Source of the DNA: Acidobacteriota bacterium
GTDB taxonomy: Bacteria; Acidobacteriota; Terriglobia; Acidiferrales; UBA7541
Direction of reading: 5' to 3'
Length of the DNA stretch: 64,000 bases
Assembly: GCA_003225295.1 (NCBI GenBank)
Contig: QHYZ01000049.1
Location: 1-64,000, forward strand
The notes below the pieces were generated by a model. The model saw only the letters and a list, made by a program, of their open reading frames with translations, was not told where the DNA came from and did not search any database. Below, piece after piece: positions 1-64,000 of the stretch. Position 1 is the stretch's first letter; the number at the start of each line of letters is the position of its first letter. Both the position numbers and the translations under genes were made by a program.

Positions 1-686
1 TCGCTGGGGTCGGCGGTTTGGGCGGATCACGTTCTCGACGGCGATCTGGCTTACGAGGTCGACGCGCGGCAGATTCCGGAAAGTTGGCCCACGGCTATGT
101 GCCGTTGCGCAAGGCGACGCCCTACGAAGAGCCGGTACGCAAGGAGCTGGAGGGCGAGGTCTACACGCTCAATCCGGAACTTGTTGGCTGGGCGTTCCGC
201 CTGACGAAGGATCTAGCACTTCCCGATTTCGATTCTTTGCGCAGTTCGCGAGCGCGCTTCGCCGGATTTCCGAATGCGCTGAGGCCACCATTCGTCACAC
301 GGGGCGACACGCTCTCGTCGAGTACCTTCTGGCACGGCTCAAAAATGAATGAGTGGGCCAACGCATGGACGAGCTACTACACTGGCGGCAAAGGGAATTA
401 CATGATTTCAGCCATGGAAGACACCGGCACGATGCAGGCGCTCACCTTCTTGAGTCAAGCCAGTCGCGTGGATTTGCAGCGCGTATTGGTGCTGCGCACA
501 GTAAGCAATTACGACCGCGAGCCGCCGGGCATGAGCGTTACCGACAGCCTGAAGACGATGGTATCCGGCAACTACTCGGCTTACTTTCCTGCTTTGGAAG
601 CGGCTCAGACCCTCGGCGATAAGGTGGTGCGGGAGATTGTCGAACATTGGGCTGATCGCGAATCCACGCTTCCACATCAGCCGTAG
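1..686 (+). pseudogene. Purine nucleoside permease (NUP family), 3' part, frameshifted
   Basis: This is the C-terminal part of a NUP-family purine nucleoside permease, a family related to the nucleoside phosphorylase fold and linked to nucleoside uptake. The recognisable stretch runs from GYVPLRKATPYE to the end and includes EDTGTMQAL, RVLVLRTVSNYD and a typical C-terminus. The first 90 bases carry matching sequence (SLGSAVWADHVLDGD, then ESWPT) in frame 1, whereas everything after about base 93 is in frame 3. One extra G at the ACGG of 91-94 would join ESWPT to GYVPL in one frame. The gene is therefore cut by the window edge and broken by a one-base loss, or contains a sequencing error there. 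It converges on the purine operon, which fits a role in feeding purines into it. Confidence 0.75.
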
Positions 687-873
687 GCGACCAGCAATTG
701 TTTTTTTTGCGAGCCGCGCATGAGGGCAATTCTTTTGCGATTCTGCGTTGACGCCGGGTTACTCCGGAGCCTATAGTGGCGCACACTTTTGTTTGAGGAG
801 AGCCCGCTTGCCTGCGGGGACACGTGATGCGGGAAGGATACGGCCCGTTCAATCGGTCGAAGTGAAATGCAGC

Positions 874-2112
874 TCAAGCGGACAGCTTCGCCAGTGACTC
901 CGCTAGCACCAGCGTGCCCCGGGAGATATCTTCCGGGGCTGCGTATTCATCGGGGCGATGGCTGTAACCATGGCGGCAGGGAATGAAGAGCATGCCGGTC
1001 GGGGCGATGCGCGAAATAAAAAGCGAATCGTGGTAGGCGCGGCTCACCATCTCGAGAAACGCGACTTCATGCTTGCGGCAGGAATCGGAGAAAGCTGCGC
1101 GCACCTCGGGCGCGCAATCCGCCGGAGCATCGGCATTGAGCAATTTCGGCTGAATCGAAACGTGGCGTTTCGCGGCAAGATTTTGCCATGCGCTCTCGAT
1201 CAATTGCATAACGCGATCGCGCCGCGCTTGATTGGTGTCGCGGATGTCGAGAGTCAGGTGGACGCGGCTGGGAATGCTGTTCACCGCTCCGGGAAAGACT
1301 TCACAGACACCGACGGTGGCGACGGTATCGCCAGCTCCGCTCGTGCGCGCTGCGTTTTCGATGGCTAGAACCAGCTCGGCGGCCGCACAAAGCGCGTCTT
1401 TGCGGTCCGGCATGAGCACTCCACCGGCATGCCCGCCGGCTCCCTCGACTGAAATGCGAAGACTGGCGGGCGCTGCGATGCTCATCACGATTCCGAGGGG
1501 TGTCTGGGTGCGTTCGAGGAGCGGACCCTGCTCGATGTGCAATTCAAGGAACGCCTTGTAATAGCCTGTCGGTAGTTTCACATCCTGAAGATTTCCGTGG
1601 AGGCCGGCTTTTCTGCGAACCTCGTCTAGCGATTCGCCGTCGCCATCCGTCAAGCGTCCGGCGGCGTCCGCGGAAACGGTTCCCGAGAGTAATCGGCTTC
1701 CCAGGCAGCCGATGCCGAAGCGCGTTGGTTCTTCGGTCGCAAACACAAGAAGTTCGAGCGAATTCTTGGGCCGGAATCCAGCCCGCTGCAGCGCGCGGAG
1801 CGCTTCGAGACCGCCAAGGACTCCAACGACCCCGTCGTACTTGCCGGCGTTGGGAATTGCATCCATGTGCGAGCCTGTGCCGACGGCTGGCGCCGCAGGA
1901 TCGGCCCCGTTCCAGCGGGCAAAGATATTTCCAATGGCATCCTGTCGCACCGTGAGCCCGGCCTCCTCGCAACGTGAGATCAGCCAGGTGCGAGCTTTCA
2001 AGTCCGACGGCGTGAAAACGATTCTCGTGACCGCAGGCGGCGCCGCGTCCGAAAAAGAGGCCAGCGTTTCCAGTTCAGCAAGCAAGCGGTGCTGATCAAT
2101 TTCCAATCTCAT
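874..2112 (-). CDS. Ureidoglycolate amidohydrolase (M20/hydantoinase-carbamoylase family)
   Basis: This enzyme probably hydrolyses (S)-ureidoglycolate to glyoxylate, CO2 and two ammonia, the last ureide step. Its 412 residues form an M20-type metallohydrolase. Metal-ligand motifs are GSHMDAIP (His82), KYDG (Asp93), TEEPTRFG (Glu127/128), LHIEQG (His192) and the C-terminal GYSHRPDEY (His385). The signatures EEPTRFGIGCLGSRLL, GAGGHAGGVLMP and SRAYHDSLF closely resemble, from memory, the plant ureidoglycolate amidohydrolase and differ from the allantoate amidohydrolase two genes upstream. The ATG at 2112 overlaps the stop of the ureidoglycine gene by four bases (ATGA), indicating translational coupling. 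It is the last gene of the purine operon. A generic N-carbamoyl amino acid hydrolase is the alternative, made unlikely by the context. Confidence 0.87.
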   Translation of the reverse strand: MRLEIDQHRLLAELETLASFSDAAPPAVTRIVFTPSDLKARTWLISRCEEAGLTVRQDAIGNIFARWNGADPAAPAVGTGSHMDAIPNAGKYDGVVGVLGGLEALRALQRAGFRPKNSLELLVFATEEPTRFGIGCLGSRLLSGTVSADAAGRLTDGDGESLDEVRRKAGLHGNLQDVKLPTGYYKAFLELHIEQGPLLERTQTPLGIVMSIAAPASLRISVEGAGGHAGGVLMPDRKDALCAAAELVLAIENAARTSGAGDTVATVGVCEVFPGAVNSIPSRVHLTLDIRDTNQARRDRVMQLIESAWQNLAAKRHVSIQPKLLNADAPADCAPEVRAAFSDSCRKHEVAFLEMVSRAYHDSLFISRIAPTGMLFIPCRHGYSHRPDEYAAPEDISRGTLVLAESLAKLSA

Positions 2113-2855
2113 TTCTTCGCGTCGCCGAGAGGATGCCGGTTCCAGTCTTTATAAATAAGATACTTGGCAGGCACTTTTCCAAGGGCTCCGAACCATTGGG
2201 GACACCACGGCCCCATCCAGATGAAGTCGCCAGCCGCGACGGGATACCAGGAATCGCTGAGCCGGTAAATGCCGCTTCCTTCGAGCATGATCAGTCCATG
2301 CTCCATTACATGCATTTCCACCATGCTGAGCGAGGCGCCAGGCTGGTACACCATGGTATTTACGGCAAAATCAAAACTCGGGTCGTCAGGAAGCAGACAC
2401 TTGACCTGCAGATCGGGGTCATCATCAAGAGTGTGGAAAGAAACGGCGTCTTCGCTGGATACCAGCAGGCGTGGCGGTTTGGCAGTCTCCAGTGGTTGGT
2501 ATCGTTTTTCAATCACTGCGACGCGGCTCTTTTCCTTGGCGAGGACACGATGCGGCAGCTTTTCGGGCAAGTACGCGTAACCGCGCATACCGAGGTCGTG
2601 TCGTTTCTTTCCGACTTGCAGGACAATGGCGCCCTCCATCACATAGAGGAATCGCTGGGCGGCGGCGGAGGCCAATTCGCCTTGCGGCTCGAGCTCAGCA
2701 GTGTATTCGGCAAACGCCGCGCCAAGCGCGGGGCCAATGTGAACGACGGCGGAGGCATTCTTCATGCCGGGCAGAGCGGTGCGCACAAAGGTGTCGGGAG
2801 TGAGAAGCAAGTGGTTGCGCTGACCAGAGCTGCGCGTTTGACCTAGGTTATGCAC
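2109..2855 (-). CDS. (S)-ureidoglycine aminohydrolase, bicupin
   Basis: The product is a 248-residue double-cupin protein that would release ammonia from (S)-ureidoglycine to give (S)-ureidoglycolate, with Mn2+ in the C-terminal cupin. The metal motif EMHVMEHG supplies Glu180, His182 and His186, and WCPQWFGALGK supplies Gln220; these match the known Glu-His-His-Gln set of this family. The N-terminal cupin (about residues 55-115) lacks a comparable metal set. The start is a GTG at 2855 that overlaps the 3' end of the allantoate amidohydrolase gene by 8 bases, and the stop overlaps the next start by 4. It sits between allantoate and ureidoglycolate amidohydrolases, in exact pathway order. Confidence 0.93.
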   Translation of the reverse strand: MHNLGQTRSSGQRNHLLLTPDTFVRTALPGMKNASAVVHIGPALGAAFAEYTAELEPQGELASAAAQRFLYVMEGAIVLQVGKKRHDLGMRGYAYLPEKLPHRVLAKEKSRVAVIEKRYQPLETAKPPRLLVSSEDAVSFHTLDDDPDLQVKCLLPDDPSFDFAVNTMVYQPGASLSMVEMHVMEHGLIMLEGSGIYRLSDSWYPVAAGDFIWMGPWCPQWFGALGKVPAKYLIYKDWNRHPLGDAKK

Positions 2856-4113
2856 GGCACGTCCTTCCGAGAAATTCCCGCGAGGCGGCCAGCTGCGTCA
2901 GCAAATGAAGCCCGCACTCCAGCGCTTTCGCGACGTCGTCGAGATACACCGATTCCAATGGGTCGTGGCTGATGCCCCCGGGGGTTCGCAAAAAAATCAT
3001 TGCCGCGGGAATTTTTTCCGCGATGATCATGGCATCATGGCCCGCGCCGCTGGCCATGCGATGAGGCTCGCAACCAGCTTTTTGAATGGCATGCCCGATC
3101 TGCGCCGCCAGGAAAGGATCCATCGCCACAGCATGCTGGGCAAGGAGCGTCCGCCACCTCAAGGTCACACCGCGGCGCGCGGCGATCGAGTCGGCTTGCC
3201 GAATCAACTCGTCCACAGCTTCAGTGCGCGCACCATCTGAAGCGTGGCGAATATCCAGCATGGCGCGCGCTTCTCCGGCAATCACGTTCGTCGCGCCGGG
3301 CTTGGCTTCAAGGAATCCCACGGTCGACACGATTCCCGGAGTGCGCTGTGCCAAGTTCTCGACTGCGAGAATCCACTCCGCAGCCGCGGCCAGTGCATCG
3401 TGCCTCAGATTCATGGGTGTCGTTCCGGCGTGGTTCGCTTGCCCTGAAAATGTAAATTCCAAGCGGTTTTGGCCAACGATAGCTTCCACAACTCCGAGTG
3501 GCCGCCCCAAATGTTCAAGCACCGGCCCTTGCTCGATGTGAAATTCAATATATGCCAAGACATCATCTCCGAACGCCGCTTTGGAAATCTCACTCGGATT
3601 CAGCCCAAAATCTTGAATCGCCTTGCGAACGGATACGCCATCATCATCTTTGCGGTCGAGAAGTTCTTGGTCGATTTGGCCAACCAGTGCGCGGCTTCCG
3701 ATGAACGGAACGTCGAACCGCACTCCCTCTTCTTCCGAAAAGCCAATGACCTCGATCCCAAACGGGAGCCTCCGGTCCCCCAGCGATTCCACCAGCCCAA
3801 CCGCCAGCACTACTCCCAGAATTCCGTCGAAGGCCCCGGCATTCGGGACGGTGTCCAGATGCGATCCAACCAGGATTCGCGGCGCTCCGGGCAATGTCCC
3901 AGGATAAAATCCCCGCAAATTGCCAACTGCATCTACCGATACGGTCATGCCCAGGGCTTTCATCCAGGAAGAAACTTCCCAGTGACAATCACGCATCGGC
4001 GCAGAAAGAAACGTCCGCTTCGTCGAGCCTGGGTCTTCTGAAAACGACGCAAGCTTCCGGCAGCGTGCGGTAACCTGTTCCGCTAGATTTGCAAAACCGC
4101 TGGTCGTCAGCAC
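2848..4113 (-). CDS. allC: Allantoate amidohydrolase
   Basis: This 421-residue M20/hydantoinase-carbamoylase enzyme would convert allantoate to (S)-ureidoglycine, CO2 and ammonia. Visible metal motifs are GSHLDTVP (His85), GAFDG (Asp96), FSEEEGVRF (Glu128/129) and EFHIEQGP (His191), with GISHDPLE near the C-terminus giving the last histidine. The dimerisation-domain motif ANHAGTTPM binds substrate carboxylate in relatives. The VRFDVPFIGS segment separates it from the ureidoglycolate enzyme, which has EEPTRFG at that point. It lies 38 bases downstream of the urate oxidase gene and overlaps the next gene, so it belongs to the same transcript. An N-carbamoyl-L-amino-acid hydrolase would look similar; context decides for allantoate. 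Confidence 0.92.
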   Translation of the reverse strand: MLTTSGFANLAEQVTARCRKLASFSEDPGSTKRTFLSAPMRDCHWEVSSWMKALGMTVSVDAVGNLRGFYPGTLPGAPRILVGSHLDTVPNAGAFDGILGVVLAVGLVESLGDRRLPFGIEVIGFSEEEGVRFDVPFIGSRALVGQIDQELLDRKDDDGVSVRKAIQDFGLNPSEISKAAFGDDVLAYIEFHIEQGPVLEHLGRPLGVVEAIVGQNRLEFTFSGQANHAGTTPMNLRHDALAAAAEWILAVENLAQRTPGIVSTVGFLEAKPGATNVIAGEARAMLDIRHASDGARTEAVDELIRQADSIAARRGVTLRWRTLLAQHAVAMDPFLAAQIGHAIQKAGCEPHRMASGAGHDAMIIAEKIPAAMIFLRTPGGISHDPLESVYLDDVAKALECGLHLLTQLAASREFLGRTCRA

Positions 4114-4151
4114 TGGATTCTACCTTTGCTCACGCACACGCTTCGTTGGAC

Positions 4152-4970
4152 TCAGAACTCCCGGATAAGCTTCGCTGCCACCCAGCCCGCTACAACGAGG
4201 GCCAGCAGAATCTGCCAGCCGTAGCGGTTCCCGTAGGTCGCAACTGGAAAATGATTGCTCAGCATCAAAAAGACAGCCGGCACGGCCATAAACGTATTGT
4301 GCTTGGACCGCAATTTCGCTTGCGCGCCCAGCGACGGGTCGAACTTCTCACCCGCTGCCGCCGCCGCGACCATCTTGCGCTGCGCGGGAAGAATCGAGAA
4401 CCACACGTTGGCGGTCATGATGGTGCCGAAGATCGCTCCCACATGGATGTACGCGGCGCGGCCGCTGAACACGTGCATCAATCCCCAAGCCACGGCCGCC
4501 GTCATCACCAAACCAAATCCCGCGAACATCGCCTGTGACCTTCCGAGCGGTGAACGCACAGCTAGGTCGTAAATGAACCAGCCCGCCACCAGGGTACCGC
4601 ATCCGATCGCCACACCCGCTTGCTTGGGAATGTCCGCAACGTCCGGATCAATAAGCCCATCCCCCAGGTAATACACGAGCACGAGGAGAACCATGCCGCC
4701 CAGCCACGTCATCAACGCTTCCCAGCGAAACCAGTGGACCTGCTGCGGCAGAACGCCCAGCGACTCTTGTTTCTCTACGGAGTAGAAACCTCCGCTGTGC
4801 ACCATCCACACCGCCGAAGCTGTTTCGCTCACCGCCACTTTCTTTTCGAGCCTTCCGAACTGGCCGTCCAGCCAGGTGAAGTAGTACGTCTGCCCGAGCC
4901 ACATGATCCCCGCGAAAACGTGAAACCACCGCACAGTGAGGTTTAGCCATTCTCGGATCGCAGAACTCAT
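4152..4970 (-). CDS. puuD: Membrane urate oxidase, PuuD type, without the cytochrome c domain
   Basis: The product oxidises urate to 5-hydroxyisourate, if it works like the PuuD family. It has 272 residues with about seven or eight hydrophobic segments, starting with VRWFHVFAGIMWLGQTYYF, and further segments at about residues 90-110, 120-140, 150-170, 180-200 and 240-265. It corresponds to the urate oxidase N-terminal (DUF989-like) membrane part of PuuD. Full-length PuuD ends in a cytochrome c domain with a CxxCH heme site; this protein stops right after the last helix (AAKLIREF) and no CxxCH is found in or just after it. The electron acceptor must then be a separate protein or the quinone pool (inference). 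It sits 1 base from the HIU hydrolase gene. Confidence 0.88.
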   Translation of the reverse strand: MSSAIREWLNLTVRWFHVFAGIMWLGQTYYFTWLDGQFGRLEKKVAVSETASAVWMVHSGGFYSVEKQESLGVLPQQVHWFRWEALMTWLGGMVLLVLVYYLGDGLIDPDVADIPKQAGVAIGCGTLVAGWFIYDLAVRSPLGRSQAMFAGFGLVMTAAVAWGLMHVFSGRAAYIHVGAIFGTIMTANVWFSILPAQRKMVAAAAAGEKFDPSLGAQAKLRSKHNTFMAVPAVFLMLSNHFPVATYGNRYGWQILLALVVAGWVAAKLIREF

Positions 4971-4971
4971 C

Positions 4972-5316
4972 TCAGCTTCCTCGGTACGTGGTGTATCCGT
5001 GGGGACTCAGCAGCAAGGGAATATGAAATTGCGACTCTCCGTCCCGAACCTCGAATGTGACTTCCACCACGGGATAGAATCCCTCCACGCCGCAAGCGGC
5101 GAAATATCTGGAGGTGTCAAACGTCAGGCGATACACGCCTGGCGCGAGCGTTGCACCTTCCGGCAACAATTGGCGGCATCTTCCGTCCTGGTCCGTTTGC
5201 CCGGAACGGAGAGAAGACCATTTGCCGGCAGGATCTTGTCGTTCCAGGCGCACCTGCACACCAGAAGCGGGTTTGCCCGTTGCTGTATCCAGAACGTGCG
5301 TGGAAATTCCACTCAT
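4972..5316 (-). CDS. hiuH: 5-hydroxyisourate hydrolase (transthyretin-like)
   Basis: This protein hydrolyses 5-hydroxyisourate to OHCU. Family marks are STHVLDTATG at the N-terminus with the catalytic histidine, an arginine in the VRLER region, HIPLLLSPHGY and the defining C-terminal tetrapeptide YRGS. I place the start at the ATG at 5316 because it overlaps the stop of the OHCU decarboxylase gene as ATGA, the junction type used throughout this operon; that gives 114 residues, the usual size. A longer reading from 5328 adds MDHG. The next gene downstream makes its substrate, urate oxidase. Confidence 0.95.
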   Translation of the reverse strand: MSGISTHVLDTATGKPASGVQVRLERQDPAGKWSSLRSGQTDQDGRCRQLLPEGATLAPGVYRLTFDTSRYFAACGVEGFYPVVEVTFEVRDGESQFHIPLLLSPHGYTTYRGS

Positions 5317-5825
5317 CCCATGATCCATTTCTTCAAGCGGATGTGCATGATTTGACGCTGCTCCTCACACGCCTCGCGGAGTTCGGTTGCCTGATCATTG
5401 TGCAGCCGGCGGCGCAGAATCTCCAGGATTTCGCTGGCCGATTTTTCCGTCGCGCAAACAATAAAAATCCTCCCGAACTTTTGCTCATACTCGCGATTGC
5501 CCCACTTCAGAGCCATCTGCAAGGCTTCATCCGGTGTGGAAGCTTTCTGTTGCTCTTCGGCCGACCACGAGGAAGACTGCCCCCCAGCAACCTCTTCCGC
5601 AGGCATTTCTCCGATTCGCGGGTGACTCTCGAACGCCTCCAGCCAATCCGTCTTGCCGAGACCGCGCCAAGTTTCATCGGAGGCCGCAAGCAGTGCTGCC
5701 TCGTCGTGCAGCGGCCTTTTCGAGGCCATGGTTGCGGCCCAAGATTTCGAGCCGCAGCAAGGGAGAATCTGGAGAACAGCTTCCTCCTGGGGCAACCCAT
5801 TCCAGCGAGCGAGTACCTCGCTCAT
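5313..5825 (-). CDS. uraD: OHCU decarboxylase (2-oxo-4-hydroxy-4-carboxy-5-ureidoimidazoline decarboxylase)
   Basis: This enzyme decarboxylates OHCU stereospecifically to (S)-allantoin. The all-helical family is recognised by AFESHPRIG (catalytic His and the following PRIG), the SWSAEEQ segment, EYEQKFGRIFIVCATEKS and the C-terminal RRRLHNDQATELREA. The length of 170 residues is normal for the monofunctional form. The ATG at 5825 overlaps the stop of the FAD-subunit gene by four bases, and the stop overlaps the HIU hydrolase start by four, so the two enzymes that handle the unstable urate-oxidation products are translationally coupled. Confidence 0.95.
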   Translation of the reverse strand: MSEVLARWNGLPQEEAVLQILPCCGSKSWAATMASKRPLHDEAALLAASDETWRGLGKTDWLEAFESHPRIGEMPAEEVAGGQSSSWSAEEQQKASTPDEALQMALKWGNREYEQKFGRIFIVCATEKSASEILEILRRRLHNDQATELREACEEQRQIMHIRLKKWIMG

Positions 5826-6700
5826 GCGCGGGTTCTTTCAGTGGCAAGCTTTTCAAGAAACTCGACGACGAGATTGGCAGCCACGGCGGCCCGATAGCGC
5901 GCGGTAGAGCGAATATCGTCGATGGGACGAATCTCTCTCTCTACGCTCTGTCGAACAGTACCGATCAACGATGGCTCGATCTTTTTTCCGGCGAGCGAGC
6001 GCTCCGTTTCATGCAAGCGCAGCGGAATGGGCGCAACGCTTCCCAACGCGAGACGCGCATCCCGAATCGCGCCGTTCGCGATTATCCCCAAAGCGGCGAG
6101 ACAAACCTTGGAAATGGCTTGGGCGTTGCGGGCCCCGACCTTCCGCGCATGGGAAACATATCCTGAGAATCGGCGCGGCAGTGAAATATCTCGAATCAAT
6201 TCATCGGCAGCCAGGGCTGTCTGCTTGTAGCCCTGGTGAAAGTCTCGATAAGCTACTCGGCGGTTCCCGCGCACCGAAATTAGGGTCACTTCCGCATCGT
6301 AGACAAGCAACGCGGGCAGGGAATCGGCGGCGGGAGACGCGTTGGCGATGTTGCCTCCCAGTGTTCCGCGATTTTGATTTGCGATCCCGCCGGTCCATGA
6401 TGCAGCGGCGGCCAGCAAGGGGAATTCCCGTGAAACGTCGTCATGGCCGCGCAGTGCCGTATACGTGCACGCGGCGCCGATGCGGATGGTATCCGGAAAA
6501 ACCTCGATTTGCCGAAGCTCGGGAATATTCCAGATGTTGACCAATTTTCGATTGGGCAGTTTTCCAGCAGAGTACAAAACCATCAGGTCGGTCCCGCCCG
6601 CGATAGGCAGCCACTCGGTCGGCTCGCTTGCCAGCAGCGAAAGAACGACCTGCAAATCGCCGGGCGAAACGAGCCTGAATTCGGCTGGATCGGCTCTCAT
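5822..6700 (-). CDS. xdhB: Xanthine dehydrogenase, FAD-binding subunit
   Basis: This is the medium FAD subunit of a molybdenum hydroxylase of the xanthine dehydrogenase family. It carries the two FAD-contact motifs, IAGGTDLMV near residue 38 and TLGGNIANASPAAD near residue 115, and the CO-dehydrogenase flavoprotein C-terminal domain after about residue 180. I choose the ATG at 6700 because it overlaps the stop of the iron-sulfur gene as ATGA; the longer open frame from 6769 would run back into that gene. The resulting 292 residues match the family. Together with the iron-sulfur and molybdopterin subunits it would oxidise hypoxanthine and xanthine to urate. Confidence 0.93.
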   Translation of the reverse strand: MRADPAEFRLVSPGDLQVVLSLLASEPTEWLPIAGGTDLMVLYSAGKLPNRKLVNIWNIPELRQIEVFPDTIRIGAACTYTALRGHDDVSREFPLLAAAASWTGGIANQNRGTLGGNIANASPAADSLPALLVYDAEVTLISVRGNRRVAYRDFHQGYKQTALAADELIRDISLPRRFSGYVSHARKVGARNAQAISKVCLAALGIIANGAIRDARLALGSVAPIPLRLHETERSLAGKKIEPSLIGTVRQSVEREIRPIDDIRSTARYRAAVAANLVVEFLEKLATERTRA

Positions 6701-7194
6701 TTTCGAACCATGCGCCGCGCCGCCATGGCCACCGCTTCGAAAATCTGCTGGTAACCTGTGCAGCGGCAAAGATTACCTGCAAGTCCCTCGCGTATGTCTG
6801 CCGGTGCAGGCTCAGGTGTTTTCTCCAGCAGATGCACGGCGGCAAGAATCATTCCCGGAGTGCAGATGCCGCACTGCGTGCCGCCGCATTCCAGGAACGC
6901 CTCTTGGAGGGGAATCATTAAGGCCTGCGCCGACATCCCTTCGATGGTAACGATGCTCGCGCCGGTTGCTTGCACCACGGGAACCAGACAGCTATTCACC
7001 AGCATGCCGTCCAGAAGCACGGAGCACGAACCACATTCACCTTCGCCGCAACCTTCCTTCGTGCCCTTTAATGCCAAGTCGTTCCGCAGCACATCCAACA
7101 GTCTTTCCATAGGATGGGCGAGCACCTTCCTGGCCTCGCCGTTGACGGTAAACAGAATTTGGCACTTCGTGCCAGTTCCCGGCGATGGATTCAT
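6697..7194 (-). CDS. xdhC: Xanthine dehydrogenase, [2Fe-2S] subunit
   Basis: This small iron-sulfur subunit of 165 residues relays electrons from molybdopterin to FAD. The plant-type ferredoxin cluster is bound by Cys49, Cys54, Cys57 and Cys69 (KEGCGEGECGSC and the later NSC). The second, helical cluster domain has Cys108, Cys111, Cys143 and Cys145 (GGTQCGICTPGM and GNLCRCTGYQ). All eight ligands are present. The start overlaps the end of the large-subunit gene by four bases and the stop overlaps the FAD-subunit start by four. Subunit letters differ between organisms; the assignment to function is secure. Confidence 0.94.
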   Translation of the reverse strand: MNPSPGTGTKCQILFTVNGEARKVLAHPMERLLDVLRNDLALKGTKEGCGEGECGSCSVLLDGMLVNSCLVPVVQATGASIVTIEGMSAQALMIPLQEAFLECGGTQCGICTPGMILAAVHLLEKTPEPAPADIREGLAGNLCRCTGYQQIFEAVAMAARRMVRK

Positions 7195-9263
7195 GTGGTC
7201 CCTCGCGTCGAAGAAGGACCCTGCTGCCTAGGAGGCTCGGGCTGCAGAGCCTCAAATACATCCTCAGGCAGCAGCGGAATCGAACGGAATCGAACACCGA
7301 TCGCGTCTTCCACGCCGTTCACGATCGCCGGCGCAGGGCCATCCATGGGCAACTCTCCGATGCCCTTGGCGCCATGGGCGCCGTGAACGTTGCCAAGCTG
7401 TTCAAAAAACACGCGGATCGGTGGCAGATCCGCGGAAGTCGGCATGATGTAGTTGGTCATCTGATTGTTGATCATGCGGCCATTCTGCCAGACGACCTTT
7501 TCATAGAGAGCGAAGCCGATCGCCTGCGCTACTCCGCCGGTGATCTGACCTTCGGCCAGAACCGGGTGAAGAACCTTTCCGACTTCCTGCAGTGCGACGA
7601 AGTCATCCACGGTCACAGCATAAGTTGTCAGATCCACACTGACCTCTGCAACGTAGACGGCCCAGGCAAAGGCTGCGTAGGCTTCGCCGCGATATTTTTC
7701 ATCGTCCCAGTAGACATCGCCAGGCGCTTCATACCGGGCATAAGACTTCAGCGCGCCGTGCGTCCGGATGAACTGCCCACAGGAGGCGCGGAATTGTTCA
7801 GGAGTGTAGTTGTCACCCAGAAGGCCGGTCTTCATCAGGGTTTGCTTGATTCCCTGCGCCGCTGACTGAACCAGTGTTCCCACGATCATCGCTGTGCGCG
7901 AAGCCACCGTCGGGCCGCTGTTCGGCACCACTGTCGTGTCCGGTCGCGCGATCATGACACCTTCATAGGGAAGTGCCAGCGCCTCGGCGGCAATTTGGCA
8001 AAGCACGGTATTGGTTCCTTGACCAAATTCCGCGCTGGACACCAGCACCCGAACACCGCCGTCTGCTCCGGCTTCCACGCCTACCAGAGAATTCAGATAG
8101 CGTTCGCCCGAGCCGGTGAATCCCGCGCCATGCAAAAAAGCGGCGATCCCCATTCCTTTTTTGCGCATTCCGCTTCTATTTTCCTCCGCAAAGCGCGCTT
8201 TCTTCGCGGCATAGTCAGAGAGTTCCAGTGCCCGGCCGAGCAAATGATCCAGGTCAATGTCTTCCCGGATAGTCTGTTCGGTGGTTGTCGTCTGGCCGGG
8301 TTTCAGGAAATTCCTCCGGCGGACTTCGACCGGAGAAATTCCCGCGACTTGGGCGATGTGGTCCATGTGCCGTTCCATGGCAAAGAGACTCTGCGGCGCA
8401 CCGAATCCGCGAAAGGCTCCGTGTGGCGGCGTATTAGTTGCCACTGCCTTCGCTCGAATGCGCACAGACGGCCAGTAATAAGGACCGCCGGCGTGAATGG
8501 TGCCGCGAGACAGAACCACCGACGACAACGTCGCGTAGGCTCCGCCATCGATGGTGAACTCGATCTCGCCTCCGAGAATTTGTCCATCTTTGCTCACCGC
8601 AGTGCGATGACGCGTGCGCGAGGGATGCCGCTTCGTCGTCGCAACCATGTCTTCCATGCGGTCGTAAACGATTTTCACCGGCCTCTGGGACTTGATCGAG
8701 AGGAGCGCCGCATGACCCGCGATCATGGACGGATACTCTTCCTTTCCTCCAAACGCGCCTCCGGTTTCCATTTGCACCACGCGAATCTTGTCTTCCGGAA
8801 GGCCGCACAACGCCATCAACGCCTTGTGAACGTAATATGGACACTGCAGTGAGCCCCACACGGTGACTCCATCTTCCGGATCGAATGCCGCGATGACTCC
8901 ATTGTTTTCGATGTACAGTTGCTCCTGCGCGCCGGTGAAATACTCGCCCTCGACGATGTGCGCGGCATCCTTCCAGACGGCCTCCACGTCGCCCTTTTCA
9001 ACCAGGTAGCTCTTGAAGGCGTTGTCGGTGCCCCAGATGATAGTGGATTGCCGCTCGCTTTCTTCCATGGTGTGCACGGGCGGGAGCGGCTCGTACTCGA
9101 TAGAAACCGCATCAACGGCCTTACGAAGCATGCGACAGTCTGCATGTGCCAGAAGCAGAATCGGCTCTTCGGGATGATTCACTGTTTCGGCGGCCAGGCA
9201 AGGCTGGTCGTCCAGGATCAAGGAGATGCAGTTTTTCCCCGGAATGTCTTTGGCTGTTACCAA
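7191..9263 (-). CDS. xdhA: Xanthine dehydrogenase, molybdopterin-binding subunit, 5' end disrupted
   Basis: This is the large molybdopterin subunit, with GGAFGGKEEYPSM, the AFRGFGAPQS loop, the GQGTNT segment and the catalytic-glutamate region GAKGIGELPMDGP near the C-terminus. From the TTG at 9263 it reads 690 residues, but family members are roughly 70-80 residues longer. Homology continues upstream in the same frame without a start codon: KIGKICFDP and, before it, VRSNIARGKI back to about 9340. There it meets, in another frame, VGASVPRKEGW. The residues that normally lie between these two blocks are missing. The 5' end thus looks damaged by a deletion with frameshift, or misassembled. All conserved catalytic parts downstream are intact. 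Confidence 0.9.
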   Translation of the reverse strand: MVTAKDIPGKNCISLILDDQPCLAAETVNHPEEPILLLAHADCRMLRKAVDAVSIEYEPLPPVHTMEESERQSTIIWGTDNAFKSYLVEKGDVEAVWKDAAHIVEGEYFTGAQEQLYIENNGVIAAFDPEDGVTVWGSLQCPYYVHKALMALCGLPEDKIRVVQMETGGAFGGKEEYPSMIAGHAALLSIKSQRPVKIVYDRMEDMVATTKRHPSRTRHRTAVSKDGQILGGEIEFTIDGGAYATLSSVVLSRGTIHAGGPYYWPSVRIRAKAVATNTPPHGAFRGFGAPQSLFAMERHMDHIAQVAGISPVEVRRRNFLKPGQTTTTEQTIREDIDLDHLLGRALELSDYAAKKARFAEENRSGMRKKGMGIAAFLHGAGFTGSGERYLNSLVGVEAGADGGVRVLVSSAEFGQGTNTVLCQIAAEALALPYEGVMIARPDTTVVPNSGPTVASRTAMIVGTLVQSAAQGIKQTLMKTGLLGDNYTPEQFRASCGQFIRTHGALKSYARYEAPGDVYWDDEKYRGEAYAAFAWAVYVAEVSVDLTTYAVTVDDFVALQEVGKVLHPVLAEGQITGGVAQAIGFALYEKVVWQNGRMINNQMTNYIMPTSADLPPIRVFFEQLGNVHGAHGAKGIGELPMDGPAPAIVNGVEDAIGVRFRSIPLLPEDVFEALQPEPPRQQGPSSTRGTT

Positions 9264-9339
9264 GACAAATTGGTCCCACGCGATGCTCGGATCAAAGCAA
9301 ATCTTTCCGATCTTTCCCCGCGCTATGTTGCTACGTACG

Positions 9340-9483
9340 CCAGCCTTCCTTGCGCGGCACTGATGCCCCGACGATGTGACGTTCTCGCAAATTTGGCGAC
9401 CTCGCCTTTTCGCGCAACAAATCAGGTGGACGTGTCCGCGGCGGCGGAAAGCCCCCGTACGGATTCTACGGGCGGAGCTTCAT
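9340..9483 (-). pseudogene. Detached N-terminal remnant of the xanthine dehydrogenase large subunit
   Basis: Reading the minus strand from an ATG at 9483 gives MKLRP and then a TAG stop. The same frame continues with DLLREKARSPNLRERH and VGASVPRKEGW, the typical opening of this subunit before the first conserved domain. At about 9340 this frame abuts, one frame off, the VRSNIARGKI block that leads into the main open frame. The segment therefore contains an early stop and a frame-changing deletion relative to the gene it once started. The 90 bases between here and the allantoinase stop hold no other gene. Confidence 0.6.
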
Positions 9484-9574
9484 GATCGCGGACGATTATA
9501 AAGGTTTTTGCAGGCAGCATTTTGCAGGAAAGAGCAGCAGTTTCAAATGTCTATAGGAAGCTTCCATCAGTTTG

Positions 9575-10939
9575 TCAGCGCCGCACTTCGCGCCCGCCTG
9601 GCTCGCCAGGAAATTTCCCATCGGCGAATACGCACTTTCCACGCAGATAGGTTGCCTTGACGACACCGCGAAGTCTTTCACCCAGATAAGGTGAAACGCG
9701 GTGGTGATAGGCAAGATGCTTCTCTCTGGCAATGAACTCCGCTTCCGGCTCAAACACCACGAAGTCGGCATCGAAATCCTTGGCAAGGCGGCCCTTGTGC
9801 GACTCACATCCGGCAAGCCGCGCTGGACCTTCCGCCATCCACCGCGCGATATCTATCAGCGTGAATCCGCGGCCACTGGCCTCCGTCCACATGACCGGCA
9901 GCGCCAGGGAGAGGCTGGAAATTCCACCCCATGCCGTTCGAAAGTTTCGTTCGTCAAGCCGCTTCATCTCCGGCGGACAGGGAGAATGATCCGTGGCCAC
10001 CAAATCAACGACCCCCTCGCGGAGTCCTTGCCACAGTTTTTCGCAATTCTCCCGGCTGCGGATCGGCGGCGCGCACTTGAACAGTGTCTGGCCGTCGGGG
10101 ATTTTCTCCGAAGCGAGATGTAGATAATGCGGACAAGTTTCAACGCTCACGGGCAGCCCTTCTGATTTTGCACTGTGCAACATGTCCAGTGCCCGACTCG
10201 TCGCCAGATGTACGATGTGCAACCGGAAATGGTATTCGCGGCAGAGGGAGATCATGAGTTGAATCGCAGAAAGCTCCGCTTCATCCGGCCGCGATTGCAG
10301 ATACGTCTCATACTTGCTCCAGTCCGCATGCGCCAATCGTTGTGTTGCGACGTCCACCGGTCCCGGCAACTCCGCATGAACCAGCAGCGGCAAGCCGGTC
10401 CGCGCGACATGCGGCAAGGCCGCGCGGAGCTGCTGCTCGCTGACCATGGTGAAGCCATCGATGCCCGGGTGAATGAGAAAACACTTGAAACCAGGGACGC
10501 CGGCGGCTGCCAAGTCTTCGATGTGCTCCTGGTTGTCGCTTACAACTCCGCCCCACGCCATCCAGTCCACCTGGCACTGATCGTCCGCGGCCTTGCGTTT
10601 CGCTTCGAGTGCAGCGACCGTCGTCGTTGCGGGCAAACAGTTGAGTGGCATGTCCACGAGCAGCGTGCAGCCGCCAGCTGCGGCGGCCCGGGTGGCCGTC
10701 CGGAATCCCTCCCATTCCGTGCGCCCGGGTTCGTTGATGTGGACGTGAGAGTCCACCAGCCCCGGCAGAATGGCGGCCTCGCCAAAGTCCGCCGTGCAAA
10801 TCTGCGCGGGCAGTTCATGCGGTGAAACAACATCGAGGATTCGTCCGTCTTGGAGGAGCACAGCCGCCGCTTTGATTCCGTGCGGTGTCACTACGCGTCG
10901 AGAGAGAAAAGCTTTGAGCCTCATGTTCCCGAGCTGCAC
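9575..10939 (-). CDS. allB: Allantoinase
   Basis: This amidohydrolase opens the hydantoin ring of allantoin to allantoate. The binuclear metal site is visible: HVHINEPGRTEWEGF near residue 65, the carboxylated lysine in GFKCFL near residue 150, the histidines in LLVHAELP and VETCPHYLHL, and the aspartate in LVATDHSPCP. The size of 454 residues fits. The open frame begins with a GTG at 10939; the ATG at 10924, starting MRLKAFLSRRVV, is an equally likely start. It is the first gene of the purine operon, so the promoter should lie in the 130-base gap shared with galK, which is transcribed the other way. Confidence 0.94.
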   Translation of the reverse strand: MQLGNMRLKAFLSRRVVTPHGIKAAAVLLQDGRILDVVSPHELPAQICTADFGEAAILPGLVDSHVHINEPGRTEWEGFRTATRAAAAGGCTLLVDMPLNCLPATTTVAALEAKRKAADDQCQVDWMAWGGVVSDNQEHIEDLAAAGVPGFKCFLIHPGIDGFTMVSEQQLRAALPHVARTGLPLLVHAELPGPVDVATQRLAHADWSKYETYLQSRPDEAELSAIQLMISLCREYHFRLHIVHLATSRALDMLHSAKSEGLPVSVETCPHYLHLASEKIPDGQTLFKCAPPIRSRENCEKLWQGLREGVVDLVATDHSPCPPEMKRLDERNFRTAWGGISSLSLALPVMWTEASGRGFTLIDIARWMAEGPARLAGCESHKGRLAKDFDADFVVFEPEAEFIAREKHLAYHHRVSPYLGERLRGVVKATYLRGKCVFADGKFPGEPGGREVRR

Positions 10940-11070
10940 GTATTGCTGGAGCTATACACCACGGAAGGGTACCGCAACCAACTGCAACTCCCAAGACGCC
11001 CGCGACGCCCCGGATTTCGCTCGCAAATTCTCAGGCTGAATCGAAAGCAAATCTGGGATAATAGCCGTCG
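10940..11070. promoter_or_regulatory. Divergent intergenic region between allB operon and galK
   Basis: This gap separates the purine operon (leftward) from the galactose genes (rightward) and must carry their promoters unless transcription comes from further away. On the plus strand GATAAT at 11057-11062 resembles a -10 box, but it sits only 8 bases before the TTG start of galK, which would leave almost no leader. I see no clear repressor-type palindrome. Confidence 0.35.
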
Positions 11071-12249
11071 TTGAAAACACCCCTCCAACTTCTGGACGGA
11101 TTCAAGAGGCATTTTGGGACGGCCGCGAGCATTTACCGTGCGCCAGGCCGCGTGAATCTGATTGGCGAACACACCGACTATAATGACGGCTTTGTGCTGC
11201 CTGCCGCGATTGAATTCTATTGCTGGGTGGCCGCAGCGCCACGCCGTGACCGGAAGCTGGTCATCCATTCCGAGAATTTCAATGAAACGGTCGAGGCTGG
11301 CCTCGATTCCTTGACACCCTTGGGGAAGAAGCACTGGGCCAACTACCCTCTGGGCGTGGCGTGGGCACTCGGCCAAAAGGGAGAATCGCTCACAGGAGCA
11401 AATATCTATATTGTCGGCGAGGTTCCGCTCGGAGCGGGGTTGAGTTCATCGGCCGCCGTTGAAGTCGCCGTTGGTTTTGCGTTGTTCAACCACAGCGGGC
11501 ATGCTGTTGATCGGGCAGAACTGGCTCAACTGTGCCAAAAAGCGGAGAACGAATTCGTGGGCGCCCGCGTTGGGATCATGGATCAGTTTGTTTCCTGCTA
11601 TGGGCGCGCCTCACATGCGCTTTTGTTGGACTGCCGGTCGCTGGAACACAAGTTCGTGAGACTTCCGCCGGACCTCCAGTTGGTGATCTGCAACACCATG
11701 GTCCGGCACGAACTAGCCTCCGGCGAGTACAATGTACGCCGCGCGGAATGCGAAGAAGGCGTTCGAAGCCTACGCATATTTCTCCCGGAGATTCGCGCGC
11801 TTCGTGACGTCACACTTTCTCAACTGGAAGCTCATCGTCCGAACCTTTCGCCGAAGGTCTTTGCCCGGTGCCGCCACGTCATCTCAGAAAACGCGCGCGT
11901 GAAGAGCTCCGTCGATGCATTTCACCGCGGAGACTGCAAAGCGCTGGGGCCGTTGCTGCAGGACTCGCATCGTAGCCTGCGGGACGACTATGAGGTTAGC
12001 TGCAGAGAGCTCGATCTAATGGTCGAAATCGCAATTGCGCAGCGTGGCCTGATTGGCGCCCGGATGACGGGGGGAGGATTTGGCGGCTGTACCATCAATT
12101 TGGTGGAGTCCGCGGCGGTGAGCGATTTCACAAGGAAAGTGGCCGCGGAATATTCCTCCCAGACAGGTCTGACTCCTGAGATTTACGTTTCTCCGGCGTC
12201 CGAAGGCGCGCAACAGATGGCACTCGAAGAGAACAAGCCTGCCAGGTGA
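11071..12249 (+). CDS. galK: Galactokinase
   Basis: This enzyme phosphorylates galactose at C1 in the Leloir pathway. It is a GHMP kinase of 392 residues with all three signatures: the galactokinase motif GRVNLIGEHTDYNDG near residue 28, the ATP-binding loop PLGAGLSSSAAVEVA near residue 115, and the C-terminal GARMTGGGFGGC near residue 325. The start is a TTG at 11071, chosen because the N-terminus then matches the usual distance to the galactokinase signature; no ATG or GTG lies closer in frame. It is followed 58 bases later by galT and forms a galactose-use unit with galT and galM. Confidence 0.95.
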   Translation: MKTPLQLLDGFKRHFGTAASIYRAPGRVNLIGEHTDYNDGFVLPAAIEFYCWVAAAPRRDRKLVIHSENFNETVEAGLDSLTPLGKKHWANYPLGVAWALGQKGESLTGANIYIVGEVPLGAGLSSSAAVEVAVGFALFNHSGHAVDRAELAQLCQKAENEFVGARVGIMDQFVSCYGRASHALLLDCRSLEHKFVRLPPDLQLVICNTMVRHELASGEYNVRRAECEEGVRSLRIFLPEIRALRDVTLSQLEAHRPNLSPKVFARCRHVISENARVKSSVDAFHRGDCKALGPLLQDSHRSLRDDYEVSCRELDLMVEIAIAQRGLIGARMTGGGFGGCTINLVESAAVSDFTRKVAAEYSSQTGLTPEIYVSPASEGAQQMALEENKPAR

Positions 12250-12313
12250 CAGGAACTAGCGGGAGACGGGAACCCAGGAAGTTGCTGGAGTCCCACAAGT
12301 TTCGACCTTGGAC

Positions 12314-13378
12314 ATGAGTTTCGACGAGCTAAATCGAGCCCCACACAGGCGTTTCAATCCGCTTCTGCGCGAGTGGGTTCTCGTCTCTCCTCATCGGACC
12401 CAGCGCCCGTGGCTGGGGCGAGTGGAGAAGCTTCAGAAACCGCGCGCGGTCACTTTCGATCCCGGCTGTTATTTGTGCCCGGGGAATCGGCGCGCGGGCG
12501 GAGCACAGACGCCGCGGTATACGGAAACCTACGTTTTTGACAACGATTACCCCGCGATGTTGCCGGAGGTTGCGCCTCTCCAAATTGATACGGTGGGCTT
12601 GCTGGTGGGAACGGCAGAGCAGGGAATCTGCCGGGTGATGTGTTTTTCTCCGCGTCACGATCTCACTGTTCCGCGAATGAGCCTGCAAGAATTGACCGGA
12701 GTCGTGAACGGGTGGGTCGAGCAGTACTCCGCACTCGGGCAAATTCCGTGGATTCGCCATGTGCAGATTTTCGAAAATCGCGGCGAGATGATGGGCGCCA
12801 GCAATCCCCACCCGCACTGCCAAATCTGGGCGAATGGTTCATTGCCCAACCTTCCAATTCGGGAACTGCAGTCCTTCCGGGAATATCACTCTGAAAAGCA
12901 TTCTTGTCTGCTGTGCGATTACTTGCAGTTGGAGCTACAGCTAAATGTGCGCGTGGTCTGCCAGAACGACGCTTTTGCTGTGGTCGTGCCTTTTTGGGCC
13001 ATTTGGCCGTTCGAATCGCTGGTGTTGAGCAAGCGCCATCTCGCTTCGATCGATCAACTCAGCGGGAAAGAGCGGGATCTCTTGGGCGACATCATGCGTC
13101 GCATCACCGTTCGTTACGACAATTTGTTTGAGACGGCTTTCCCCTATTCCATGGGATTCCACCAGAAACCCACCGACGGCGGCACCTATGAAGAATGGCA
13201 CTTGCACGCGCACTACTTTCCTCCTCTCCTGCGCTCCGCAACGATTCAGAAATTCATGGTTGGCTACGAACTTCTCGGTTCCCCCCAGCGCGACGTCACG
13301 CCAGAGCGCGCCGCGGTGCACCTCATCGAGGCCGGTGAGACACACTATTTGGATCGAAACGCGGATCAAGGGATCTAG
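12314..13378 (+). CDS. galT: Galactose-1-phosphate uridylyltransferase
   Basis: This transferase exchanges UDP-glucose and galactose-1-phosphate. Its 354 residues contain RFNPLLREWVLVSPHR, the zinc-ligand pair CYLCPGN, and the active-site NPHPHCQIW, in which the second His of HPH carries the uridylyl group, plus GGTYEEWHLHAHY near residue 295 for the second metal. I prefer the ATG at 12314 (MSFDELNRAPHRRF) over the TTG two codons earlier. It lies downstream of galK in the same direction and is followed by 467 bases without an intact gene before galM. Confidence 0.95.
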   Translation: MSFDELNRAPHRRFNPLLREWVLVSPHRTQRPWLGRVEKLQKPRAVTFDPGCYLCPGNRRAGGAQTPRYTETYVFDNDYPAMLPEVAPLQIDTVGLLVGTAEQGICRVMCFSPRHDLTVPRMSLQELTGVVNGWVEQYSALGQIPWIRHVQIFENRGEMMGASNPHPHCQIWANGSLPNLPIRELQSFREYHSEKHSCLLCDYLQLELQLNVRVVCQNDAFAVVVPFWAIWPFESLVLSKRHLASIDQLSGKERDLLGDIMRRITVRYDNLFETAFPYSMGFHQKPTDGGTYEEWHLHAHYFPPLLRSATIQKFMVGYELLGSPQRDVTPERAAVHLIEAGETHYLDRNADQGI

Positions 13379-13845
13379 CCCGCGATTCCCTCACACCTCG
13401 TAAAAACCACCCTTGTAAACGATTGCCCCTTGGCGCCGTAGTCGGTGCCGTGTTAACGTCTCGCCCTGCGTCCTGCGAAGATGGTGGAGAGCCCGGACAC
13501 CGCGGATCTCCGGGAGCTGTGAGACCAATTCGAAGTATCTTGGGCTGTCCGGCAATTTAGAATCAGGTTCTCATTCTTCTAGACCCGCAACCAAAACGAT
13601 GCTGCTCCCTGATCTTCGCAAAGCAGTCCTGGAAGCCATCCTTGAGCTCGCGCGCAAGGGTCTGGTCCTCTGCCCCTTTGGGCAGGCCGACGCTATGTCC
13701 CGTCAGAAGTCTCTGGTGGTCATGAAACCAGCTTCACGGAGAGTCGGCGGATGAATAATTTCTGCGAGCGAAAGAGTGCATCCCCAAGTAAACTTAGTGG
13801 GCTTCGCGTTTCGCAATCGAAAAGCTTTATGGTTGGGGGATTCGA
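13379..13845. other. Gap between galT and galM
   Basis: Apart from the AraD-like remnant at 13599-13754, I see no gene in this 467-base stretch. The last bases, GGGGG followed by ATTCGA and the ATG at 13846, provide the galM ribosome-binding site. The composition is not unusual and no strong terminator is visible after galT. Confidence 0.5.
13599..13754 (+). pseudogene. N-terminal remnant of an L-ribulose-5-phosphate 4-epimerase/class II aldolase-like gene
   Basis: An open frame of 51 codons starts at 13599. Its sequence has the layout of the first 50 residues of AraD-type class II aldolases: DLRKAVLEAILELARKGLV, a degenerate counterpart of the WGN-VS segment (FGQADAMS), then LVVMKPAS matching the usual LVVIKPSG. 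The frame stops where the catalytic part of the family would begin and nothing similar follows. It is therefore a decayed leading fragment. It lies in the gap between galT and galM. No ribosome-binding site is obvious. Confidence 0.6.
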
Positions 13846-14994
13846 ATGAAACGACCGATGACGTTAACAATCTTCACGGGAGCGTTGCTTATGACCACTC
13901 TGGGGGCGATTGGTGCAACACCGCGACTCGGTTCCACAATCAAGAAGTCTTTCGGGAAGACTCCGGACGGCCAGCCGGTCGATCTTTATGTGCTGACCAA
14001 CATAAGCGGCGCTGAAGTTTCCATCACGAACTACGGCGGCGCGGTGGTCTCTTTGAAGGTGCCGGACCGCAGCGGCAAGCTGGCGGATGTGGTCCTCGGT
14101 TACGAAACCGCCGACGGCTACGTGAATGACAAGAGCTATTTTGGCGCGCTCGTTGGACGCTACGGAAACCGCATCGCGCACGCGCAATTCGTGCTCGATG
14201 GCAAGACCTACACCCTGGCGAAAAACAACGGTGAGAACAGCCTGCATGGTGGCATCAAGGGCTTCAACAAGGCGGTTTGGGCCGCCAAGGTTCTATCCAC
14301 CAAAGACGGCCAGTCGCTCGAACTGTCCTACCTCAGTAAAGACGGCGAGGAAGGGTTTCCCGGAAACCTAAAAGTCAAGGTGATCTACACATTGACGGAC
14401 GCCAACGCATTGCAAATCGAATATTCCGCGGCCACCGACAAGAAAACCGTCGTCAATCTCACCAACCATTCTTATTTCAATCTCGCCGGTCAGAGTTCCG
14501 GGAATATTCTCGGCCACCAGCTCATGATTCAGGCCGACAAATTCACTCCCGTTGATGCCAGCTTGATTCCTACCGGAGAACTCCGGGACGTCGCGGGCAC
14601 TCCGTTCGATTTTCGCAAATCAACGGCCATCGGCGCGCGCATCGATCAGGAGGATGAGCAGTTGAAACTCGGCGGCGGATATGACCACAACTTTGTCCTG
14701 CGGCGCGCGGCTGGCGTCGGGGAATCCCTGGCCGCGCGTGTCGTCGAGCCCACCACCGGCCGTGTCCTGGAAGTTTGGACCACCGAGCCCGGCGTGCAGT
14801 TCTATACCGGAAATTTTCTCGACGGCAAGACTGCCGGCAAGGGCGGCATGACCTATCCGCGTCGCGCTGCGTTCTGCTTGGAAACGCAGCACTATCCCGA
14901 TTCTCCGAACCAGCCGAAATTCCCGTCTGTGGTCTTGAATCCCGGCGAGCGCTACCACACCATCACCACCTACAAGTTTTCCGTTGAAAAGTGA
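13846..14994 (+). CDS. galM: Aldose 1-epimerase (mutarotase), exported
   Basis: This enzyme interconverts the alpha and beta anomers of galactose and other aldoses. Family motifs are VSITNYGGAVVSL, GRYGNRIA, the catalytic-histidine region LHGGIKGF, TNHSYFNLAG with the second histidine, and the C-terminal catalytic glutamate in FCLETQHYPDSPN. Unlike the cytosolic enterobacterial enzyme, the 382 residues begin with a signal peptide: MKRPMT, a hydrophobic core of about 16 residues and a likely cut after AIGA near residue 26. It should act outside the inner membrane, preparing sugar for uptake. The start is supported by a G-rich ribosome-binding site eight bases upstream. Confidence 0.94.
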   Translation: MKRPMTLTIFTGALLMTTLGAIGATPRLGSTIKKSFGKTPDGQPVDLYVLTNISGAEVSITNYGGAVVSLKVPDRSGKLADVVLGYETADGYVNDKSYFGALVGRYGNRIAHAQFVLDGKTYTLAKNNGENSLHGGIKGFNKAVWAAKVLSTKDGQSLELSYLSKDGEEGFPGNLKVKVIYTLTDANALQIEYSAATDKKTVVNLTNHSYFNLAGQSSGNILGHQLMIQADKFTPVDASLIPTGELRDVAGTPFDFRKSTAIGARIDQEDEQLKLGGGYDHNFVLRRAAGVGESLAARVVEPTTGRVLEVWTTEPGVQFYTGNFLDGKTAGKGGMTYPRRAAFCLETQHYPDSPNQPKFPSVVLNPGERYHTITTYKFSVEK

Positions 14995-15465
14995 CGTTCG
15001 GGGACCGCTTCAGGGTTTGACGTAAGACCTTAGAGCTGGCTGGGTTGGCGAGGGTGCTTTCACCAAGGACTCCCTTGAAACTTTCGGTGGCACCGGCCGA
15101 ATCTCCGCTGCCAAAGTTGCTGCACTTCATTTGCGAGCGAGGTTTCCCACATCACGTCGCCGCGACTACTCCACGATAGCGCCTGCTTTCCATCAGTTAA
15201 CTTCTCGCCCTGCCTGGATCGGGGGGCATTCCCGAGCGGGGTTCTCAAATTTCAATCGGATGCATCAATTCATTGCGTTTGTCATTTTACGCCCGGCCCG
15301 AACACAATTGCCCCAGGGTCATCCGTCTAAGATGGAGGGTGGTTCGAAAAACTTGCCGGGAAATGGCACATCTCCAGGATCTTCAAGGGCCTACTTGCTT
15401 TGCGCGGCGGCCGATAAGGCATGGAAGTTGCCCATTTGCGTTGGAATTCTTGTGGGAGGCGTCGA
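14995..15465. other. Leader region upstream of the nitrite transport and reduction genes
   Basis: No gene is supported in these 471 bases; the short open frames in them lack codon character. The stretch must contain the promoter for the nitrite cluster. The only clear element is GGGAGG at 15454-15459, the ribosome-binding site of the transporter. I did not recognise a riboswitch or a named regulator site. Confidence 0.4.
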
Positions 15466-16338
15466 ATGGATTACGTGAATCCCGTGGAGCTCGTTCAGGA
15501 AGCACTGCGAGTAGCCAAGAAAAAGGCCGCACTTTCGACGTGTGATCTTCTACTCCGAGGATTTCTTGCCGGAGCTTTCCTTGCTTACGCAACGTCGCTG
15601 GTCATGATCGTTTTATCGCAGGGATTGCCGCCGATTGTGGGAGCTCTGCTTTTTCCAGTCGGCTTTGTGATGCTCGTATTGCTCGGGCTTGAATTGGCTA
15701 CCGGCAACTTTGCGCTATTGCCGGCGGCACTCGCGGCCGGGGAAGTGTCCCTGGGCAAACTGCTCCGAAATTGGGGCTGGGTGTACCTCGGGAACGTGCT
15801 GGGAAGTGTCTTCTATGCGGCTCTTTTCTACCTGGCGGTAACGAATTGCGGGGCCTCCGCAGGCGGGCCGCTGGGCGATTTGCTGAAGCAGACAGCACAG
15901 AGAAAGACGCTGGCTTATATGGCGCTGGGCGGCAGTGGATGGACCACCGCACTTGTAAAAGGAATCTTGTGCAATTGGATGGTCACGATCGGAGCGGTGT
16001 TGGCGATGGTTTCCCGATCGACGGTCGGAAAGGTTGTCGCGATGTGGCTGCCGATCATGACGTTTTTCGCGCATGGGTACGAACACTCGATCGTGAATAT
16101 GTTCGTGATTCCGGCGGGGATGTTGTTTGGCGCACCGGTTTCGGTGCGGCAGTGGTGGCTGTGGAACCAGATTCCCGTCACGCTCGGGAATATCGTGTCG
16201 GGCGCGCTCTTAACGGGCCTGGCGTTGTACGTGACGTTTCGAGTGAAGCAAACTCCCTCTGAGGCCGCGCCGGTCGCCCTTCCGCAAAGGGTGGAAGAGA
16301 TCAAACTAGGCCGCACGGCGGAAGCGCAGGTGTTGTGA
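15466..16338 (+). CDS. nirC: Formate/nitrite transporter family channel
   Basis: This 290-residue membrane protein belongs to the FocA/NirC (FNT) family. It has six hydrophobic segments in the family layout, the conserved ELATGNFALLP loop near residue 80, GILCNWMV near residue 165 and the FAHGYEHSIVNMF region near residue 205. Placed directly in front of nirB, it most likely brings nitrite into the cell. The start at 15466 (MDYVNPVELV) is set by GGGAGG seven bases upstream; the longer frame from 15421 adds residues outside the family pattern. FocA-like formate passage cannot be excluded from sequence. Confidence 0.9.
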   Translation: MDYVNPVELVQEALRVAKKKAALSTCDLLLRGFLAGAFLAYATSLVMIVLSQGLPPIVGALLFPVGFVMLVLLGLELATGNFALLPAALAAGEVSLGKLLRNWGWVYLGNVLGSVFYAALFYLAVTNCGASAGGPLGDLLKQTAQRKTLAYMALGGSGWTTALVKGILCNWMVTIGAVLAMVSRSTVGKVVAMWLPIMTFFAHGYEHSIVNMFVIPAGMLFGAPVSVRQWWLWNQIPVTLGNIVSGALLTGLALYVTFRVKQTPSEAAPVALPQRVEEIKLGRTAEAQVL

Positions 16339-16372
16339 TGAAGTGTCCCGCCATTGCGCAAGAGGCGCCACG

Positions 16373-18784
16373 ATGATGGAGAGGCTCGTGGTGGTAGGAA
16401 ATGGAATGGCGGGTGTCGCTTGCGTCGAACAAATCCTGAACCATGCGCCAAAATTTGAAATCACCATCTTCGGGGATGAAACCCACCTCAATTACAACCG
16501 CATCCTGCTGTCCTCGGTGCTGGCTGGCGAGAAAGCAGCGGATGAAATCCAGCTGAATGGCCTCGAGTGGTATGCGAAACATGGGATTGTGCTGCGTCTT
16601 GGCATTCGAATCACGGACGTGGATGCCGAGCGCAAGATGGTGACCGGCGATGACGACAGCAAAACGCCGTTCGACAAATTGCTGATCGCAACGGGAAGCA
16701 CTCCGCTGATTCCTCCGATGGATGGACTGGAAAAAGAAGGCCTGTTTGTCTTTCGCAATCTGGACGACACGCGCGCGCTGCTCGATCGCGCGGCGCCAGG
16801 CAAGAGGGCGGTGGTGATCGGAGGAGGTCTGCTCGGGCTCGAAGCAGCGCGTGGCTTGCAAGTGCAAGGCTGCGACGTAACCGTCGTCCACTTGATGGAT
16901 ACCCTGATGGAGCGCCAGCTTGATCTCACGGGTGGCAGTTACCTCAAAGCGAAAATGGAATGTCTTGGCGTGAAGGTGCTTCTGGAGCGCAGTACCACTG
17001 CTATTCTCGGGAATGGAAAAGCAGAAGGCGTGGCTTTCAAGGATGGCAGCAGCATCGCGGCGGATTTTGTAGTCATCGCCGCCGGAATCCGTCCGAATGT
17101 GGAGCTCGGGCGCAAAGCGGGCTTAGAAGTCAACCGCGGCATCATTGTTAACGACTATATGGAAACGTCGAATCCCGATGTTTTCGCGGTCGGTGAGTGC
17201 GTGGAGCACAACGGCACATGCTACGGCCTTGTGGCGCCGCTCTTTGAGCAAGGGAAAGTACTGGCCGCGACGATTACCGGAAACCGAGGACCGCTTTACC
17301 GCGGCACCATCCAGGCAGCGAAGCTAAAGATCATGGGAGTGGACGTTTTTTCCGCCGGTAACTTCAGCGAGAAGGCTCCCGGGACGGATGCGGTGCGCTA
17401 CGAGGATCCCGCGCTGGGCACTTACAAAAAGCTGACCGTGCGAGATGGCAAGCTGGCCGGTGTCATTCTTGTGGGAGACACTTCGGAGAGCCATCGCTAC
17501 ATGGATTGGCTACGGTCACAGACGGACTTGACGGCCATGCGCCGCCAACTTCTTTTTCCCGGGCCTGCGGATGATGCGGGTCTTGATGTTGCGGCGATGG
17601 CCGACAGCAAGGTGGTTTGCGGGTGTAATGGGGTTACCAAGGGCGCGATTATTCATGCCGTGCATGAGAAGGGAATTAGTACGCTCGCGCAGCTGAGAGA
17701 TTCGACGCGGGCGTCAACAGGTTGTGGCAGCTGCACGGAAGTGTGCCAACAACTATTGAAGGCCGTTGCGCCGGAGTTTCAGGAAGAAGCGAAGAAGTCT
17801 CTCTGTAAGTGCATCCCGTTCCCCGAGGACAAGCTTCGCGAGATTTTGCGCAGCCAAAGATTGCGATCCGTGCAGGAAGTTCTGGAGATCTACGGGAATG
17901 GCGTTGGCTGTGAAATCTGTAAGCCGGCGCTGAGCTATATGCTGGATATGCTGTGGTGCGGCGACCACGATGAGGATCGCTCGGCTCGTTTCATCAACGA
18001 CCGCGTGCACGCCAATATTCAGAAGGACGGCACCTTTTCCGTGGTGCCGCGCATTCGCGGCGGCGTCACCTCGGCGAAGGAATTGCGGCGTATCGCGGAC
18101 GTGGCCGAAAAATACAACGTGCCGATGGTGAAGATCACCGGCAGCCAGCGTATCGACTTGCTCGGCGTCAAGAAAGCGGATCTACCGCAGATCTGGGCGG
18201 ATTTGGGAATGCCCTCCGGCCAGGCGTACACCAAAGGCGTGCGCATGGTGAAGACCTGCGTAGGCACGGATTTTTGCCGCTTCGGCGTGCAAGATTCGAC
18301 GAAGGCAGGCGTCGAGCTGGAACGGCGGCTGGAAAATTTATACACGCCTCACAAGCTGAAGATGGGCGCGGTGGGCTGCCCGCGCAATTGCGCCGAAGCG
18401 ACCGTAAAGGACATCGGCCTGGTCGGACAGGAGGGGAGCTGGCAGGTGGTGGTAGGCGGCGCCGCCGGTAAGAAGGTTCGCAAGGCTGACCTGCTGATCA
18501 CCGTTGAGTCGACGGAGGAAGCGCTGCAGGCGGCTACTTTGTTCTTCCAGTACTACCGGGAGAACGCGAATTATCTGGAACGCACCTACGATTTCGTCGA
18601 GCGCAAGGGAATTGAAAATGTTCGCCGCGACACGGTCTATGCGCCGCTGGCGATCCAGCAGGGTTTGCGAGAGCGGCTGCGAAAGTCCAAGCGCATTTCG
18701 CGAGATGCGTGGCTGGAAGGCGATGCGCCGCGGCATCCCACGCAGTTCGTTCAAATTGAGTCGCTCGAAAAGGTGCAGGGGTGA
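16373..18784 (+). CDS. nirB: Nitrite reductase (NAD(P)H), large subunit
   Basis: This enzyme reduces nitrite to ammonium in the cytoplasm. Of its 803 residues, 1-400 form the FAD/NAD(P)H pyridine-nucleotide oxidoreductase part (VVVGNGMAGVACVE and IGGGLLGLEAARG). A BFD-type [2Fe-2S] region follows, with CGCNGVTKG near residue 415 and CGSCTEVCQQ near 450, then a further CEICKPALSY near 527. The C-terminal half is the siroheme and [4Fe-4S] sulfite/nitrite reductase fold with CVGTDFCRFG near 628 and GCPRNCAEA near 668, giving the four cluster cysteines. I choose the ATG at 16373 with AGAGG upstream. It is followed without a gap by nirD. The siroheme genes nearby supply its cofactor. Confidence 0.96.
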   Translation: MMERLVVVGNGMAGVACVEQILNHAPKFEITIFGDETHLNYNRILLSSVLAGEKAADEIQLNGLEWYAKHGIVLRLGIRITDVDAERKMVTGDDDSKTPFDKLLIATGSTPLIPPMDGLEKEGLFVFRNLDDTRALLDRAAPGKRAVVIGGGLLGLEAARGLQVQGCDVTVVHLMDTLMERQLDLTGGSYLKAKMECLGVKVLLERSTTAILGNGKAEGVAFKDGSSIAADFVVIAAGIRPNVELGRKAGLEVNRGIIVNDYMETSNPDVFAVGECVEHNGTCYGLVAPLFEQGKVLAATITGNRGPLYRGTIQAAKLKIMGVDVFSAGNFSEKAPGTDAVRYEDPALGTYKKLTVRDGKLAGVILVGDTSESHRYMDWLRSQTDLTAMRRQLLFPGPADDAGLDVAAMADSKVVCGCNGVTKGAIIHAVHEKGISTLAQLRDSTRASTGCGSCTEVCQQLLKAVAPEFQEEAKKSLCKCIPFPEDKLREILRSQRLRSVQEVLEIYGNGVGCEICKPALSYMLDMLWCGDHDEDRSARFINDRVHANIQKDGTFSVVPRIRGGVTSAKELRRIADVAEKYNVPMVKITGSQRIDLLGVKKADLPQIWADLGMPSGQAYTKGVRMVKTCVGTDFCRFGVQDSTKAGVELERRLENLYTPHKLKMGAVGCPRNCAEATVKDIGLVGQEGSWQVVVGGAAGKKVRKADLLITVESTEEALQAATLFFQYYRENANYLERTYDFVERKGIENVRRDTVYAPLAIQQGLRERLRKSKRISRDAWLEGDAPRHPTQFVQIESLEKVQG

Positions 18785-19188
18785 ACAATAAACAATGGAT
18801 TCGTGTCACGGCGATGCAGAATATCCCGCTGCGGGAGGGGCGATCGGTGAACGTCGCCGGCCGTGAGATTGCGATTTTCAATCTTGGCGATCGCGTGCTG
18901 GCCATCGATGGGCGTTGTCCGCACAAGGGCGGCCCGTTGGCGGAAGGAATTGTTACCGGCAGCACAGTGGTTTGTCCCCTCCATGCGTGGAAAATCAGCC
19001 TGGAAACGGGAAGTATTTCGAAGCCAAACGAAAACCCAGCCTGCGTCGCGACGTATCGCACGCGCATCGAGTCGGGTATCGTTCTTATCGAAGTCCCAGA
19101 GGCATCCCAAGAGATGGAAGAACGTCCACTTTCTTGCGGAGAACAGAACCGCGCTTGTTTGGGTGATTCCCCAAGCCCTGTTTTGTAA
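18781..19188 (+). CDS. nirD: Nitrite reductase small subunit, Rieske type
   Basis: This 135-residue Rieske-fold subunit pairs with NirB. It keeps both cluster boxes, CPHKGGPLAEG (Cys46, His48) and CPLHAWKI (Cys65, His68), so it should bind a [2Fe-2S] cluster, whereas the E. coli NirD is known to lack these ligands. The GTG start at 18781 overlaps the nirB stop (GTGA). The last 30 residues are variable and rich in polar residues. Confidence 0.92.
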   Translation: MNNKQWIRVTAMQNIPLREGRSVNVAGREIAIFNLGDRVLAIDGRCPHKGGPLAEGIVTGSTVVCPLHAWKISLETGSISKPNENPACVATYRTRIESGIVLIEVPEASQEMEERPLSCGEQNRACLGDSPSPVL

Positions 19189-19245
19189 GGATCGCCGATA
19201 AATGGGGCTGGCGGCGGGGACATTTCTAGTTGACAATTCAATGTC

Positions 19246-20112
19246 ATGAGCGGATTTGCCGGATTGCGAGTACTAGCGCTCGAAAGCCGCCGCGCCCCAG
19301 AGCTTGCCAAGTTGATTTCCGCTTACGGCGGCGAGCCCGTTGTTGCGCCAGCAATGCGCGAAGTACCGCTAGAATCCAACAGGGAAGCACTGTCCTTTGC
19401 GGCGGCTCTTCTCGCTGGCGAATTCGACATGGTCATTTTCCTGACCGGCGTCGGCGCGCGGGCAGTTCTTAGCGTCGCCGAGACGGCGTACAAACGCGAC
19501 GACTACATCGCCTCCCTCCAGCGTGTGAAAGTGGTTGCGCGCGGGCCGAAACCGGTCGCTGTTCTGCGTGAACTCGGCGTGACTCCTGCCATTACGGTTC
19601 CCGAACCAAATACTTGGCGCGAGCTTCTGCTCGCGCTAGACGAGGCGGGCGCTTCCCATGGGGAGTTGCGCTTGCGTGGGGCGCGTGTTGCTGTCCAGGA
19701 ATATGGTGTATCCAATCCCGAATTGCTGAGCGGGCTTCGTGAACGAGGCGCAGCGGTTACACCGGTGCCGGTCTACCAATGGGCGTTACCAAGCGACTGC
19801 GCTCCCATTCGAGCTGCCGTTAAGTCAATTGCCGATGGAGAGATTGATGCTGTGCTCTTCACCACGAGCGTCCAAGTTGCGCATCTGTTGCAAATTGCCG
19901 CGGAGATGAAACTGGAAGAGCCGCTGCGACTGGGTCTGAGCCGTACGATTGTCGCTTCGATTGGGCCGACGACTTCCGAAGAACTGCAGAGACAGGGGAT
20001 TCGAGCCGACCTTGAGCCGTCGCATCCAAAGATGGGTTTCCTGGTGAAGGAAACCGCTGAGCAATCCGCGGAACTGTTTCGCCGGAAGCGGCCGGGGAGT
20101 GGCCCCGGATAA
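19246..20112 (+). CDS. hemD: Uroporphyrinogen-III synthase
   Basis: HemD closes and rearranges hydroxymethylbilane to uroporphyrinogen III, the branch point to heme and siroheme. The family is poorly conserved, but the 288 residues show its pattern: an opening LRVLALESRRAPEL, FDMVIFLTGVGARA near residue 65, VVARGPKPVAVLRELG near 95, LRGARVAVQEYG near 143, and DAVLFTTSVQVAHLLQ near 205 followed by IGPTTSEELQRQGI. The gene follows nirD by 57 bases and faces cobA. Its position suggests that siroheme supply is co-expressed with the nitrite reductase. Confidence 0.87.
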   Translation: MSGFAGLRVLALESRRAPELAKLISAYGGEPVVAPAMREVPLESNREALSFAAALLAGEFDMVIFLTGVGARAVLSVAETAYKRDDYIASLQRVKVVARGPKPVAVLRELGVTPAITVPEPNTWRELLLALDEAGASHGELRLRGARVAVQEYGVSNPELLSGLRERGAAVTPVPVYQWALPSDCAPIRAAVKSIADGEIDAVLFTTSVQVAHLLQIAAEMKLEEPLRLGLSRTIVASIGPTTSEELQRQGIRADLEPSHPKMGFLVKETAEQSAELFRRKRPGSGPG

Positions 20113-20144
20113 GGCCGTGCCTAGCCATCAGTCAAGTCGCTTCT

Positions 20145-20957
20145 TCATGCCCGGATCGGCCTATCGGCTAAGTGCAAAACCTCTTCGTGTGGCTTGCTGG
20201 CCGCGCGCGGCGATGCTTTTTCGCCCTCCTCGAAATGTGGCAGTGGGCGAGCGACGTCCCCGATGATGAGCAGAGCAGGAGCAGGCAGGTGCGGCTCCAA
20301 CGCCAATTGGTGCAGCGTGGTTCGATGAATTTGTTGCTCTGCCTGAGTGGCGTTGGCCACCACGAGGCAGGGTGTCCGGCCGTTGAGCCCGCCAGCGCTC
20401 AATCTGGCAGCGATCTCGCTGTAATCCGCTCCCGGCATGTACACAACGTGAGTAGCATCTTGGGAGATCACGTCATCCCACACGGCGGGCGTGTCACCGG
20501 CTGCATGATGGCTGACGAAAACCAGTTTCGACGCGAAGCGCCGGTCCGTTAGCGGAATTTTTGCCGCCGCTGCCGCTCCCATGGCCGAGGTAACCCCGGG
20601 CACAACCTCAAAATTGATACCTGCCAGAGAAAGAGCTTCCATTTCTTCTCCGACGCGCCCGAACAGAAGAGGATCGCCACCCTTGAGCCGCACGACCTGA
20701 CGGCCCTCCCGGGCAGCGGAGATGAGCAAGGAATGAATTTTCTCTTGTGAAATTGCGGCCTGTCCACAACGTTTGCCCACGTTGCGGACCTGTGTCGAAG
20801 CCGGGATCAAATCGAGAATCTTTGAGGAAACCAGGTCGTCGTGCAAAACGACCTCGGCTGCTCGAAGTACGCGTAGGGCTTTGACCGTCAGGAGATCGGG
20901 ATCTCCTGGACCGGCTCCCATCAGATAGACTTTCCCCTTCATGGCTGGTGCCGACAT
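20145..20957 (-). CDS. cobA: Uroporphyrinogen-III C-methyltransferase
   Basis: This SAM-dependent enzyme methylates uroporphyrinogen III at C2 and C7 to give precorrin-2. The sequence has the tetrapyrrole methylase hallmarks VYLMGAGPGDPDLLTVKA at the start, VRLKGGDPLLFGRVGEE near residue 88, GVTSAMGAAA near 120, PLTDRRFAS and YMPGAD. Of 270 residues, the last 25 extend beyond the methylase. It is separate from the precorrin-2 dehydrogenase here, not fused as in CysG. The ATG at 20957 is the longest option; the ATG at 20942 (MKGKVYLMG) is also possible. A hairpin sits just upstream of the start. Confidence 0.93.
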   Translation of the reverse strand: MSAPAMKGKVYLMGAGPGDPDLLTVKALRVLRAAEVVLHDDLVSSKILDLIPASTQVRNVGKRCGQAAISQEKIHSLLISAAREGRQVVRLKGGDPLLFGRVGEEMEALSLAGINFEVVPGVTSAMGAAAAAKIPLTDRRFASKLVFVSHHAAGDTPAVWDDVISQDATHVVYMPGADYSEIAARLSAGGLNGRTPCLVVANATQAEQQIHRTTLHQLALEPHLPAPALLIIGDVARPLPHFEEGEKASPRAASKPHEEVLHLADRPIRA

Positions 20958-20968
20958 GGGATGCCATC

Positions 20969-20993
20969 CCGCCGCTGGCTTTAGCCGGCGGCC
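20969..20993. repeat. REP-like GC-rich hairpin upstream of cobA
   Basis: The sequence forms a stem of GCCGCTGGC and GCCGGCGGC around a TTTA loop, nine pairs with one G-U. It lies 12 bases before the cobA start, where a ribosome-binding site would be. Stem-loops of this kind, with CCGGC arms and a short A/T loop, resemble dispersed palindromic elements in GC-rich genomes; only one copy is evident here. It might influence cobA translation. Confidence 0.4.
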
Positions 20994-21116
20994 TTTCTCC
21001 GCTAATACCGCACTAGAACACTAGCACTATGGCTGGCCGGCGAGGTGCGGAAGAATGAATTCTTTGAATCGGCATTCCTGATAGTTGACGGTGGGGAAGG
21101 CCAGGATTGCAAAAGG

Positions 21117-21734
21117 TCAACCGGAGCATTTCGATTGGCGGCGCTTTCGGCGGAAAGCTTCGAAGGCTTCCTCGCTGGCGTCCTCGTGCAGCAGCCGTTT
21201 CCGTTCCTCAGGATCTAGCTTGGAGGATTGCAGCCTGTCGCGAACTTCGCCTAATTGAGCGAGCCATTCTTCGAATTCCGGGCCGAACTGTTCTTCGAGT
21301 TGCTTTCTGAGGCGCTGAGCGAGGGCCGGGCTTTTTCCCGCCGTCGAAATGGCGATCTGCAGCGCTCCGCGCTGCACCACGGCGGGATAGTAGAAATCGC
21401 AAAGAACGGGAACGTCCACGATATTGCAGAGCACGCCGCGCCGCGTCGCTTCTTCGAATATGCGCTGGTGAAGTTCCGCAGACGATGTGGCGGCCACAAC
21501 CAAGAACATTCCTGTCAGGTCGTCCGGTTGGAAAGAACGCTGATGCCATTCGATGCTGTTCGATTGCGCCCAGGAGCGCACTTGCGGGGTCGCTTCAGGC
21601 GCCACCACACGCACGCGACCGCCGGCTTCCAGGAGGCCAGCAATCTTGGATTCAGCAATGGTTCCCGCTCCGAGCACCAGGCAAGGCCGCGCCGAAAGCT
21701 TAAGGAACATGGGGAAGAGTCTTGTAGATCTCAT
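21117..21734 (-). CDS. Precorrin-2 dehydrogenase / sirohydrochlorin ferrochelatase (CysG N-terminal, Met8 type)
   Basis: This enzyme oxidises precorrin-2 with NAD+ and may insert iron to complete siroheme. The core is LSARPCLVLGAGTIAESKIAGLL, an NAD-binding glycine motif, followed by RVRVVAPEATP, LVVAATSSAELHQRI, CNIVDVPVLCDFYYPA and the tail motif ISTAGKSPALAQRLRKQLE. I start at the ATG at 21734 (MRSTRLFPMFLKL), because the family begins just before FPMFL; the open frame continues to 21776 with basic residues that look unrelated. About 206 residues. Together with hemD, cobA and nirBD it makes a self-sufficient siroheme and nitrite module. Confidence 0.92.
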   Translation of the reverse strand: MRSTRLFPMFLKLSARPCLVLGAGTIAESKIAGLLEAGGRVRVVAPEATPQVRSWAQSNSIEWHQRSFQPDDLTGMFLVVAATSSAELHQRIFEEATRRGVLCNIVDVPVLCDFYYPAVVQRGALQIAISTAGKSPALAQRLRKQLEEQFGPEFEEWLAQLGEVRDRLQSSKLDPEERKRLLHEDASEEAFEAFRRKRRQSKCSG

Positions 21735-21840
21735 TCTCTTACTGGAGCGCGCCATTCGCTGACGTCCGGCCATCAAATCTAAAGTAAATCTGAGCTGTTA
21801 TTGTACTCACGATCAAGCCGTGAACGCGGGAAATTTGGTC

Positions 21841-22635
21841 TTACGAGAGTCGATCGGGAGTCAAGAGAGCGGTCATTTCGAGGACGCGGCGGTAGTAGTC
21901 GCGCTGGGTGAGTTGCGAGGCCGCCGCATCGTCGATGATGAAAGTGACCTCGGGATGGAGTTGCAGAGCGGAGGCGGAGACGGCGGAGGTGATCGGCCCT
22001 TCGATGGACTTCGCGACGGCAGCCGCCTTGGCCTCGCCGGTGGCGAGCAAGAGAATTTTTCGTGCCTCCAAGATCGTACCAATGCCCATGGTGATGGCGC
22101 AGCGTGGACTCTCCTCACCAGGAGCGAAGAACTTAGAGTTGTCGTCCGTCGTTTCCTGGCTCAAAACCTTCAAACGCGTGCGGGAGCCGATGCTGGAAGT
22201 CGGCTCGTTGAAGCCCACGTGGCCGTTGCGTCCGATGCCCAGGAGCTGAAGGTCGATTCCCCCGGCGCTTTGGATTGCCGCTTCGTAGGAAGCGCAGTAC
22301 AGATCATAATTGCCGCGGATGGTTCCGTCGGGAATGTGGATGTTGCTGGGATTCACGTTGACATGCGCGAAGAGGTTTTCCCACATGAAGTGATGAAAGC
22401 TCCGAGGGTGTGCGGCGGGAAGTCCAAGATATTCGTCCAGATTAAAGGTTACCACGCGAGAGAAATCGAGTGAGCCCTGTTTGTGAAGATCCACGAGATA
22501 TTTGTAGACGCCGACCATGGTGCCGCCGGTTGCCAATCCAAGCGCCAACGCAGGTTTCTTGCGCACCGCACTGGCGATGAGTTGTGCCGCCTGCCGGCTG
22601 ATTTCTTCATCGTCGCGTTTCAAGATAACCAGCAT
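21841..22635 (-). CDS. nagB: Glucosamine-6-phosphate deaminase
   Basis: NagB isomerises and deaminates glucosamine-6-phosphate to fructose-6-phosphate and ammonia. Family motifs are ALGLATGGTMVGVY near residue 33, FNLDEYLGLP near 69 with the catalytic aspartate, LLGIGRNGHVGFNEP near 132 with the catalytic Asp/His pair pattern, and LATGEAKAAAVAKSIEGP near 206. The 264-residue form from the ATG at 22635 (MLVILKRDDEEI) is standard, and AGAGG lies 9 bases upstream; the open frame runs back to 22848, but that extension is unlike the family. It is downstream of the pca genes but not obviously linked to them. Confidence 0.94.
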   Translation of the reverse strand: MLVILKRDDEEISRQAAQLIASAVRKKPALALGLATGGTMVGVYKYLVDLHKQGSLDFSRVVTFNLDEYLGLPAAHPRSFHHFMWENLFAHVNVNPSNIHIPDGTIRGNYDLYCASYEAAIQSAGGIDLQLLGIGRNGHVGFNEPTSSIGSRTRLKVLSQETTDDNSKFFAPGEESPRCAITMGIGTILEARKILLLATGEAKAAAVAKSIEGPITSAVSASALQLHPEVTFIIDDAAASQLTQRDYYRRVLEMTALLTPDRLS

Positions 22636-22778
22636 GCTCGGTCCTCTCTGAACTCCGCCTTTCCATCTCTTGAAATAACTATGCCGCGAAAGAGATTCGT
22701 CGGCTTTAGCGCAGCGTAATGACGAGATTGTGCCGGTCCGGACGATAGCAGCCCAGCCCTGAAGCCGCGAATCTGAGG

Positions 22779-23159
22779 TTATTCGTCTTGCCGCGCAAAC
22801 ACTTCTTGCGCAAGATGAAAGGCCGAGTTCGCAGCAGGCACGCCGCAATAAATAGCCGTTTGCAGGAGAACCTCGCGGATTTCTTCGCGGGTCACGCCGT
22901 TGTTCAACGCGGCGCGCAAGTGCAGGCGAAGCTCTTCAGGCCGATTCAGCGCCACCATCATCGCCACAGTGAGCATACTACGTGTCTGCCGGGGAAGGCC
23001 GGGACGGCTCCAGATTTCTCCCCAGGCGTAACGCGTGATCAGGTCTTGAAGCGCTTCGTCGAATTCAGTCCGATTCTTCAGCGATGTATCTACATGCGCA
23101 TCCCCCAGCACGGCACGCCGCACCTTCATTCCTTGCTCGTAGCGCTGGCGCTCATCCAT
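22779..23159 (-). CDS. pcaC: 4-carboxymuconolactone decarboxylase
   Basis: PcaC decarboxylates 4-carboxymuconolactone to 3-oxoadipate enol-lactone in the protocatechuate branch of the beta-ketoadipate pathway. The protein has 126 residues, the normal size, with the family opening RYEQGMKVRRAVLGDAHVD, the central RYAWGEIWSRPGL and LTVAMMVALNRPEELRLH, and the helix VLLQTAIYCGVPAANSAFH. It lies 12 bases after pcaD and is the last pca gene of the operon. Confidence 0.95.
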   Translation of the reverse strand: MDERQRYEQGMKVRRAVLGDAHVDTSLKNRTEFDEALQDLITRYAWGEIWSRPGLPRQTRSMLTVAMMVALNRPEELRLHLRAALNNGVTREEIREVLLQTAIYCGVPAANSAFHLAQEVFARQDE

Positions 23160-23171
23160 CGGCCGGCCTCC

Positions 23172-23951
23172 TCAGGAGTGCAGAAACGCGGAAATTTCAT
23201 TGTTGAATCGGTCTTGCTCTTCGATATTGGAGAGGTGCGCAGCGTTGAGCTCAATATATCGCGCACCTGGAATCTGATCTGCGAGAAAGCGTCCGTCCGC
23301 GGGCGGCGTGGCCGGATCGTGCGTACCGGCGATCACCAACGCTGGTATGCGAATCCTGCTTAATTGGTCGCGGCAATCGAAATCGCGAACGGCAGCGCAA
23401 CACGCCACATAGCCATCTGGGTTTGTTTCCTCAAGCATTTTCTGAGTATTTGAAATCGTTGCCGGCGCCTTCTGGCGGAAAGCGGGCGAGAACCATCGCT
23501 CGACCACTGCGGAAGCGACCGGTTGCATGCCATTTTTTCGAACCGCTTCGATACGGGCATTCCAAGTTTCTGGAGTTCCAATCCTTGCGCCAGTGTTACA
23601 GAGTACGAGTCTTTTGAGGCGTTCGGGTGAGTTGATTCCCAGCCACATGCCAATCATTCCGCCCATAGATAGTCCGCAAAAATGGACGTGGTCCAGCCGC
23701 AATGCATCCAGCAACGCAAGGACATCTCCCCCGAGTTGCTCGATCGAGTAGGGGCCCGGGGTGACCGACGATTGTCCGTGACCCCGCGAGTCGTAGCGCA
23801 AGACCCGGAGCTTCTTTCGAGCCTCGGGAACTTGCGGGTCCCACATGGAATAATTTGCGCCGAGCGAATTCGAGAACACCAGTACGGGTGATCCACTTTG
23901 ACCTTCGAGCGCGTAATGAATTCGGGCTGCACCCGCCTTCACGATGGGCAT
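23172..23951 (-). CDS. pcaD: 3-oxoadipate enol-lactonase
   Basis: This alpha/beta hydrolase opens 3-oxoadipate enol-lactone to 3-oxoadipate. Its nucleophile elbow GLSMGGMIGMWLG places Ser near residue 94, ahead of the acid region IAGTHDPATPP and the C-terminal histidine in NAAHLSNIE. The oxyanion-hole segment FSNSLGANYSMWDPQ and YDSRGHGQS are typical of PcaD. The length of 259 residues fits. It lies between pcaB (5-base gap) and pcaC, so its role is clear from context. A fused PcaCD protein, common elsewhere, is not present. Confidence 0.94.
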   Translation of the reverse strand: MPIVKAGAARIHYALEGQSGSPVLVFSNSLGANYSMWDPQVPEARKKLRVLRYDSRGHGQSSVTPGPYSIEQLGGDVLALLDALRLDHVHFCGLSMGGMIGMWLGINSPERLKRLVLCNTGARIGTPETWNARIEAVRKNGMQPVASAVVERWFSPAFRQKAPATISNTQKMLEETNPDGYVACCAAVRDFDCRDQLSRIRIPALVIAGTHDPATPPADGRFLADQIPGARYIELNAAHLSNIEEQDRFNNEISAFLHS

Positions 23952-23956
23952 AGGGA

Positions 23957-25315
23957 TTATTTTTCTCCTCTAGGGATTTTGCCCCGGCTCGCGGCGACCA
24001 CGCGGTTGACATATTCTTCCGCTGCCCCCAGGTAATTGCGAGGGTCGAACAAGCGATCCAGGTCACGCGTCGAAAGTTGCGCTCCGACCTTCCTATCGGC
24101 GCTCAAAATCGTCCGCAAATCGCGCTTCTCCTTGCGCGCCGTTGCGCACGCCGTCTGGACGATTTCATGAGCCCGGGCTCTGCCGATTTTCTCGCCAAGC
24201 GCCATACTGACCGCTTCCGTGAAGATCAACCCTTGCGTTAGGTCGAGATTCTTGCGCATGCGTGGCACGTCGACTTCAAGTTTCGGCACTATGGTAGCCA
24301 AGTGATGGATTGCGCCGGCCGTCAATTGGACGATGTCCGGCAAAGTTTCCCACTCAGCGTGCCAACCGCCCAGCCCGCGTTCGTCCTCTTGCACTATCGC
24401 CGTGAGCAAACTGCTGACCAGTCCGGGAACGCGTATGGCAGCCTGAAGCATCACCGCTGAACTCACCGGATTGCGCTTGTGCGGCATGGTTGAAGAGCCC
24501 CCGCGTCCCTCCCCGACGGGCTCAAAGATTTCTGCAACTTCGGTTTGCATGTGCAAAGAAATGTCGCGCGCAATCTTTCCCACGGTTCCGCCGCACAAGC
24601 CCAGTGTGACACCGACTTCGGCGATGCGATCTCTGTGGCTGTGCCAAGGGAGATCGGGCAATCCGAGCCCCAGTTCCGCGGCCAGGAGACTTGCAACATC
24701 CGGACCGCGGCTTCCGAGCGCAGCCAGTGTTCCCACGGCGCCGCCGAGCTGCACCACGATGCAGCGCTTTCTTGTCTCGGTCAGCCGCGCGAGATGCCGC
24801 ATAACAGCATCCAGCCAGCCCGCGATCTTGACCCCCAGCGTCGTCGGCAATGCATGTTGCATCCAAGTGCGGCCGGTGATGAGCGTTGACCGATGTTTCT
24901 CGGCAAGCGCGCCCAGTGGCTGCGCCAGGCTGTCTAAATCGCGCGCGATCAGGTCCAACGCCTGGCGCAATTGGAGTATGCGGCCAGTGTCGATGGCATC
25001 CTGGCTGGTTGCACCCCAGTGCACGAAATGAGCGGCTTGTTTGTCTTTTTTCGCCACCAGTGCCGTGAGGTTCTTTACGAGAGGAATCAGAATATTTCCG
25101 GCGTGAGCAGCCGCTTGGGCCAGCGCGGCAGCATCGAAGAGCTCCGCCCTACACTTTTTAGCGATCACCGCCGCCGCTGCGCCTGGAATGACACCGGCAC
25201 GGGCCTCAGCGCGCGCAAGCGCAGCCTCGAAATCGAGAATTCCTTGGAGCGTGGCGCGATCGGTGAACAGGCTGTCGACGGCTGATGAGTGGAAAAGGGG
25301 ATCGAGAAGATTCAT
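23957..25315 (-). CDS. pcaB: 3-carboxy-cis,cis-muconate cycloisomerase
   Basis: PcaB lactonises 3-carboxymuconate to 4-carboxymuconolactone. It belongs to the fumarase/aspartase superfamily and carries the signature GGSSTMPHKRNP near residue 277, together with HWGATSQDAIDTG near 94, LITGRTWMQHALPTT and the EDERGLGGWHAEW segment characteristic of PcaB. I place the start at the ATG at 25315 (MNLLDPLFHS), giving 452 residues; the open frame extends upstream into residues that do not fit. It is downstream of pcaF by 112 bases. Confidence 0.94.
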   Translation of the reverse strand: MNLLDPLFHSSAVDSLFTDRATLQGILDFEAALARAEARAGVIPGAAAAVIAKKCRAELFDAAALAQAAAHAGNILIPLVKNLTALVAKKDKQAAHFVHWGATSQDAIDTGRILQLRQALDLIARDLDSLAQPLGALAEKHRSTLITGRTWMQHALPTTLGVKIAGWLDAVMRHLARLTETRKRCIVVQLGGAVGTLAALGSRGPDVASLLAAELGLGLPDLPWHSHRDRIAEVGVTLGLCGGTVGKIARDISLHMQTEVAEIFEPVGEGRGGSSTMPHKRNPVSSAVMLQAAIRVPGLVSSLLTAIVQEDERGLGGWHAEWETLPDIVQLTAGAIHHLATIVPKLEVDVPRMRKNLDLTQGLIFTEAVSMALGEKIGRARAHEIVQTACATARKEKRDLRTILSADRKVGAQLSTRDLDRLFDPRNYLGAAEEYVNRVVAASRGKIPRGEK

Positions 25316-25427
25316 GCGATGAGTGTAATCACTCCGGGCAGACAATGAAAACGGTTTCCTCGCGCTCTTGATGAAACAGATCTCCTGCTTGAAGGAAATG
25401 CAAGCTTCAGAGGGACTCCAGCCCATG

Positions 25428-26633
25428 CTAGACGCGTTCGAGAATTAGGGCAATTCCTTGCCCCACGCCGATGCACATGGTGCAGAGCGCATATCTGCCA
25501 TTGGTTCGCAAGAGCTGATAAAGCGCCGTGGTTACTAGCCGTGCGCCACTGGCACCCAAAGGGTGCCCGAGTGCAATCGCGCCACCGTTCGGATTCACGT
25601 GGGTCGCATCGTCCGGAATTCCCAATTCGCGCAAGACCGCCAGCGCTTGTGACGCGAACGCTTCATTCAATTCCACGACGTCCATTTGCCCAACCGATAA
25701 TCCTGCCTTCGCCAGAACTTTTCGCGTCGCAGGAACTGGACCCATACCCATGATTCGTGGAGCGACGCCCGCCGCCGCCGCCGCAACGACTCGGACTTTT
25801 GGCGTCAATCCGTGCCGTTTCACCGCGGCCTCTGAAGCCAGCAGCAATGCACAAGCTCCATCATTCACTCCAGAAGCATTTCCAGCAGTGATCGTGCCAT
25901 GTGGTTTCACCACGGGTTTCAGTTTCGAAAGCGCCTCCAGCGTCGTGTCCGGCCGGGGATGCTCATCCTCTGAGAAAAGAAACGGTTCACCCGTCTTTTG
26001 TGGAATCGGCACGACCAAAGTTTCCTGTTTCAACCTGCCGCTCCGGATGGCCTCGGCCGCGCGCTGCTGGCTCCTGAGTGCGAACAGATCTTGATCCTCG
26101 CGAGAGATATGAAATTCTTCGGCGACGTTCTCGCCGGTTTCCGCCATGGAATCAACACCGTATGTTGCTTTCATACAGGGGTTTATGAATCGCCAGCCGA
26201 TCGTGGTGTCTTCCATTTTCATCGAGCGCGAATACGCAGCATCCGCCTTCGCGACCACAAAGGGTGCTCGCGACATGCTCTCGACGCCCCCGGCAATCAT
26301 GAGATTTGTCTCGCCGCATTTGATGGCTCGCGCGGCAGTCGCGATGGCGTCCATGCTCGAACCGCAAAGCCGGTTAACCGTGGTGCCCGGCACTTCTTTC
26401 GACAAGCCCGCTAGCAAGAGCGCCATCCGGGCAACGTTTCGATTGTCTTCGCCTGCTTGATTGGCGCAGCCATAGACGACGTCATCAACCATGCTCCACT
26501 CGACACCGGGGTTGCGCGTAATCAGAGCTCTGATCGGTATTCCCGCGAGATTATCGGCGCGAATCGCCGCAAGGAGTCCGCCGTACCGTCCGAATGGCGT
26601 TCGAATGGCGTCGCAGATGTATGCAGTCTCCAT
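25428..26633 (-). CDS. pcaF: 3-oxoadipyl-CoA thiolase
   Basis: This 401-residue thiolase would cleave 3-oxoadipyl-CoA to succinyl-CoA and acetyl-CoA. The nucleophilic cysteine is in NRLCGSSMDAI near residue 89, and the other active-site parts are VELNEAFASQ, NPNGGAIALGHPLGASGAR (His) and CIGVGQGIA (Cys). IRTPFGRYGG and NRNVARMALLLAGL are typical of PcaF/PaaJ-type thiolases. It precedes pcaB, pcaD and pcaC, which supports the beta-ketoadipate role over general acetyl-CoA acetyltransferase. Confidence 0.9.
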   Translation of the reverse strand: METAYICDAIRTPFGRYGGLLAAIRADNLAGIPIRALITRNPGVEWSMVDDVVYGCANQAGEDNRNVARMALLLAGLSKEVPGTTVNRLCGSSMDAIATAARAIKCGETNLMIAGGVESMSRAPFVVAKADAAYSRSMKMEDTTIGWRFINPCMKATYGVDSMAETGENVAEEFHISREDQDLFALRSQQRAAEAIRSGRLKQETLVVPIPQKTGEPFLFSEDEHPRPDTTLEALSKLKPVVKPHGTITAGNASGVNDGACALLLASEAAVKRHGLTPKVRVVAAAAAGVAPRIMGMGPVPATRKVLAKAGLSVGQMDVVELNEAFASQALAVLRELGIPDDATHVNPNGGAIALGHPLGASGARLVTTALYQLLRTNGRYALCTMCIGVGQGIALILERV

Positions 26634-27350
26634 GGTTATCCTTGGAATTTCCTCCTACCCGTCCTAGCCGTAGAGCCCCGGCGTTCAGACCGGGGATATC
26701 CTTACTTTTTTCTTCGGTTTGTTCTATCAGCCTCGCGTCCAAAAGACCTATGGGCGGATAGCCCAAAAGTTAAGCCTCTTCGTTGTCCTCGCCTGAAGTA
26801 AGGGCGCTGTGGGAGGAACCCACCGGACCAACATCCGGCTCCGTAGGAATCCTCTCCCTTTTGGGAGAGGAGAATGCGCCAACTCTAGTTTATACGCAAC
26901 GGCTGCGGCGCGCGCTACCCGAACATTCATCTTGCCGAATTGGACCAGGTCACTACTTCGTTGGCCGAGAGCTCCGTCGTCCTTCTGGAGCCACCTTGTT
27001 TTCATGCCAGGTGGGTGCGCCGAAGGCGCATGAAGTTTCCCAGGGAAGGAAGCCCTACGTCGTTGATTCGGCAAGACCGAGCCGTGGGCTGTATTCATCC
27101 TTTGTTGTGGCTCTCCGAGAGCCATGAATTACTTGTTGCTGGGAGCTTCAACAGGATTAAGGCGCGCCGCGCGCGGCGGGTATAGTCCAACGGTGAAGGA
27201 GACGTCGCCGGCCGCGCCAAGGACCCAGCTGTTAGGCGATTTTCTTGGCTCCCTTGAAACGAATCTTCAAAGCCTGATCAAGGGAACCAAGTTGCGTCGG
27301 CAGGTATCGCCCGCAGAGAAAACGCTTTCGAGGACCGGGAAGCCCAGCGG
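26634..27350. other. Gene-poor gap upstream of pcaF
   Basis: I see no gene in these 717 bases. Open frames in all directions are short and low in codon character. Two small hairpins stand out: CCCCGG/CCGGGG around an 8-base loop near 26677-26696, and the stronger TCCTCTCCC-TTTT-GGGAGAGGA at 26850-26871. The pca promoter must lie here. The segment may be the worn remains of older sequence. Confidence 0.45.
26850..26871. repeat. Perfect 9-bp hairpin with TTTT loop
   Basis: Arms TCCTCTCCC and GGGAGAGGA are perfectly complementary around TTTT. It is not followed by a T-run on either strand, so it is not a standard terminator. It lies about 220 bases upstream of pcaF. Confidence 0.45.
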
Positions 27351-28028
27351 CTACTTTCGTTTGATCTCAACAGGCTGAAGCAGTTTGAAATCGAGTGCCG
27401 TCTCCGCAGCTAGCGTGAGCTCGCGATTGCCGGTGAATCCCGCACCACCGGTACCCGCTGCAGCACCGATCAACGCACCGATGGCAGCGCCCTTGCCGCC
27501 ACCAGCGATCGCTCCGATAGCCGCTCCGCCGGCTGCGCCACCGCCTACCATGGTCGCAGTGCGTTTGCCTTTTCCCTTGCTGGACATAGTTGGTGCGGAC
27601 GTTTGAATCTCATAATCCTTCCCGTTTACGGTGACGCTCTCAAGTGTGAGCGCCAGCGTAGCACCGCCTTTGAATCGTCCCGCAGCTTTCGCATCCTTTA
27701 CGACTCCCTCGGCGCGCGCACCCTTCGGGATAGCAACCTTGTCGTCGACTTCAACGGGAGACTCGACGGTCGCTGAGAACTTGTCTCCGGACTTGCTTGT
27801 TTTCGAACTTATGGTTTGATCCAGGACGACGGTGATAACGGTCTCAGCGGGAACGACCAGCGGTCTTGGTTCGATGGCTTTTTTCACGGCGGTTTTTGCC
27901 GCTTCTGCTATGGACGGAGAAGAGCTAGCGTCCGGGCCGGCTTGCTGGTCAGCCGGCTTTTGGCACCCTGCGACCAGCATGCCCACAGATAAAGCAGACA
28001 ACCAGATTGTATCGAGACGACGATTCAT
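27351..28028 (-). CDS. Lipoprotein with glycine-zipper segment
   Basis: The product has a lipoprotein signal (hydrophobic [12 protein letters not shown], with Cys at about residue 22), a spacer, and then a beta-rich domain starting [15 protein letters not shown]. That domain goes on with [28 protein letters not shown] and [15 protein letters not shown] glycine-zipper membrane segment ([16 protein letters not shown] and following) spans about residues 165-205. The ATG at 28028 is chosen for GGAGG just upstream and the signal that follows; it gives 225 residues. A second protein with the same layout lies at 48302-49273. The family is common in acidobacteria as far as I recall, with unknown function; envelope location is likely. 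Confidence 0.8.
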
Positions 28029-28716
28029 CAAATCCTCCACAGGCTGGACCGTATTCTTCAAACATACTCTCATCCATTGTGAAGTCAATTTGCCTTGGTC
28101 ACATTGGTCAAATGCTCGAATTTTGTTCCCGGGAACAAGATCGGCGTTATGTTCCGGATGGTGTTCAGACGTTCAGGACTGTTTGAATTTATAGTGGTTT
28201 ACGGCCACTGAATCCAAGTTCGTTACGATTCTCCTGGCCCGCGGCACCTAACTGATGAATCCCTTTCACCGCATTGGGGAGCTACAGAAACGAAGGCTTG
28301 ACATGGGGCGCGCTGTCACTCCTTGCTGATGCTGGTATCTCGCTCCGCCACTCGCGGACGACAGATCGTCGTACAGAACAGCAACCACGGTAGTATTCCA
28401 CCAGATGTTGTGATTGCTGCGATTCGCGACGTCGTAACAGAGGTCCGTAGAGAAGGGGCCAGGCATTAGCCAACTCCTCTCCGCTACCGACTGGATGGCT
28501 ACCGACTGATGCCGTACTGCTGCTGACCTGACGGATGCGGTCGCACAATAGAACGAAAAGCCGGAATCTTCGGGTGCTCTTGTGTTTTCAATAACTTCCG
28601 TAGAATCAATAGAGGTGGTCTGTCAAAGAAGTCAGTTTTGCGAGCTTCGGCAGGTTTTGTGTCACACTTATGGCACAGTTTTCGCAAGGGCGATATGATT
28701 TGTGAAGAGGATTGCA
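28029..28716. other. Gene-poor gap before the antitoxin gene
   Basis: No gene is supported in this 688-base stretch. It contains a short direct repeat (GCTACCGACTG twice near 28480-28507), and the last 100 bases contain TGTGTCACACTTATGGCACA, a weak dyad that could be an autoregulatory site for the toxin-antitoxin pair. The promoter of the lipoprotein gene should lie at the left end. Confidence 0.4.
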
Positions 28717-28965
28717 ATGACGACCGAGCGAATCGACATTGACCCGACGATTATGATGGGGAAACCAGTGATTCGAGGGACGCGAATCACCGTCGAGCTG
28801 ATCCTACGTAAACTCGCCGAGGGCACAAGCGAGGGTGATCTTCTGGAAGATTACCCGTACATCGCAACGGAAGACGTCCGGGCAGCAGTACCCTATGGTG
28901 CGGCAAGCGTCGCGCACGAGGAAGTGGCGTTGCTTCCAAACGAGCCACTCGCGAGCAAACCCTAG
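28717..28965 (+). CDS. DUF433 family antitoxin
   Basis: This 82-residue protein belongs to the DUF433 family, small winged-helix-like proteins commonly paired with a DUF5615 PIN-like partner. The family core RIDIDPTIMMGKPVIRGTRI and the following TVELILRKLAEGTSEGDLL, DYPYIATEDVRAA are intact. GAAGAGG at 28704-28710 supports the ATG at 28717. The partner gene follows after three bases but is broken, so this antitoxin is probably an orphan. The C-terminal tail is short, as is usual. Confidence 0.88.
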   Translation: MTTERIDIDPTIMMGKPVIRGTRITVELILRKLAEGTSEGDLLEDYPYIATEDVRAAVPYGAASVAHEEVALLPNEPLASKP

Positions 28966-28968
28966 CGC

Positions 28969-29305
28969 ATGAACTTCTTGGCCGACGAAAGCTGTGCCAG
29001 GCCTGTAATCCAGGCGTTGTGCGAAGCGGGTCACGACGTGGTTGCCATCGCCGAAATTGCGAGGGGTGCGACTGATGACCAAGTGCTGGAGCAGAGGTGC
29101 TCATCACAGAGGACCGCGATTTCGGCGAATTGGTTTACGCACGCGGTCGTTTATCAGCCGGGGTAATCCTGGTAAGGTTCCCAGCCGAGCTCGCCGTGCT
29201 AAGTCTGCGACAGTAATTGAGGCGGTGTCCAGGTTAGGTTCGCGGCTGCGAGATGCCTTTACCGTAGTGGAGCCCGGACGAGTGCGCATAAGCAACAGAC
29301 CGTGA
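28969..29305 (+). pseudogene. DUF5615 (PIN-like) toxin, broken by two frameshifts
   Basis: The gene starts normally as MNFLADESCARPVIQALCEAGHDVV... through ATDDQVLE. The family's next block, EVLITEDRDFGELVY and GRLSAGVILVRF, is found but in another frame from about 29094, so a frame-changing deletion lies near 29085-29094. That frame ends in TAA at 29214. The expected C-terminus, VIEAVSRLGSRLRDAF and VVEPGRVRI, follows in yet another frame from about 29207 to 29305. All parts of the family are present, in order, in three frames. The acidic LADES and TEDRDF motifs are those expected for the nuclease site. No functional toxin can be made. Confidence 0.78.
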
Positions 29306-29498
29306 CCTTCGGTTCTGCAAAGTATTAAAAATAGCGGGCGAGCCATATAAGCCGGATTCCGGGATTCCAACTTTTACCCGCCCTAGAGCGGTGGTGCTCT
29401 TTGCGCAAACACGCGCCCACATTGTCTTGACACTCCTTGGCACTCCATCCAAACTGAATCTCCCCCTTCTCGCAAATCTAAGTGTTTCGTGTGAGCCG

Positions 29499-30194
29499 AT
29501 GCGCATTCTTGTCGCCGAAGATGACGCGCCGCTTGCAGAATTTCTGCACCAGCGGCTGGAACAAGAGCAATTCGCGGTAGAACTGGTTTCCAATGGGGCG
29601 GAGGCTGAACGGCTGGCCTCCGAGCAGCCCTATGATCTCGTGATCCTGGATCTCAATTTGCCAGGAGCCGGCGGGCTGGATGTCCTTCGCGGGATTCGCT
29701 CCAAATGGCCGGATTTGCCGGTGGTCATGGTGACGGACGCGAGCATAGTTGAGGAACGCGTCCGTTGGCTCGATGCCGGTGCGGACGACTATGTCGCCAA
29801 GCCTTTTGCCTTTGTCGAACTTGCCGCGCGCATTCGCGCTGTTCTGCGCAGAAGGAACCGGCCCGCGCGCGCGATTCTGCGGATTGAAGACCTGGAGGTC
29901 GACCGCGTCAGCCACACGGTGCGGCGTGGAATTCACAACATCGAACTCAGCCCAAAGGAATTCGCTTTGCTTGAATTCCTGATGCGCCACGAAGGCCGAC
30001 CGGTTTCACGTGCGGCCATTGTCGAGCAGGTCTGGAAACTCAATTTTGACGCCATAACGAATGTCGTGGACGTGTACATCAATTATCTTCGCCGCAAGGT
30101 GGATTTCGGATACAACCGGGCTCTGATTCGAACCATTCGGGGTGTCGGCTACCAGATTGGCGGAAACGGACGGCGCGCTCAATCGCCGGACTGA
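29499..30194 (+). CDS. OmpR/PhoB-type response regulator
   Basis: This is a two-domain transcription regulator of 231 residues. The receiver domain has the acidic pair EDD at residues 7-9, the phosphoacceptor Asp in LVILDLNLPG near 51, Thr/Ser near 79 (MVTDAS) and Lys in YVAKPFAF near 101. The C-terminal winged helix (residues 125-222) has LSPKEFALLEFLM, VDVYINYLRRKVD and LIRTIRGVGYQI. The ATG at 29499 fits the domain start, though no ribosome-binding site is clear. No histidine kinase is adjacent, so the partner and target genes are unknown. Confidence 0.9.
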   Translation: MRILVAEDDAPLAEFLHQRLEQEQFAVELVSNGAEAERLASEQPYDLVILDLNLPGAGGLDVLRGIRSKWPDLPVVMVTDASIVEERVRWLDAGADDYVAKPFAFVELAARIRAVLRRRNRPARAILRIEDLEVDRVSHTVRRGIHNIELSPKEFALLEFLMRHEGRPVSRAAIVEQVWKLNFDAITNVVDVYINYLRRKVDFGYNRALIRTIRGVGYQIGGNGRRAQSPD

Positions 30195-30269
30195 AATCCG
30201 CATTCAATTTCCATTCCGGGAAATTATTTTCGAGCGCGGCCTCGCGCCGAGTTTGCTATCCTACGCCGC

Positions 30270-31235
30270 GTGAAACCTCTTTTCCTGATTGATACCGACA
30301 CCGCTTCCGATGACGCCGTGGCCTTGATCATGGCACTGCGCTCTCCTCAAGTACTCGTGCTGGCCATTACCACGGTTGCGGGGAACGTAGCCGTTCAGCA
30401 GTCCACGCGCAATGCGCTCTTCACCGCGGAACTCTGCAGCTCGGACGTCCCCGTCTTCATGGGCGCGGAAAAACCGCTGAATCGCGCGCACCAGAGCGCG
30501 CACTGGTTTCATGGCCAGGATGGTCTGGGAGACCATGATTACCCGGCTCCCCGCAGGGCACCGGAAAAACAGCATGCCGCCGAAGCCATCGTTCGAACGA
30601 TCGAATCCAACCCGGGCCTGGTATTGGTGACCTTGGGACCTCTTACGAATGTGGCTTTGGCTTTGCAGCGGAAAGCAGACATCGCCGCCAAGGTCGGCCG
30701 CTGCGTGGTGATGGGCGGTGCACCGTGTTGCGAGGGGAACGTGACTCCGGCCGCCGAGTACAACATTTGGTGCGATCCTGAAGCTGCGCGAATCGTGCTG
30801 CACAGTGGACTTCCGGTGGAGCTGGTGGGTTGGCACCTCTGCCGAGGTGAAGCCGCATTGAACCCAGAGGACATCAAATATGTGCTGAGCCTTGGCACGC
30901 CGCAGGCGCGCTTCGCCATTGAATGCAACAGCCGTGCTCAACAAGCCTATTTCGAGCAGACCGGTGAACGTGGAATTTCCTTGCCGGACCCTGTGGCGAT
31001 GTCCATCGCGCTGGACCCGGCGATTGTCACCCAGCAAACCGAGAATTATGTGGACGTGGAAACCTCCAGCGAATTGACTTTGGGAATGACCGTGGTAGAT
31101 CGTCTCAACGTGGCAGGGAACGACCGCAATCGTGCGGTTTGGGCGCCGATTTTGGATCGAGGCGAGAAAGCCAAGGTCCACTGGACCATCGACAATGCGC
31201 GGTGGAAGCGCACCCTGTATTCTGCGCTGTGCTAA
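30270..31235 (+). CDS. Inosine-uridine preferring nucleoside hydrolase
   Basis: This enzyme would split ribonucleosides into base and ribose. The calcium-binding motif DTDTASDDAVAL at the N-terminus replaces the more usual DTDPGxDD but keeps the three aspartates. Further marks are VTLGPLTNVALAL, VVMGGAPCCEGNVTPAAEYNIWCDPEAA and LPDPVAMSIALD, which carry the remaining metal and ribose contacts. It has 321 residues from a GTG start at 30270. It stands alone. By releasing purine bases it could feed the purine operon at the left of the window. Confidence 0.9.
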   Translation: MKPLFLIDTDTASDDAVALIMALRSPQVLVLAITTVAGNVAVQQSTRNALFTAELCSSDVPVFMGAEKPLNRAHQSAHWFHGQDGLGDHDYPAPRRAPEKQHAAEAIVRTIESNPGLVLVTLGPLTNVALALQRKADIAAKVGRCVVMGGAPCCEGNVTPAAEYNIWCDPEAARIVLHSGLPVELVGWHLCRGEAALNPEDIKYVLSLGTPQARFAIECNSRAQQAYFEQTGERGISLPDPVAMSIALDPAIVTQQTENYVDVETSSELTLGMTVVDRLNVAGNDRNRAVWAPILDRGEKAKVHWTIDNARWKRTLYSALC

Positions 31236-31381
31236 TACGACCAAGGTCCGCCTGGCCTAAAGTATAGATATCAAGTAACTTACGTAAACAAATGGGGCTA
31301 AACCCGGTTCCCTCCGCGCAACGGGGGAGCAGCATCATCCCGCGGGTGGGCAACTTCTTTCCCATTACGGTGTTCTACCTA

Positions 31382-31410
31382 ATGGGAGCCATAAGATGTT
31401 ACGCTCCCAT
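31382..31410. repeat. 8-bp inverted repeat in the leader of the first FecR gene
   Basis: ATGGGAGC and GCTCCCAT are separated by 13 bases. The repeat lies 60 bases before the start codon, in a 234-base gap with no gene. It might be an operator or an RNA hairpin. Confidence 0.35.
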
Positions 31411-31469
31411 CGGCCGGAACATTTGCCCGAGCCTAGGCTGGCCGCCCGGCCGCAGAACCGAGGGTTGTC

Positions 31470-33644
31470 ATGACGACATTTACCGGTAAGAGCAGGCGAG
31501 GCTTGCTGGTGGGTTTTTTGGCCGGTGTTTTGATCCTGGTGGCTTCGCAGGCGCGAGCAGATGAAGAAAAAGACCCGCCCACACGCGTCGCACGCATCAG
31601 CTACGTCGATGGTTCCGTCTCCCTGCAGCCCGGTGGACAAGGCGATTGGGGCAGCGCCGCGAAAAATCGTCCGGTGACCATCGGCGACAAAATCTGGGTT
31701 GACAAAGATTCCCGCGCTGAATTGCAAGCCGGCACAGCCGCCATCCATCTCGGCAGTATGACCGCTCTGTCGTTCCTAAATCTTGACCAGGGCATCACGC
31801 AGATGCGCCTTGCGGAAGGCAGCATCAACTTCCGCGTCAGTGAACTGCGCGAGGACGACCTTTACGAAGTTGACGCCCCGAACCTGGCTTTCACCGTGAA
31901 GCAGGCGGGGGCGTTTCGCATTGACGTAAATGAAAACGGCGACTCTGCGCGTGTGACCGTGATTCGCGGCGAGGGGGAAGTTACCGCCGGCGGCAAGACC
32001 TATGAAGTGCATCCCGGTGAGCGCGGGGAATTCACCGGTACGGACCGCATCGACTACGTCATTCAAAAAGCTCCCGGTCCCGACGGCCTCGACAGCTGGG
32101 CCGCTGAGCGCGACCGCAAAGAAGACAACTCGGCCTCCGCGCGCTACGTATCGCGCGACATGGTCGGTTATGACGACCTCGACGACTACGGCACCTGGCG
32201 CGATGAGCCTGAATACGGACACGTTTGGTATCCCGCTGCGGTTGACCCCGGATGGGCTCCCTACAGCAATGGCTATTGGAACTGGGTTGGGCCGTGGGGC
32301 TGGACCTGGGTTGACTATTCTCCGTGGGGCTTTGCTCCATTCCACTACGGCCGTTGGGCGTTCGTCGGCGGCGCTTGGGGTTGGTGCCCGGGCCCGATTT
32401 TTGGCGCGCCCATTTATGGGCCTGCGTTTGTAGGTTTTTTTGGCGGCGGTTTCGGATTTGGAGTTGGCTGGTTTCCGCTGGGCTTTGGCGAACCGTTCTT
32501 TCCGTGGTTCCACTGCCGCCACGAGTTTATCGAGCGGATCAACATCCACAACACCTTCATTCGCAATAGGAGCGTTCTCAACGGCAGCGCTCGCAATTTC
32601 AATTTCGTACATGCTCGCAACGTGAATGCCGTGACCGTGGCGAATCGCAATGCCTTCATGAACGGCCAAGCCATCAACCGCGGGGCTACCCGCCTCACGG
32701 CAGCTTCGTTGAGAGGCGCGCAAGTGACCAACTCCGTCGGGATCAAGCCGACGCAGCGCAGCTCGCTCGGAGCGGTAAATATCAGATCGCATGTAGCCAC
32801 GCCGCCGGCGGCGGTTCAGAACCGCACCGTGGTCGCGCGCACAGCGCCGGCGCAAGGTGCTTCCCAGATGCATGTTCGCACGTTCAATAGCACTGGCCGC
32901 GTTGGCAATGAGCCTGGAAACCGCGGTCTGAATCAGCGTGAGGGTGCAGCAAATTTGCCATCTCGCAACACTCCTAACACGTCCGGGATGACTGCCCGGC
33001 AACGGGAGCTGTCGCAGAGCCGGCCGCCTTCGTCGATGGCGGGCTCGAACCGGACATCGGCCGCTGCTATTGGTAACACCGCGTCGCGGCGCGCCGACAA
33101 TAGCCCACGCACCTGGGAAGCGCAGGGAAATACAACCGATCGCGGCCGCGCGCCGGCAGGTTTCGGAAGCTCGAATCAGCAGGGAAACCCACGGGCGCAA
33201 ACGGCCCACGAGGCTTCCGGCAACCGTCCGCCGTGGGCACGCGGCGATTCGCAGTCTGCAGCCGTCGGTGGCCGAGGTTCACGGCCTTCGGCGCCAAGCT
33301 ACAACGGCGACCGCCCAAGCTCTTCCAGCAACGGCCGTTCTTACACTCCGCAACGGACCTACAGCAACTCGCCGTCCTACGGGAACCGCGGATACTCGCA
33401 GCCTCGGTCGTACAACCCGCCTCCCACGCGGTCTTACTCGTCGCCGCGGACATACTCCGCCCCTAGCCGTAGCTATCCTGCTCCGTCTCGTTCCTACTCC
33501 GCACCGAGTCGCGGCAATGGTGGCGGGAGTGGGGGTGGTGGCGGCAATCGAGGCGGCGGTGGCGGTGGTGGCGGCAGTCGAGGCGGCGGTGGCGGTGGAA
33601 GCCCGCACGGCGGCGGGAGCTCCACGTCTCACGGCCGTCACTAA
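31470..33644 (+). CDS. Exported FecR-domain/DUF6600 protein with a Gly- and Ser-rich tail
   Basis: This 724-residue protein starts with a signal peptide (GLLVGFLAGVLILVASQARA). A FecR-type beta domain follows at about residues 38-200 (RVARISYVDGSVSLQPGG, EVTAGGKTYEVHPGE). Next comes a tryptophan- and glycine-rich DUF6600-like region (WNWVGPWGWTWVDYSPWGFAPFHYGRW as two overlapping repeats) near 255-300. The rest is low complexity, with Asn/Arg/Thr-rich, then Ser-Tyr-Arg-rich repeats (RSYSAPSRSY type), ending in a run of glycines. The protein should be outside the cytoplasm. It is one of two tandem paralogues. Function is unknown; the tail suggests a surface or matrix role. No TonB or sigma gene is adjacent, so it is not a FecIR sensor. 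Confidence 0.85.
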   Translation: MTTFTGKSRRGLLVGFLAGVLILVASQARADEEKDPPTRVARISYVDGSVSLQPGGQGDWGSAAKNRPVTIGDKIWVDKDSRAELQAGTAAIHLGSMTALSFLNLDQGITQMRLAEGSINFRVSELREDDLYEVDAPNLAFTVKQAGAFRIDVNENGDSARVTVIRGEGEVTAGGKTYEVHPGERGEFTGTDRIDYVIQKAPGPDGLDSWAAERDRKEDNSASARYVSRDMVGYDDLDDYGTWRDEPEYGHVWYPAAVDPGWAPYSNGYWNWVGPWGWTWVDYSPWGFAPFHYGRWAFVGGAWGWCPGPIFGAPIYGPAFVGFFGGGFGFGVGWFPLGFGEPFFPWFHCRHEFIERINIHNTFIRNRSVLNGSARNFNFVHARNVNAVTVANRNAFMNGQAINRGATRLTAASLRGAQVTNSVGIKPTQRSSLGAVNIRSHVATPPAAVQNRTVVARTAPAQGASQMHVRTFNSTGRVGNEPGNRGLNQREGAANLPSRNTPNTSGMTARQRELSQSRPPSSMAGSNRTSAAAIGNTASRRADNSPRTWEAQGNTTDRGRAPAGFGSSNQQGNPRAQTAHEASGNRPPWARGDSQSAAVGGRGSRPSAPSYNGDRPSSSSNGRSYTPQRTYSNSPSYGNRGYSQPRSYNPPPTRSYSSPRTYSAPSRSYPAPSRSYSAPSRGNGGGSGGGGGNRGGGGGGGGSRGGGGGGSPHGGGSSTSHGRH

Positions 33645-34039
33645 TCTCTTTGCCAACTCAGGAGCTCGTCCGGATCTTCCCGTGCGGGTTCTTTCTGTTG
33701 GGAGGATGTTTTGACACTCTTGTTTCCACGCCGATTGAAGTTGTTAAAAATCTCCCGGTCCCGGAGTTTCGTTCTAGTCCCAGTCCTTAGTACAGATCCG
33801 ACGGTTGCATACGCCCTTCAGAAATAGGTCCGCCACAACTCTTTCTATTGTCATGTGTTAGATGAAGTGACGAACCTCCTGTCAGGCGTTTCCTGTTTCG
33901 ACATGCAGAAATGGCCTGACAGGTGCGCTACCCCGATGGAGTGTTAGTGTGCCAAAGGGATAGAAACCAGGTACAAGGCCACGAGAAAAATGCGGCGGAA
34001 TCTAAGAGACGCCGCTCGTGATTCAGGAGAGATTTAGAA
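33645..34039. other. Gap between the two FecR-domain genes
   Basis: This 395-base stretch has no gene. It contains the inverted repeat at 33878-33923 and, just before the next gene, CAGGAGAG as the ribosome-binding site. The separate leader suggests that the second FecR gene has its own promoter. Confidence 0.4.
33878..33923. repeat. Perfect 10-bp inverted repeat
   Basis: CCTGTCAGGC at 33878-33887 pairs exactly with GCCTGACAGG at 33914-33923. The 26-base spacer has further partial pairing. No T-run follows. It could be a weak terminator for the upstream gene or a regulatory site for the downstream one. Confidence 0.5.
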
Positions 34040-36199
34040 ATGAGAAAACACGTGCTCAAATTGGCGACCCTTCTCAGCGTTCTGCTGGCCACGGCTCTCT
34101 TTGCGCCGCAACGCGCCGCGGCTGATGATGATGACGATCCGCCAAGCCGCGTGGCGCGACTGAGCTACGCTAGCGGCACCGTTTCGTTTAATCCGGGAGG
34201 CACCGACGATTGGGTTTCCGCGGTCGTCAACCGGCCCATTACTACCGGCGACAAGCTTTGGACCGACAACGGCGCACGCGCCGAGCTGCACATCGGCTCC
34301 GCAGCGATCCGCCTTTCCGGCAACACTGGTTTTTCGTTTTTGAATCTGGATGATCGCATGGCGCAGATCCGGCTCACCGAAGGCACCCTTAACCTGCGCG
34401 TGCGGCATCTCGAACAGGATGAATCTATCGAAGTCGATACCCCCAACCTTGCTTTCTCCATCCTCCGTCCGGGCAACTACAAGATCAACGTCAACGAAGC
34501 AGGCGATTCCACTTTCGTTGTTGTGCGCGACGGTGAAGGAGAAGTCACAGGTGGCGGCTCTGCTTATACCGTTCATCCTCGAGAAACCGGCACGTTTACC
34601 GGCACCGACCAACTTGATGCCGACATTCAGCGATTCGGCGATAACGATGACGACTTCGACCACTGGTGCCGTGACCGCGACCGCCGCGAAGATCGCTCGC
34701 AATCCTCGCGCTACGTCTCTTCCGATGTGATTGGCTACGAAGACCTCGACGACAACGGAGGCTGGCGCACGGTGCCCGAGTACGGCACCGTTTGGTTCCC
34801 CCACACCGTCATTGTCGGTTGGGCGCCTTATCGCTACGGCCACTGGGTGTGGATTTCGCCCTGGGGCTGGACTTGGGTAGATGATGCTCCCTGGGGTTTT
34901 GCGCCGTTCCATTACGGCCGCTGGGTGACGGTCGCCGGAGTTTGGGGTTGGGTGCCATGCGCGCCTCGCGCGGTCGTCGGTGTCGCCTATGTGCGTCCGG
35001 TTTACGCTCCGGCGCTTGTCGCCTGGGTTGGCGGACCACACTTCAGCGTAGGCATCGGCATCGGAGGAGGCGGTGGAGTCGGCGTGGCCTGGTTCCCACT
35101 TGGGCCGCGTGAGGTCTTCGTGCCTTCCTATCACGTAAGCCGCACTTACGTGACAAACGTGAACGTCTCCAATACGACGGTGAACAACACCGTCGTAAAC
35201 AATTACTACAACAACGTGGTGGTTAACAAAAACGTTACGAACATCAAGTATGTGAACCAGACGGCGCCTAATGGGGTAACCGCCACATCGCAGCAGAATT
35301 TCACCTCGGCGCAGCCTGTCGGACGAAACATGATCAAGGTCGATCAGCGCGAAGTAGCCTCGGCGCAGGTCCGTCCGACCACTCCAACGGTAGCGCCGCA
35401 ACAAAGAAGCGTACTTGGCGCTGGCGCTGCGGGTGCGGCAAGACCTCCAGCGAGGTTTCAGGAACGCCCCGTCGTGGCCAGGACGCCACCTCCGCCCGTT
35501 CCGGTATCCTTCGTAAAGCAACAGCAGGCCATTCAAGCCAACGGCGGCCTGCCGCCGGCCGTTTCCCAGATGCGTCAAGCGCAGACCGAGAACGCGCCAC
35601 AGGCTCGTCCGAACATCAAGCTCGCACCGCCCGCCAATGCTGGCATGCCGCAAAACATCCAGGCCAACCGGCCCGGCTCGGTACAGAACAACCGCGTCAA
35701 TCGTCCGGGGCAGCAACAAACCAACGTTCAGAATAATTCGAATAAGCCGCCAACTCCCAACAACGCTGTACAGCCTCCCCCGGGTAATCAACCGGTTAAT
35801 CCGCCCGCAAACAACGGACGGAACAAGTCGTACAACGACCGCCCGTCAACCGCAAGGCCGGACGGCGGCAGCCCGAACACCGCGGTGAACGGACAGCTCG
35901 ATCAGAAGCATCAGCAGCAACTGGAACAGCTCCGTCAGAGACAGGATCAGGAACGCCAGAGAATCGAGCAGAAGCAGGTCCAGGAGCAACAGAAGATTCA
36001 ACAGAAGAATGCCGAAGACAGCAGAAAGCAGCAAGTCGAGCAGAAACAACAACAGCAGCTCCAACAGCTCGAACAAAAACACGGGCAGCAGCAGGAGAAA
36101 CTGCAGCAAAAACAGCAGCAGGAACGACAGAAGCAGCAGGAACGTCCGAAAGACAAGCCGTCCAGCAAGCCGCCGAAGGACGACAAGCCTCCCCATTGA
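34040..36199 (+). CDS. Exported FecR-domain/DUF6600 protein with a Gln-rich coiled-coil tail
   Basis: This is a 719-residue paralogue of the preceding gene product. It has a signal peptide (LATLLSVLLATALFAPQRAAA), a FecR-type domain at about 35-195 (RVARLSYASGTVSFNPGG, GEVTGGGSAYTVHPRE) and the same W/G-rich segment (WVWISPWGWTWVDDAPWGF in the repeat). An Asn/Val-rich stretch with NVNVSNTTVNNTVVNNYYNN follows. Unlike its neighbour it ends in about 90 residues of Gln, Lys, Glu and Arg (QQQLEQLRQRQDQERQ pattern), a probable coiled coil, and then a Lys/Pro tail. A strong terminator follows. Envelope localisation is likely; function unknown. Confidence 0.85.
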   Translation: MRKHVLKLATLLSVLLATALFAPQRAAADDDDDPPSRVARLSYASGTVSFNPGGTDDWVSAVVNRPITTGDKLWTDNGARAELHIGSAAIRLSGNTGFSFLNLDDRMAQIRLTEGTLNLRVRHLEQDESIEVDTPNLAFSILRPGNYKINVNEAGDSTFVVVRDGEGEVTGGGSAYTVHPRETGTFTGTDQLDADIQRFGDNDDDFDHWCRDRDRREDRSQSSRYVSSDVIGYEDLDDNGGWRTVPEYGTVWFPHTVIVGWAPYRYGHWVWISPWGWTWVDDAPWGFAPFHYGRWVTVAGVWGWVPCAPRAVVGVAYVRPVYAPALVAWVGGPHFSVGIGIGGGGGVGVAWFPLGPREVFVPSYHVSRTYVTNVNVSNTTVNNTVVNNYYNNVVVNKNVTNIKYVNQTAPNGVTATSQQNFTSAQPVGRNMIKVDQREVASAQVRPTTPTVAPQQRSVLGAGAAGAARPPARFQERPVVARTPPPPVPVSFVKQQQAIQANGGLPPAVSQMRQAQTENAPQARPNIKLAPPANAGMPQNIQANRPGSVQNNRVNRPGQQQTNVQNNSNKPPTPNNAVQPPPGNQPVNPPANNGRNKSYNDRPSTARPDGGSPNTAVNGQLDQKHQQQLEQLRQRQDQERQRIEQKQVQEQQKIQQKNAEDSRKQQVEQKQQQQLQQLEQKHGQQQEKLQQKQQQERQKQQERPKDKPSSKPPKDDKPPH

Positions 36200-36230
36200 G
36201 GCTGGCGCGACTATTTCACGAGCATCATCC

Positions 36231-36275
36231 CGGGCGGGCGCTGGTTGAAAATCAGGCGCCTGCCCGTTTCGTTTC
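36231..36275 (+). terminator. Intrinsic terminator after the second FecR gene
   Basis: A long stem runs from CGGGCGGGCGCTGGT to ATCAGGCGCCTGCCCG around a small A-rich loop, about 15 pairs with two G-U, followed by TTTCGTTT. It lies about 30 bases after the stop codon at 36199, an ideal site for Rho-independent termination before cofE. Confidence 0.8.
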
Positions 36276-36419
36276 TCGCACCTCCCATTTTTCGCTGGTG
36301 AAAGGTCTTCCCGCCTCGTCTGATTTTCCGCAGGGGGTGCCACCTCTCGGTTTTTGGAGGGTGGGGGATTGATAGATGAAAGCTTTTGCCGTGTCGCGTA
36401 AGATTCCTCTTCCGGGCTC

Positions 36420-37220
36420 ATGGCGAAACGATCTAAATCCCGCGCCCCCTCCGCTGTCGTCTCGGCTGGCGCTCAGGAGTTGCGGTTGTTTTCAATTCCA
36501 GGCATTCCGGAGATTCGCCCCGGCAATGATCTCGTCAAATGCGTGACCAGCGCCGCCCGTCGAGCCGCCATCCACTTCGCACATGGAGACATTCTCGTCG
36601 TCGCCCAGAAAATTGTTTCCAAGGCGGAAGGCGCCCTGGTTCGGCTAGCAAGCGTAAAGGCTTCGCCGGAGGCCCGCGCGCTCGCTGCGCGTCTGAAAAA
36701 GGATCCTCGCGCGGTCGAAGTGGTCTTGAGGGAGTCGCGGCGCATGGTCCGCAGCGATCATGTGCTGATAGCCGAAACCCGCCACGGTTTCGTCTGCGCC
36801 AATGCAGGCGTCGACCATTCGAACGTCCCGGGCCACGATGTTGTAACACTGCTTCCGCGAAATCCAGATCGCTCCGCAAAAAAACTCGCTGCCGCGCTGC
36901 GCAAAAGGACTGGCAAACGCGTAGCGGTAATCATCAGTGATACGTTTGGCCGACCCTGGCGCCTAGGCTTGACAAACGTGGCCATCGGGGCGTCAGGCGT
37001 TGCGGTGCTCCGCGATTTGCGGGGTACGCGAGACCGTCAGGGAAAGCCTCTTACCGCAACGATTCTCGCCGTCGCCGACGAGCTCGCCGCAGCCGCCGGT
37101 CTGCTGATGGGCAAATCGGAGGGCTCCCCGGTTGTTCTCGTTCGTGGCTATCGTTACGCGTCCGTAGACCAGCCGGCGGCCCGCATCATCCGTCCCGCTG
37201 TCGAAGACCTCTTCCGGTAA
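36420..37220 (+). CDS. cofE: Coenzyme F420-0:L-glutamate ligase
   Basis: CofE adds glutamates to F420-0 with GTP, making F420-2 or longer tails. Family motifs are FSIPGIPEIRPGNDL near residue 22, ILVVAQKIVSKAEG near 58, VCANAGVDHSNVPG near 123, and VAVIISDTFGRPWRLGLTNVAIGASG near 165 (shown as overlapping parts). This is the stand-alone form of 266 residues, not the FbiB fusion of actinobacteria. It is first in a run cofE, cofG, cofD. The ATG at 36420 is the only reasonable start; the first 15 residues are basic and variable. Confidence 0.93.
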   Translation: MAKRSKSRAPSAVVSAGAQELRLFSIPGIPEIRPGNDLVKCVTSAARRAAIHFAHGDILVVAQKIVSKAEGALVRLASVKASPEARALAARLKKDPRAVEVVLRESRRMVRSDHVLIAETRHGFVCANAGVDHSNVPGHDVVTLLPRNPDRSAKKLAAALRKRTGKRVAVIISDTFGRPWRLGLTNVAIGASGVAVLRDLRGTRDRQGKPLTATILAVADELAAAAGLLMGKSEGSPVVLVRGYRYASVDQPAARIIRPAVEDLFR

Positions 37221-37372
37221 TCCCATTTCTCACCGCGCGAAGCGAAGGCCCTCATCTGATCCACACCTCGGCGTAAGCGTTGGGTTGAAATCCTTCGCTG
37301 GGGTTTCCTCGAACCGTCTCCTCCTCTCCGCGTCACTGTGTTAAATTCCTTGGTACCGCTGCTTGCCTGCCC

Positions 37373-38524
37373 ATGCACACTCCACTCCATCCCATCGCCC
37401 GCGAAGCCGCCCTTCTCTTTGCGGAACAAGCCACCTTGTCAGACCTGCTGGCCGCCGCCGCGGAAATCCGCGCCGCCGGGAAGGGAAGTGTCGTCAGCTT
37501 CTCAAAAAAAGTCTTCATCCCTCTCACCACCCTTTGCCGCGACTATTGCAACTACTGCACGTTTCGCAAGGACCCCGGCCAGCCTGGCGCTCATTTCATG
37601 AGCCCCGACGAAGTCCTGGCCCTCGCCGAACGCGGCCGTCGCGCCGGATGCCAGGAAGCTCTCTTCAGCCTCGGTGACCAGCCCGAACGGATTTTCCCCG
37701 AAGCCCGGGAATTCCTCCGCACCCAGGGTTATTCGCGCACGCTCGACTATCTCGCGGCTATGTGCGAACTCGTTCTGGAGAAAACCGGACTCCTTCCTCA
37801 CGCCAATCCCGGCCTCATGGACCGCGCCGCCCTACTACGTCTGAAAGATTCGAACGCCAGCGTAGGCTTGATGCTGGAAAACGTCAGCCCGCGGCTGATG
37901 CGTGATGGCTTGCCGCACGCCAACGCCCCAGACAAGGTGCCCGCGCTGCGCCTCCGCACCATCGAAGAAGCGGGGAAACTCTCCATCGCGTTCACCACTG
38001 GAATTCTGATGGGCATCGGCGAGACCATGGAAGAGCGCATCGACTCTCTCCTCGCGATTCGGACGCTCCATGAAAAATACGGTCACATTCAGGAAGTCAT
38101 CATTCAGAATTTCCGCGCCAAGCCGGAAATCCCCATGGCCGCGCATCCGGAGCCGTCTCTTGAAGATATGCTGCGCACGATCGCTCTCGCCCGCTTGATC
38201 CTCGGCCCGCAAATCAACGTCCAAGCCCCGCCGAACCTGAGCTACGACGATTTCCCCCGTTTGCTCGATGCCGGCATCAACGATTGGGGCGGGATTTCCC
38301 CGGTGACCAGGGATTTCATCAACCCGGAAGCGGCCTGGCCGCAGGTCGCGCGGCTGCGAAGCGAGACGGAGTCCCGCGGCTTCACCTTGCGCGAACGCCT
38401 AGCGCTCTATCCGGAATTCGTCCATCGCGACGAATTCCTCTCTTTGCGCGTCCGCAAGCGCGTCAGAGAAGTAGCCGGGACCGACGGATTCGCGCGTGAC
38501 GCTGCCTACGCCGCCCGCATCTGA
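37373..38524 (+). CDS. cofG: 7,8-didemethyl-8-hydroxy-5-deazariboflavin synthase, CofG subunit
   Basis: CofG is the radical-SAM subunit that, with CofH, makes the deazaflavin ring Fo. The iron-sulfur motif CRDYCNYC sits near residue 55. Characteristic CofG blocks are GCQEALFSLGDQPE, LLPHANPGLMD, GLMLENVSPRL, TTGILMGIGETMEERIDSL, HEKYGHIQEVIIQNFRAKP and GGISPVTRDFINPEAAWP. It has 383 residues. No CofH-like second radical-SAM gene is in this window, so the partner must lie elsewhere. The gene is 152 bases after cofE and 7 bases before cofD. Confidence 0.94.
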   Translation: MHTPLHPIAREAALLFAEQATLSDLLAAAAEIRAAGKGSVVSFSKKVFIPLTTLCRDYCNYCTFRKDPGQPGAHFMSPDEVLALAERGRRAGCQEALFSLGDQPERIFPEAREFLRTQGYSRTLDYLAAMCELVLEKTGLLPHANPGLMDRAALLRLKDSNASVGLMLENVSPRLMRDGLPHANAPDKVPALRLRTIEEAGKLSIAFTTGILMGIGETMEERIDSLLAIRTLHEKYGHIQEVIIQNFRAKPEIPMAAHPEPSLEDMLRTIALARLILGPQINVQAPPNLSYDDFPRLLDAGINDWGGISPVTRDFINPEAAWPQVARLRSETESRGFTLRERLALYPEFVHRDEFLSLRVRKRVREVAGTDGFARDAAYAARI

Positions 38525-38531
38525 TTTGTCT

Positions 38532-39476
38532 ATGTCTTCAGCGAGAAAACTGAAAATCACCGCACTCGCCGGCGGCGTTGGCGCTTCAAAACTCCTCCTC
38601 GGTTTGTACCAAGTGATGGACCCGAGCTTGTTGACGATCATCGTCAACACCGGCGACGACATCGTCCTTCACGGCTTGAAGATTTCACCGGACCTCGACA
38701 TCGTCACTTACACGCTCGCGGGAATTGTGGATACTCGAAAGGGCTGGGGATTTCGAGGTGAAACTTTTCATGCGCTCAAACGTCTGGCCCGCTATGGGCG
38801 CCCCGATTGGTTCAATCTCGGCGATCGTGACCTCGCCACGCATATCCATCGCACGGCCATGCTGGCCGAGGGAAAGACGTTGTCCCAGGCCGCGGACTCC
38901 ATTCGCACCGCCCTGCACGTAAAATCGCGTATCCTCCCGATGTCCGACGAACCCGTTCCTACGATGATCGATTCGAACGAAGGGCTGCTGCATTTTCAGG
39001 AATACCTAGTGAAGCACCGCACCGAGCCAGTCGTCAGCGGTATTCGCTTTGCGGATGTGGAATCAGCGAAGCCCGCCCCGGGGGTCCTCGAAGCCATTCG
39101 CGATGCCGACCGTGTCGTCATCTGCCCCAGCAATCCCCTGATCAGCATCGGCCCGATTCTGGCAGTGTCCCAAATCCGCGACCAACTGCGAGCTCACAAA
39201 GAAAAAGTTTACGCGGTTTGCCCCATTGTGGGCGGGAAATCACTGAAGGGCCCTTCCGACAAAATGCTTGCCCAGCTAGGCCACGAGCCGACCGCCCTGG
39301 GCGTCACCAAACTGTACGCTGACTTCACCGGCGCGTTGGTAATCGATCCCGCGGACAGATCGCTGGCAGCCGCGATCGCCGCTATGGGCATGAAAGTTGT
39401 AATTCTTCCGACGGTCATGACCACGCGCACGCAAAAGCGCAAACTCGCCAGCGCTCTCCTGTCCTTTCCCCGGTAG
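38532..39476 (+). CDS. cofD: 2-phospho-L-lactate transferase (F420 biosynthesis)
   Basis: CofD joins the activated phospho-acid moiety (from LPPG or the phosphoenolpyruvate equivalent) to Fo, giving F420-0 or its dehydro form. Motifs are TALAGGVGASKLLLGL at the N-terminus, IIVNTGDDIVLHGLKISPD, GWGFRGETFHALKRL, WFNLGDRDLATHIHRT near residue 95, and VICPSNPLISIGPILAV near 195. It has 314 residues from the ATG at 38532; the longer frame from 38496 would overlap cofG. Whether phosphoenolpyruvate, 2-phospholactate or 3-phosphoglycerate is used cannot be told here. It completes the cofE-cofG-cofD run. Confidence 0.93.
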   Translation: MSSARKLKITALAGGVGASKLLLGLYQVMDPSLLTIIVNTGDDIVLHGLKISPDLDIVTYTLAGIVDTRKGWGFRGETFHALKRLARYGRPDWFNLGDRDLATHIHRTAMLAEGKTLSQAADSIRTALHVKSRILPMSDEPVPTMIDSNEGLLHFQEYLVKHRTEPVVSGIRFADVESAKPAPGVLEAIRDADRVVICPSNPLISIGPILAVSQIRDQLRAHKEKVYAVCPIVGGKSLKGPSDKMLAQLGHEPTALGVTKLYADFTGALVIDPADRSLAAAIAAMGMKVVILPTVMTTRTQKRKLASALLSFPR

Positions 39477-39568
39477 GGCCGCAGCCGGCGCTCATGCTTG
39501 GCGCGATCCGCAAGTAACGACTCTCCATCGCGGCCACTCCAGAACTTGGTCATCACTTCGTCCGGACG

Positions 39569-40246
39569 CTATCTCAAAGGCAATCCCGTAAATCGAATCC
39601 CCGCACCGTGAACCTTGTAACGCATATTCAATCCAATCAGCAGCGCCGTCAGTGATTCCACAATGCGCGCATTCTCCAGTTTTCCTCCATTGAGCGGTCG
39701 CGCCCCGCGAATCTTACTGACCAACTCGAAAGCGACCTGCTTGGCTTTCTCATCGTCGCCGCACACCAGAACGTCGCAATCGACAGGTTCGTTTCCGGCA
39801 AGCGACTCCGCTCCAAGATTCTGGAACGCCGCTGCGAGACTCACGCCGGGAGGCAAAAGCTCTTTGGTCTGCTCGGCTGCCGAGCCCTGCCACACTCCAA
39901 GAACCCGCGTCGCTGCGCCGCCCACGGCCGCCGCCAGCGGCACGGTCGTATCGATTACCATGGTTCCCGGCTTCCAAACACTCTTCAATTGTTTGAGCAG
40001 TGCTGAAACGCCCGAAAAGGGAACAGTCAAAATCGCTACGTCGCAAGTTGCCGCCGCCGAAGGGTTATCCATCCCTTCGATCCGCGAATCCCCGCCAATC
40101 CGCTCGCGCAACCGCTTCGCCGTTTCCTGTGCCCGAGCCGCGTCGCGCGAACCAATCAAAACATTCTCCCCGGCCTGCGCCAGGTGGTAGGCGAGCCCGG
40201 AACCTTCGGCCCCCGTTCCGCCCAGAATTGCGATCTTTCGCGCCAT
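39569..40246 (-). CDS. fno: F420H2:NADP+ oxidoreductase
   Basis: This enzyme moves hydride between F420 and NADP. Its 225 residues open with a Rossmann motif KIAILGGTGAEGSGLAYHLA and an NADP-type SRDAARA loop, followed by AILTVPFSGVSALL, MVIDTTVPL, AAFQNLGAESLAG, DVLVCGDDEKAKQVAF and the C-terminal RIVESLTALLIGLNMRYK, the family layout. It faces cofD across 92 bases. The pairing with the cof genes supports F420 rather than another NADP-dependent dehydrogenase function. Confidence 0.9.
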   Translation of the reverse strand: MARKIAILGGTGAEGSGLAYHLAQAGENVLIGSRDAARAQETAKRLRERIGGDSRIEGMDNPSAAATCDVAILTVPFSGVSALLKQLKSVWKPGTMVIDTTVPLAAAVGGAATRVLGVWQGSAAEQTKELLPPGVSLAAAFQNLGAESLAGNEPVDCDVLVCGDDEKAKQVAFELVSKIRGARPLNGGKLENARIVESLTALLIGLNMRYKVHGAGIRFTGLPLR

Positions 40247-40320
40247 TACTCTTCACCCCGTTTCAAATCCGCTGCTTCGCTTTTCCCGCACCCAGTATGG
40301 TATCTTCAAAAACTTCCAAG

Positions 40321-40824
40321 ATGCCAAACTCCTTACTCTCGTCATTCGAATTCCGCAAAGCCCTCGGCCATTTCACAACCGGCGTGACTGTGGTTACCGT
40401 CGAGCGCGAGCCCGGGAAGATCCACGGCATGACCGCCAACTCGTTCACCTCCGTCTCACTCGACCCCATGTTGATTCTCGTTTGTGTCGACCAGCGCGCT
40501 AAGATGCTTCGACTGCTGCAGAAGAAAAAACGTTTTGGCATAAGCGTCTTAAAACAAAACCAGCAGGCCGTTTCTGAATACTTCGCAAAACGCGAACACA
40601 GCCTCGAAGCGGAACAGCGGCTGGGAATTCATATGCGGCGGACACTCGGGGGAGTTCTGGTCATCGATGGCGCGCTTCTGCAGATGAGTTGCAAAGTGAT
40701 TGCCTCGCATTTGGCTGGCGACCATACGATCTTTGTCGGGGAAGTACAGGACGCGGAAATGAATGAAGGCGAGCCGCTGGTATATTTCCGCGGCGAATAT
40801 CGAAAAATCGCTCGCCACTCCTAA
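40321..40824 (+). CDS. Flavin reductase-like, FMN-binding oxidoreductase
   Basis: This 167-residue protein has the split-barrel flavin reductase fold. The typical blocks are FRKALGHFTTGVTVVT, GMTANSFTSVSLDPMLILVCVD, KKRFGISVLKQNQ, and the end segment DHTIFVGEVQDAEMNEGEPLVYFRGEYR. It likely reduces FMN or FAD with NAD(P)H for a monooxygenase. The start is uncertain: ATG at 40321 matches the domain, while the ATG at 40297 adds eight residues. It lies divergently from the F420 oxidoreductase, 75 bases away, so a shared regulatory region is likely. Confidence 0.87.
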   Translation: MPNSLLSSFEFRKALGHFTTGVTVVTVEREPGKIHGMTANSFTSVSLDPMLILVCVDQRAKMLRLLQKKKRFGISVLKQNQQAVSEYFAKREHSLEAEQRLGIHMRRTLGGVLVIDGALLQMSCKVIASHLAGDHTIFVGEVQDAEMNEGEPLVYFRGEYRKIARHS

Positions 40825-40881
40825 GCCTGAGGACCAGATAATTTTCTGGGGCTCACGGGAAAACGGTCTCGAGAAAAATTC

Positions 40882-41904
40882 CTAGCGTTCGGAACTGCCG
40901 GAAGGCCGTGGTGATTCTGTCGAATCGCCCATCTCCTTGCGGTGGCTCTTCACTTCGCGCAGTGCATAGATCGGTTTGTTCTGCGATTCATAATACGTGC
41001 GCGCGATGATCTCGCCAAGCAATCCCATGGAGAAAAACTGCACGCCGCTAATAAACAGTGCCACGGCAAGCAGCATCAGTGGCCCGTGCTCCGCCATGAT
41101 GGCCTTGTGCAGGTAAAACTTTTCGTAGGCCAGGAAGCACGCCAGTAGGGAACCCAGCCCCGCCCCGGCCACTCCCAGCAACCCGAAAAATTGCAGCGGC
41201 CGCGTCGAATAATCCAGCAAAAACTTCACGATAATCAAATCCAGGAATACACGGATGGTGCGCCCAATCCCGTAATTGGATCTTCCGCTCTTTCGCTGGA
41301 GGTTTTCGATGGGCACTTCCGCGATTCTTGCGCCCGTCGAACTTGCCAGCGCGGGGATGAACCGGTGCAGCTCGCCGTAGAGCTGAATTTCCTGAATGAT
41401 CTCCCGGCGGTAGGCCTTGAACGTGGTGCCAAAATCATGCAGGTCGATTCCCGATAGCTTGGCCATCATCCAGTTGGCGATGCGGCTGGGAAGCTGTCGC
41501 ATCAGCCAGTGATCTCGCCGGTGGTGACGCCAGCCACTTACCAGGTCGTAGCCCTCTTCTATTTTCTCCAGAAAGCGTGGAATCTCTTCGGGGTCGTGCT
41601 GCAGGTCGCCGTCCATGGAGATGATGACCTCGCCCCGGGCAAAATCAAAACCCGCTTTCAACGCCGGCGTCTGCCCAAAATTCCGCCGCAGCCTCACCAG
41701 GTTCACGCGCCGGTCGTGCTCATAAATTTCAGAGAGCACCTTGAACGAATCGTCCTTGCTGCCGTCATCCACAAAGACCAATTCGTAGGGTTCGCCGATC
41801 CCGTCCATTACTTCCGTCAACTTCATGTAGAGAGGTGGGATGTTTTCCTGTTCGCTGTAGAACGGAACGACGATGGAATACCGAATGGGAGAATCGCTTG
41901 CCAT
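40882..41904 (-). CDS. Family 2 glycosyltransferase with C-terminal membrane helices (DPM/GtrB type)
   Basis: This 340-residue enzyme resembles dolichol- or undecaprenyl-phosphate sugar transferases. The GT-A core has YSIVVPFYSEQENIPPLY, VFVDDGSKDDSF, ALKAGFDFARG and the metal motif SMDGDLQHDPEEIP, with GWRHHRRDHW later. Two hydrophobic segments near residues 240-265 and 275-305 would anchor it in the membrane. The ATG at 41904 is preceded by AAAAGGAG and follows closely the deacetylase gene. Substrate sugar is not determinable. A role in lipid-linked sugar or envelope glycan modification is inferred. Confidence 0.88.
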   Translation of the reverse strand: MASDSPIRYSIVVPFYSEQENIPPLYMKLTEVMDGIGEPYELVFVDDGSKDDSFKVLSEIYEHDRRVNLVRLRRNFGQTPALKAGFDFARGEVIISMDGDLQHDPEEIPRFLEKIEEGYDLVSGWRHHRRDHWLMRQLPSRIANWMMAKLSGIDLHDFGTTFKAYRREIIQEIQLYGELHRFIPALASSTGARIAEVPIENLQRKSGRSNYGIGRTIRVFLDLIIVKFLLDYSTRPLQFFGLLGVAGAGLGSLLACFLAYEKFYLHKAIMAEHGPLMLLAVALFISGVQFFSMGLLGEIIARTYYESQNKPIYALREVKSHRKEMGDSTESPRPSGSSER

Positions 41905-41926
41905 TCTTTTTCGCGAACTCCTTTTC

Positions 41927-42811
41927 TTAAGCTTCCTGGGCCACGAAGCCATAGTCTATCAGGCGAATCCCCAGTGAGGCGACAAGATTTCGGATCCCCG
42001 TGTCCGTCAGGATTTGCAGTTCGCTCTGCCGAGAATCCTGCAGCCGGGTCTCTGTCGTGCGCAACGCAGCATCAACATAGCCGGGGTGGCACATCAGCTC
42101 GGTCGTGCCGTCCGGCAGGCTCTTCACCAATTGAGCCACGCCCTCCAGGGTCAGCTCTCCGGTTTGCGCAATCCCGCAAAAATGATCGGCCGTGGAAATA
42201 CCTGCGTGCTCGGCTTGCTCACGCGCATCGCGCGCCAGCAATTTCAATCCGCGCGCCTGCACGCCTTGTTTCATGACCACCGCGGTGTGCTGTCGTGAGC
42301 CGGAAGAAAGTGCTGCGCGCAGGCTGGACGCTTCCAGCGAAACTCGAATCGCGCCGATGTCATGCCGCTTCGCAAGCCGCAAGGCGATCTCAAACAGCCC
42401 CGGTAGCATATGTACATGTTTGTGCCCGTCGAGGTGCGTTGGCGCGATCCCGGCGTCGCGGACTTTCTGAATCTGCGCCTCCCATTCGGTCTCCACTTCC
42501 TCGAGCGAGAGCCCGCGCCGCGCGCGACGCAGAAGCAGGCTCTCGGGTCCGCCCGCGAACTCGCCGCCGTCATTCAGCAGACTGGTAACGCTTTCCCGGT
42601 TGGCCACCGGCGGGCCATCGCTCAAGTTCAAATGCACGCCCACCCCTAAACCGGGCGCCGACCGCGCCGCCTCCACACCCCCAGCAAACACAGCGCCGTT
42701 GGCCAGCAGCGAAGTGCTGGTCACAATCCCGTGACGAAACGCCTCGACGATTCCGCGGTTTACGCCGTCCGTCCACCCCAGGTCATCCGCATTGACGATC
42801 AGATTCTTCAC
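41927..42811 (-). CDS. YdjC/ChbG/HpnK family carbohydrate deacetylase
   Basis: This 294-residue protein starts with the family motif LIVNADDLGWTDGVNRG, whose aspartates bind metal. Further family features are TSTSLLANGAVF, GVGVHLNLSDGPP, the histidine pair in PTHLDGHKHVHMLPG and a C-terminal LMCHPGYVD. Such enzymes deacetylate sugars, for example chitobiose phosphate, and HpnK versions act near hopanoid genes. It is followed 22 bases later by the glycosyltransferase gene, which suggests that both modify the same glycan or lipid-linked sugar. Confidence 0.88.
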   Translation of the reverse strand: MKNLIVNADDLGWTDGVNRGIVEAFRHGIVTSTSLLANGAVFAGGVEAARSAPGLGVGVHLNLSDGPPVANRESVTSLLNDGGEFAGGPESLLLRRARRGLSLEEVETEWEAQIQKVRDAGIAPTHLDGHKHVHMLPGLFEIALRLAKRHDIGAIRVSLEASSLRAALSSGSRQHTAVVMKQGVQARGLKLLARDAREQAEHAGISTADHFCGIAQTGELTLEGVAQLVKSLPDGTTELMCHPGYVDAALRTTETRLQDSRQSELQILTDTGIRNLVASLGIRLIDYGFVAQEA

Positions 42812-42934
42812 CGCCTGTCCTGCTCCCGCGTGCTCACCTGTCCTTTCGGACAGCTACTCTTTCGTGTTCCCATCCGTATTCGTACCATTGACCGTTTTGA
42901 CCCTCAACTTTAGCATGTCGTTATAGAGGCGAAA

Positions 42935-43279
42935 ATGAAGGTAAAGCTGCGTGAATCCAAGCGCCTTGGTTCACGGCACCACGAGAAGCGCCGTGGCCGC
43001 CGCATGAACTCCCGGGTACCCGTGCGCCTTGAATGGGACGACGAAGCCGGGAAGCGCATCAGTATCGAAGGGCACACGCGGGTCGTCAACCCTTACGGCT
43101 GCATGGTGGTTCTCTCGCAGTCGCTCAATCTCGAGCACCGCCTGGCCCTCAACAATCTCGCTACCGATTCCAGCAATGCCGCGATTATCGTGTGGAAAGG
43201 CAACCAGCGCCCCGACGGTTGGGAATACGGCGTTGAACTGGTCGCCCCGGAAATGGATTTCTGGGGGCTGGACCTGTGA
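42935..43279 (+). CDS. Small PilZ-like protein, first of an overlapping pair
   Basis: The 114-residue product has a basic N-terminus with KRRGRRMNSRVPVRLEW, which resembles the RxxxR entry of c-di-GMP binding PilZ domains, and a beta-rich body ending WEYGVELVAPEMDFWG. The usual DxSxxG second motif is replaced by NPYG, so nucleotide binding is doubtful. Its stop overlaps the next start (GTGA). Two such genes in tandem suggest that the products act together. Confidence 0.7.
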   Translation: MKVKLRESKRLGSRHHEKRRGRRMNSRVPVRLEWDDEAGKRISIEGHTRVVNPYGCMVVLSQSLNLEHRLALNNLATDSSNAAIIVWKGNQRPDGWEYGVELVAPEMDFWGLDL

Positions 43280-43656
43280 AGCCCGCCACGAATATAAAAC
43301 CTGTGCTCACTCACGCAGTGCGCCCCGCGATCGCGCGGCAGCCCACCGCAGAGGAACGACGCCGCGCCCAGCGTGTCCTCCTGCGTATGCCCGTGCTCGT
43401 CCACATCGCCAAAAGACCCGAGCCCATGAAGGGCTTTACGCATACGGTCAGCGCTACCGGCGGGATGATCATACTTCCCGAGGGTTTTGCCCAGGGCACC
43501 AAGTTCACTCTCGAAAATCCAAAGACGCAGCAGCGCGTCGAGGTGAACGTTGTCCGTTCGCCGCAGATGAATCAGGAAGGCTCACTCGTTCCTATAGAGT
43601 TCCTGACCCCCGCGCCCCAATTCTGGAATATTTTCTTCCCTCCAAACATCAACTGA
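43276..43656 (+). CDS. Small PilZ-like protein, second of an overlapping pair
   Basis: This 126-residue protein starts with a GTG at 43276 that overlaps the previous stop. It contains ERRRAQRVLLRMPVLVHIA, similar to the PilZ RxxxR start, then HTVSATGGMIILPEG, in which SATGG takes the place of DxSxxG, and a closing VPIEFLTPAPQFWNIFF. Both PilZ motifs are recognisable, better than in its partner. It may bind c-di-GMP or be a degenerate member. Confidence 0.72.
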   Translation: MKPATNIKPVLTHAVRPAIARQPTAEERRRAQRVLLRMPVLVHIAKRPEPMKGFTHTVSATGGMIILPEGFAQGTKFTLENPKTQQRVEVNVVRSPQMNQEGSLVPIEFLTPAPQFWNIFFPPNIN

Positions 43657-43830
43657 CGACCCGATAGTCGCTTCCTGGCATGTGAGTAGAGTTCCTTTCC
43701 GGCAGAGCCAAATCTTCAATCGTTGCGATGCTCCTCCGCGAAAGGCTCGGGGCGGGCCGTAGCGCTATGCCACGGGAGAATCCAAAACGAAATTGTTGCA
43801 GGAGAGTTCTTGGTTCCGAGCAATGACGAC

Positions 43831-43865
43831 AAAAAAAAGAGCGGCCCGGAACATAGGGGCCGCTC
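43831..43865 (-). terminator. Intrinsic terminator of the S53 peptidase gene
   Basis: On the minus strand a perfect 9-bp stem (GAGCGGCCC with GGGCCGCTC, around an 8-base spacer) is followed by eight T. It begins 23 bases after the stop codon of the peptidase gene. Its position and T-run make it a clear Rho-independent terminator. Confidence 0.88.
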
Positions 43866-43888
43866 GTCCTTGCTGACAACGTTCTGAG

Positions 43889-46800
43889 TTAATTGATAGT
43901 GATGTTGACGGTCGGCGAGCCGTTGGACGCCGCCGGCGTCGCCATGACTGCAAACGTGGTCGCGCCGGTTGAAGTGACATTCAGCGTTCCGCTGTTTGAC
44001 GCCAGGGTATACGTATCGCCCAGATAGTGTGCGCTGATCGAGTGTGTTCCCGGTGCTAAGCCAGCAGTTGTAATCGTGGTCGTCCCGTTTGAGACAGTCA
44101 CGGCAGAGCCCAGCATGCTCGATCCATCAAGAAGCTGCACCTGCCCATTGGCCCCCACGGACGCCGTGACGTTGATGGTGAACTTGAAGCCCGTCGGATC
44201 GTTGGACGCTAACTTGGCACTATTCACGGTTATCTTCGTGGCCGTGGCTACGGGCCCGCCTCCACCACCACCGCCGCCGTACCCTCCGCAACCCAGCGTG
44301 AAGCTCAGCACGCACACAAGGCCGAGCCCCAGCGCGGCGCGATAACGCTTGCGCCCGGGCAGGACGAGCACGAGCATCGCGGCAAGGCCGGCGCCTGCGC
44401 TCAACGTCCACCAGCCCTTGACTCCGCCGGGAGGAATCGTCCCGGACGCATAGAGTGTGCGCTCTGCCGGTGGGGCCGAAGCCGTCAGCGTCGTCGATGG
44501 CGCTGCCACGGCTACGGCCAGCTGGCCGGTCACCGCCGCTGCACCCGTCACGTTGATGGCCAAGGGACTCGGTGAGCACGTGACACCAGCGGGCAATCCA
44601 GCTGCGGGACAAGTCACATTCACGTTGCCTAAGAACCCGCCGCTCGGCGTCACCGTGATGGTAGACATAACGCTGGCTCCCGCCGTACCCGTCACTGCGC
44701 TCCCGCCCAAGGTAAAAGTGCCGGTATTGGCATTCACCGTGAAGTTGACGCTATTGGAAGTGCCGCCCCCCGGAGCTGGGTTCGTCACCGTCACCGCCGG
44801 TGTCCCGGCGGTAGCAATGTCCGCTGCCAGGACAGAGGCCGTCAGTTGAGTCGCGCTGACGAAGACGGTCGTCTTCACGGCTCCGGCAAAGTTCACCGTC
44901 GAGGCATTCACAAAGTTCGTGCCATTCACTGTCAGCGTGAACGCTGCTCCTCCTGCCGTTGCGCTGCTCGGTGCAAGCGTGGTGATCGTCGGTACCGGAT
45001 TATTGGCAGCAGTGATCGTAAAAGCTACTGCAGGCGAGCTACTCGCATTAAAGCTCGCATCCCCACTGTAGTTCGCGACGATGGAATGAGTTCCCACCCC
45101 AAACGTGGAAATCCCTGGAACAGTAAACGCTTCATTAGCCGAATTTACGGGCACGTTGCTGGCTACTGTTGAGGGCGTTCCATTAAACGTGTCCACGAAA
45201 GTTACCGTACCAGTCGGCGAGAGTGGACTGTTGTTCGCCACGACCGTTGGGCTGATGCTGGACCGCAGGAATAGGGTTTGCGGTGCCGGCCCGCTGGTGA
45301 ACGTTGCAAATCCAGCGCCCAGCGCAACGAGCACGCTGCCGGTTGTGGTGCTGCCCGCTTTCGTAACGGTCACTGTCACCGGGGCCGAAACACTCGGCGC
45401 AAATGTTCCGTCTCCCGAATACCGGGCCGTGACTTGATAGCTCGTGCCATTGTTCCCAGTCAGTTGGGTGGTCGTGCCGTTGACGACGGACCCGTTAGCA
45501 TTGAGAGTGAAGCCGTCAACGCCATCTCCCGTCGAAGCGTTCGAGACCAAAGCAATGTCGCCCGTCGGCTTTGCCGTGCCGGCACTCGGCGTAACGGTAA
45601 CGTTCACCGTTATGCTCTGTCCGGCGGTAATTCCAGTCAGAGGAGACAAGGTCAAGCTCGTCGTGGTCGGTGTAAAGGCCGTGAGTGCGGTGTTCCAGTT
45701 ATTTACCAGGTTGTTCGCATTTACTGAGCCGAGTCCTGTTGCCAAATCATAACCCGCCGTCGTGCCATAGCCGCTGAGGACGCCGATGGTGTCGGTCCCC
45801 ACAGTTACGTTGCAGTTCAGGCTGCCCTTCGTGCAGGGCACGGCAATCGTGCCCGTGGTGACGTCATTGAATGTGCAAGTTGCTGCGGGGAGTGGACTCG
45901 CCATGGAATTGCAGGCCGTCGCCGCCGCATATTGCGTCTGCGCCAGCTTATAAAGCGCGAAATTTGCGTTACCCTGCCGACCGTTTTTCTGATTCACCAA
46001 CGCCATGATGCCCGCAAAGCTCGGCGTGGAGGCAGATGTACCGCCAAGACCAAGGAAATGGAAAACCTGGCCTTTCGCACAGGAAGGCGAAGAAACGGTG
46101 TCCGCTTGGCAAACCACGTAGAAACTCTTATTGAATCCGCTGCTGGCAAAGAAAGACACGTCGGGAAGGTCTCTTGCCCCATCGGCGGGCATGCCGTTGG
46201 TGGCGCTGATAAACGACTGATACGCTGGTTTTGCATAACCGCCGCTGCAGACGTTATTCACTAGCGCGAAGCAATGACTGCTACCGCCGCCGCCACCCAC
46301 AGTAAAGACCGCCGCTTTGTTTGCGGCCACAGTGCTGTTGCAGTTGGCCTCCGGATTAGTTCCAAAAAACGAGTTTGTGCAGGACTCGTTCCAGGTACTC
46401 TCTGGAATGTAGCCCTTCGCCGACGCCAGGGTATTGGGGTCATTGGTAGCGTTGAAGTATGTGGTTTGCGTCGTACCATCATTGAAATCCGTTCCACCCA
46501 CGGCAACGTTGAAGGGCGTGGATGCGAAGGCGTTTACCTGAAGCCCTGTGGTTGCCGGATTGGGTGCAGGAGCGTTCTGGTCCTCGCATCCGGCCGAGCC
46601 TGGATCGCCCGAGGCCACCGTCACGGTGATGCCTTCGGCCGCCGCCTGCTCCCACAGAACCTGCCAAAGCCCAGTGTTGTTTGCGCCTTCATGCGGTTCG
46701 CAGTCGCCGAAGCTCAGACTCAAGATGGGGTCGGAGTTGTTGTCTATGACATTGACGATGGCAAGGAGGAAGCCGGAAGCAATGTCTGTATCCGCGGCAA

Positions 46801-47833
46801 TGACCAAGTGAATTTGAGCGCCTTTGGCAATAGCCCCTGACCATTCAACATCGAGGAGCGCTTCGGTCTCCGCGCCTCCGCTGACGATTCCCGGATCGGC
46901 GCCATCAATGACAACGATGGGCGTATTTGCAGCCCCTCCTGTTGGCAGACCAAAGAGCGTCCGGAAGTCGGTAACGTCCTGCTGATTGATATTGGAGTCG
47001 CCGATGACCGCGATGCTTTGGCCCGTTCCGTCAGTTCCGGCTGCCCACAGCGGAGCAACATTGTAGATGGTTGCAAAATCGGTCGGCCCGATTGCGAAAA
47101 ACCCTCCCGACGTTGTGAACTCCGGGTTAACTGACTTCACTTCGGTGTTTCCTGCCGATCTCGTGTACTCGCCAGCAATGCGATGCGCCGGCCTCGCTCT
47201 AAAATTGTTAAGTGGAGCTAATCCGCGCACCACGGGGGTCAGCGCCACCGGGACTTGTGGGTCGCTCGTGTTAGCAAAATGGGTCTCCCCATTCACTACA
47301 AATTTGTGAATCTCTGTGTGGAAGGCTTCGAGTACCTGCGCGGCAGTCCCTGAAAACTCGATGGCAACTTTTCCTTTGCTTACTTTCGCGACTTGGAAGC
47401 CATGGGACTGCAGCCAGGCGGTAACTGTCTGAATGTCCGCGTCGGCGGGTCCAAACCGCGCGCCGAACCCTTCCGGCGTTAGCCACTTGTGGTAGTTGGC
47501 TGAGGCCATGTTGTATTGGTCCACCATCAATTGTGCGAGCGCCGATTCTTGCTCCATACTCCGCCTCAACACCAGCAGCATCCGCTGCATGGGTAATTCC
47601 GACGGTACCGGCCCCTGATCAAATTCTGGCCGGGCAAGCGGGTGCACGTTGCCCTGTAGGCGGGCCAGGTGCGTTTCATCAATCGCTTGGGTGATACGCG
47701 CCGGGATGGCGGCGGTCGGAGAGGCAGTGACGCTATCCAGCTTGGTTTCGGCACCGGCGCGAAACGCCGGCAGCACCAGAGTCAAAGTAAGACCGAGAAG
47801 GGAATTGCGAAGCATCAGAGATTGGAATTTCAT
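43889..47833 (-). CDS. Secreted S53 (sedolisin/kumamolisin-type) peptidase with Ig-like repeats
   Basis: This 1,314-residue protein has a signal peptide (residues 1-28), a pro-kumamolisin activation domain at about 70-215, and an S53 catalytic domain at about 245-715. The catalytic set is visible: Glu324 and Asp328 (ETEALLD), Asp410 (ASGDPGSAG) and Ser600 ([12 protein letters not shown]). Ig-like repeats and an IPT/TIG-like domain near 970-1060 follow, with more Ig-like modules. Near 1185-1235 come two hydrophobic stretches separated by LPGRKRYR, then [11 protein letters not shown], and a final Ig-like repeat after that. The start at 47833 gives a proper signal peptide; the frame extends 12 codons further. 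It is an acid-active endopeptidase type in known members. A strong terminator follows. Confidence 0.9.
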
Positions 47834-48301
47834 ATTCCGCCCACGCTGCAGATTTGAAACCGATTCCAACTAAACGCATCCGGCCTGAAGGCGTGGCCAT
47901 TTGGACAGAGGCACAACTTCCGCAAATGGCTTCTCGCGGACTGGGGCTTGGACCGGAAACGAGGCACCGTTGAACTCGTAAAGCGTATCACACGCTATTA
48001 CAAGACTCTCTAGTACCCGCCGTAGGAGTTGCCGAGCGCATCGCTGCTAAACCGGAGCATCACCCATCCACCCAAACCATCGCCATTCTGATGCACCACC
48101 GGATGCTTCAGCCATTTTTTGATGAGCGCCGTGCCTCGAGGTGATTTTCATGGCGCCCGTCTTTGCAGAAATTCTCCCTTTGCTCCAGTTCCAACTCCCC
48201 TAGTGCCACTTTTATTCCACTTAGAAGCGCTGCGGGCGTTCCTGTTTTCTGGAACGCCCGCCCCTGCCATTTCCGTTTCGCTTCAAGTCATTTCACAAGA
48301 G
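47834..48301. other. Gap between the S53 peptidase and glycine-zipper genes
   Basis: I see no gene in these 468 bases. The left part should hold the promoter of the leftward peptidase gene. The right part contains the hairpin at 48232-48261 that lies after the neighbouring gene. Confidence 0.4.
48232..48261 (-). terminator. Hairpin after the glycine-zipper protein gene
   Basis: GCGGGCGTTCC and GGAACGCCCGC form a perfect 11-bp stem with an 8-base loop, 41 bases after the stop codon on the minus strand. There is no T-run after it in that direction, so it is either a weak terminator or a transcript-end stabiliser. Confidence 0.55.
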
Positions 48302-49273
48302 TCAGTAACGAAAACCACGCCGGCCATAGAATCCCGGGCCTCGGCCCCAGCCATCATAAAATCCCACAAAGCCTGGGTAGGCGTAGCAAGGGCCGTAGTA
48401 ACCGCACGGATAGAACCCCGGGCCAGGATAGCTTCCGGCCACGTGGCGTGGCCCCCTACGCTCCAATCTCCCGCCGTCAAAATCCTGCTGAGTGACAGGC
48501 AAGAAGGCCTGCTGGCTCTGTGTCGTGTCAATCCTAACCGGATCGACTAGCCGGAAGCTCAATTGTTCCTCCGGTGCGATTATGGTGGGGCGCCCTCGCG
48601 TTAGGAGCACCGCGCCAATGCCTGCTGCCGCGCCGGCTCCCGCGCCGATCGCTGCACCGGTGCCCCAGTCTGCCGCCGCTCCGATCAGCGCCCCAAGTCC
48701 TGTGGTGGTGCCAATCGTTGCCGCATCTTGTCCATGGGAGGTCCCCGCCGAACCTTTCGATAGCTCGGTAAGAATCGGAACTTGGCGGCCATCCACCACA
48801 GTCATGTCCGTCACCTCGACGCCCAACTGGGAAGTGCCCTTGACTCGGCCGGCTTTGCGCACCTCTTTGACCTGGCCGACCAGCACCTGGCCTCGCCTCG
48901 CCACCACCCAGCCATTAACCACAATCGGGTTTTCCAGCACCGCCGTGAAGTGGTCGCCAATCTGGTTGCGGTCGCTCGAAAGGTATTCATTGATTCGGAT
49001 GAGAAGGATCGTTCCGGCTGGCACGGTCAGAGTCCCGGGAACTGGTTGGACTTGTGTGGCGGGCGTCGCGGCGGCTGGCCGGTCGTAGGAATAGGGCGGC
49101 TTGTCGGCGTCTTGTGGGGCGTAAGTTGGCTTGGGCTGCGAATCTTGAGCTTGCTGCTGGCCTGGCTGTTCCTGTCCGTAAGCGGCTGCGCTCAGGCAGA
49201 CGGCTAGGGCTAGTGCTGCCGTTGCTCTCGAAATAAAACTGAAGCTCCTCGACCTAGCTGGGTGGTTCAGCAT
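48302..49273 (-). CDS. Exported glycine-zipper protein, paralogue of the lipoprotein at 27351
   Basis: The 323-residue product has a signal peptide (ATAALALAVCLSAAAYG, cut near residue 33), a Gln/Pro-rich linker, and a beta domain starting VPAGTILLIRINEYLSSD with QIGDHFTAVLE, VARRGQVLVGQV and GRVKGTSQLGVEV. A glycine-zipper ([27 protein letters not shown] in two parts) lies near 198-230. The domain ends with EEQLSFRLVDPV. The same order is found in the lipoprotein at 27351-28028, so they are paralogues. The C-terminus is rich in Gly, Tyr and Phe (FYGRRGFRY). The ATG at 49273 has GGAGAAAAG upstream. Function unknown; envelope association is expected. Confidence 0.8.
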   Translation of the reverse strand: MLNHPARSRSFSFISRATAALALAVCLSAAAYGQEQPGQQQAQDSQPKPTYAPQDADKPPYSYDRPAAATPATQVQPVPGTLTVPAGTILLIRINEYLSSDRNQIGDHFTAVLENPIVVNGWVVARRGQVLVGQVKEVRKAGRVKGTSQLGVEVTDMTVVDGRQVPILTELSKGSAGTSHGQDAATIGTTTGLGALIGAAADWGTGAAIGAGAGAAAGIGAVLLTRGRPTIIAPEEQLSFRLVDPVRIDTTQSQQAFLPVTQQDFDGGRLERRGPRHVAGSYPGPGFYPCGYYGPCYAYPGFVGFYDGWGRGPGFYGRRGFRY

Positions 49274-49511
49274 AATCTTTTCTCCCTGGACCTCCGGATC
49301 CTCTCCACACTTGGACCAGTTGGATGACCTCGCTTCCGGTTGGGGATGCCCGGGTCATTTAGGGGTTTGTCGAATTTGCTACTGGCGTGGGGCCGCGAAA
49401 CTTTCCGCCAGTTCCTGGGTTTAATATTGGGGGAAAATCGGGAGAATTGCGTCCCTAAGCTTTCCTTTTCTCCGGCTGCCGCTCTTGTCCCTTGCTGAAG
49501 AGTGCGCCTCA

Positions 49512-50068
49512 CTACTGGTTTCCGGTCGAGCGTCGCGCCTCTTTATTCCGGCGTTCGAACGCATCCCAGTACTCCTCTGCCATCTTAAGGAGTGCTGTAA
49601 TTCCCAACTCCTGCCCATCACCTCTTGAAACCGTGAGCCGCTCCACGCGCAGAAATAGCTCACGGTATGGGGCGTAGTTGAGAAGCCCGCTGATCCGGAA
49701 TTGTCCGTCGAGGTGACCAGCGACGCATCGGCGATATCAATCACCTGGTTGCATTCCGTGGTGACCGCGCTCTCCAATTCGTTCCAGCTTAGTGATTCCT
49801 CACGACACTTAGATTGGTACTCGGCAATCAACCGTGCTTCCTCTTCGCCGATTGCACGCCTTCGAGCCGCAGGAGAAACTGCATATCCGGCGGCAATTTG
49901 TGGAATTCCAGCAAGTGGTCGCTTTGCAGATGAAGAGTAACGGTGCGCTCCAGCAGGTTGGACTGGATGGACACAATTTGCGTCGTGGAGGCCCGCCCAC
50001 AGTGACACCTCAGTCAGGTCGTGCGGCAGGTTCATCCAATCGACGATCCCCGTTTGTTCTTCAGGCAT
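49512..50068 (-). pseudogene. Conserved hypothetical gene broken by several frameshifts
   Basis: An initial frame gives MNLPHDLTEVSLWAGLHDA from 50035 (an upstream ATG is at 50068). Near 49981 coding character passes to a second frame with QIVSIQSNLLERTVTLHLQ and LEFHKLPPDMQFLLRLEGV. Near 49850 it returns to the first frame (GEEEARLIAEYQSKCREES, LSWNELESAV) and near 49700 passes again to the second (GLLNYAPYRELFLRVERLTV, ALLKMAEEYWDAFERRN), ending in TAG at 49512-49514. Read through these switches, it forms one plausible protein of about 170 residues. The unbroken first frame, 215 codons to 49421, is therefore mostly wrong. I do not recognise the family. Confidence 0.6.
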
Positions 50069-50175
50069 GCATCAGCGTTTTAAGCGAAATCGCGGGCGGA
50101 GTACAGTCCGCACTCCGCCAAATCGAAACGCATTGTATAATCCTGCTTCCAATCCATCCACACACAGGAGGCGCC

Positions 50176-50427
50176 ATGGCCGAGCCAACGTACGAAGAAC
50201 TCAAAGCAAAACTCGCGGAAATGGAAAAACAGGGAGGAGCGCGCCGCACCGGGGCGCTCGAGTTTCGTGTTGGCGAAAAAGGAGGCGTCAGTGTCTACGG
50301 TCTGGGCCGCTTCCCCGTTACGCTGTACTACGAACAATGGATTCGGCTGCTTGAAGCAACGCCGCAACTTCGCACCTTCCTCGAGGACAACAAATCCACG
50401 GGAAAGTTGAAGCTCAGGGAAAAATAG
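50176..50427 (+). CDS. Small conserved hypothetical protein
   Basis: This 83-residue protein begins with a charged helix (PTYEELKAKLAEMEKQ) and continues with a compact domain containing LEFRVGEKGGVSVYGLGRFP and VTLYYEQWIRLLEATPQLR. I recall the YGLGRFPVTLY pattern from widespread uncharacterised bacterial proteins but cannot name a function. AGGAGGCGCC directly before the ATG at 50176 is an excellent ribosome-binding site and decides the start; the open frame upstream is longer but not supported. Confidence 0.75.
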   Translation: MAEPTYEELKAKLAEMEKQGGARRTGALEFRVGEKGGVSVYGLGRFPVTLYYEQWIRLLEATPQLRTFLEDNKSTGKLKLREK

Positions 50428-50631
50428 TACTTTGCGGTGCGGTCACTACTGCTTGGCTTAAGCTGGTAAGAAAGCGCCGCACCTTCATGCTTTCGCTGCT
50501 GCCTTTCTTAACGATATCCGTCCGTTGCGGTTTTATCGACACGTCACAATCCATCGCCACGCGTATTCCTGCCTCTGGATTTCCCCTTACACTATAAGAA
50601 GCTCTCTTATCTCTTCCGAGGAATCCGGAAA

Positions 50632-51159
50632 ATGAAGAAACTAGCAATTCGTGGAAGTCTCGCCGTGCTCGGCATGGCCATCACATTGACGTGGTGGTCC
50701 ATCGACCGCGGCGATTCGCATTAGCAATCTTCAAGCCGTATTCCTGCCAAGGTCTGGAGCGGCGGTCACACCCTCGAGATCGAGGTCGAAAGCACCTCTG
50801 CAGCGACTATGCGCGTCAGCTTCTCGCAGCACGATAAACCTGCGGGCGAACAACAGACAGTCGAGACGTACGAAAAGATCGCCGCCGGGACTCGTTCTTG
50901 GACGATTGACGTTCCCGTTCATGTTGGCGGCTATATCGAGATCGGGGCGGATAAACCCAGCCCCGGAGACAGGCTGGCAATGAAGGTGAAGTCGAATGGC
51001 AGGCTGGTGAACGAACAAACAGAAAAGCTAGATCAGCCGCTCCAGTCTGGCTATGCTTTTTTTCTCCAGGTTCATTACGACGACTATTCGAAGGCCGGAT
51101 CGGAAAGAGAAGAGTCGGACGCCGAAAGCGGCGGCACATCACCCGGCGAGAACCATTAG
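50632..51159 (+). pseudogene. Exported or membrane-anchored protein gene with an in-frame amber codon
   Basis: The ATG at 50632 opens a signal-anchor-like sequence (GSLAVLGMAITLTWWSI), which ends at TAG at 50722-50724. The same frame then stays open for 144 further codons to the stop at 51159. It encodes a beta-rich, soluble-looking domain (AKVWSGGHTLEIEVES, TWTIDVPVHVGGYIEIGAD-like) and a Ser/Glu-rich tail. Everything after the TAG is in frame with the signal, so one base change (for example CAG to TAG) would restore a 175-residue exported protein. I do not recognise the family. Confidence 0.6.
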
Positions 51160-51272
51160 CCAGCGGTTGTCGTTGTCGTTCAGGCCATGGAATTGGATGA
51201 CCTGAATCGCTCGCCGCGTTGACCGTAGATAGCTCCAGGAATGCAGTCCAGCCTGCCAGGGGAGAAAGTCGA

Positions 51273-51815
51273 ATGGATCCTACTGATCTTTCGGAGGCGC
51301 GTGTAGCCGAGATGATTTCCCGAGTCGCGACGTATCTGCGCCAGGAAAGAGGTCTTTATTCCCGTGCGAGTGAGCCGCTGACGCTGGGATGGAGAACTGC
51401 CGTTCAGCCTTATTTCTCGAAGACTTTGCTTGAAAGCGTCAGGGCGGTGATTCTGAAGGGTGCCCGCATCCCACCCCCGCCTTTTTATTCCGAGGCCCTG
51501 GCCTTTAGCGCAGGCAGTTTTCCTGACTTCGTGCACCTGGCTTCCGTCACTTACTTGGACATAATCGTTTTTCACGACGAAATCGCGGTACGAACCCTCT
51601 TCCACGGGTTGGTCCATGCCACGCAAATGGCGCTTCTTGGAGTGGACTGTTACAGTGACCTTTACGTTCGAGGTTTCGTCAAGTCTCGTTCCTGGACCGC
51701 CATACCTCTTGAGGCTCAGGCCTATCAATTAGACACGCGCTTCGCTATGTCTCCCCCAGCCCCCTTCTCCGTGGAGGACGAAGTAAGCTCCTGGGCTCAG
51801 CAAGACCAGTACTGA
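51273..51815 (+). CDS. Metallopeptidase-like protein lacking the catalytic glutamate
   Basis: The 180-residue protein is uncharacterised. Its C-terminal half has the arrangement of small zinc-peptidase-like proteins: FHGLVHATQ (His111, His115), then YVRGFVKSRSWTAIPLEAQAYQLD, with Glu147 as a possible third ligand (residues quoted in two parts). In relatives I recall, the first motif is HELVHxxQ; here the Glu is Gly112. The fold and metal site may remain, but peptidase chemistry is doubtful. GGGGAGAAAG before the ATG at 51273 supports that start over the upstream 51219. A hairpin after the gene terminates it. Confidence 0.7.
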   Translation: MDPTDLSEARVAEMISRVATYLRQERGLYSRASEPLTLGWRTAVQPYFSKTLLESVRAVILKGARIPPPPFYSEALAFSAGSFPDFVHLASVTYLDIIVFHDEIAVRTLFHGLVHATQMALLGVDCYSDLYVRGFVKSRSWTAIPLEAQAYQLDTRFAMSPPAPFSVEDEVSSWAQQDQY

Positions 51816-51869
51816 GCAAGACCACTTTCGTCAATCTCAATTTCGAAATTCTAGCCTCAGAAAAGAATA

Positions 51870-51901
51870 GCCCCGGGTGTCTGTGGGGAGGCACCCGGGG
51901 C
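51870..51901. terminator. Bidirectional hairpin between convergent genes
   Basis: GCCCCGGGTG and CACCCGGGGC form a perfect 10-bp stem around 12 bases. It sits between the stops of two convergent genes, 55 bases from the left and 52 from the right. No T-run is present, so its strength rests on the GC-rich stem. Confidence 0.6.
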
Positions 51902-51952
51902 CGGGGGGGAGTGAGCAGGAGACTAGGCAAGCTTCTCTAGAAGACTGGCTTA

Positions 51953-52150
51953 CTACTTCGAAGACTGTGCGGCTAGCAGGCAGAGCCTCTGCAGCTCGTC
52001 GTACGTGAAAACCATTTGCTCTCCCCGGTCGCCACATTCGAGGTGTCCGAGGCCGGATATCCGCGAAAAGCTCCGGATTTCGGTCGTCGTGAGCCCCAGA
52101 AGCACTGCCGCCCGGTCCTCTGCTACTCGCTCCTGGCCATTCATGCTCAT
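51953..52150 (-). CDS. Small helix-turn-helix-like protein
   Basis: The ATG at 52150 gives 65 residues: MSMNGQERVAEDRAAVLLG, then LTTTEIRSFSRISGLGHLE and VFTYDELQRLCLLAAQ. The layout of ERAAxLLGL followed by a second helix pair and F-TYEEL is that of a MerR or excisionase-like recognition domain. I recall similar short acidobacterial proteins, but a regulatory role is inference. The open frame extends to 52288 through a Cys-rich stretch that seems non-coding. It converges on the previous gene. Confidence 0.65.
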   Translation of the reverse strand: MSMNGQERVAEDRAAVLLGLTTTEIRSFSRISGLGHLECGDRGEQMVFTYDELQRLCLLAAQSSK

Positions 52151-52339
52151 CTGTATCCCATCCGAGTGTGTTGGAGCATGCGGTTGTCCAAACTTCCCGT
52201 CATCTAAGTCCTGTTTTTTCTGTAAGAAAGCTTTCGTCAGACTTAGGCTCTTGCACAATGTGCATAATTCCTTACACAAATAGTGCACGGATTTAGCACA
52301 GATTCTCTAGCTGGCCGGAGAGGGCTGAGGATAGACTGG

Positions 52340-53350
52340 TCACTTCCACGGCAGGGAAGAAACGTCCAGGTTCCCGCCGGAGAAGATCACACCGAGCTTC
52401 GGAGTGCCCCCGTCGGTACGTTTCGGCAGATTCAACGACGCTACCACGCCGGGCTTTAGCAGCGGAGCAATCGCCACAGCGCTCGATGGCTCAATGACGA
52501 TTTTCATGCGCTCCCAGACCAGCCGCGCCGCCGAGATGATCTCCTCCTCGCTGACCAGGAGGATACTTTCCACATGACGCCGCAGGATCGCAAACGTGCG
52601 CGGCGCCAACGATGCCCGCAACCCGTCAGCAATCGTGTCGCTCGACTCCAGCGATTGCAGCGTCCCGCTGGTCAGGGACCGGTAGGCGTCATCCGCACGT
52701 TCCGGTTCGCAGCCAACTACCCGCACATCTGCGCGAATTCCCTTGGCTCCGAGACACGTGCCGCTGAGCAGTCCGCCGCCGCTGACTGGTGCAAACACCG
52801 CATCCAGGTCGCCTACCTCCTCCAGCAGCTCCTTCGCCGCCGTGGCCTGGCCCGCGATGATGCGGTCGTCGTCGTAAGGATGCACCAGGTGCGCCCCTGT
52901 TTCTGCCTGGACTCGGTCGCAAGTTGCCTTTCGGGCCGTCACCGTTGGCTCACAGAGAACAATTTTCCCTCCGTAGCCCTCGATGGCCGCGGCTTTTACC
53001 GCAGGTGCATTTCTCGGCATGACGATCCATGCCGGGACTCCTCGCCAGGCGGCCGCGCAAGCCACAGCGGCGCCATGATTTCCGCTCGATTGTGTGACCA
53101 TCCCCCGCGCCACCTCTTGTTCTGTCAGGGAAAGGATCGCATTGGACGCCCCGCGAATCTTGAACGAGCCGGTCTTCTGCAGATTTTCGCACTTGAAGAA
53201 GAGCCGCGCCCCGGCGATGGCGTTCAGGGATGCGGATGTTAGGACCGGCGTGCGGTGGATCCTGGGGGCGATGCGCGCATGCGCCGCTAAGATGGCCTCC
53301 CATGTGGGGGGTTGGTATTGGATGGATTCGGTGGATGAAACGGTTTTCAT
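52340..53350 (-). CDS. Serine/threonine dehydratase family (PLP fold type II)
   Basis: This 336-residue PLP enzyme has the lysine motif KTGSFKIRGA near residue 60, SSGNHGAAVACAA near 88, and the phosphate-binding glycine loop PVSGGGLLSGTCLG near 188, with IFSGGNLD near the end. The length is that of the single-domain catabolic type, without the C-terminal ACT regulatory domain of biosynthetic IlvA. It could be a threonine or serine dehydratase or a serine racemase; sequence alone does not settle this. It stands alone. Confidence 0.88.
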   Translation of the reverse strand: MKTVSSTESIQYQPPTWEAILAAHARIAPRIHRTPVLTSASLNAIAGARLFFKCENLQKTGSFKIRGASNAILSLTEQEVARGMVTQSSGNHGAAVACAAAWRGVPAWIVMPRNAPAVKAAAIEGYGGKIVLCEPTVTARKATCDRVQAETGAHLVHPYDDDRIIAGQATAAKELLEEVGDLDAVFAPVSGGGLLSGTCLGAKGIRADVRVVGCEPERADDAYRSLTSGTLQSLESSDTIADGLRASLAPRTFAILRRHVESILLVSEEEIISAARLVWERMKIVIEPSSAVAIAPLLKPGVVASLNLPKRTDGGTPKLGVIFSGGNLDVSSLPWK

Positions 53351-53627
53351 AATCGTCGTCTTGGGTTCGAGTTGCTTGTTAGTTCTTCACTCTTAGCGCC
53401 TTATAATGCGTTGTCCGCCGCTGTTAAAGAGGCATTATGGTATGCCAATGATGGCTCCGTTGGCTCGGATGATCCAAGCCGCCGGAAGCTCATGTGGGTA
53501 CCGGTACTTCTTGGCCATGCCACCTTTGATACTTGACCGCCCGGCTGACTCTGTTACGCTGGAAGTCCCCTCCATCACGCTCGCGACAGTACGCGCGCCA
53601 GACTTTTCCTCGCGCGCAAGGGACAAG

Positions 53628-53975
53628 ATGAAAGTAGCAGAACGCCGACAACTGACCCGCCTCAACCTACGGACACCCCTGCGCTTCCGTGCCCTTGGGG
53701 TTGCTTCGGACAAGATCGAGCATTTTACGGAAGCTCTGAATGTCTCGCGCGGAGGCTTCTTCTTCGCCTCCTCGGCTCCACTGCAGGTTGGTATGCCCAT
53801 CGAAGCGACGCTGCGCATGCCCGCGGAAGTGACCGGGAATTCGGCCCAGGAGATGCGCTGCACCGCGCGCGTCGTGCATGTCCGCAACGAGCCTTACGGA
53901 GACGGCCGCATCGGCTTCGGCGTCGAAATCGAGAAGTTCCAAGCCATCCCTCCCCAAGACCGCTGGTTGAGCTGA
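53628..53975 (+). CDS. PilZ domain protein
   Basis: The 115-residue protein is a single PilZ domain. Both c-di-GMP contact motifs are present: ERRQLTRLNLRTPLRF at the N-terminus (RxxxR) and LNVSRGGFFF (the NxSxxG form of DxSxxG). It closes with GRIGFGVEIEKF. The ATG at 53628 follows AGGGACAAG, and earlier starts would add residues unrelated to PilZ. It probably binds cyclic di-GMP and signals to an unknown partner. Confidence 0.88.
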   Translation: MKVAERRQLTRLNLRTPLRFRALGVASDKIEHFTEALNVSRGGFFFASSAPLQVGMPIEATLRMPAEVTGNSAQEMRCTARVVHVRNEPYGDGRIGFGVEIEKFQAIPPQDRWLS

Positions 53976-54167
53976 AGGGCAGTGGGCAGTTTTCTGTTTT
54001 GGTAATCAGTCAAAACACGGGCAGAGAAGGCTTCGCGGGCGGCCCAGGCTGGGCTTGAGGGTTCGCACTTGAAAGTGCGGGGTGCGTCAGCTGAGATGCT
54101 GCGCTCCGCAATCCATGCCAAGGTCGTGCTTCGCTGGAGAAAGTCAGCGCAAGGCCTAGGCTGCCAG

Positions 54168-56639
54168 CTAGGGTTTTGCGGCCGGAACGGTGACGATGGT
54201 TTTCGCGCTGCCGACGTTTTCGAACCGGTCGTAGGCTCGCACGGAAATTACATGTTCGCCCGGGCCAAGTCCGCTGAGGGAGATCTCGTAGCGTTCGTCG
54301 GGCGCATCGCTGATGCGGCCGGTGGGGGCTACCAGGATCCAATCGCCACCGTCGACACTGTACTGCGCGTGCTCGATGTTGCTCCCCGCATCCTGCGCGG
54401 TGAATTGGACGATTGTGAGCTTGCCGTTGGGCATCGGAGAATCCGAAATAGTCCCCATGATTTTCACTACTGGCGGAGTATTGTCCACCTCGAAGCGCTC
54501 GCTTTCGCGTTCTTTCTTGAGTGCCAAAGCGGGGGGATTTGACGGCGCGTCGCTGGCGACGATTTTCAGGTGGTAGGCTCCATCCGGCAGCGTGGTGGTG
54601 TCCCATGAATAGAATTTCTGCTCGAGGTTTTCCTTGAATAATTTCCATTCGTGTTCGTTTTCGCCGCGAAAGTAAACGGAGTAACGCATTTCGTCGTCGT
54701 TTTCGTCGTGCACGGTCCACACAACGGATTGATAACCCTTCTGCAGGGTGCCTTGCGGCGGCGGTTCGAACCGCGGCGGCGTGCTGCTCGGGGTGCCTGC
54801 CATGCCGGGAACGTTTGGCGACGGCGGCATCTTGAGCATCACCGTCGCCGGCTGGCCCGACGACATGCCCACTTGGCCTTGCGCCCGCACTCCGGGATCC
54901 TGCAATGCGATTCCGTCGATAACCGGCGCGACGTTGTGAGGGAGATACGCCAGGCTAACCCAATCAATACCATCTCCTGGGCGTCCGTCGTGGATGACCG
55001 CCTTCCACTGAACGAACCGCGCCGACGGCGCTTCGACGGCACTGCCCGATTTCGCGTAGGGGCCGTACCAGCCGGACCACTCGCCGCCGGGGTCCTCCGT
55101 GTTTCCCGAGCGTACAAAAAACTCCAGGCGTGGTTCATTCGAATTGGCCGAAGACTTGGCGGGGGCAGCCGGCGGAGGACTCCACCACTCCAGGCGGCCC
55201 CACTGCGAGAAAAGTTGCGCGTCGAAGGAGCGGGACTCGAACGTGCCTGCGGCTTCGTATTCGGGGCCGACCGAAAAGACTTTTCCAGGATTTGAGGTGC
55301 ACAGGAAAACTCTGCCGGAGGAATTGTGGGCGATGCCCGTGATTTGCGCGGAGCCGGACTTGGCGAGATGCGCAAAAACGCCGTGACCATCGACGGCGAG
55401 GAGAGCCCCGCTGTTGCCGGTCCCCGCCAGGAGGCGGCCATCGGAAGCAAGTCCAAGGGCGTAGACCACGTCTTCGCGCGAAGACCAAAGCTCTTCCGGG
55501 GCGCCATCGGCGCTGATGCGGTAGATGCTGCTGGAGAGCAGAGCAGGAAACGGAACGAAAGGTTGCTGCGGGGGAGTTTGGCCGGGACCCGCTGGGCCGC
55601 CGGTCATAACGGTTGGCGCGCCTTGTGGGTTGGAGATGACGGGGCTCGGAGCTTGCCCAACGCGTTGCTTCTCACCGATGGCGGAGAGGTAGATGGTGCC
55701 GTCGGGAGCCACAGCGAGGGAAGTGACTTCGCGCTTGGAAGTTTCATAGAGCACGAAGCCTTCCGCTTTCGCCATGGCTGCATTCTTGGAGTCTTTGGCC
55801 GATGCCTTCGACGAACTCCGCGAGATGCGAAGGATGCGGCCGCTGGGTTCGGTGCCGGCGATGAGATTTCCTTTTGCGTCAAAAGCCAGAACGCGAATGT
55901 GCGCTTCGTCGCTGGAGTAGAAAAGCTCGCCTTTGCCGTCGGGCCCGACGGCGAAGACCTGTCCTTTGTCACCGGTGGCGACATAAAGAGTTCCGTCGGG
56001 CGAAAAAGCGAGGTCCCAGATGTATTTCGTTTTGGGTTCGAAGAAAACGGATTTCTCGCCGGAAGTAGAGACCCGGTAAACCTTGCCGTCGGGAGAAGTG
56101 CCGACATAGAGAGCGCCTTTGGAGTCAAAGGCGATGGCTTGCGCGGAGAGATCAGAGGAATCGAAAACGATGGCAGGTTTGCCGTTCGAATCGAAGCGAA
56201 ATACTTTCGCAGGCGAACCGCCGGCAGCGTAGAGCATGCCCTGAGGATCGAGTCGTACGGACCAAAGATAGGAAGCATCCGCGTCGGCAAGCAAAGTGAC
56301 TTTGGGCGCGAGTTCGAGGCGGCCGTCGCTGCGCACCGCCACGCCGTGCGCGGTGCCTTTGAGAAATTCTTCGTAATTGGACTGGCGCCAGCGACGGGTG
56401 TGCTCGGCAAGAAGGGGTAACGAAGCGAGCAAGCAAAAAAGCAAGGAAAAAGAAAAGAAACGCGTAAGCGAGCGTCGAAATTGAACGGATGAGTGATTGC
56501 GGCGTGTGGAATTGAGATTCTTCGGAGCCGCTAAGGACGGCCCCGCAGATTGACAATTGTTCCTTAATGGCTTGCTTATCAGACGTGGTTGAGACAGTTG
56601 AATTGAGCTTTTCGGCAAGCTGCTCATATTAGTGATCAC
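54168..56639 (-). CDS. Exported beta-propeller protein with Ig/FN3-like C-terminus
   Basis: The 823-residue product has a late hydrophobic export signal (FFSFSLLFCLLASLPLLA near residues 62-78). A long run of propeller blades follows to about residue 470, with repeated units such as SVRLDPQGMLYAAGGSPAKV, DLAFSPDGTLYVATGDKGQV and SLAVAPDGTIYLSAIGE, NHL- or SMP-30-like. The last 350 residues carry beta-sandwich segments (GEWSGWYGPYA, VWTVHDENDDEMRYSVYFRG, YSVDGGDWILVAP). Its GTG start overlaps the stop of the S55 peptidase gene by four bases. A scaffold or binding role for the exported peptidase is inferred. Confidence 0.82.
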   Translation of the reverse strand: MITNMSSLPKSSIQLSQPRLISKPLRNNCQSAGPSLAAPKNLNSTRRNHSSVQFRRSLTRFFSFSLLFCLLASLPLLAEHTRRWRQSNYEEFLKGTAHGVAVRSDGRLELAPKVTLLADADASYLWSVRLDPQGMLYAAGGSPAKVFRFDSNGKPAIVFDSSDLSAQAIAFDSKGALYVGTSPDGKVYRVSTSGEKSVFFEPKTKYIWDLAFSPDGTLYVATGDKGQVFAVGPDGKGELFYSSDEAHIRVLAFDAKGNLIAGTEPSGRILRISRSSSKASAKDSKNAAMAKAEGFVLYETSKREVTSLAVAPDGTIYLSAIGEKQRVGQAPSPVISNPQGAPTVMTGGPAGPGQTPPQQPFVPFPALLSSSIYRISADGAPEELWSSREDVVYALGLASDGRLLAGTGNSGALLAVDGHGVFAHLAKSGSAQITGIAHNSSGRVFLCTSNPGKVFSVGPEYEAAGTFESRSFDAQLFSQWGRLEWWSPPPAAPAKSSANSNEPRLEFFVRSGNTEDPGGEWSGWYGPYAKSGSAVEAPSARFVQWKAVIHDGRPGDGIDWVSLAYLPHNVAPVIDGIALQDPGVRAQGQVGMSSGQPATVMLKMPPSPNVPGMAGTPSSTPPRFEPPPQGTLQKGYQSVVWTVHDENDDEMRYSVYFRGENEHEWKLFKENLEQKFYSWDTTTLPDGAYHLKIVASDAPSNPPALALKKERESERFEVDNTPPVVKIMGTISDSPMPNGKLTIVQFTAQDAGSNIEHAQYSVDGGDWILVAPTGRISDAPDERYEISLSGLGPGEHVISVRAYDRFENVGSAKTIVTVPAAKP

Positions 56640-58447
56640 CGGATTTGGAGATTTAGAGAGACGACGCCGGACACCGGACCCCCGAGAGGGATGGAAGCTT
56701 CACTGACCAACGATTCCCGCAGCACCTGGACGCTGCCCGGAGTGGGACGGCCGTCGACGACGTTGATTTGCGAGAGCGGGATGTTCGGCAGTTCCTTGTC
56801 GTCCCAGAGAAGCGTGGGGGCCGGGGCGAAGAGTCCAACGTAAAGACGGTCGTTCCGGCGCTCGCGATTCAAGAGCGCGATGAGTTGATCGAGGCCGGTC
56901 GGCCCGCTGCCGGCGCCGGCAAACGCGAAGCCACGGGAAGCGCGATTCAGCAGATCGGCGTCGCTGACAAGGATGCGGAGGGTAGTGCCGCGCGCCACCT
57001 GTTCCGGGATGCGAACGGTGGTCTCTTCCACGCGCGCCGCGCCGCGATAGGGGCGCAGCAGCACGCGGACGCGAAGAGTTTCGCCGGGAGCGGCTTCCCC
57101 TTTTTCGAGCCATGCGCTTTCAATGACGAATGATTTTCGGCCCGGAACGCTTTCGACTCGGAGGGTGATACCGTCCACCTTGGCAGGTTCGAAAGTATTG
57201 ACGAAAAGGCGTGTAAAAATATTTTGGACCGTCAGAGCGATGGGCATGCCATCGGGAGAAAGAGAATCGCCCGGAGCGAAAGTGTTTTCGATTCTAACCG
57301 GCGCATGACCTAGCAGGCGAATCTCGCCGGAAAGATGCAACGTGGTGCCCTCACCATATAGAGAATTTTGTGTCAGACCACTGAAGGTGGTGATAGCAAC
57401 CAGGAGCGGCGTAAGCTTTGGGTGATTGACCAGTTCGAAGTGCAGGGTCTTCTGCTTCGCGGGCTCGGCGCCAGAAACCGAGAGGGTCAAATCCAGCGGA
57501 ACCATCGCAGGAGGCGCGCCTAGTTTGCCGGTGACGGCCGTGAGATGGTCGCCGGTGATCGTGCCGATGGCGCCGCCCACGTTGACGATCTTGGTGGAAG
57601 CGAGATTGGAAGACAGCGTGGTGACGACGCGGCTGCGCGCCATGGGCAGCTGAATGTCGCCGAGACTCATAAAAGGGTGGCCACAGAGATAAACACGGTC
57701 GGCCCGCACTGCTGTGACCGTGCAGGCGGAGTTGATGGAGGCATCGCCCTGAACAAGAACCATCCCGGCCATGTCGCCGGCAACGAGACGCGCATCATCG
57801 GCGCGAGGCGAAGCCGTTCCTCCTTGCGCTGCGACGAAGCCATAGCCTTGTAACTGACTAGCGAATTGCTGCAGCGCGGCCGGCTGGAAGCCGGAGAAAA
57901 CAAGGGGCGTTTCGATCGGCTCGAGTGCGGAGCCAGAAGGCAGCGCAGTCCGCGTGGAAGTGTCACTGGGAGGCCCGAGCTGCCGCGGGGCGGCCTGCGC
58001 CGCAGGAGGCTGGGAGGGCGGGTTCAGTACGTCCTGAATGGGTGTGACGCCGGCGATGGGCTCTTTGCTGAAGATGCCCAGTTTCAGTGAAAGGGCACCA
58101 GCGAGTTTGCCTTCGAGATAGACGGGGCTGCCGCTCATCCCCGCGACCACACCGGTGTGCTCGACCTTCGGCCCCTTCAACTGCACGAGGATAATGGATT
58201 GTTTGGGGCCTAGAAAATTATCCAGCACGCCGATGACTTCAAGGTCAAACTTTTCCACTTGATCGCCGGCAAAGATCGTGTACGCGTACCCTTCCATGCC
58301 GGCGCGAACCTGGCTGAGAGGAAGGATTTCATTCGATTCTTGAGCGACGGCGACTCCAGGTCCCCGCCAAAGCGCGGCCGTACACGCTAAGAAGGCGAAG
58401 AACAAGAAGCAGCGAGAGTTCGATAGTTCAAAACGGACCGTGAGCAT
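56636..58447 (-). CDS. SpoIVB-like (S55) peptidase with halves in swapped order
   Basis: This 603-residue protein has a signal peptide (LFFAFLACTAALW, cut near 35). The first block, FDLEVIGVLDN to VAGMSGSPVYLEGKLAGAL, matches the serine half of SpoIVB, with Ser105 in AGMSGSPVY. The second block, VYLCGHPFMSLGDIQL near 252-267 (His257) to GGAIGTITGD, matches the histidine half. In Bacillus SpoIVB, histidine precedes serine (His236, Ser378), so the order here is reversed. About 300 further residues of unknown type follow. The stop overlaps the start of the beta-propeller gene (ATGA overlap). Its substrate is unknown. Confidence 0.85.
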   Translation of the reverse strand: MLTVRFELSNSRCFLFFAFLACTAALWRGPGVAVAQESNEILPLSQVRAGMEGYAYTIFAGDQVEKFDLEVIGVLDNFLGPKQSIILVQLKGPKVEHTGVVAGMSGSPVYLEGKLAGALSLKLGIFSKEPIAGVTPIQDVLNPPSQPPAAQAAPRQLGPPSDTSTRTALPSGSALEPIETPLVFSGFQPAALQQFASQLQGYGFVAAQGGTASPRADDARLVAGDMAGMVLVQGDASINSACTVTAVRADRVYLCGHPFMSLGDIQLPMARSRVVTTLSSNLASTKIVNVGGAIGTITGDHLTAVTGKLGAPPAMVPLDLTLSVSGAEPAKQKTLHFELVNHPKLTPLLVAITTFSGLTQNSLYGEGTTLHLSGEIRLLGHAPVRIENTFAPGDSLSPDGMPIALTVQNIFTRLFVNTFEPAKVDGITLRVESVPGRKSFVIESAWLEKGEAAPGETLRVRVLLRPYRGAARVEETTVRIPEQVARGTTLRILVSDADLLNRASRGFAFAGAGSGPTGLDQLIALLNRERRNDRLYVGLFAPAPTLLWDDKELPNIPLSQINVVDGRPTPGSVQVLRESLVSEASIPLGGPVSGVVSLNLQIR

Positions 58448-59072
58448 GAATCCTTAATAATACGCGGCGTGGCATCAGGAAGCAATGGAACCTAATCGAA
58501 GCATCTAAAATGTATCCGAAGTGCAAACGTCGCACCAGACGTAGGCCGATGGATCTGGAAGTTCTAGCGCCCCACCCTGAGTGGTGCCTATGAGCCCCCA
58601 TTGAATTAGCGTCAGCGCACCCGGCGCAGCGGCCATCTTTCCAAACGCGAGTATTGGTCACATAATCCGGCTTCTCACCGAACGGCGTGATGAAGGCTGG
58701 ATCGAACCATTCGGTTATTCGGGTTGGGCGGCAAAATTCCCGTTGTCCAGTGCGATCACATGGGAGCGCTTGTGGCCTCCATCGCCCGCCTCCGCGGCGT
58801 CTTCATGGCCGTACCAATCCCGGGTGAACATGTACTGCCCGCCTTCCGGAGGAGCGGTCCTCAGATTTGCATGCGGACGCGGGAATCCTGCCAGCGGTCG
58901 AAGGTCGTGCATGCCAGTTCGTAACCCAGAATTGCAGCCAGTCCAGCGGAGTCGGAGTTGCCCCTCTTATCGGGCATGGTCGGCATTTTGAATTTTTTTG
59001 GTGTAGACTCGCGGCATTAAGGGATTCTCGTACGACTTTCGCAATACAAAAACAGCGAGAGGAGTCCTCGCG
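58448..59072. other. Gene-poor divergent gap
   Basis: I see no supported gene in these 625 bases. A 38-codon minus-strand frame from the ATG at 58977 (MPDKRGNSDSAGLAAIL, then ELACTTFDRWQDSRVRMQI) and a minus-strand frame that covers 58715-58912 (GGQYMFTRDWYGHEDAAEA) have some coding look, and may be the two parts of one worn gene. GAGAGGAG before 59073 is the ribosome-binding site of the next gene. The promoters of both flanking operons must be here. Confidence 0.35.
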
Positions 59073-60263
59073 ATGGCGGAAAGCATTCCTCTTGGACAGC
59101 CTTTACAACCGCGGCTGGGCGAGCAGGCTTACGGCCGCGCGGACGCCATCCCCTGGACGATCTGGTGCATGTTCGCCGGAATCGCTTGCGGCCTGGTCGG
59201 GGGGCAGTGGGACATTTCCTGGCATATGTCGATCGGCCGCGACACGTTCTGGACACCGGCGCACATTCTGATCCAACTGACGGGAGTGCTGGTGGGCATG
59301 GCGTGCGGGTACATGATCCTGACAGCGACGTTCGGCGGAGACACCGCCATACAGAGCAGGTCGGTGAAGATTTGGGGATTCCGCGGGCCACTGGGAGCGT
59401 TTATCGCGACGTGGGGCTGCATGGCGATGCTGACCTCCGCGCCGTTCGATAACTGGTGGCACAACGCGTACGGGCTGGACGTGAAGATTGTGAGTCCGCC
59501 GCACACGCTGCTCTCGCTGGGATCGTTTGCCATCAAGATTGGGACGCTCGCGTTGATGGCGGGTTTGATGAACCGCTCGGAAGAAAAAGTGCGGCGGAAG
59601 CTCATGCGGCTTTCCGTGTTCGTGGGAGCGGTTTGCGTTTCGCAACTCGGGACCATCCTTACCATATCGACTTGGCCCGTGAACATGCACGCCGCGAAAT
59701 GTTACCTGGCGGTGGCCATCGCGATTCCTCCGGCGCTAGTGGGTACAGCGTGGGGTTTGGGGCGGCGCTGGGCGTGCACCCTGGTAGCGGGAACGTACAC
59801 GTTGATTCTGCTGGCATTTGAGTGGATTTTGCCGTTGATCCCGGCGGAACCGAAGCTCGGACCGGTCTATCAGCACATAACGCACCTGATACCGCTGCGA
59901 TTCCCGCTGCTCTTCATTGTGCCTGCGATCATGCTGGATCTGCTGTGGAACAAAACCAAGGGGTGGGGAAGATGGGAGTTGGCTGCCGTCTCCGGGCCGG
60001 TGTTCGTGTTGAGCTTTCTCGCCGTGCAATGGCCGTTTGCAAACTTTTTGATGTCCCCGTCCGCACGGAACTGGGTATTCGGAATGGCGTACTTTGCTTA
60101 CTTCGATCCAGCAGGCTTTCTCTACGATCCTTACAAGTTCCAAATTGCAGAGAATACGCGCGGCGAGTTCTGGACCACCATGGCTGCAGCGCTGTTGGTC
60201 TCCATCGTTAGCGCGCGGCTGGGACTGGCGTGGGGAGACTGGATGCGGCGGCTGCGTCGATGA
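59073..60263 (+). CDS. Multi-helix membrane protein with membrane histidines
   Basis: This 396-residue protein has about ten hydrophobic segments. Histidines lie at or near the membrane: WDISWHMSIGRDTFWTPAHIL near residues 47-67 (two parts), DNWWHNAYG near 130, SPPHTLLSLG near 147, WPVNMHAAKC near 205 and YQHITHLIPLR near 268. Such repeated membrane histidines may bind heme, copper or quinone, but I recognise no family. GAGAGGAG lies just upstream of the ATG at 59073. Its stop overlaps the next start (ATGA), so it acts with that gene. Confidence 0.72.
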   Translation: MAESIPLGQPLQPRLGEQAYGRADAIPWTIWCMFAGIACGLVGGQWDISWHMSIGRDTFWTPAHILIQLTGVLVGMACGYMILTATFGGDTAIQSRSVKIWGFRGPLGAFIATWGCMAMLTSAPFDNWWHNAYGLDVKIVSPPHTLLSLGSFAIKIGTLALMAGLMNRSEEKVRRKLMRLSVFVGAVCVSQLGTILTISTWPVNMHAAKCYLAVAIAIPPALVGTAWGLGRRWACTLVAGTYTLILLAFEWILPLIPAEPKLGPVYQHITHLIPLRFPLLFIVPAIMLDLLWNKTKGWGRWELAAVSGPVFVLSFLAVQWPFANFLMSPSARNWVFGMAYFAYFDPAGFLYDPYKFQIAENTRGEFWTTMAAALLVSIVSARLGLAWGDWMRRLRR

Positions 60264-61762
60264 GAAAATTTCGATCGCGCACGCGGATTGTTCTGACCTC
60301 GGCGCTTGTGCTGGCGGTTCGATTATCACTGAGTGCGCACGTCGGCAGCCCGGACGTGTATTGCGAGGGTGACGCGGGGCCTTACCATCTTTTTGTCACG
60401 GTGCGAGTGCCGCAAGTGATCCCTGGCGTGGCGGAGATCGAGATCCGGTCGGCGACCAACGACGTGCGCGCCATCCAGATCGTGCCAATGCGGCTGAGCG
60501 GCGCGGGTTCGAACTTCCCGCCGACGCCCGATCTCACCCAACAGTCCAAAGAAGATCCGCAGTTTTTTACGGGGAGCCTCTGGCTGATGGAATCGGGTGC
60601 TCTGAAGGTGCGCGTCTCGGTGGGTGGCACCAAGGGCAAAGGCGAGCTTGCAGTGCCGGTACCTGCGGCCGCACAGCGGACGCTCAAGATGCAAAGACCG
60701 CTATGGGGATTGTTGGCGTTCCTGATGGTCTTTCTCGCCGTTGGAATGGTTTTCATCGCCGGCGCGGCAGTTCGGGAGGGGAACCTCGGTCCCGGGGAAA
60801 CGCCGGCGCCGGAGCGCGCGCGGAACGCGCGCGTGGTCATGGCCATTACCACGGTCGTCGTCGCCGGAATTCTCTATTTGGGAAGAGCGTGGTGGAGCGC
60901 GGAAGACAACAATTACCAACGCGGGGTGAATATATTTAAGCCGCCTGCGGCGGAGACAAAACTGGAAAACGGAAACCGGCTGGTGATTCGCGCCAAAGGG
61001 CAGGACGCGGAGTGGTCCAGCTACGTAAAGATGGAGAAAGTGATTCCCGACCACGGTCATTTGATGCACCTGTTCGTGATCAGCTCTCCGGGCCTGGACC
61101 GCATGTGGCATTTGCATCCGCAGCGAATCGAAGGCGGAGCCTTTGCGGAAGAACTGCCGTCGATGCCCGCGGGACGATACCAAATCTTCGCCGACGTTGT
61201 GGATAAGGACGGCTTTCCGTGGACGCTGGTTGGAAGCGTGGGGCTGGCGAAGATCAATGGACAGCCTCTGACCGGCGATGACTCAGCTTGGTCCGGCGCC
61301 AGCGGTGCCGCGCAAGCAGGAGATTCGACGGTGTCGCAGCTTGCCGACGGCGGGCGTATGGTGTGGCGGCGCGCGACGGATCCACTGAAAGCGAATCTGC
61401 CGATGAATTTCATGTTTAGTGTGGAAGACACCTTTGGCCAGCCGGCGAAAGATTTGGAGCCGTACATGGGAATGACCGGGCACGCAGAGTTTGTGAGCCT
61501 GGATCTGAGTGTGTTCGCCCACGTTCATCCAGCGGGATCGGTATCGATGGCGGCACTCGAACTGGCACGAACGGGGCTGGCGGGCGCATCGGGGGAATTA
61601 CCGCCCGGGATGCCGATGGCTATGCCAATGCCAAGTGCTCCCCTGTCTTCGGAGGTTCATTTTCCTTACGGTTTCCCGCGGCCGGGCGAGTATCGAATTT
61701 TTGTGCAGATCAAGCGCTCCGGGCGAGTGCAGACCGGGGTGTTTGACGCTCACGTGCGGTAA
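60260..61762 (+). CDS. Membrane-anchored protein with two His-rich YtkA-like domains
   Basis: The 500-residue protein begins with a signal (VLTSALVLAVRLSLSAHVG), then a beta domain to about 135. Two membrane helices follow near 152-172 and 190-212. The outer part carries two related modules: one with PDHGHLMHLFV and MWHLHPQRI, ending YQIFADVVDKDGFPW, and a second with MGMTGHAEFVSL and VFAHVHPAGS, ending YRIFVQIKRSGRVQ. These HxH patterns resemble YtkA/FixH-like or copper-related periplasmic domains. The ATG at 60260 overlaps the previous stop by ATGA. A metal-binding or metal-delivery role is inferred. Confidence 0.72.
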   Translation: MRKFRSRTRIVLTSALVLAVRLSLSAHVGSPDVYCEGDAGPYHLFVTVRVPQVIPGVAEIEIRSATNDVRAIQIVPMRLSGAGSNFPPTPDLTQQSKEDPQFFTGSLWLMESGALKVRVSVGGTKGKGELAVPVPAAAQRTLKMQRPLWGLLAFLMVFLAVGMVFIAGAAVREGNLGPGETPAPERARNARVVMAITTVVVAGILYLGRAWWSAEDNNYQRGVNIFKPPAAETKLENGNRLVIRAKGQDAEWSSYVKMEKVIPDHGHLMHLFVISSPGLDRMWHLHPQRIEGGAFAEELPSMPAGRYQIFADVVDKDGFPWTLVGSVGLAKINGQPLTGDDSAWSGASGAAQAGDSTVSQLADGGRMVWRRATDPLKANLPMNFMFSVEDTFGQPAKDLEPYMGMTGHAEFVSLDLSVFAHVHPAGSVSMAALELARTGLAGASGELPPGMPMAMPMPSAPLSSEVHFPYGFPRPGEYRIFVQIKRSGRVQTGVFDAHVR

Positions 61763-62012
61763 GGAGTTCTTGCTGCTACAGGATTGCACTAATTTCAGGG
61801 CCGCTTGGTTTCTGCGTCGTCGTCCTTGCCTGATGCACCACGCCCATCTCACCCACCTCCAGAATGTGGGAATGGGAAACGATCAGCCCGATCCGGAGAG
61901 AAGTGACCGCCACGGGCAGGTCATATTGCGGCTCGCATGCATACAAGCCAACGCCTGGGGTTGCCGCGAAATCGAGAGACTATTCTAGAGATGAGCGGAC
62001 GGCCGCGACCAG
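61763..62012. other. Convergent gap
   Basis: These 250 bases between two convergent genes hold no gene and no strong terminator that I could recognise. Confidence 0.4.
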
Positions 62013-62840
62013 TTATTCCATGCCGTGGTGCATGGCAAAGATCTGCTCGAGCGAGTCTTCGTACGGGTAAACGTGGACCATCCAGCCGAAAATGACGGGC
62101 CGGAAGCGGCCGTTCGCTGCGTCGCACGCCTCTTGGGTGGCGATGGTGCCTTGGAGGCCAAACTTGCTCCAGTCGAAGTTGCGGAACTGCCCCTCTTGCG
62201 GCATGCAAAGATTGGTGTGCAGATGCCACGTGGCCATGCTGAGTGGCACTCGGGTGTTGAGCTGCTCCTCCGTCGCGCGCTTGGGCATGGTGTACATGGC
62301 GCCAACAAGCTCGTAACCGTCTGAAGTCTTCTTGTAGAGCAGGGAAGTGGGGCGCGCCGGATCGAAAGAGAAGGCTTCGAGGAAGCCGTTCAAGTAATTC
62401 GTAAAGTGATATTCGGGCTGTGGCAGATTGGGCAGAAAGATTTTGTAACCGTCGTTCAGGGCTACGTGGTAGTCCTTGTATTTCTCGATTCCCATGCGCA
62501 GCTGCTTGACGATCTCGCTGGCCCGCGCGGCATCGGATGGCGCTTGCGGGCGCATTTCCGTCATGTGCATGTGGAGACTGTGCGCGTCCATGCGCCCAGC
62601 CGTCATATCGTGGACGGCGTGGACTTCGTTGGCCTTGGCATCGTCCATCTCCATGCGGGACATTTTGCCATGGTCCACGGGCCGCGATTGCCAGCCGGTA
62701 GATTGCTGGGCATCCTCGACCGGCACCGCGGGCGAACGATGGCCAGGAATGGCGGCAAGGAGGACACTTACGAGAAAAAGTGCGCCGAATAAGATGGCCA
62801 CTTCGGCGGCGAGATGCATGAACGTGCTGCGGGATGACAT
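62013..62840 (-). CDS. Exported His/Met-rich protein of unknown family
   Basis: The 275-residue protein has an N-terminal hydrophobic segment (VAILFGALFLVSVLLAAI). A His/Met-rich stretch (DHGKMSRMEMDDAK, HAVHDMTAGRMDAHSLHMHMTEM) at about 55-100 recalls copper-binding proteins. The body has conserved-looking motifs EYHFTNYLNGFLEAF, SMATWHLHTNLCMP and FGWMVHVYPYEDSLEQIF, ending in HHGME. GAGGAGAATTGTC precedes the ATG at 62840 and fixes the start; the open frame runs on to 63167, but that overlaps aroA. It converges on the His-rich membrane gene pair, so the three may handle the same metal. Confidence 0.72.
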   Translation of the reverse strand: MSSRSTFMHLAAEVAILFGALFLVSVLLAAIPGHRSPAVPVEDAQQSTGWQSRPVDHGKMSRMEMDDAKANEVHAVHDMTAGRMDAHSLHMHMTEMRPQAPSDAARASEIVKQLRMGIEKYKDYHVALNDGYKIFLPNLPQPEYHFTNYLNGFLEAFSFDPARPTSLLYKKTSDGYELVGAMYTMPKRATEEQLNTRVPLSMATWHLHTNLCMPQEGQFRNFDWSKFGLQGTIATQEACDAANGRFRPVIFGWMVHVYPYEDSLEQIFAMHHGME

Positions 62841-63014
62841 GACAATTCTCCTCACTTGATGATACGCATCGCCAAGCGGCGAGATTTCAGTGCGTGGTAC
62901 AGGGAGTGTCCGGTAAAAACTGGCTGGAAGGACAGGGCCGAGTGCTGAAAATGGAAATTTGGTCGCGGATCGTGGAATTCGAGCCGGTGTGACGCCGCGT
63001 GCTAGAATTTCGTG

Positions 63015-64000
63015 GTGAAAAAAGAGATCATTCAACCCGCGAAGCACCTGACCGGCGGCCTGGACCTGCCAGGCGATAAGTCCGTTTCCCATCGATACGC
63101 AATGCTCGCAGCGCTGGCCGAGGGCACCAGCGAACTGCGGCATTTTTCCGCAGCCGCGGATTGTCACAGCACACTGGCATGCATAAGCGCGCTAGGCGCC
63201 GAAGTCAAAATCGACAAGGATACGGTTCGAGTGACCGGCCGCGGGCTGCGCGGCTTGAAGAGCAGTTGGCGTGCGCTGGACGCCGGAAATTCGGGCACGA
63301 CCATGAGGTTGCTGTCCGGAATTTTGGCCGGGCAGAAATTTTCCTCCAAACTCACGGGAGACGATTCTTTGCAGAAGCGGCCCATGATGCGAGTCATCGG
63401 GCCGTTGCGGGAAATGGGCGCCGACATTTACGCGCGAGACGATAATTTTGCCCCGCTGGAGATTCGAGGAAGCAAACTCAAAGCCATCGATTACCAGATG
63501 CCCATAGCCAGCGCCCAGGTAAAATCCGCGGTTTTGCTTGCCGGACTGTTTGCCGATGGCGTGACGTGTGTGACGGAACCGGCACGAACCCGGGATCACA
63601 CCGAGCTAGCTCTGGAAGAATTTGGCGCTGCCATCGTGAAGGACGGGCGAACCATCCGAATTCACGGACTCGGCGACGCAAATGGCAGCGGCATGCTGGT
63701 CGCTAAATCGCTCAATGTGCCTGGTGATTTGTCATCGGCGGTGTTTTTTATAGCCGCGGCATCACTCTTCCCCGATTCGAACATACTGATTCACAACGTG
63801 GGATTGAATCCGACAAGGACAGCGATTCTTGACTTATTTGCTGCCATGGGTGCCTCCATTCAAATCCTGGGGCTCAAGAGCGCCCATGGTGAAATCGTCG
63901 GTGACCTGGCCGTCAAGGGAGCATCACTGAAAGGCGGGGTGATCGCGGGTGAACAGATTCCACTGCTGATCGACGAGTTGCCGATGCTCGCCGCGCTGGG
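63015..64000 (+). CDS. aroA: 3-phosphoshikimate 1-carboxyvinyltransferase (EPSP synthase), 5' part
   Basis: This enzyme makes 5-enolpyruvylshikimate-3-phosphate in the shikimate pathway. The frame runs off the window end after about 328 codons of the usual 430. Landmarks are LPGDKSVSHRYAMLAALA, with the active-site Lys-Ser, then DAGNSGTTMRLLSGILAG, DDSLQKRPM, and QVKSAVLLAGLFADG. After VPGDLSSAVFFIAAA the sequence continues to EQIPLLIDELPMLA, where the catalytic Asp/Glu region lies. The start is GTG at 63012 or 63015; AAATTTC precedes, and no strong ribosome-binding site is seen. It is read divergently from the His/Met-rich gene. Confidence 0.95.
   Translation, partial: MKKEIIQPAKHLTGGLDLPGDKSVSHRYAMLAALAEGTSELRHFSAAADCHSTLACISALGAEVKIDKDTVRVTGRGLRGLKSSWRALDAGNSGTTMRLLSGILAGQKFSSKLTGDDSLQKRPMMRVIGPLREMGADIYARDDNFAPLEIRGSKLKAIDYQMPIASAQVKSAVLLAGLFADGVTCVTEPARTRDHTELALEEFGAAIVKDGRTIRIHGLGDANGSGMLVAKSLNVPGDLSSAVFFIAAASLFPDSNILIHNVGLNPTRTAILDLFAAMGASIQILGLKSAHGEIVGDLAVKGASLKGGVIAGEQIPLLIDELPMLAAL

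Follow-up and report, generated by a model that had tools for sequence, protein, structure and literature searches.

A two-gene module of the phylum Acidobacteriota was characterized that encodes an S55-like serine protease and a beta-propeller protein. In the protease the block with the predicted catalytic serine precedes the block with the predicted catalytic histidine, which is opposite to the order in SpoIVB. The best reading of its sequence is that the protease is a circularly permuted, PDZ-less relative of the S55 peptidases. The explanation of the whole that we regard as fairly probable is an exported, PDZ-less S55 relative with a permuted two-barrel domain that acts together with a dedicated propeller partner, whereby the proximity of the catalytic residues, the activity, the export and the binding are inferred. 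Within this explanation the two genes form a core module of Acidobacteriota. The results suggest a two-part protein-cutting machine, the parts of which are inherited together and which has seemingly not been studied.

The window, i.e., the whole stretch of 64,000 nucleotides that was analysed, contains the two genes of this soil bacterium as open reading frames on the minus strand (Table 1). A sequence-only reading of the window had remarked on the two frames and on the Ser105 block lying before the His257 block, and both observations were confirmed; Ser105 and His257 are invariant in all 48 aligned members, and the finding is not a matter of chance. The same reading had called the two genes fused, which does not apply to the proteins. 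A fused protease-propeller protein was rejected, because not a single open reading frame in 158 loci matched the models of both. The overlap of the protease stop codon with the propeller start codon, which had also been claimed, exists on the condition that GTG is used as start codon of the propeller gene. Of 13 same-family loci that were inspected, 11 had a start codon at the overlapping place and 9 had, as the window does, an ATG situated 12 nt past it. Because start codons recur at both places, the true start of the propeller gene and the length of 823 amino acids remain uncertain. A second S55-like gene was not found in the same genome, the only other match having an E-value of 0.08 over 34 residues. 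Among the matches listed, the closest named records were Acidobacteria MAGs, with an 89% identical protein in L081, and also L085 (Candidatus Acidoferrales).

Table 1. Features of the protease-propeller locus (positions refer to the window)
Feature	Position	Strand	Basis
S55-like serine protease gene	56636..58447	(-)	603-aa ORF, Ser-barrel precedes His-barrel; PF05580 match; relatives in 281/297 phylum genomes
Likely signal peptide, protease residues 1-35, cleavage AVA/Q	58343..58447	(-)	Hydrophobic run and small-x-small motif, by sequence inspection without a prediction program
Ser-barrel, residues 35-143, counterpart of the C-terminal barrel of SpoIVB	58019..58345	(-)	VIA, phmmer, profile search
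Ser105 codon, predicted nucleophile (GMSGSP, in AGMSGSPVY)	58133..58135	(-)	48/48; aligned on SpoIVB Ser378
Linker, residues 144-210	57818..58018	(-)	Variable stretch and short conserved segment in the 48-member alignment; pLDDT <50 at 159-166
His-barrel, residues 211-344, putative counterpart of the N-terminal catalytic half of SpoIVB	57416..57817	(-)	hhalign; model of this part alone; Foldseek
Asp235 codon, candidate third catalytic residue	57743..57745	(-)	48/48; 22 residues before His257
His257 codon, predicted general base (LCGHPFMS)	57677..57679	(-)	48/48; aligned on SpoIVB His236
C-terminal region, residues 345-603	56639..57415	(-)	Without Pfam match in the window protein
GTGA overlap, protease stop / possible propeller start	56636..56639	(-)	Sequence; alternative ATG 12 nt downstream
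Beta-propeller protein gene	54168..56639	(-)	Up to 823 aa; N-terminal hydrophobic segment; relatives in 280/297 genomes
Ig-like / OmpL47-like C-terminal part, propeller residues 674-816	54192..54620	(-)	Big_3_3 and Big_7, both below cut-off

The window protease matched PF05580 with an E-value of 1.3e-5 and 25.7 bits versus a cut-off of 25. The match was confined to part of the profile (residues 41-120 on profile positions 112-191 of 210), and with Ser105 preceding His257 the protein lacks a full-length S55 domain in His-then-Ser order. All 48 members of the alignment matched PF05580 at E-values up to 1. In the phylum, 83 of 99 genomes had a match above the cut-off and 89 had any match, and every listed match lay inside positions 104-202. 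The control, the SpoIVB of Sedimentibacter, which carries a PDZ domain, matched positions 2-209 with an E-value of 2.9e-78, and among 14 control genomes only that of Bacillus subtilis contained a match. The protease failed the TIGR02860 spore_IV_B equivalog by far (28.5 bits versus a cut-off of 305.25). When the PDB was searched by sequence, the SpoIVB structure 9LNF was the sole match of the protease at E-values up to 10, with 1.9e-5 for the single sequence (phmmer) and 3.1e-9 for a 48-row profile. Structural comparison with VIA superposed model residues 33-143 on residues 306-414 of 9LNF (Z 9.1, rmsd 2.1, 106 aligned residues, 22% identity) and residues 35-143 on DegQ (3pv3, Z 10.6). A barrel with the catalytic serine in a GxSGxP loop is thus present, with Z values of 9-10.6 to HtrA-type proteases and SpoIVB. 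A Foldseek search with the model of the whole protease yielded no match under an E-value of 0.001, and 9LNF was absent from the 50 rows listed. Taken together, sequence and fold establish that the Ser-half is homologous to the C-terminal barrel of SpoIVB.

The profile of the His-half was compared with a SpoIVB profile of four sequences, namely 9LNF and the proteins of Sedimentibacter (L172), Monoglobus (L171) and Subdoligranulum (L170). Using hhalign, residues 176-345 were aligned with a score of 26.3 and with GH on GH, while column-shuffled controls had a mean of 11.6 (sd 2.0) and a maximum of 19.0, so that none of 300 reached the score. The probability given by hhalign was merely 10-22%, although P was about 0.001-0.003. 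A second profile comparison returned the same alignment (P 0.0033), and HMMER gave 7.6 bits, which was equalled by 3 of 5000 shuffles (4244 of them gave a score). When the His-half profile was used to search the PDB by sequence, 9LNF was missing from the 11 hits, the best of which had an E-value of 0.46. The His-half was also modelled alone and was predicted to be all-beta with a pLDDT of 91.3. Foldseek ranked 9LNF first for this model with a probability of 0.97, but the match was weak, with an E-value of 0.11 and an rmsd of 17 over 138 columns. VIA returned mostly other chymotrypsin-like proteases with Z values up to 6.7, a range that the tool calls common; these were aligned mostly via their C-terminal barrels, and 9LNF was missing from the 50 rows listed. 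Because the fold support is weak, the homology of the His-half to the N-terminal catalytic half of SpoIVB, which we regard as well supported, rests mainly on sequence. One could argue that the Ser-half alone is related to S55 and that the remainder of the protein forms an all-beta domain without relation to it, in which the conserved histidine has another role: the Pfam and PDB sequence searches detect nothing but the Ser-half, and the fold match of the other half is weak, as described. However, the sole invariant histidine, His257, falls on His236 of SpoIVB within a shared GT-T...GH stretch, and the alignment score is beyond the shuffled profiles, and we consider this alternative quite unlikely. 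The circular permutation that the sequence-only reading had proposed is therefore supported, mainly by sequence: the Ser-half by sequence and fold, the His-half by profile comparison, and the order also by the restriction of the listed PF05580 matches in the phylum to positions 104-202. The structure prediction, which had been named as a check, agreed with SpoIVB for the Ser-half and gave only a weak match for the His-half.

The AlphaFold2 model of the full protease had a mean pLDDT of 86 and a pTM of 0.83. We propose an order of Ser-barrel, linker and His-barrel in which Ser105 and His257 would still meet between the barrels; their proximity, and thus an active site in cis, is inferred. Alternatively, the barrels could be swapped with the active site formed in trans, i.e., in a domain-swapped oligomer in which the Ser-barrel pairs with the His-barrel of another subunit. 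The sequence evidence is the same for both, and the linker of 67 residues, parts of which have low confidence, could reach either way. The prediction of a single chain with the pTM given above speaks against the trans arrangement, with the reservation that inter-barrel contacts were not inspected, and we regard it as unlikely. The linker occupies the place where a PDZ domain would sit after the permutation. A Pfam search revealed no PDZ domain in the window protease at E-values up to 1. Among the 48 aligned members a weak PDZ_2 match occurred in two (best E 0.0091); the match in L074 had 15.6 bits versus a cut-off of 27 and lay near the C-terminus. On these grounds a hidden PDZ domain was rejected. 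In a survey of PDZ proteins the table lists no SpoIVB-class protein for Acidobacteria, as far as the accessible part of that source goes (PMC6411480), and this absence fits a PDZ-less variant. The protease is apparently exported, as judged from its N-terminus.

Ser105 and His257 are separated by 152 residues. In 9LNF the catalytic histidine is residue 140 of the chain, and the serine changed to alanine is residue 282; according to the available part of the crystal structure paper these are His236 and Ser378 of SpoIVB, the histidine before the serine (PMC12502668). Ser105, Ser107, Asp235, Thr243 and His257 are invariant in the 48 aligned members, His257 being the only invariant histidine, and Asp300 is present in 47. 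Extension to 148 distinct proteins gave Asp235 and His257 in all 148, Asp300 in 147 and Ser105 in 147 of 147, with one row falling short of that column. The same conservation bears on the possibility that the protein is an exported pseudoprotease or a structural protein and that the pair is a non-proteolytic scaffold of the envelope. Retention of serine and histidine to this extent is unusual for pseudoenzymes, and although there are no activity data, so that proteolysis is inferred, and two positions discussed for SpoIVB catalysis are altered (see below), we consider this possibility very unlikely.

These two positions concern the third catalytic residue. The 2025 SpoIVB crystal paper, in the part that was accessible, doubts Asp363 and proposes Thr393 instead (PMC12502668). 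The position of Asp363, at which the four SpoIVB sequences do not vary, is by the profile alignment Gly92 in the window protease and glycine in 46 of 48 members, and that of Thr393 is Ser120, with 27 serines and 21 alanines among the 48. All four SpoIVB sequences have an aspartate 23 residues before the histidine (by counting, Asp213 of B. subtilis); its match with Asp235 is by spacing only and lies outside any scored alignment. No other invariant acid was seen to have a SpoIVB counterpart, and in the more far-reaching version given below Asp235 would point to the third residue of the S55 peptidases. Asp235 may act as third catalytic residue, and it is the best candidate, inferred from conservation and not demonstrated.

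The product of the downstream gene is predicted to be an exported beta-propeller protein with Ig-like C-terminal domains, which would be the dedicated partner of the protease. It matched Reg_prop (E 1.3e-9, 37.5 bits versus a cut-off of 20.4), WD40 (E 1.3e-7, 32.3 bits versus 27) and SSL_N (E 1.4e-7, 31.7 bits versus 18.9). An OmpL47-type domain in its C-terminal part was below the cut-off (8.5e-8).

The linkage of the two genes was determined in 158 loci (L003-L160), which represent 148 distinct proteins, because ten proteins were present from two collections. The best propeller match was located downstream on the same strand in 103 of the 148 distinct loci and in none on the other strand; six of the 103 matches were partial, with less than 100 bits. 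The remaining distinct loci comprised 12 with less than 1.5 kb of downstream DNA, six with exactly 1.5 kb, and 27 whose downstream DNA exceeded 1.5 kb and contained no propeller, and the respective numbers for all 158 loci were 112 linked, 12, 6 and 28. The 27 unlinked loci were mostly titled Acidobacteriaceae, Acidobacteriales, Terriglobia, Terriglobales or Sulfotelmatobacter. In a set of 20 loci that represent 19 families of Acidobacteriota, the propeller gene adjoined the protease gene in 18, and no other BLAST neighbour cluster occurred in more than four of these loci, giving no indication of a wider operon. One of those four neighbours, the one in L061, is an arginyl-tRNA synthetase. Both genes were retained even when apart, in G113, G184, G172 and G163; for the latter two, there was no propeller in the DNA stretch around the protease. 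Twelve genomes with two copies were picked by hand from earlier lists, in several of which pairs had already been seen, and all 24 copies had their own propeller gene directly downstream (12 of 12 genomes). Copies split over contig ends were counted once, in G265 and G241 by inference. One further short propeller match without an adjoining protease was present in G107.

The protease was found in 84 of 89 genomes of the host's family, and in 281 of 297 sampled Acidobacteriota genomes, 280 of which also contained the propeller protein. Thus 280 genomes had both, 16 neither, one the protease only (G247, in which the protease lies 339 bases from the contig end on the downstream side) and none the propeller only. 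The hypergeometric probability of this co-occurrence is 1.5e-25 for all 297 genomes and 8e-16 for 258 better genomes. The calculation takes no account of kinship, nor of assembly gaps that adjacent genes would share; such gaps may account for part of the seven absences in less complete genomes. Nine of the 16 genomes without both genes have a completeness of 90% or more and a contamination of 5% or less, and one of the nine, G305, is a single contig. Profile searches confirmed the absence of the protease in the 16 genomes, bar a match of 50 residues with an E-value of 0.0096 in G224, and the absence of the propeller protein (no match at E 1e-20), with only part of the first-look candidates scored for G275, G337 and G286. 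In a contig scan, the best 80 loci listed belonged by title to Acidobacteriota groups, with the exception of one Acidimicrobiia; plasmids gave no match, and no relative was detected in viral contigs.

The survey across genomes that the sequence-only reading had called for thus revealed that the two genes track each other, and co-occurrence, co-absence and co-duplication support its view of one system. While the genomic coupling is observed, binding of the propeller protein is inferred. A role of the propeller as scaffold or as substrate receptor is plausible, for which there are no binding data. Instead, the propeller could be cut by the protease or inhibit it, or it could be an envelope protein of unrelated function in a shared operon, as the link rests on genomics only, without contact data, and the genes are not neighbours in 27 of 148 distinct loci. 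An unrelated protein is hard to reconcile with absence of both genes in 16 of 16 genomes, with their duplication together in the 12 picked genomes and with their retention when apart. Overall we regard this group of alternatives as rather unlikely, and a role as substrate or inhibitor is not excluded.

HtrA, DegP and DegQ (S1C), which share the chymotrypsin-like barrel over the Ser-half, have the histidine before the serine and PDZ domains at the C-terminus, and no sequence match to them was obtained in the PDB search at E-values up to 10. Among the closest known systems is SpoIVB, the prototype of S55 (9LNF, PMC12502668), with which the window protease shares the homologous Ser-barrel, the GMSGSP and GH blocks and an invariant aspartate 22-23 residues before the histidine. 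In contrast to SpoIVB, it has swapped barrels, no PDZ domain that could be found, about 260 further C-terminal residues and a propeller partner, and it is not a sporulation gene by TIGR02860. A functional analogue might be the CtpA-LbcA system of Pseudomonas aeruginosa, in which, according to the accessible part of the source, an envelope serine protease needs a separate, repeat-built activator that is a likely scaffold (PMC11021448). As far as tested it is unrelated; CtpA has a PDZ domain and LbcA is a TPR lipoprotein, as described in the same part (PMC11021448). Permutation of the catalytic domain in a hydrolase superfamily has a precedent in the papain-like NlpC/P60 enzymes, as the portion available reports (PMC3142127), but these use a cysteine and have a different fold. 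A MEROPS-based survey, in its accessible part, describes S55 peptidases as widely detected among acidobacteria (PMC8841776). The sequence-only reading had not known of such a system from the literature, and in titles, abstract starts and passages of open-licence PMC papers no description of the permutation or of the protease-propeller pair was found.

In the explanation that we favour, the propeller protein would bind the protease and recruit or gate its substrates in the cell envelope, whereby the binding and its direction are inferred. It might thereby take over the job that is done by the PDZ domain in SpoIVB, a receptor or activator role that likewise is an inference. A more far-reaching version holds that a permuted chymotrypsin-fold protease occurs phylum-wide, that a secreted propeller subunit replaces the PDZ domain and that Asp235/Asp213 is the true third residue of S55; we put it forward only tentatively, as a possibility that is somewhat more doubtful than not. 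To our knowledge, a permuted chymotrypsin-like protease would be the first natural one. Because the positions of Asp363 and Thr393 are not kept in the window protease, while the aspartate 22-23 residues before the histidine is, comparing both barrel orders tests directly which residues are needed for catalysis by S55 peptidases. Acidobacteriota belong to the most common bacteria of soils, and as far as we know the biology of their envelope is poorly known. With its presence in about 95% of the 297 genomes sampled, the two-gene module probably serves something basic.

In the comparison of neighbour genes, a divergently oriented gene was found immediately upstream of the protease gene at 52 of the 100 loci, and a recurrent downstream gene on the opposite strand was present at 14. 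The product of each was determined by a domain scan at a single locus (L099 of the 52 and L112 of the 14; see table). Neighbours resembling the two window genes that adjoin the protease-propeller gene pair were detected at 6 of the 100 loci. The two overlapping window ORFs yielded no match above the cut-off in the Pfam scan; the first of them encodes many hydrophobic residues.

Genes near the pair in the window and at other loci
Feature	Position	Strand	Source
PALP-type pyridoxal-phosphate enzyme, adjoins the pair	window 52340-53350	-	Pfam scan
PilZ-domain protein, adjoins the pair	window 53406-53975	+	Pfam scan
ORF	window 59073-60263	+	ORF content
ORF, overlaps the preceding one	window 60230-61762	+	ORF content
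VWA-domain protein, divergent upstream gene	L099:2846-4114		domain scan
Rce1-like CAAX-type membrane protease, opposite-strand downstream gene	L112:11506-12399		domain scan

The three Bacillota records labelled "plasmid" (L170-L172) may be mis-labelled pieces of chromosome, because all of them carry spoIVB, which in two of the three adjoins spo0A. The record L157, titled Acidimicrobiia, contains a protease relative with 36% identity and an adjoining propeller gene, and it is possibly an acidobacterial MAG with a wrong label.
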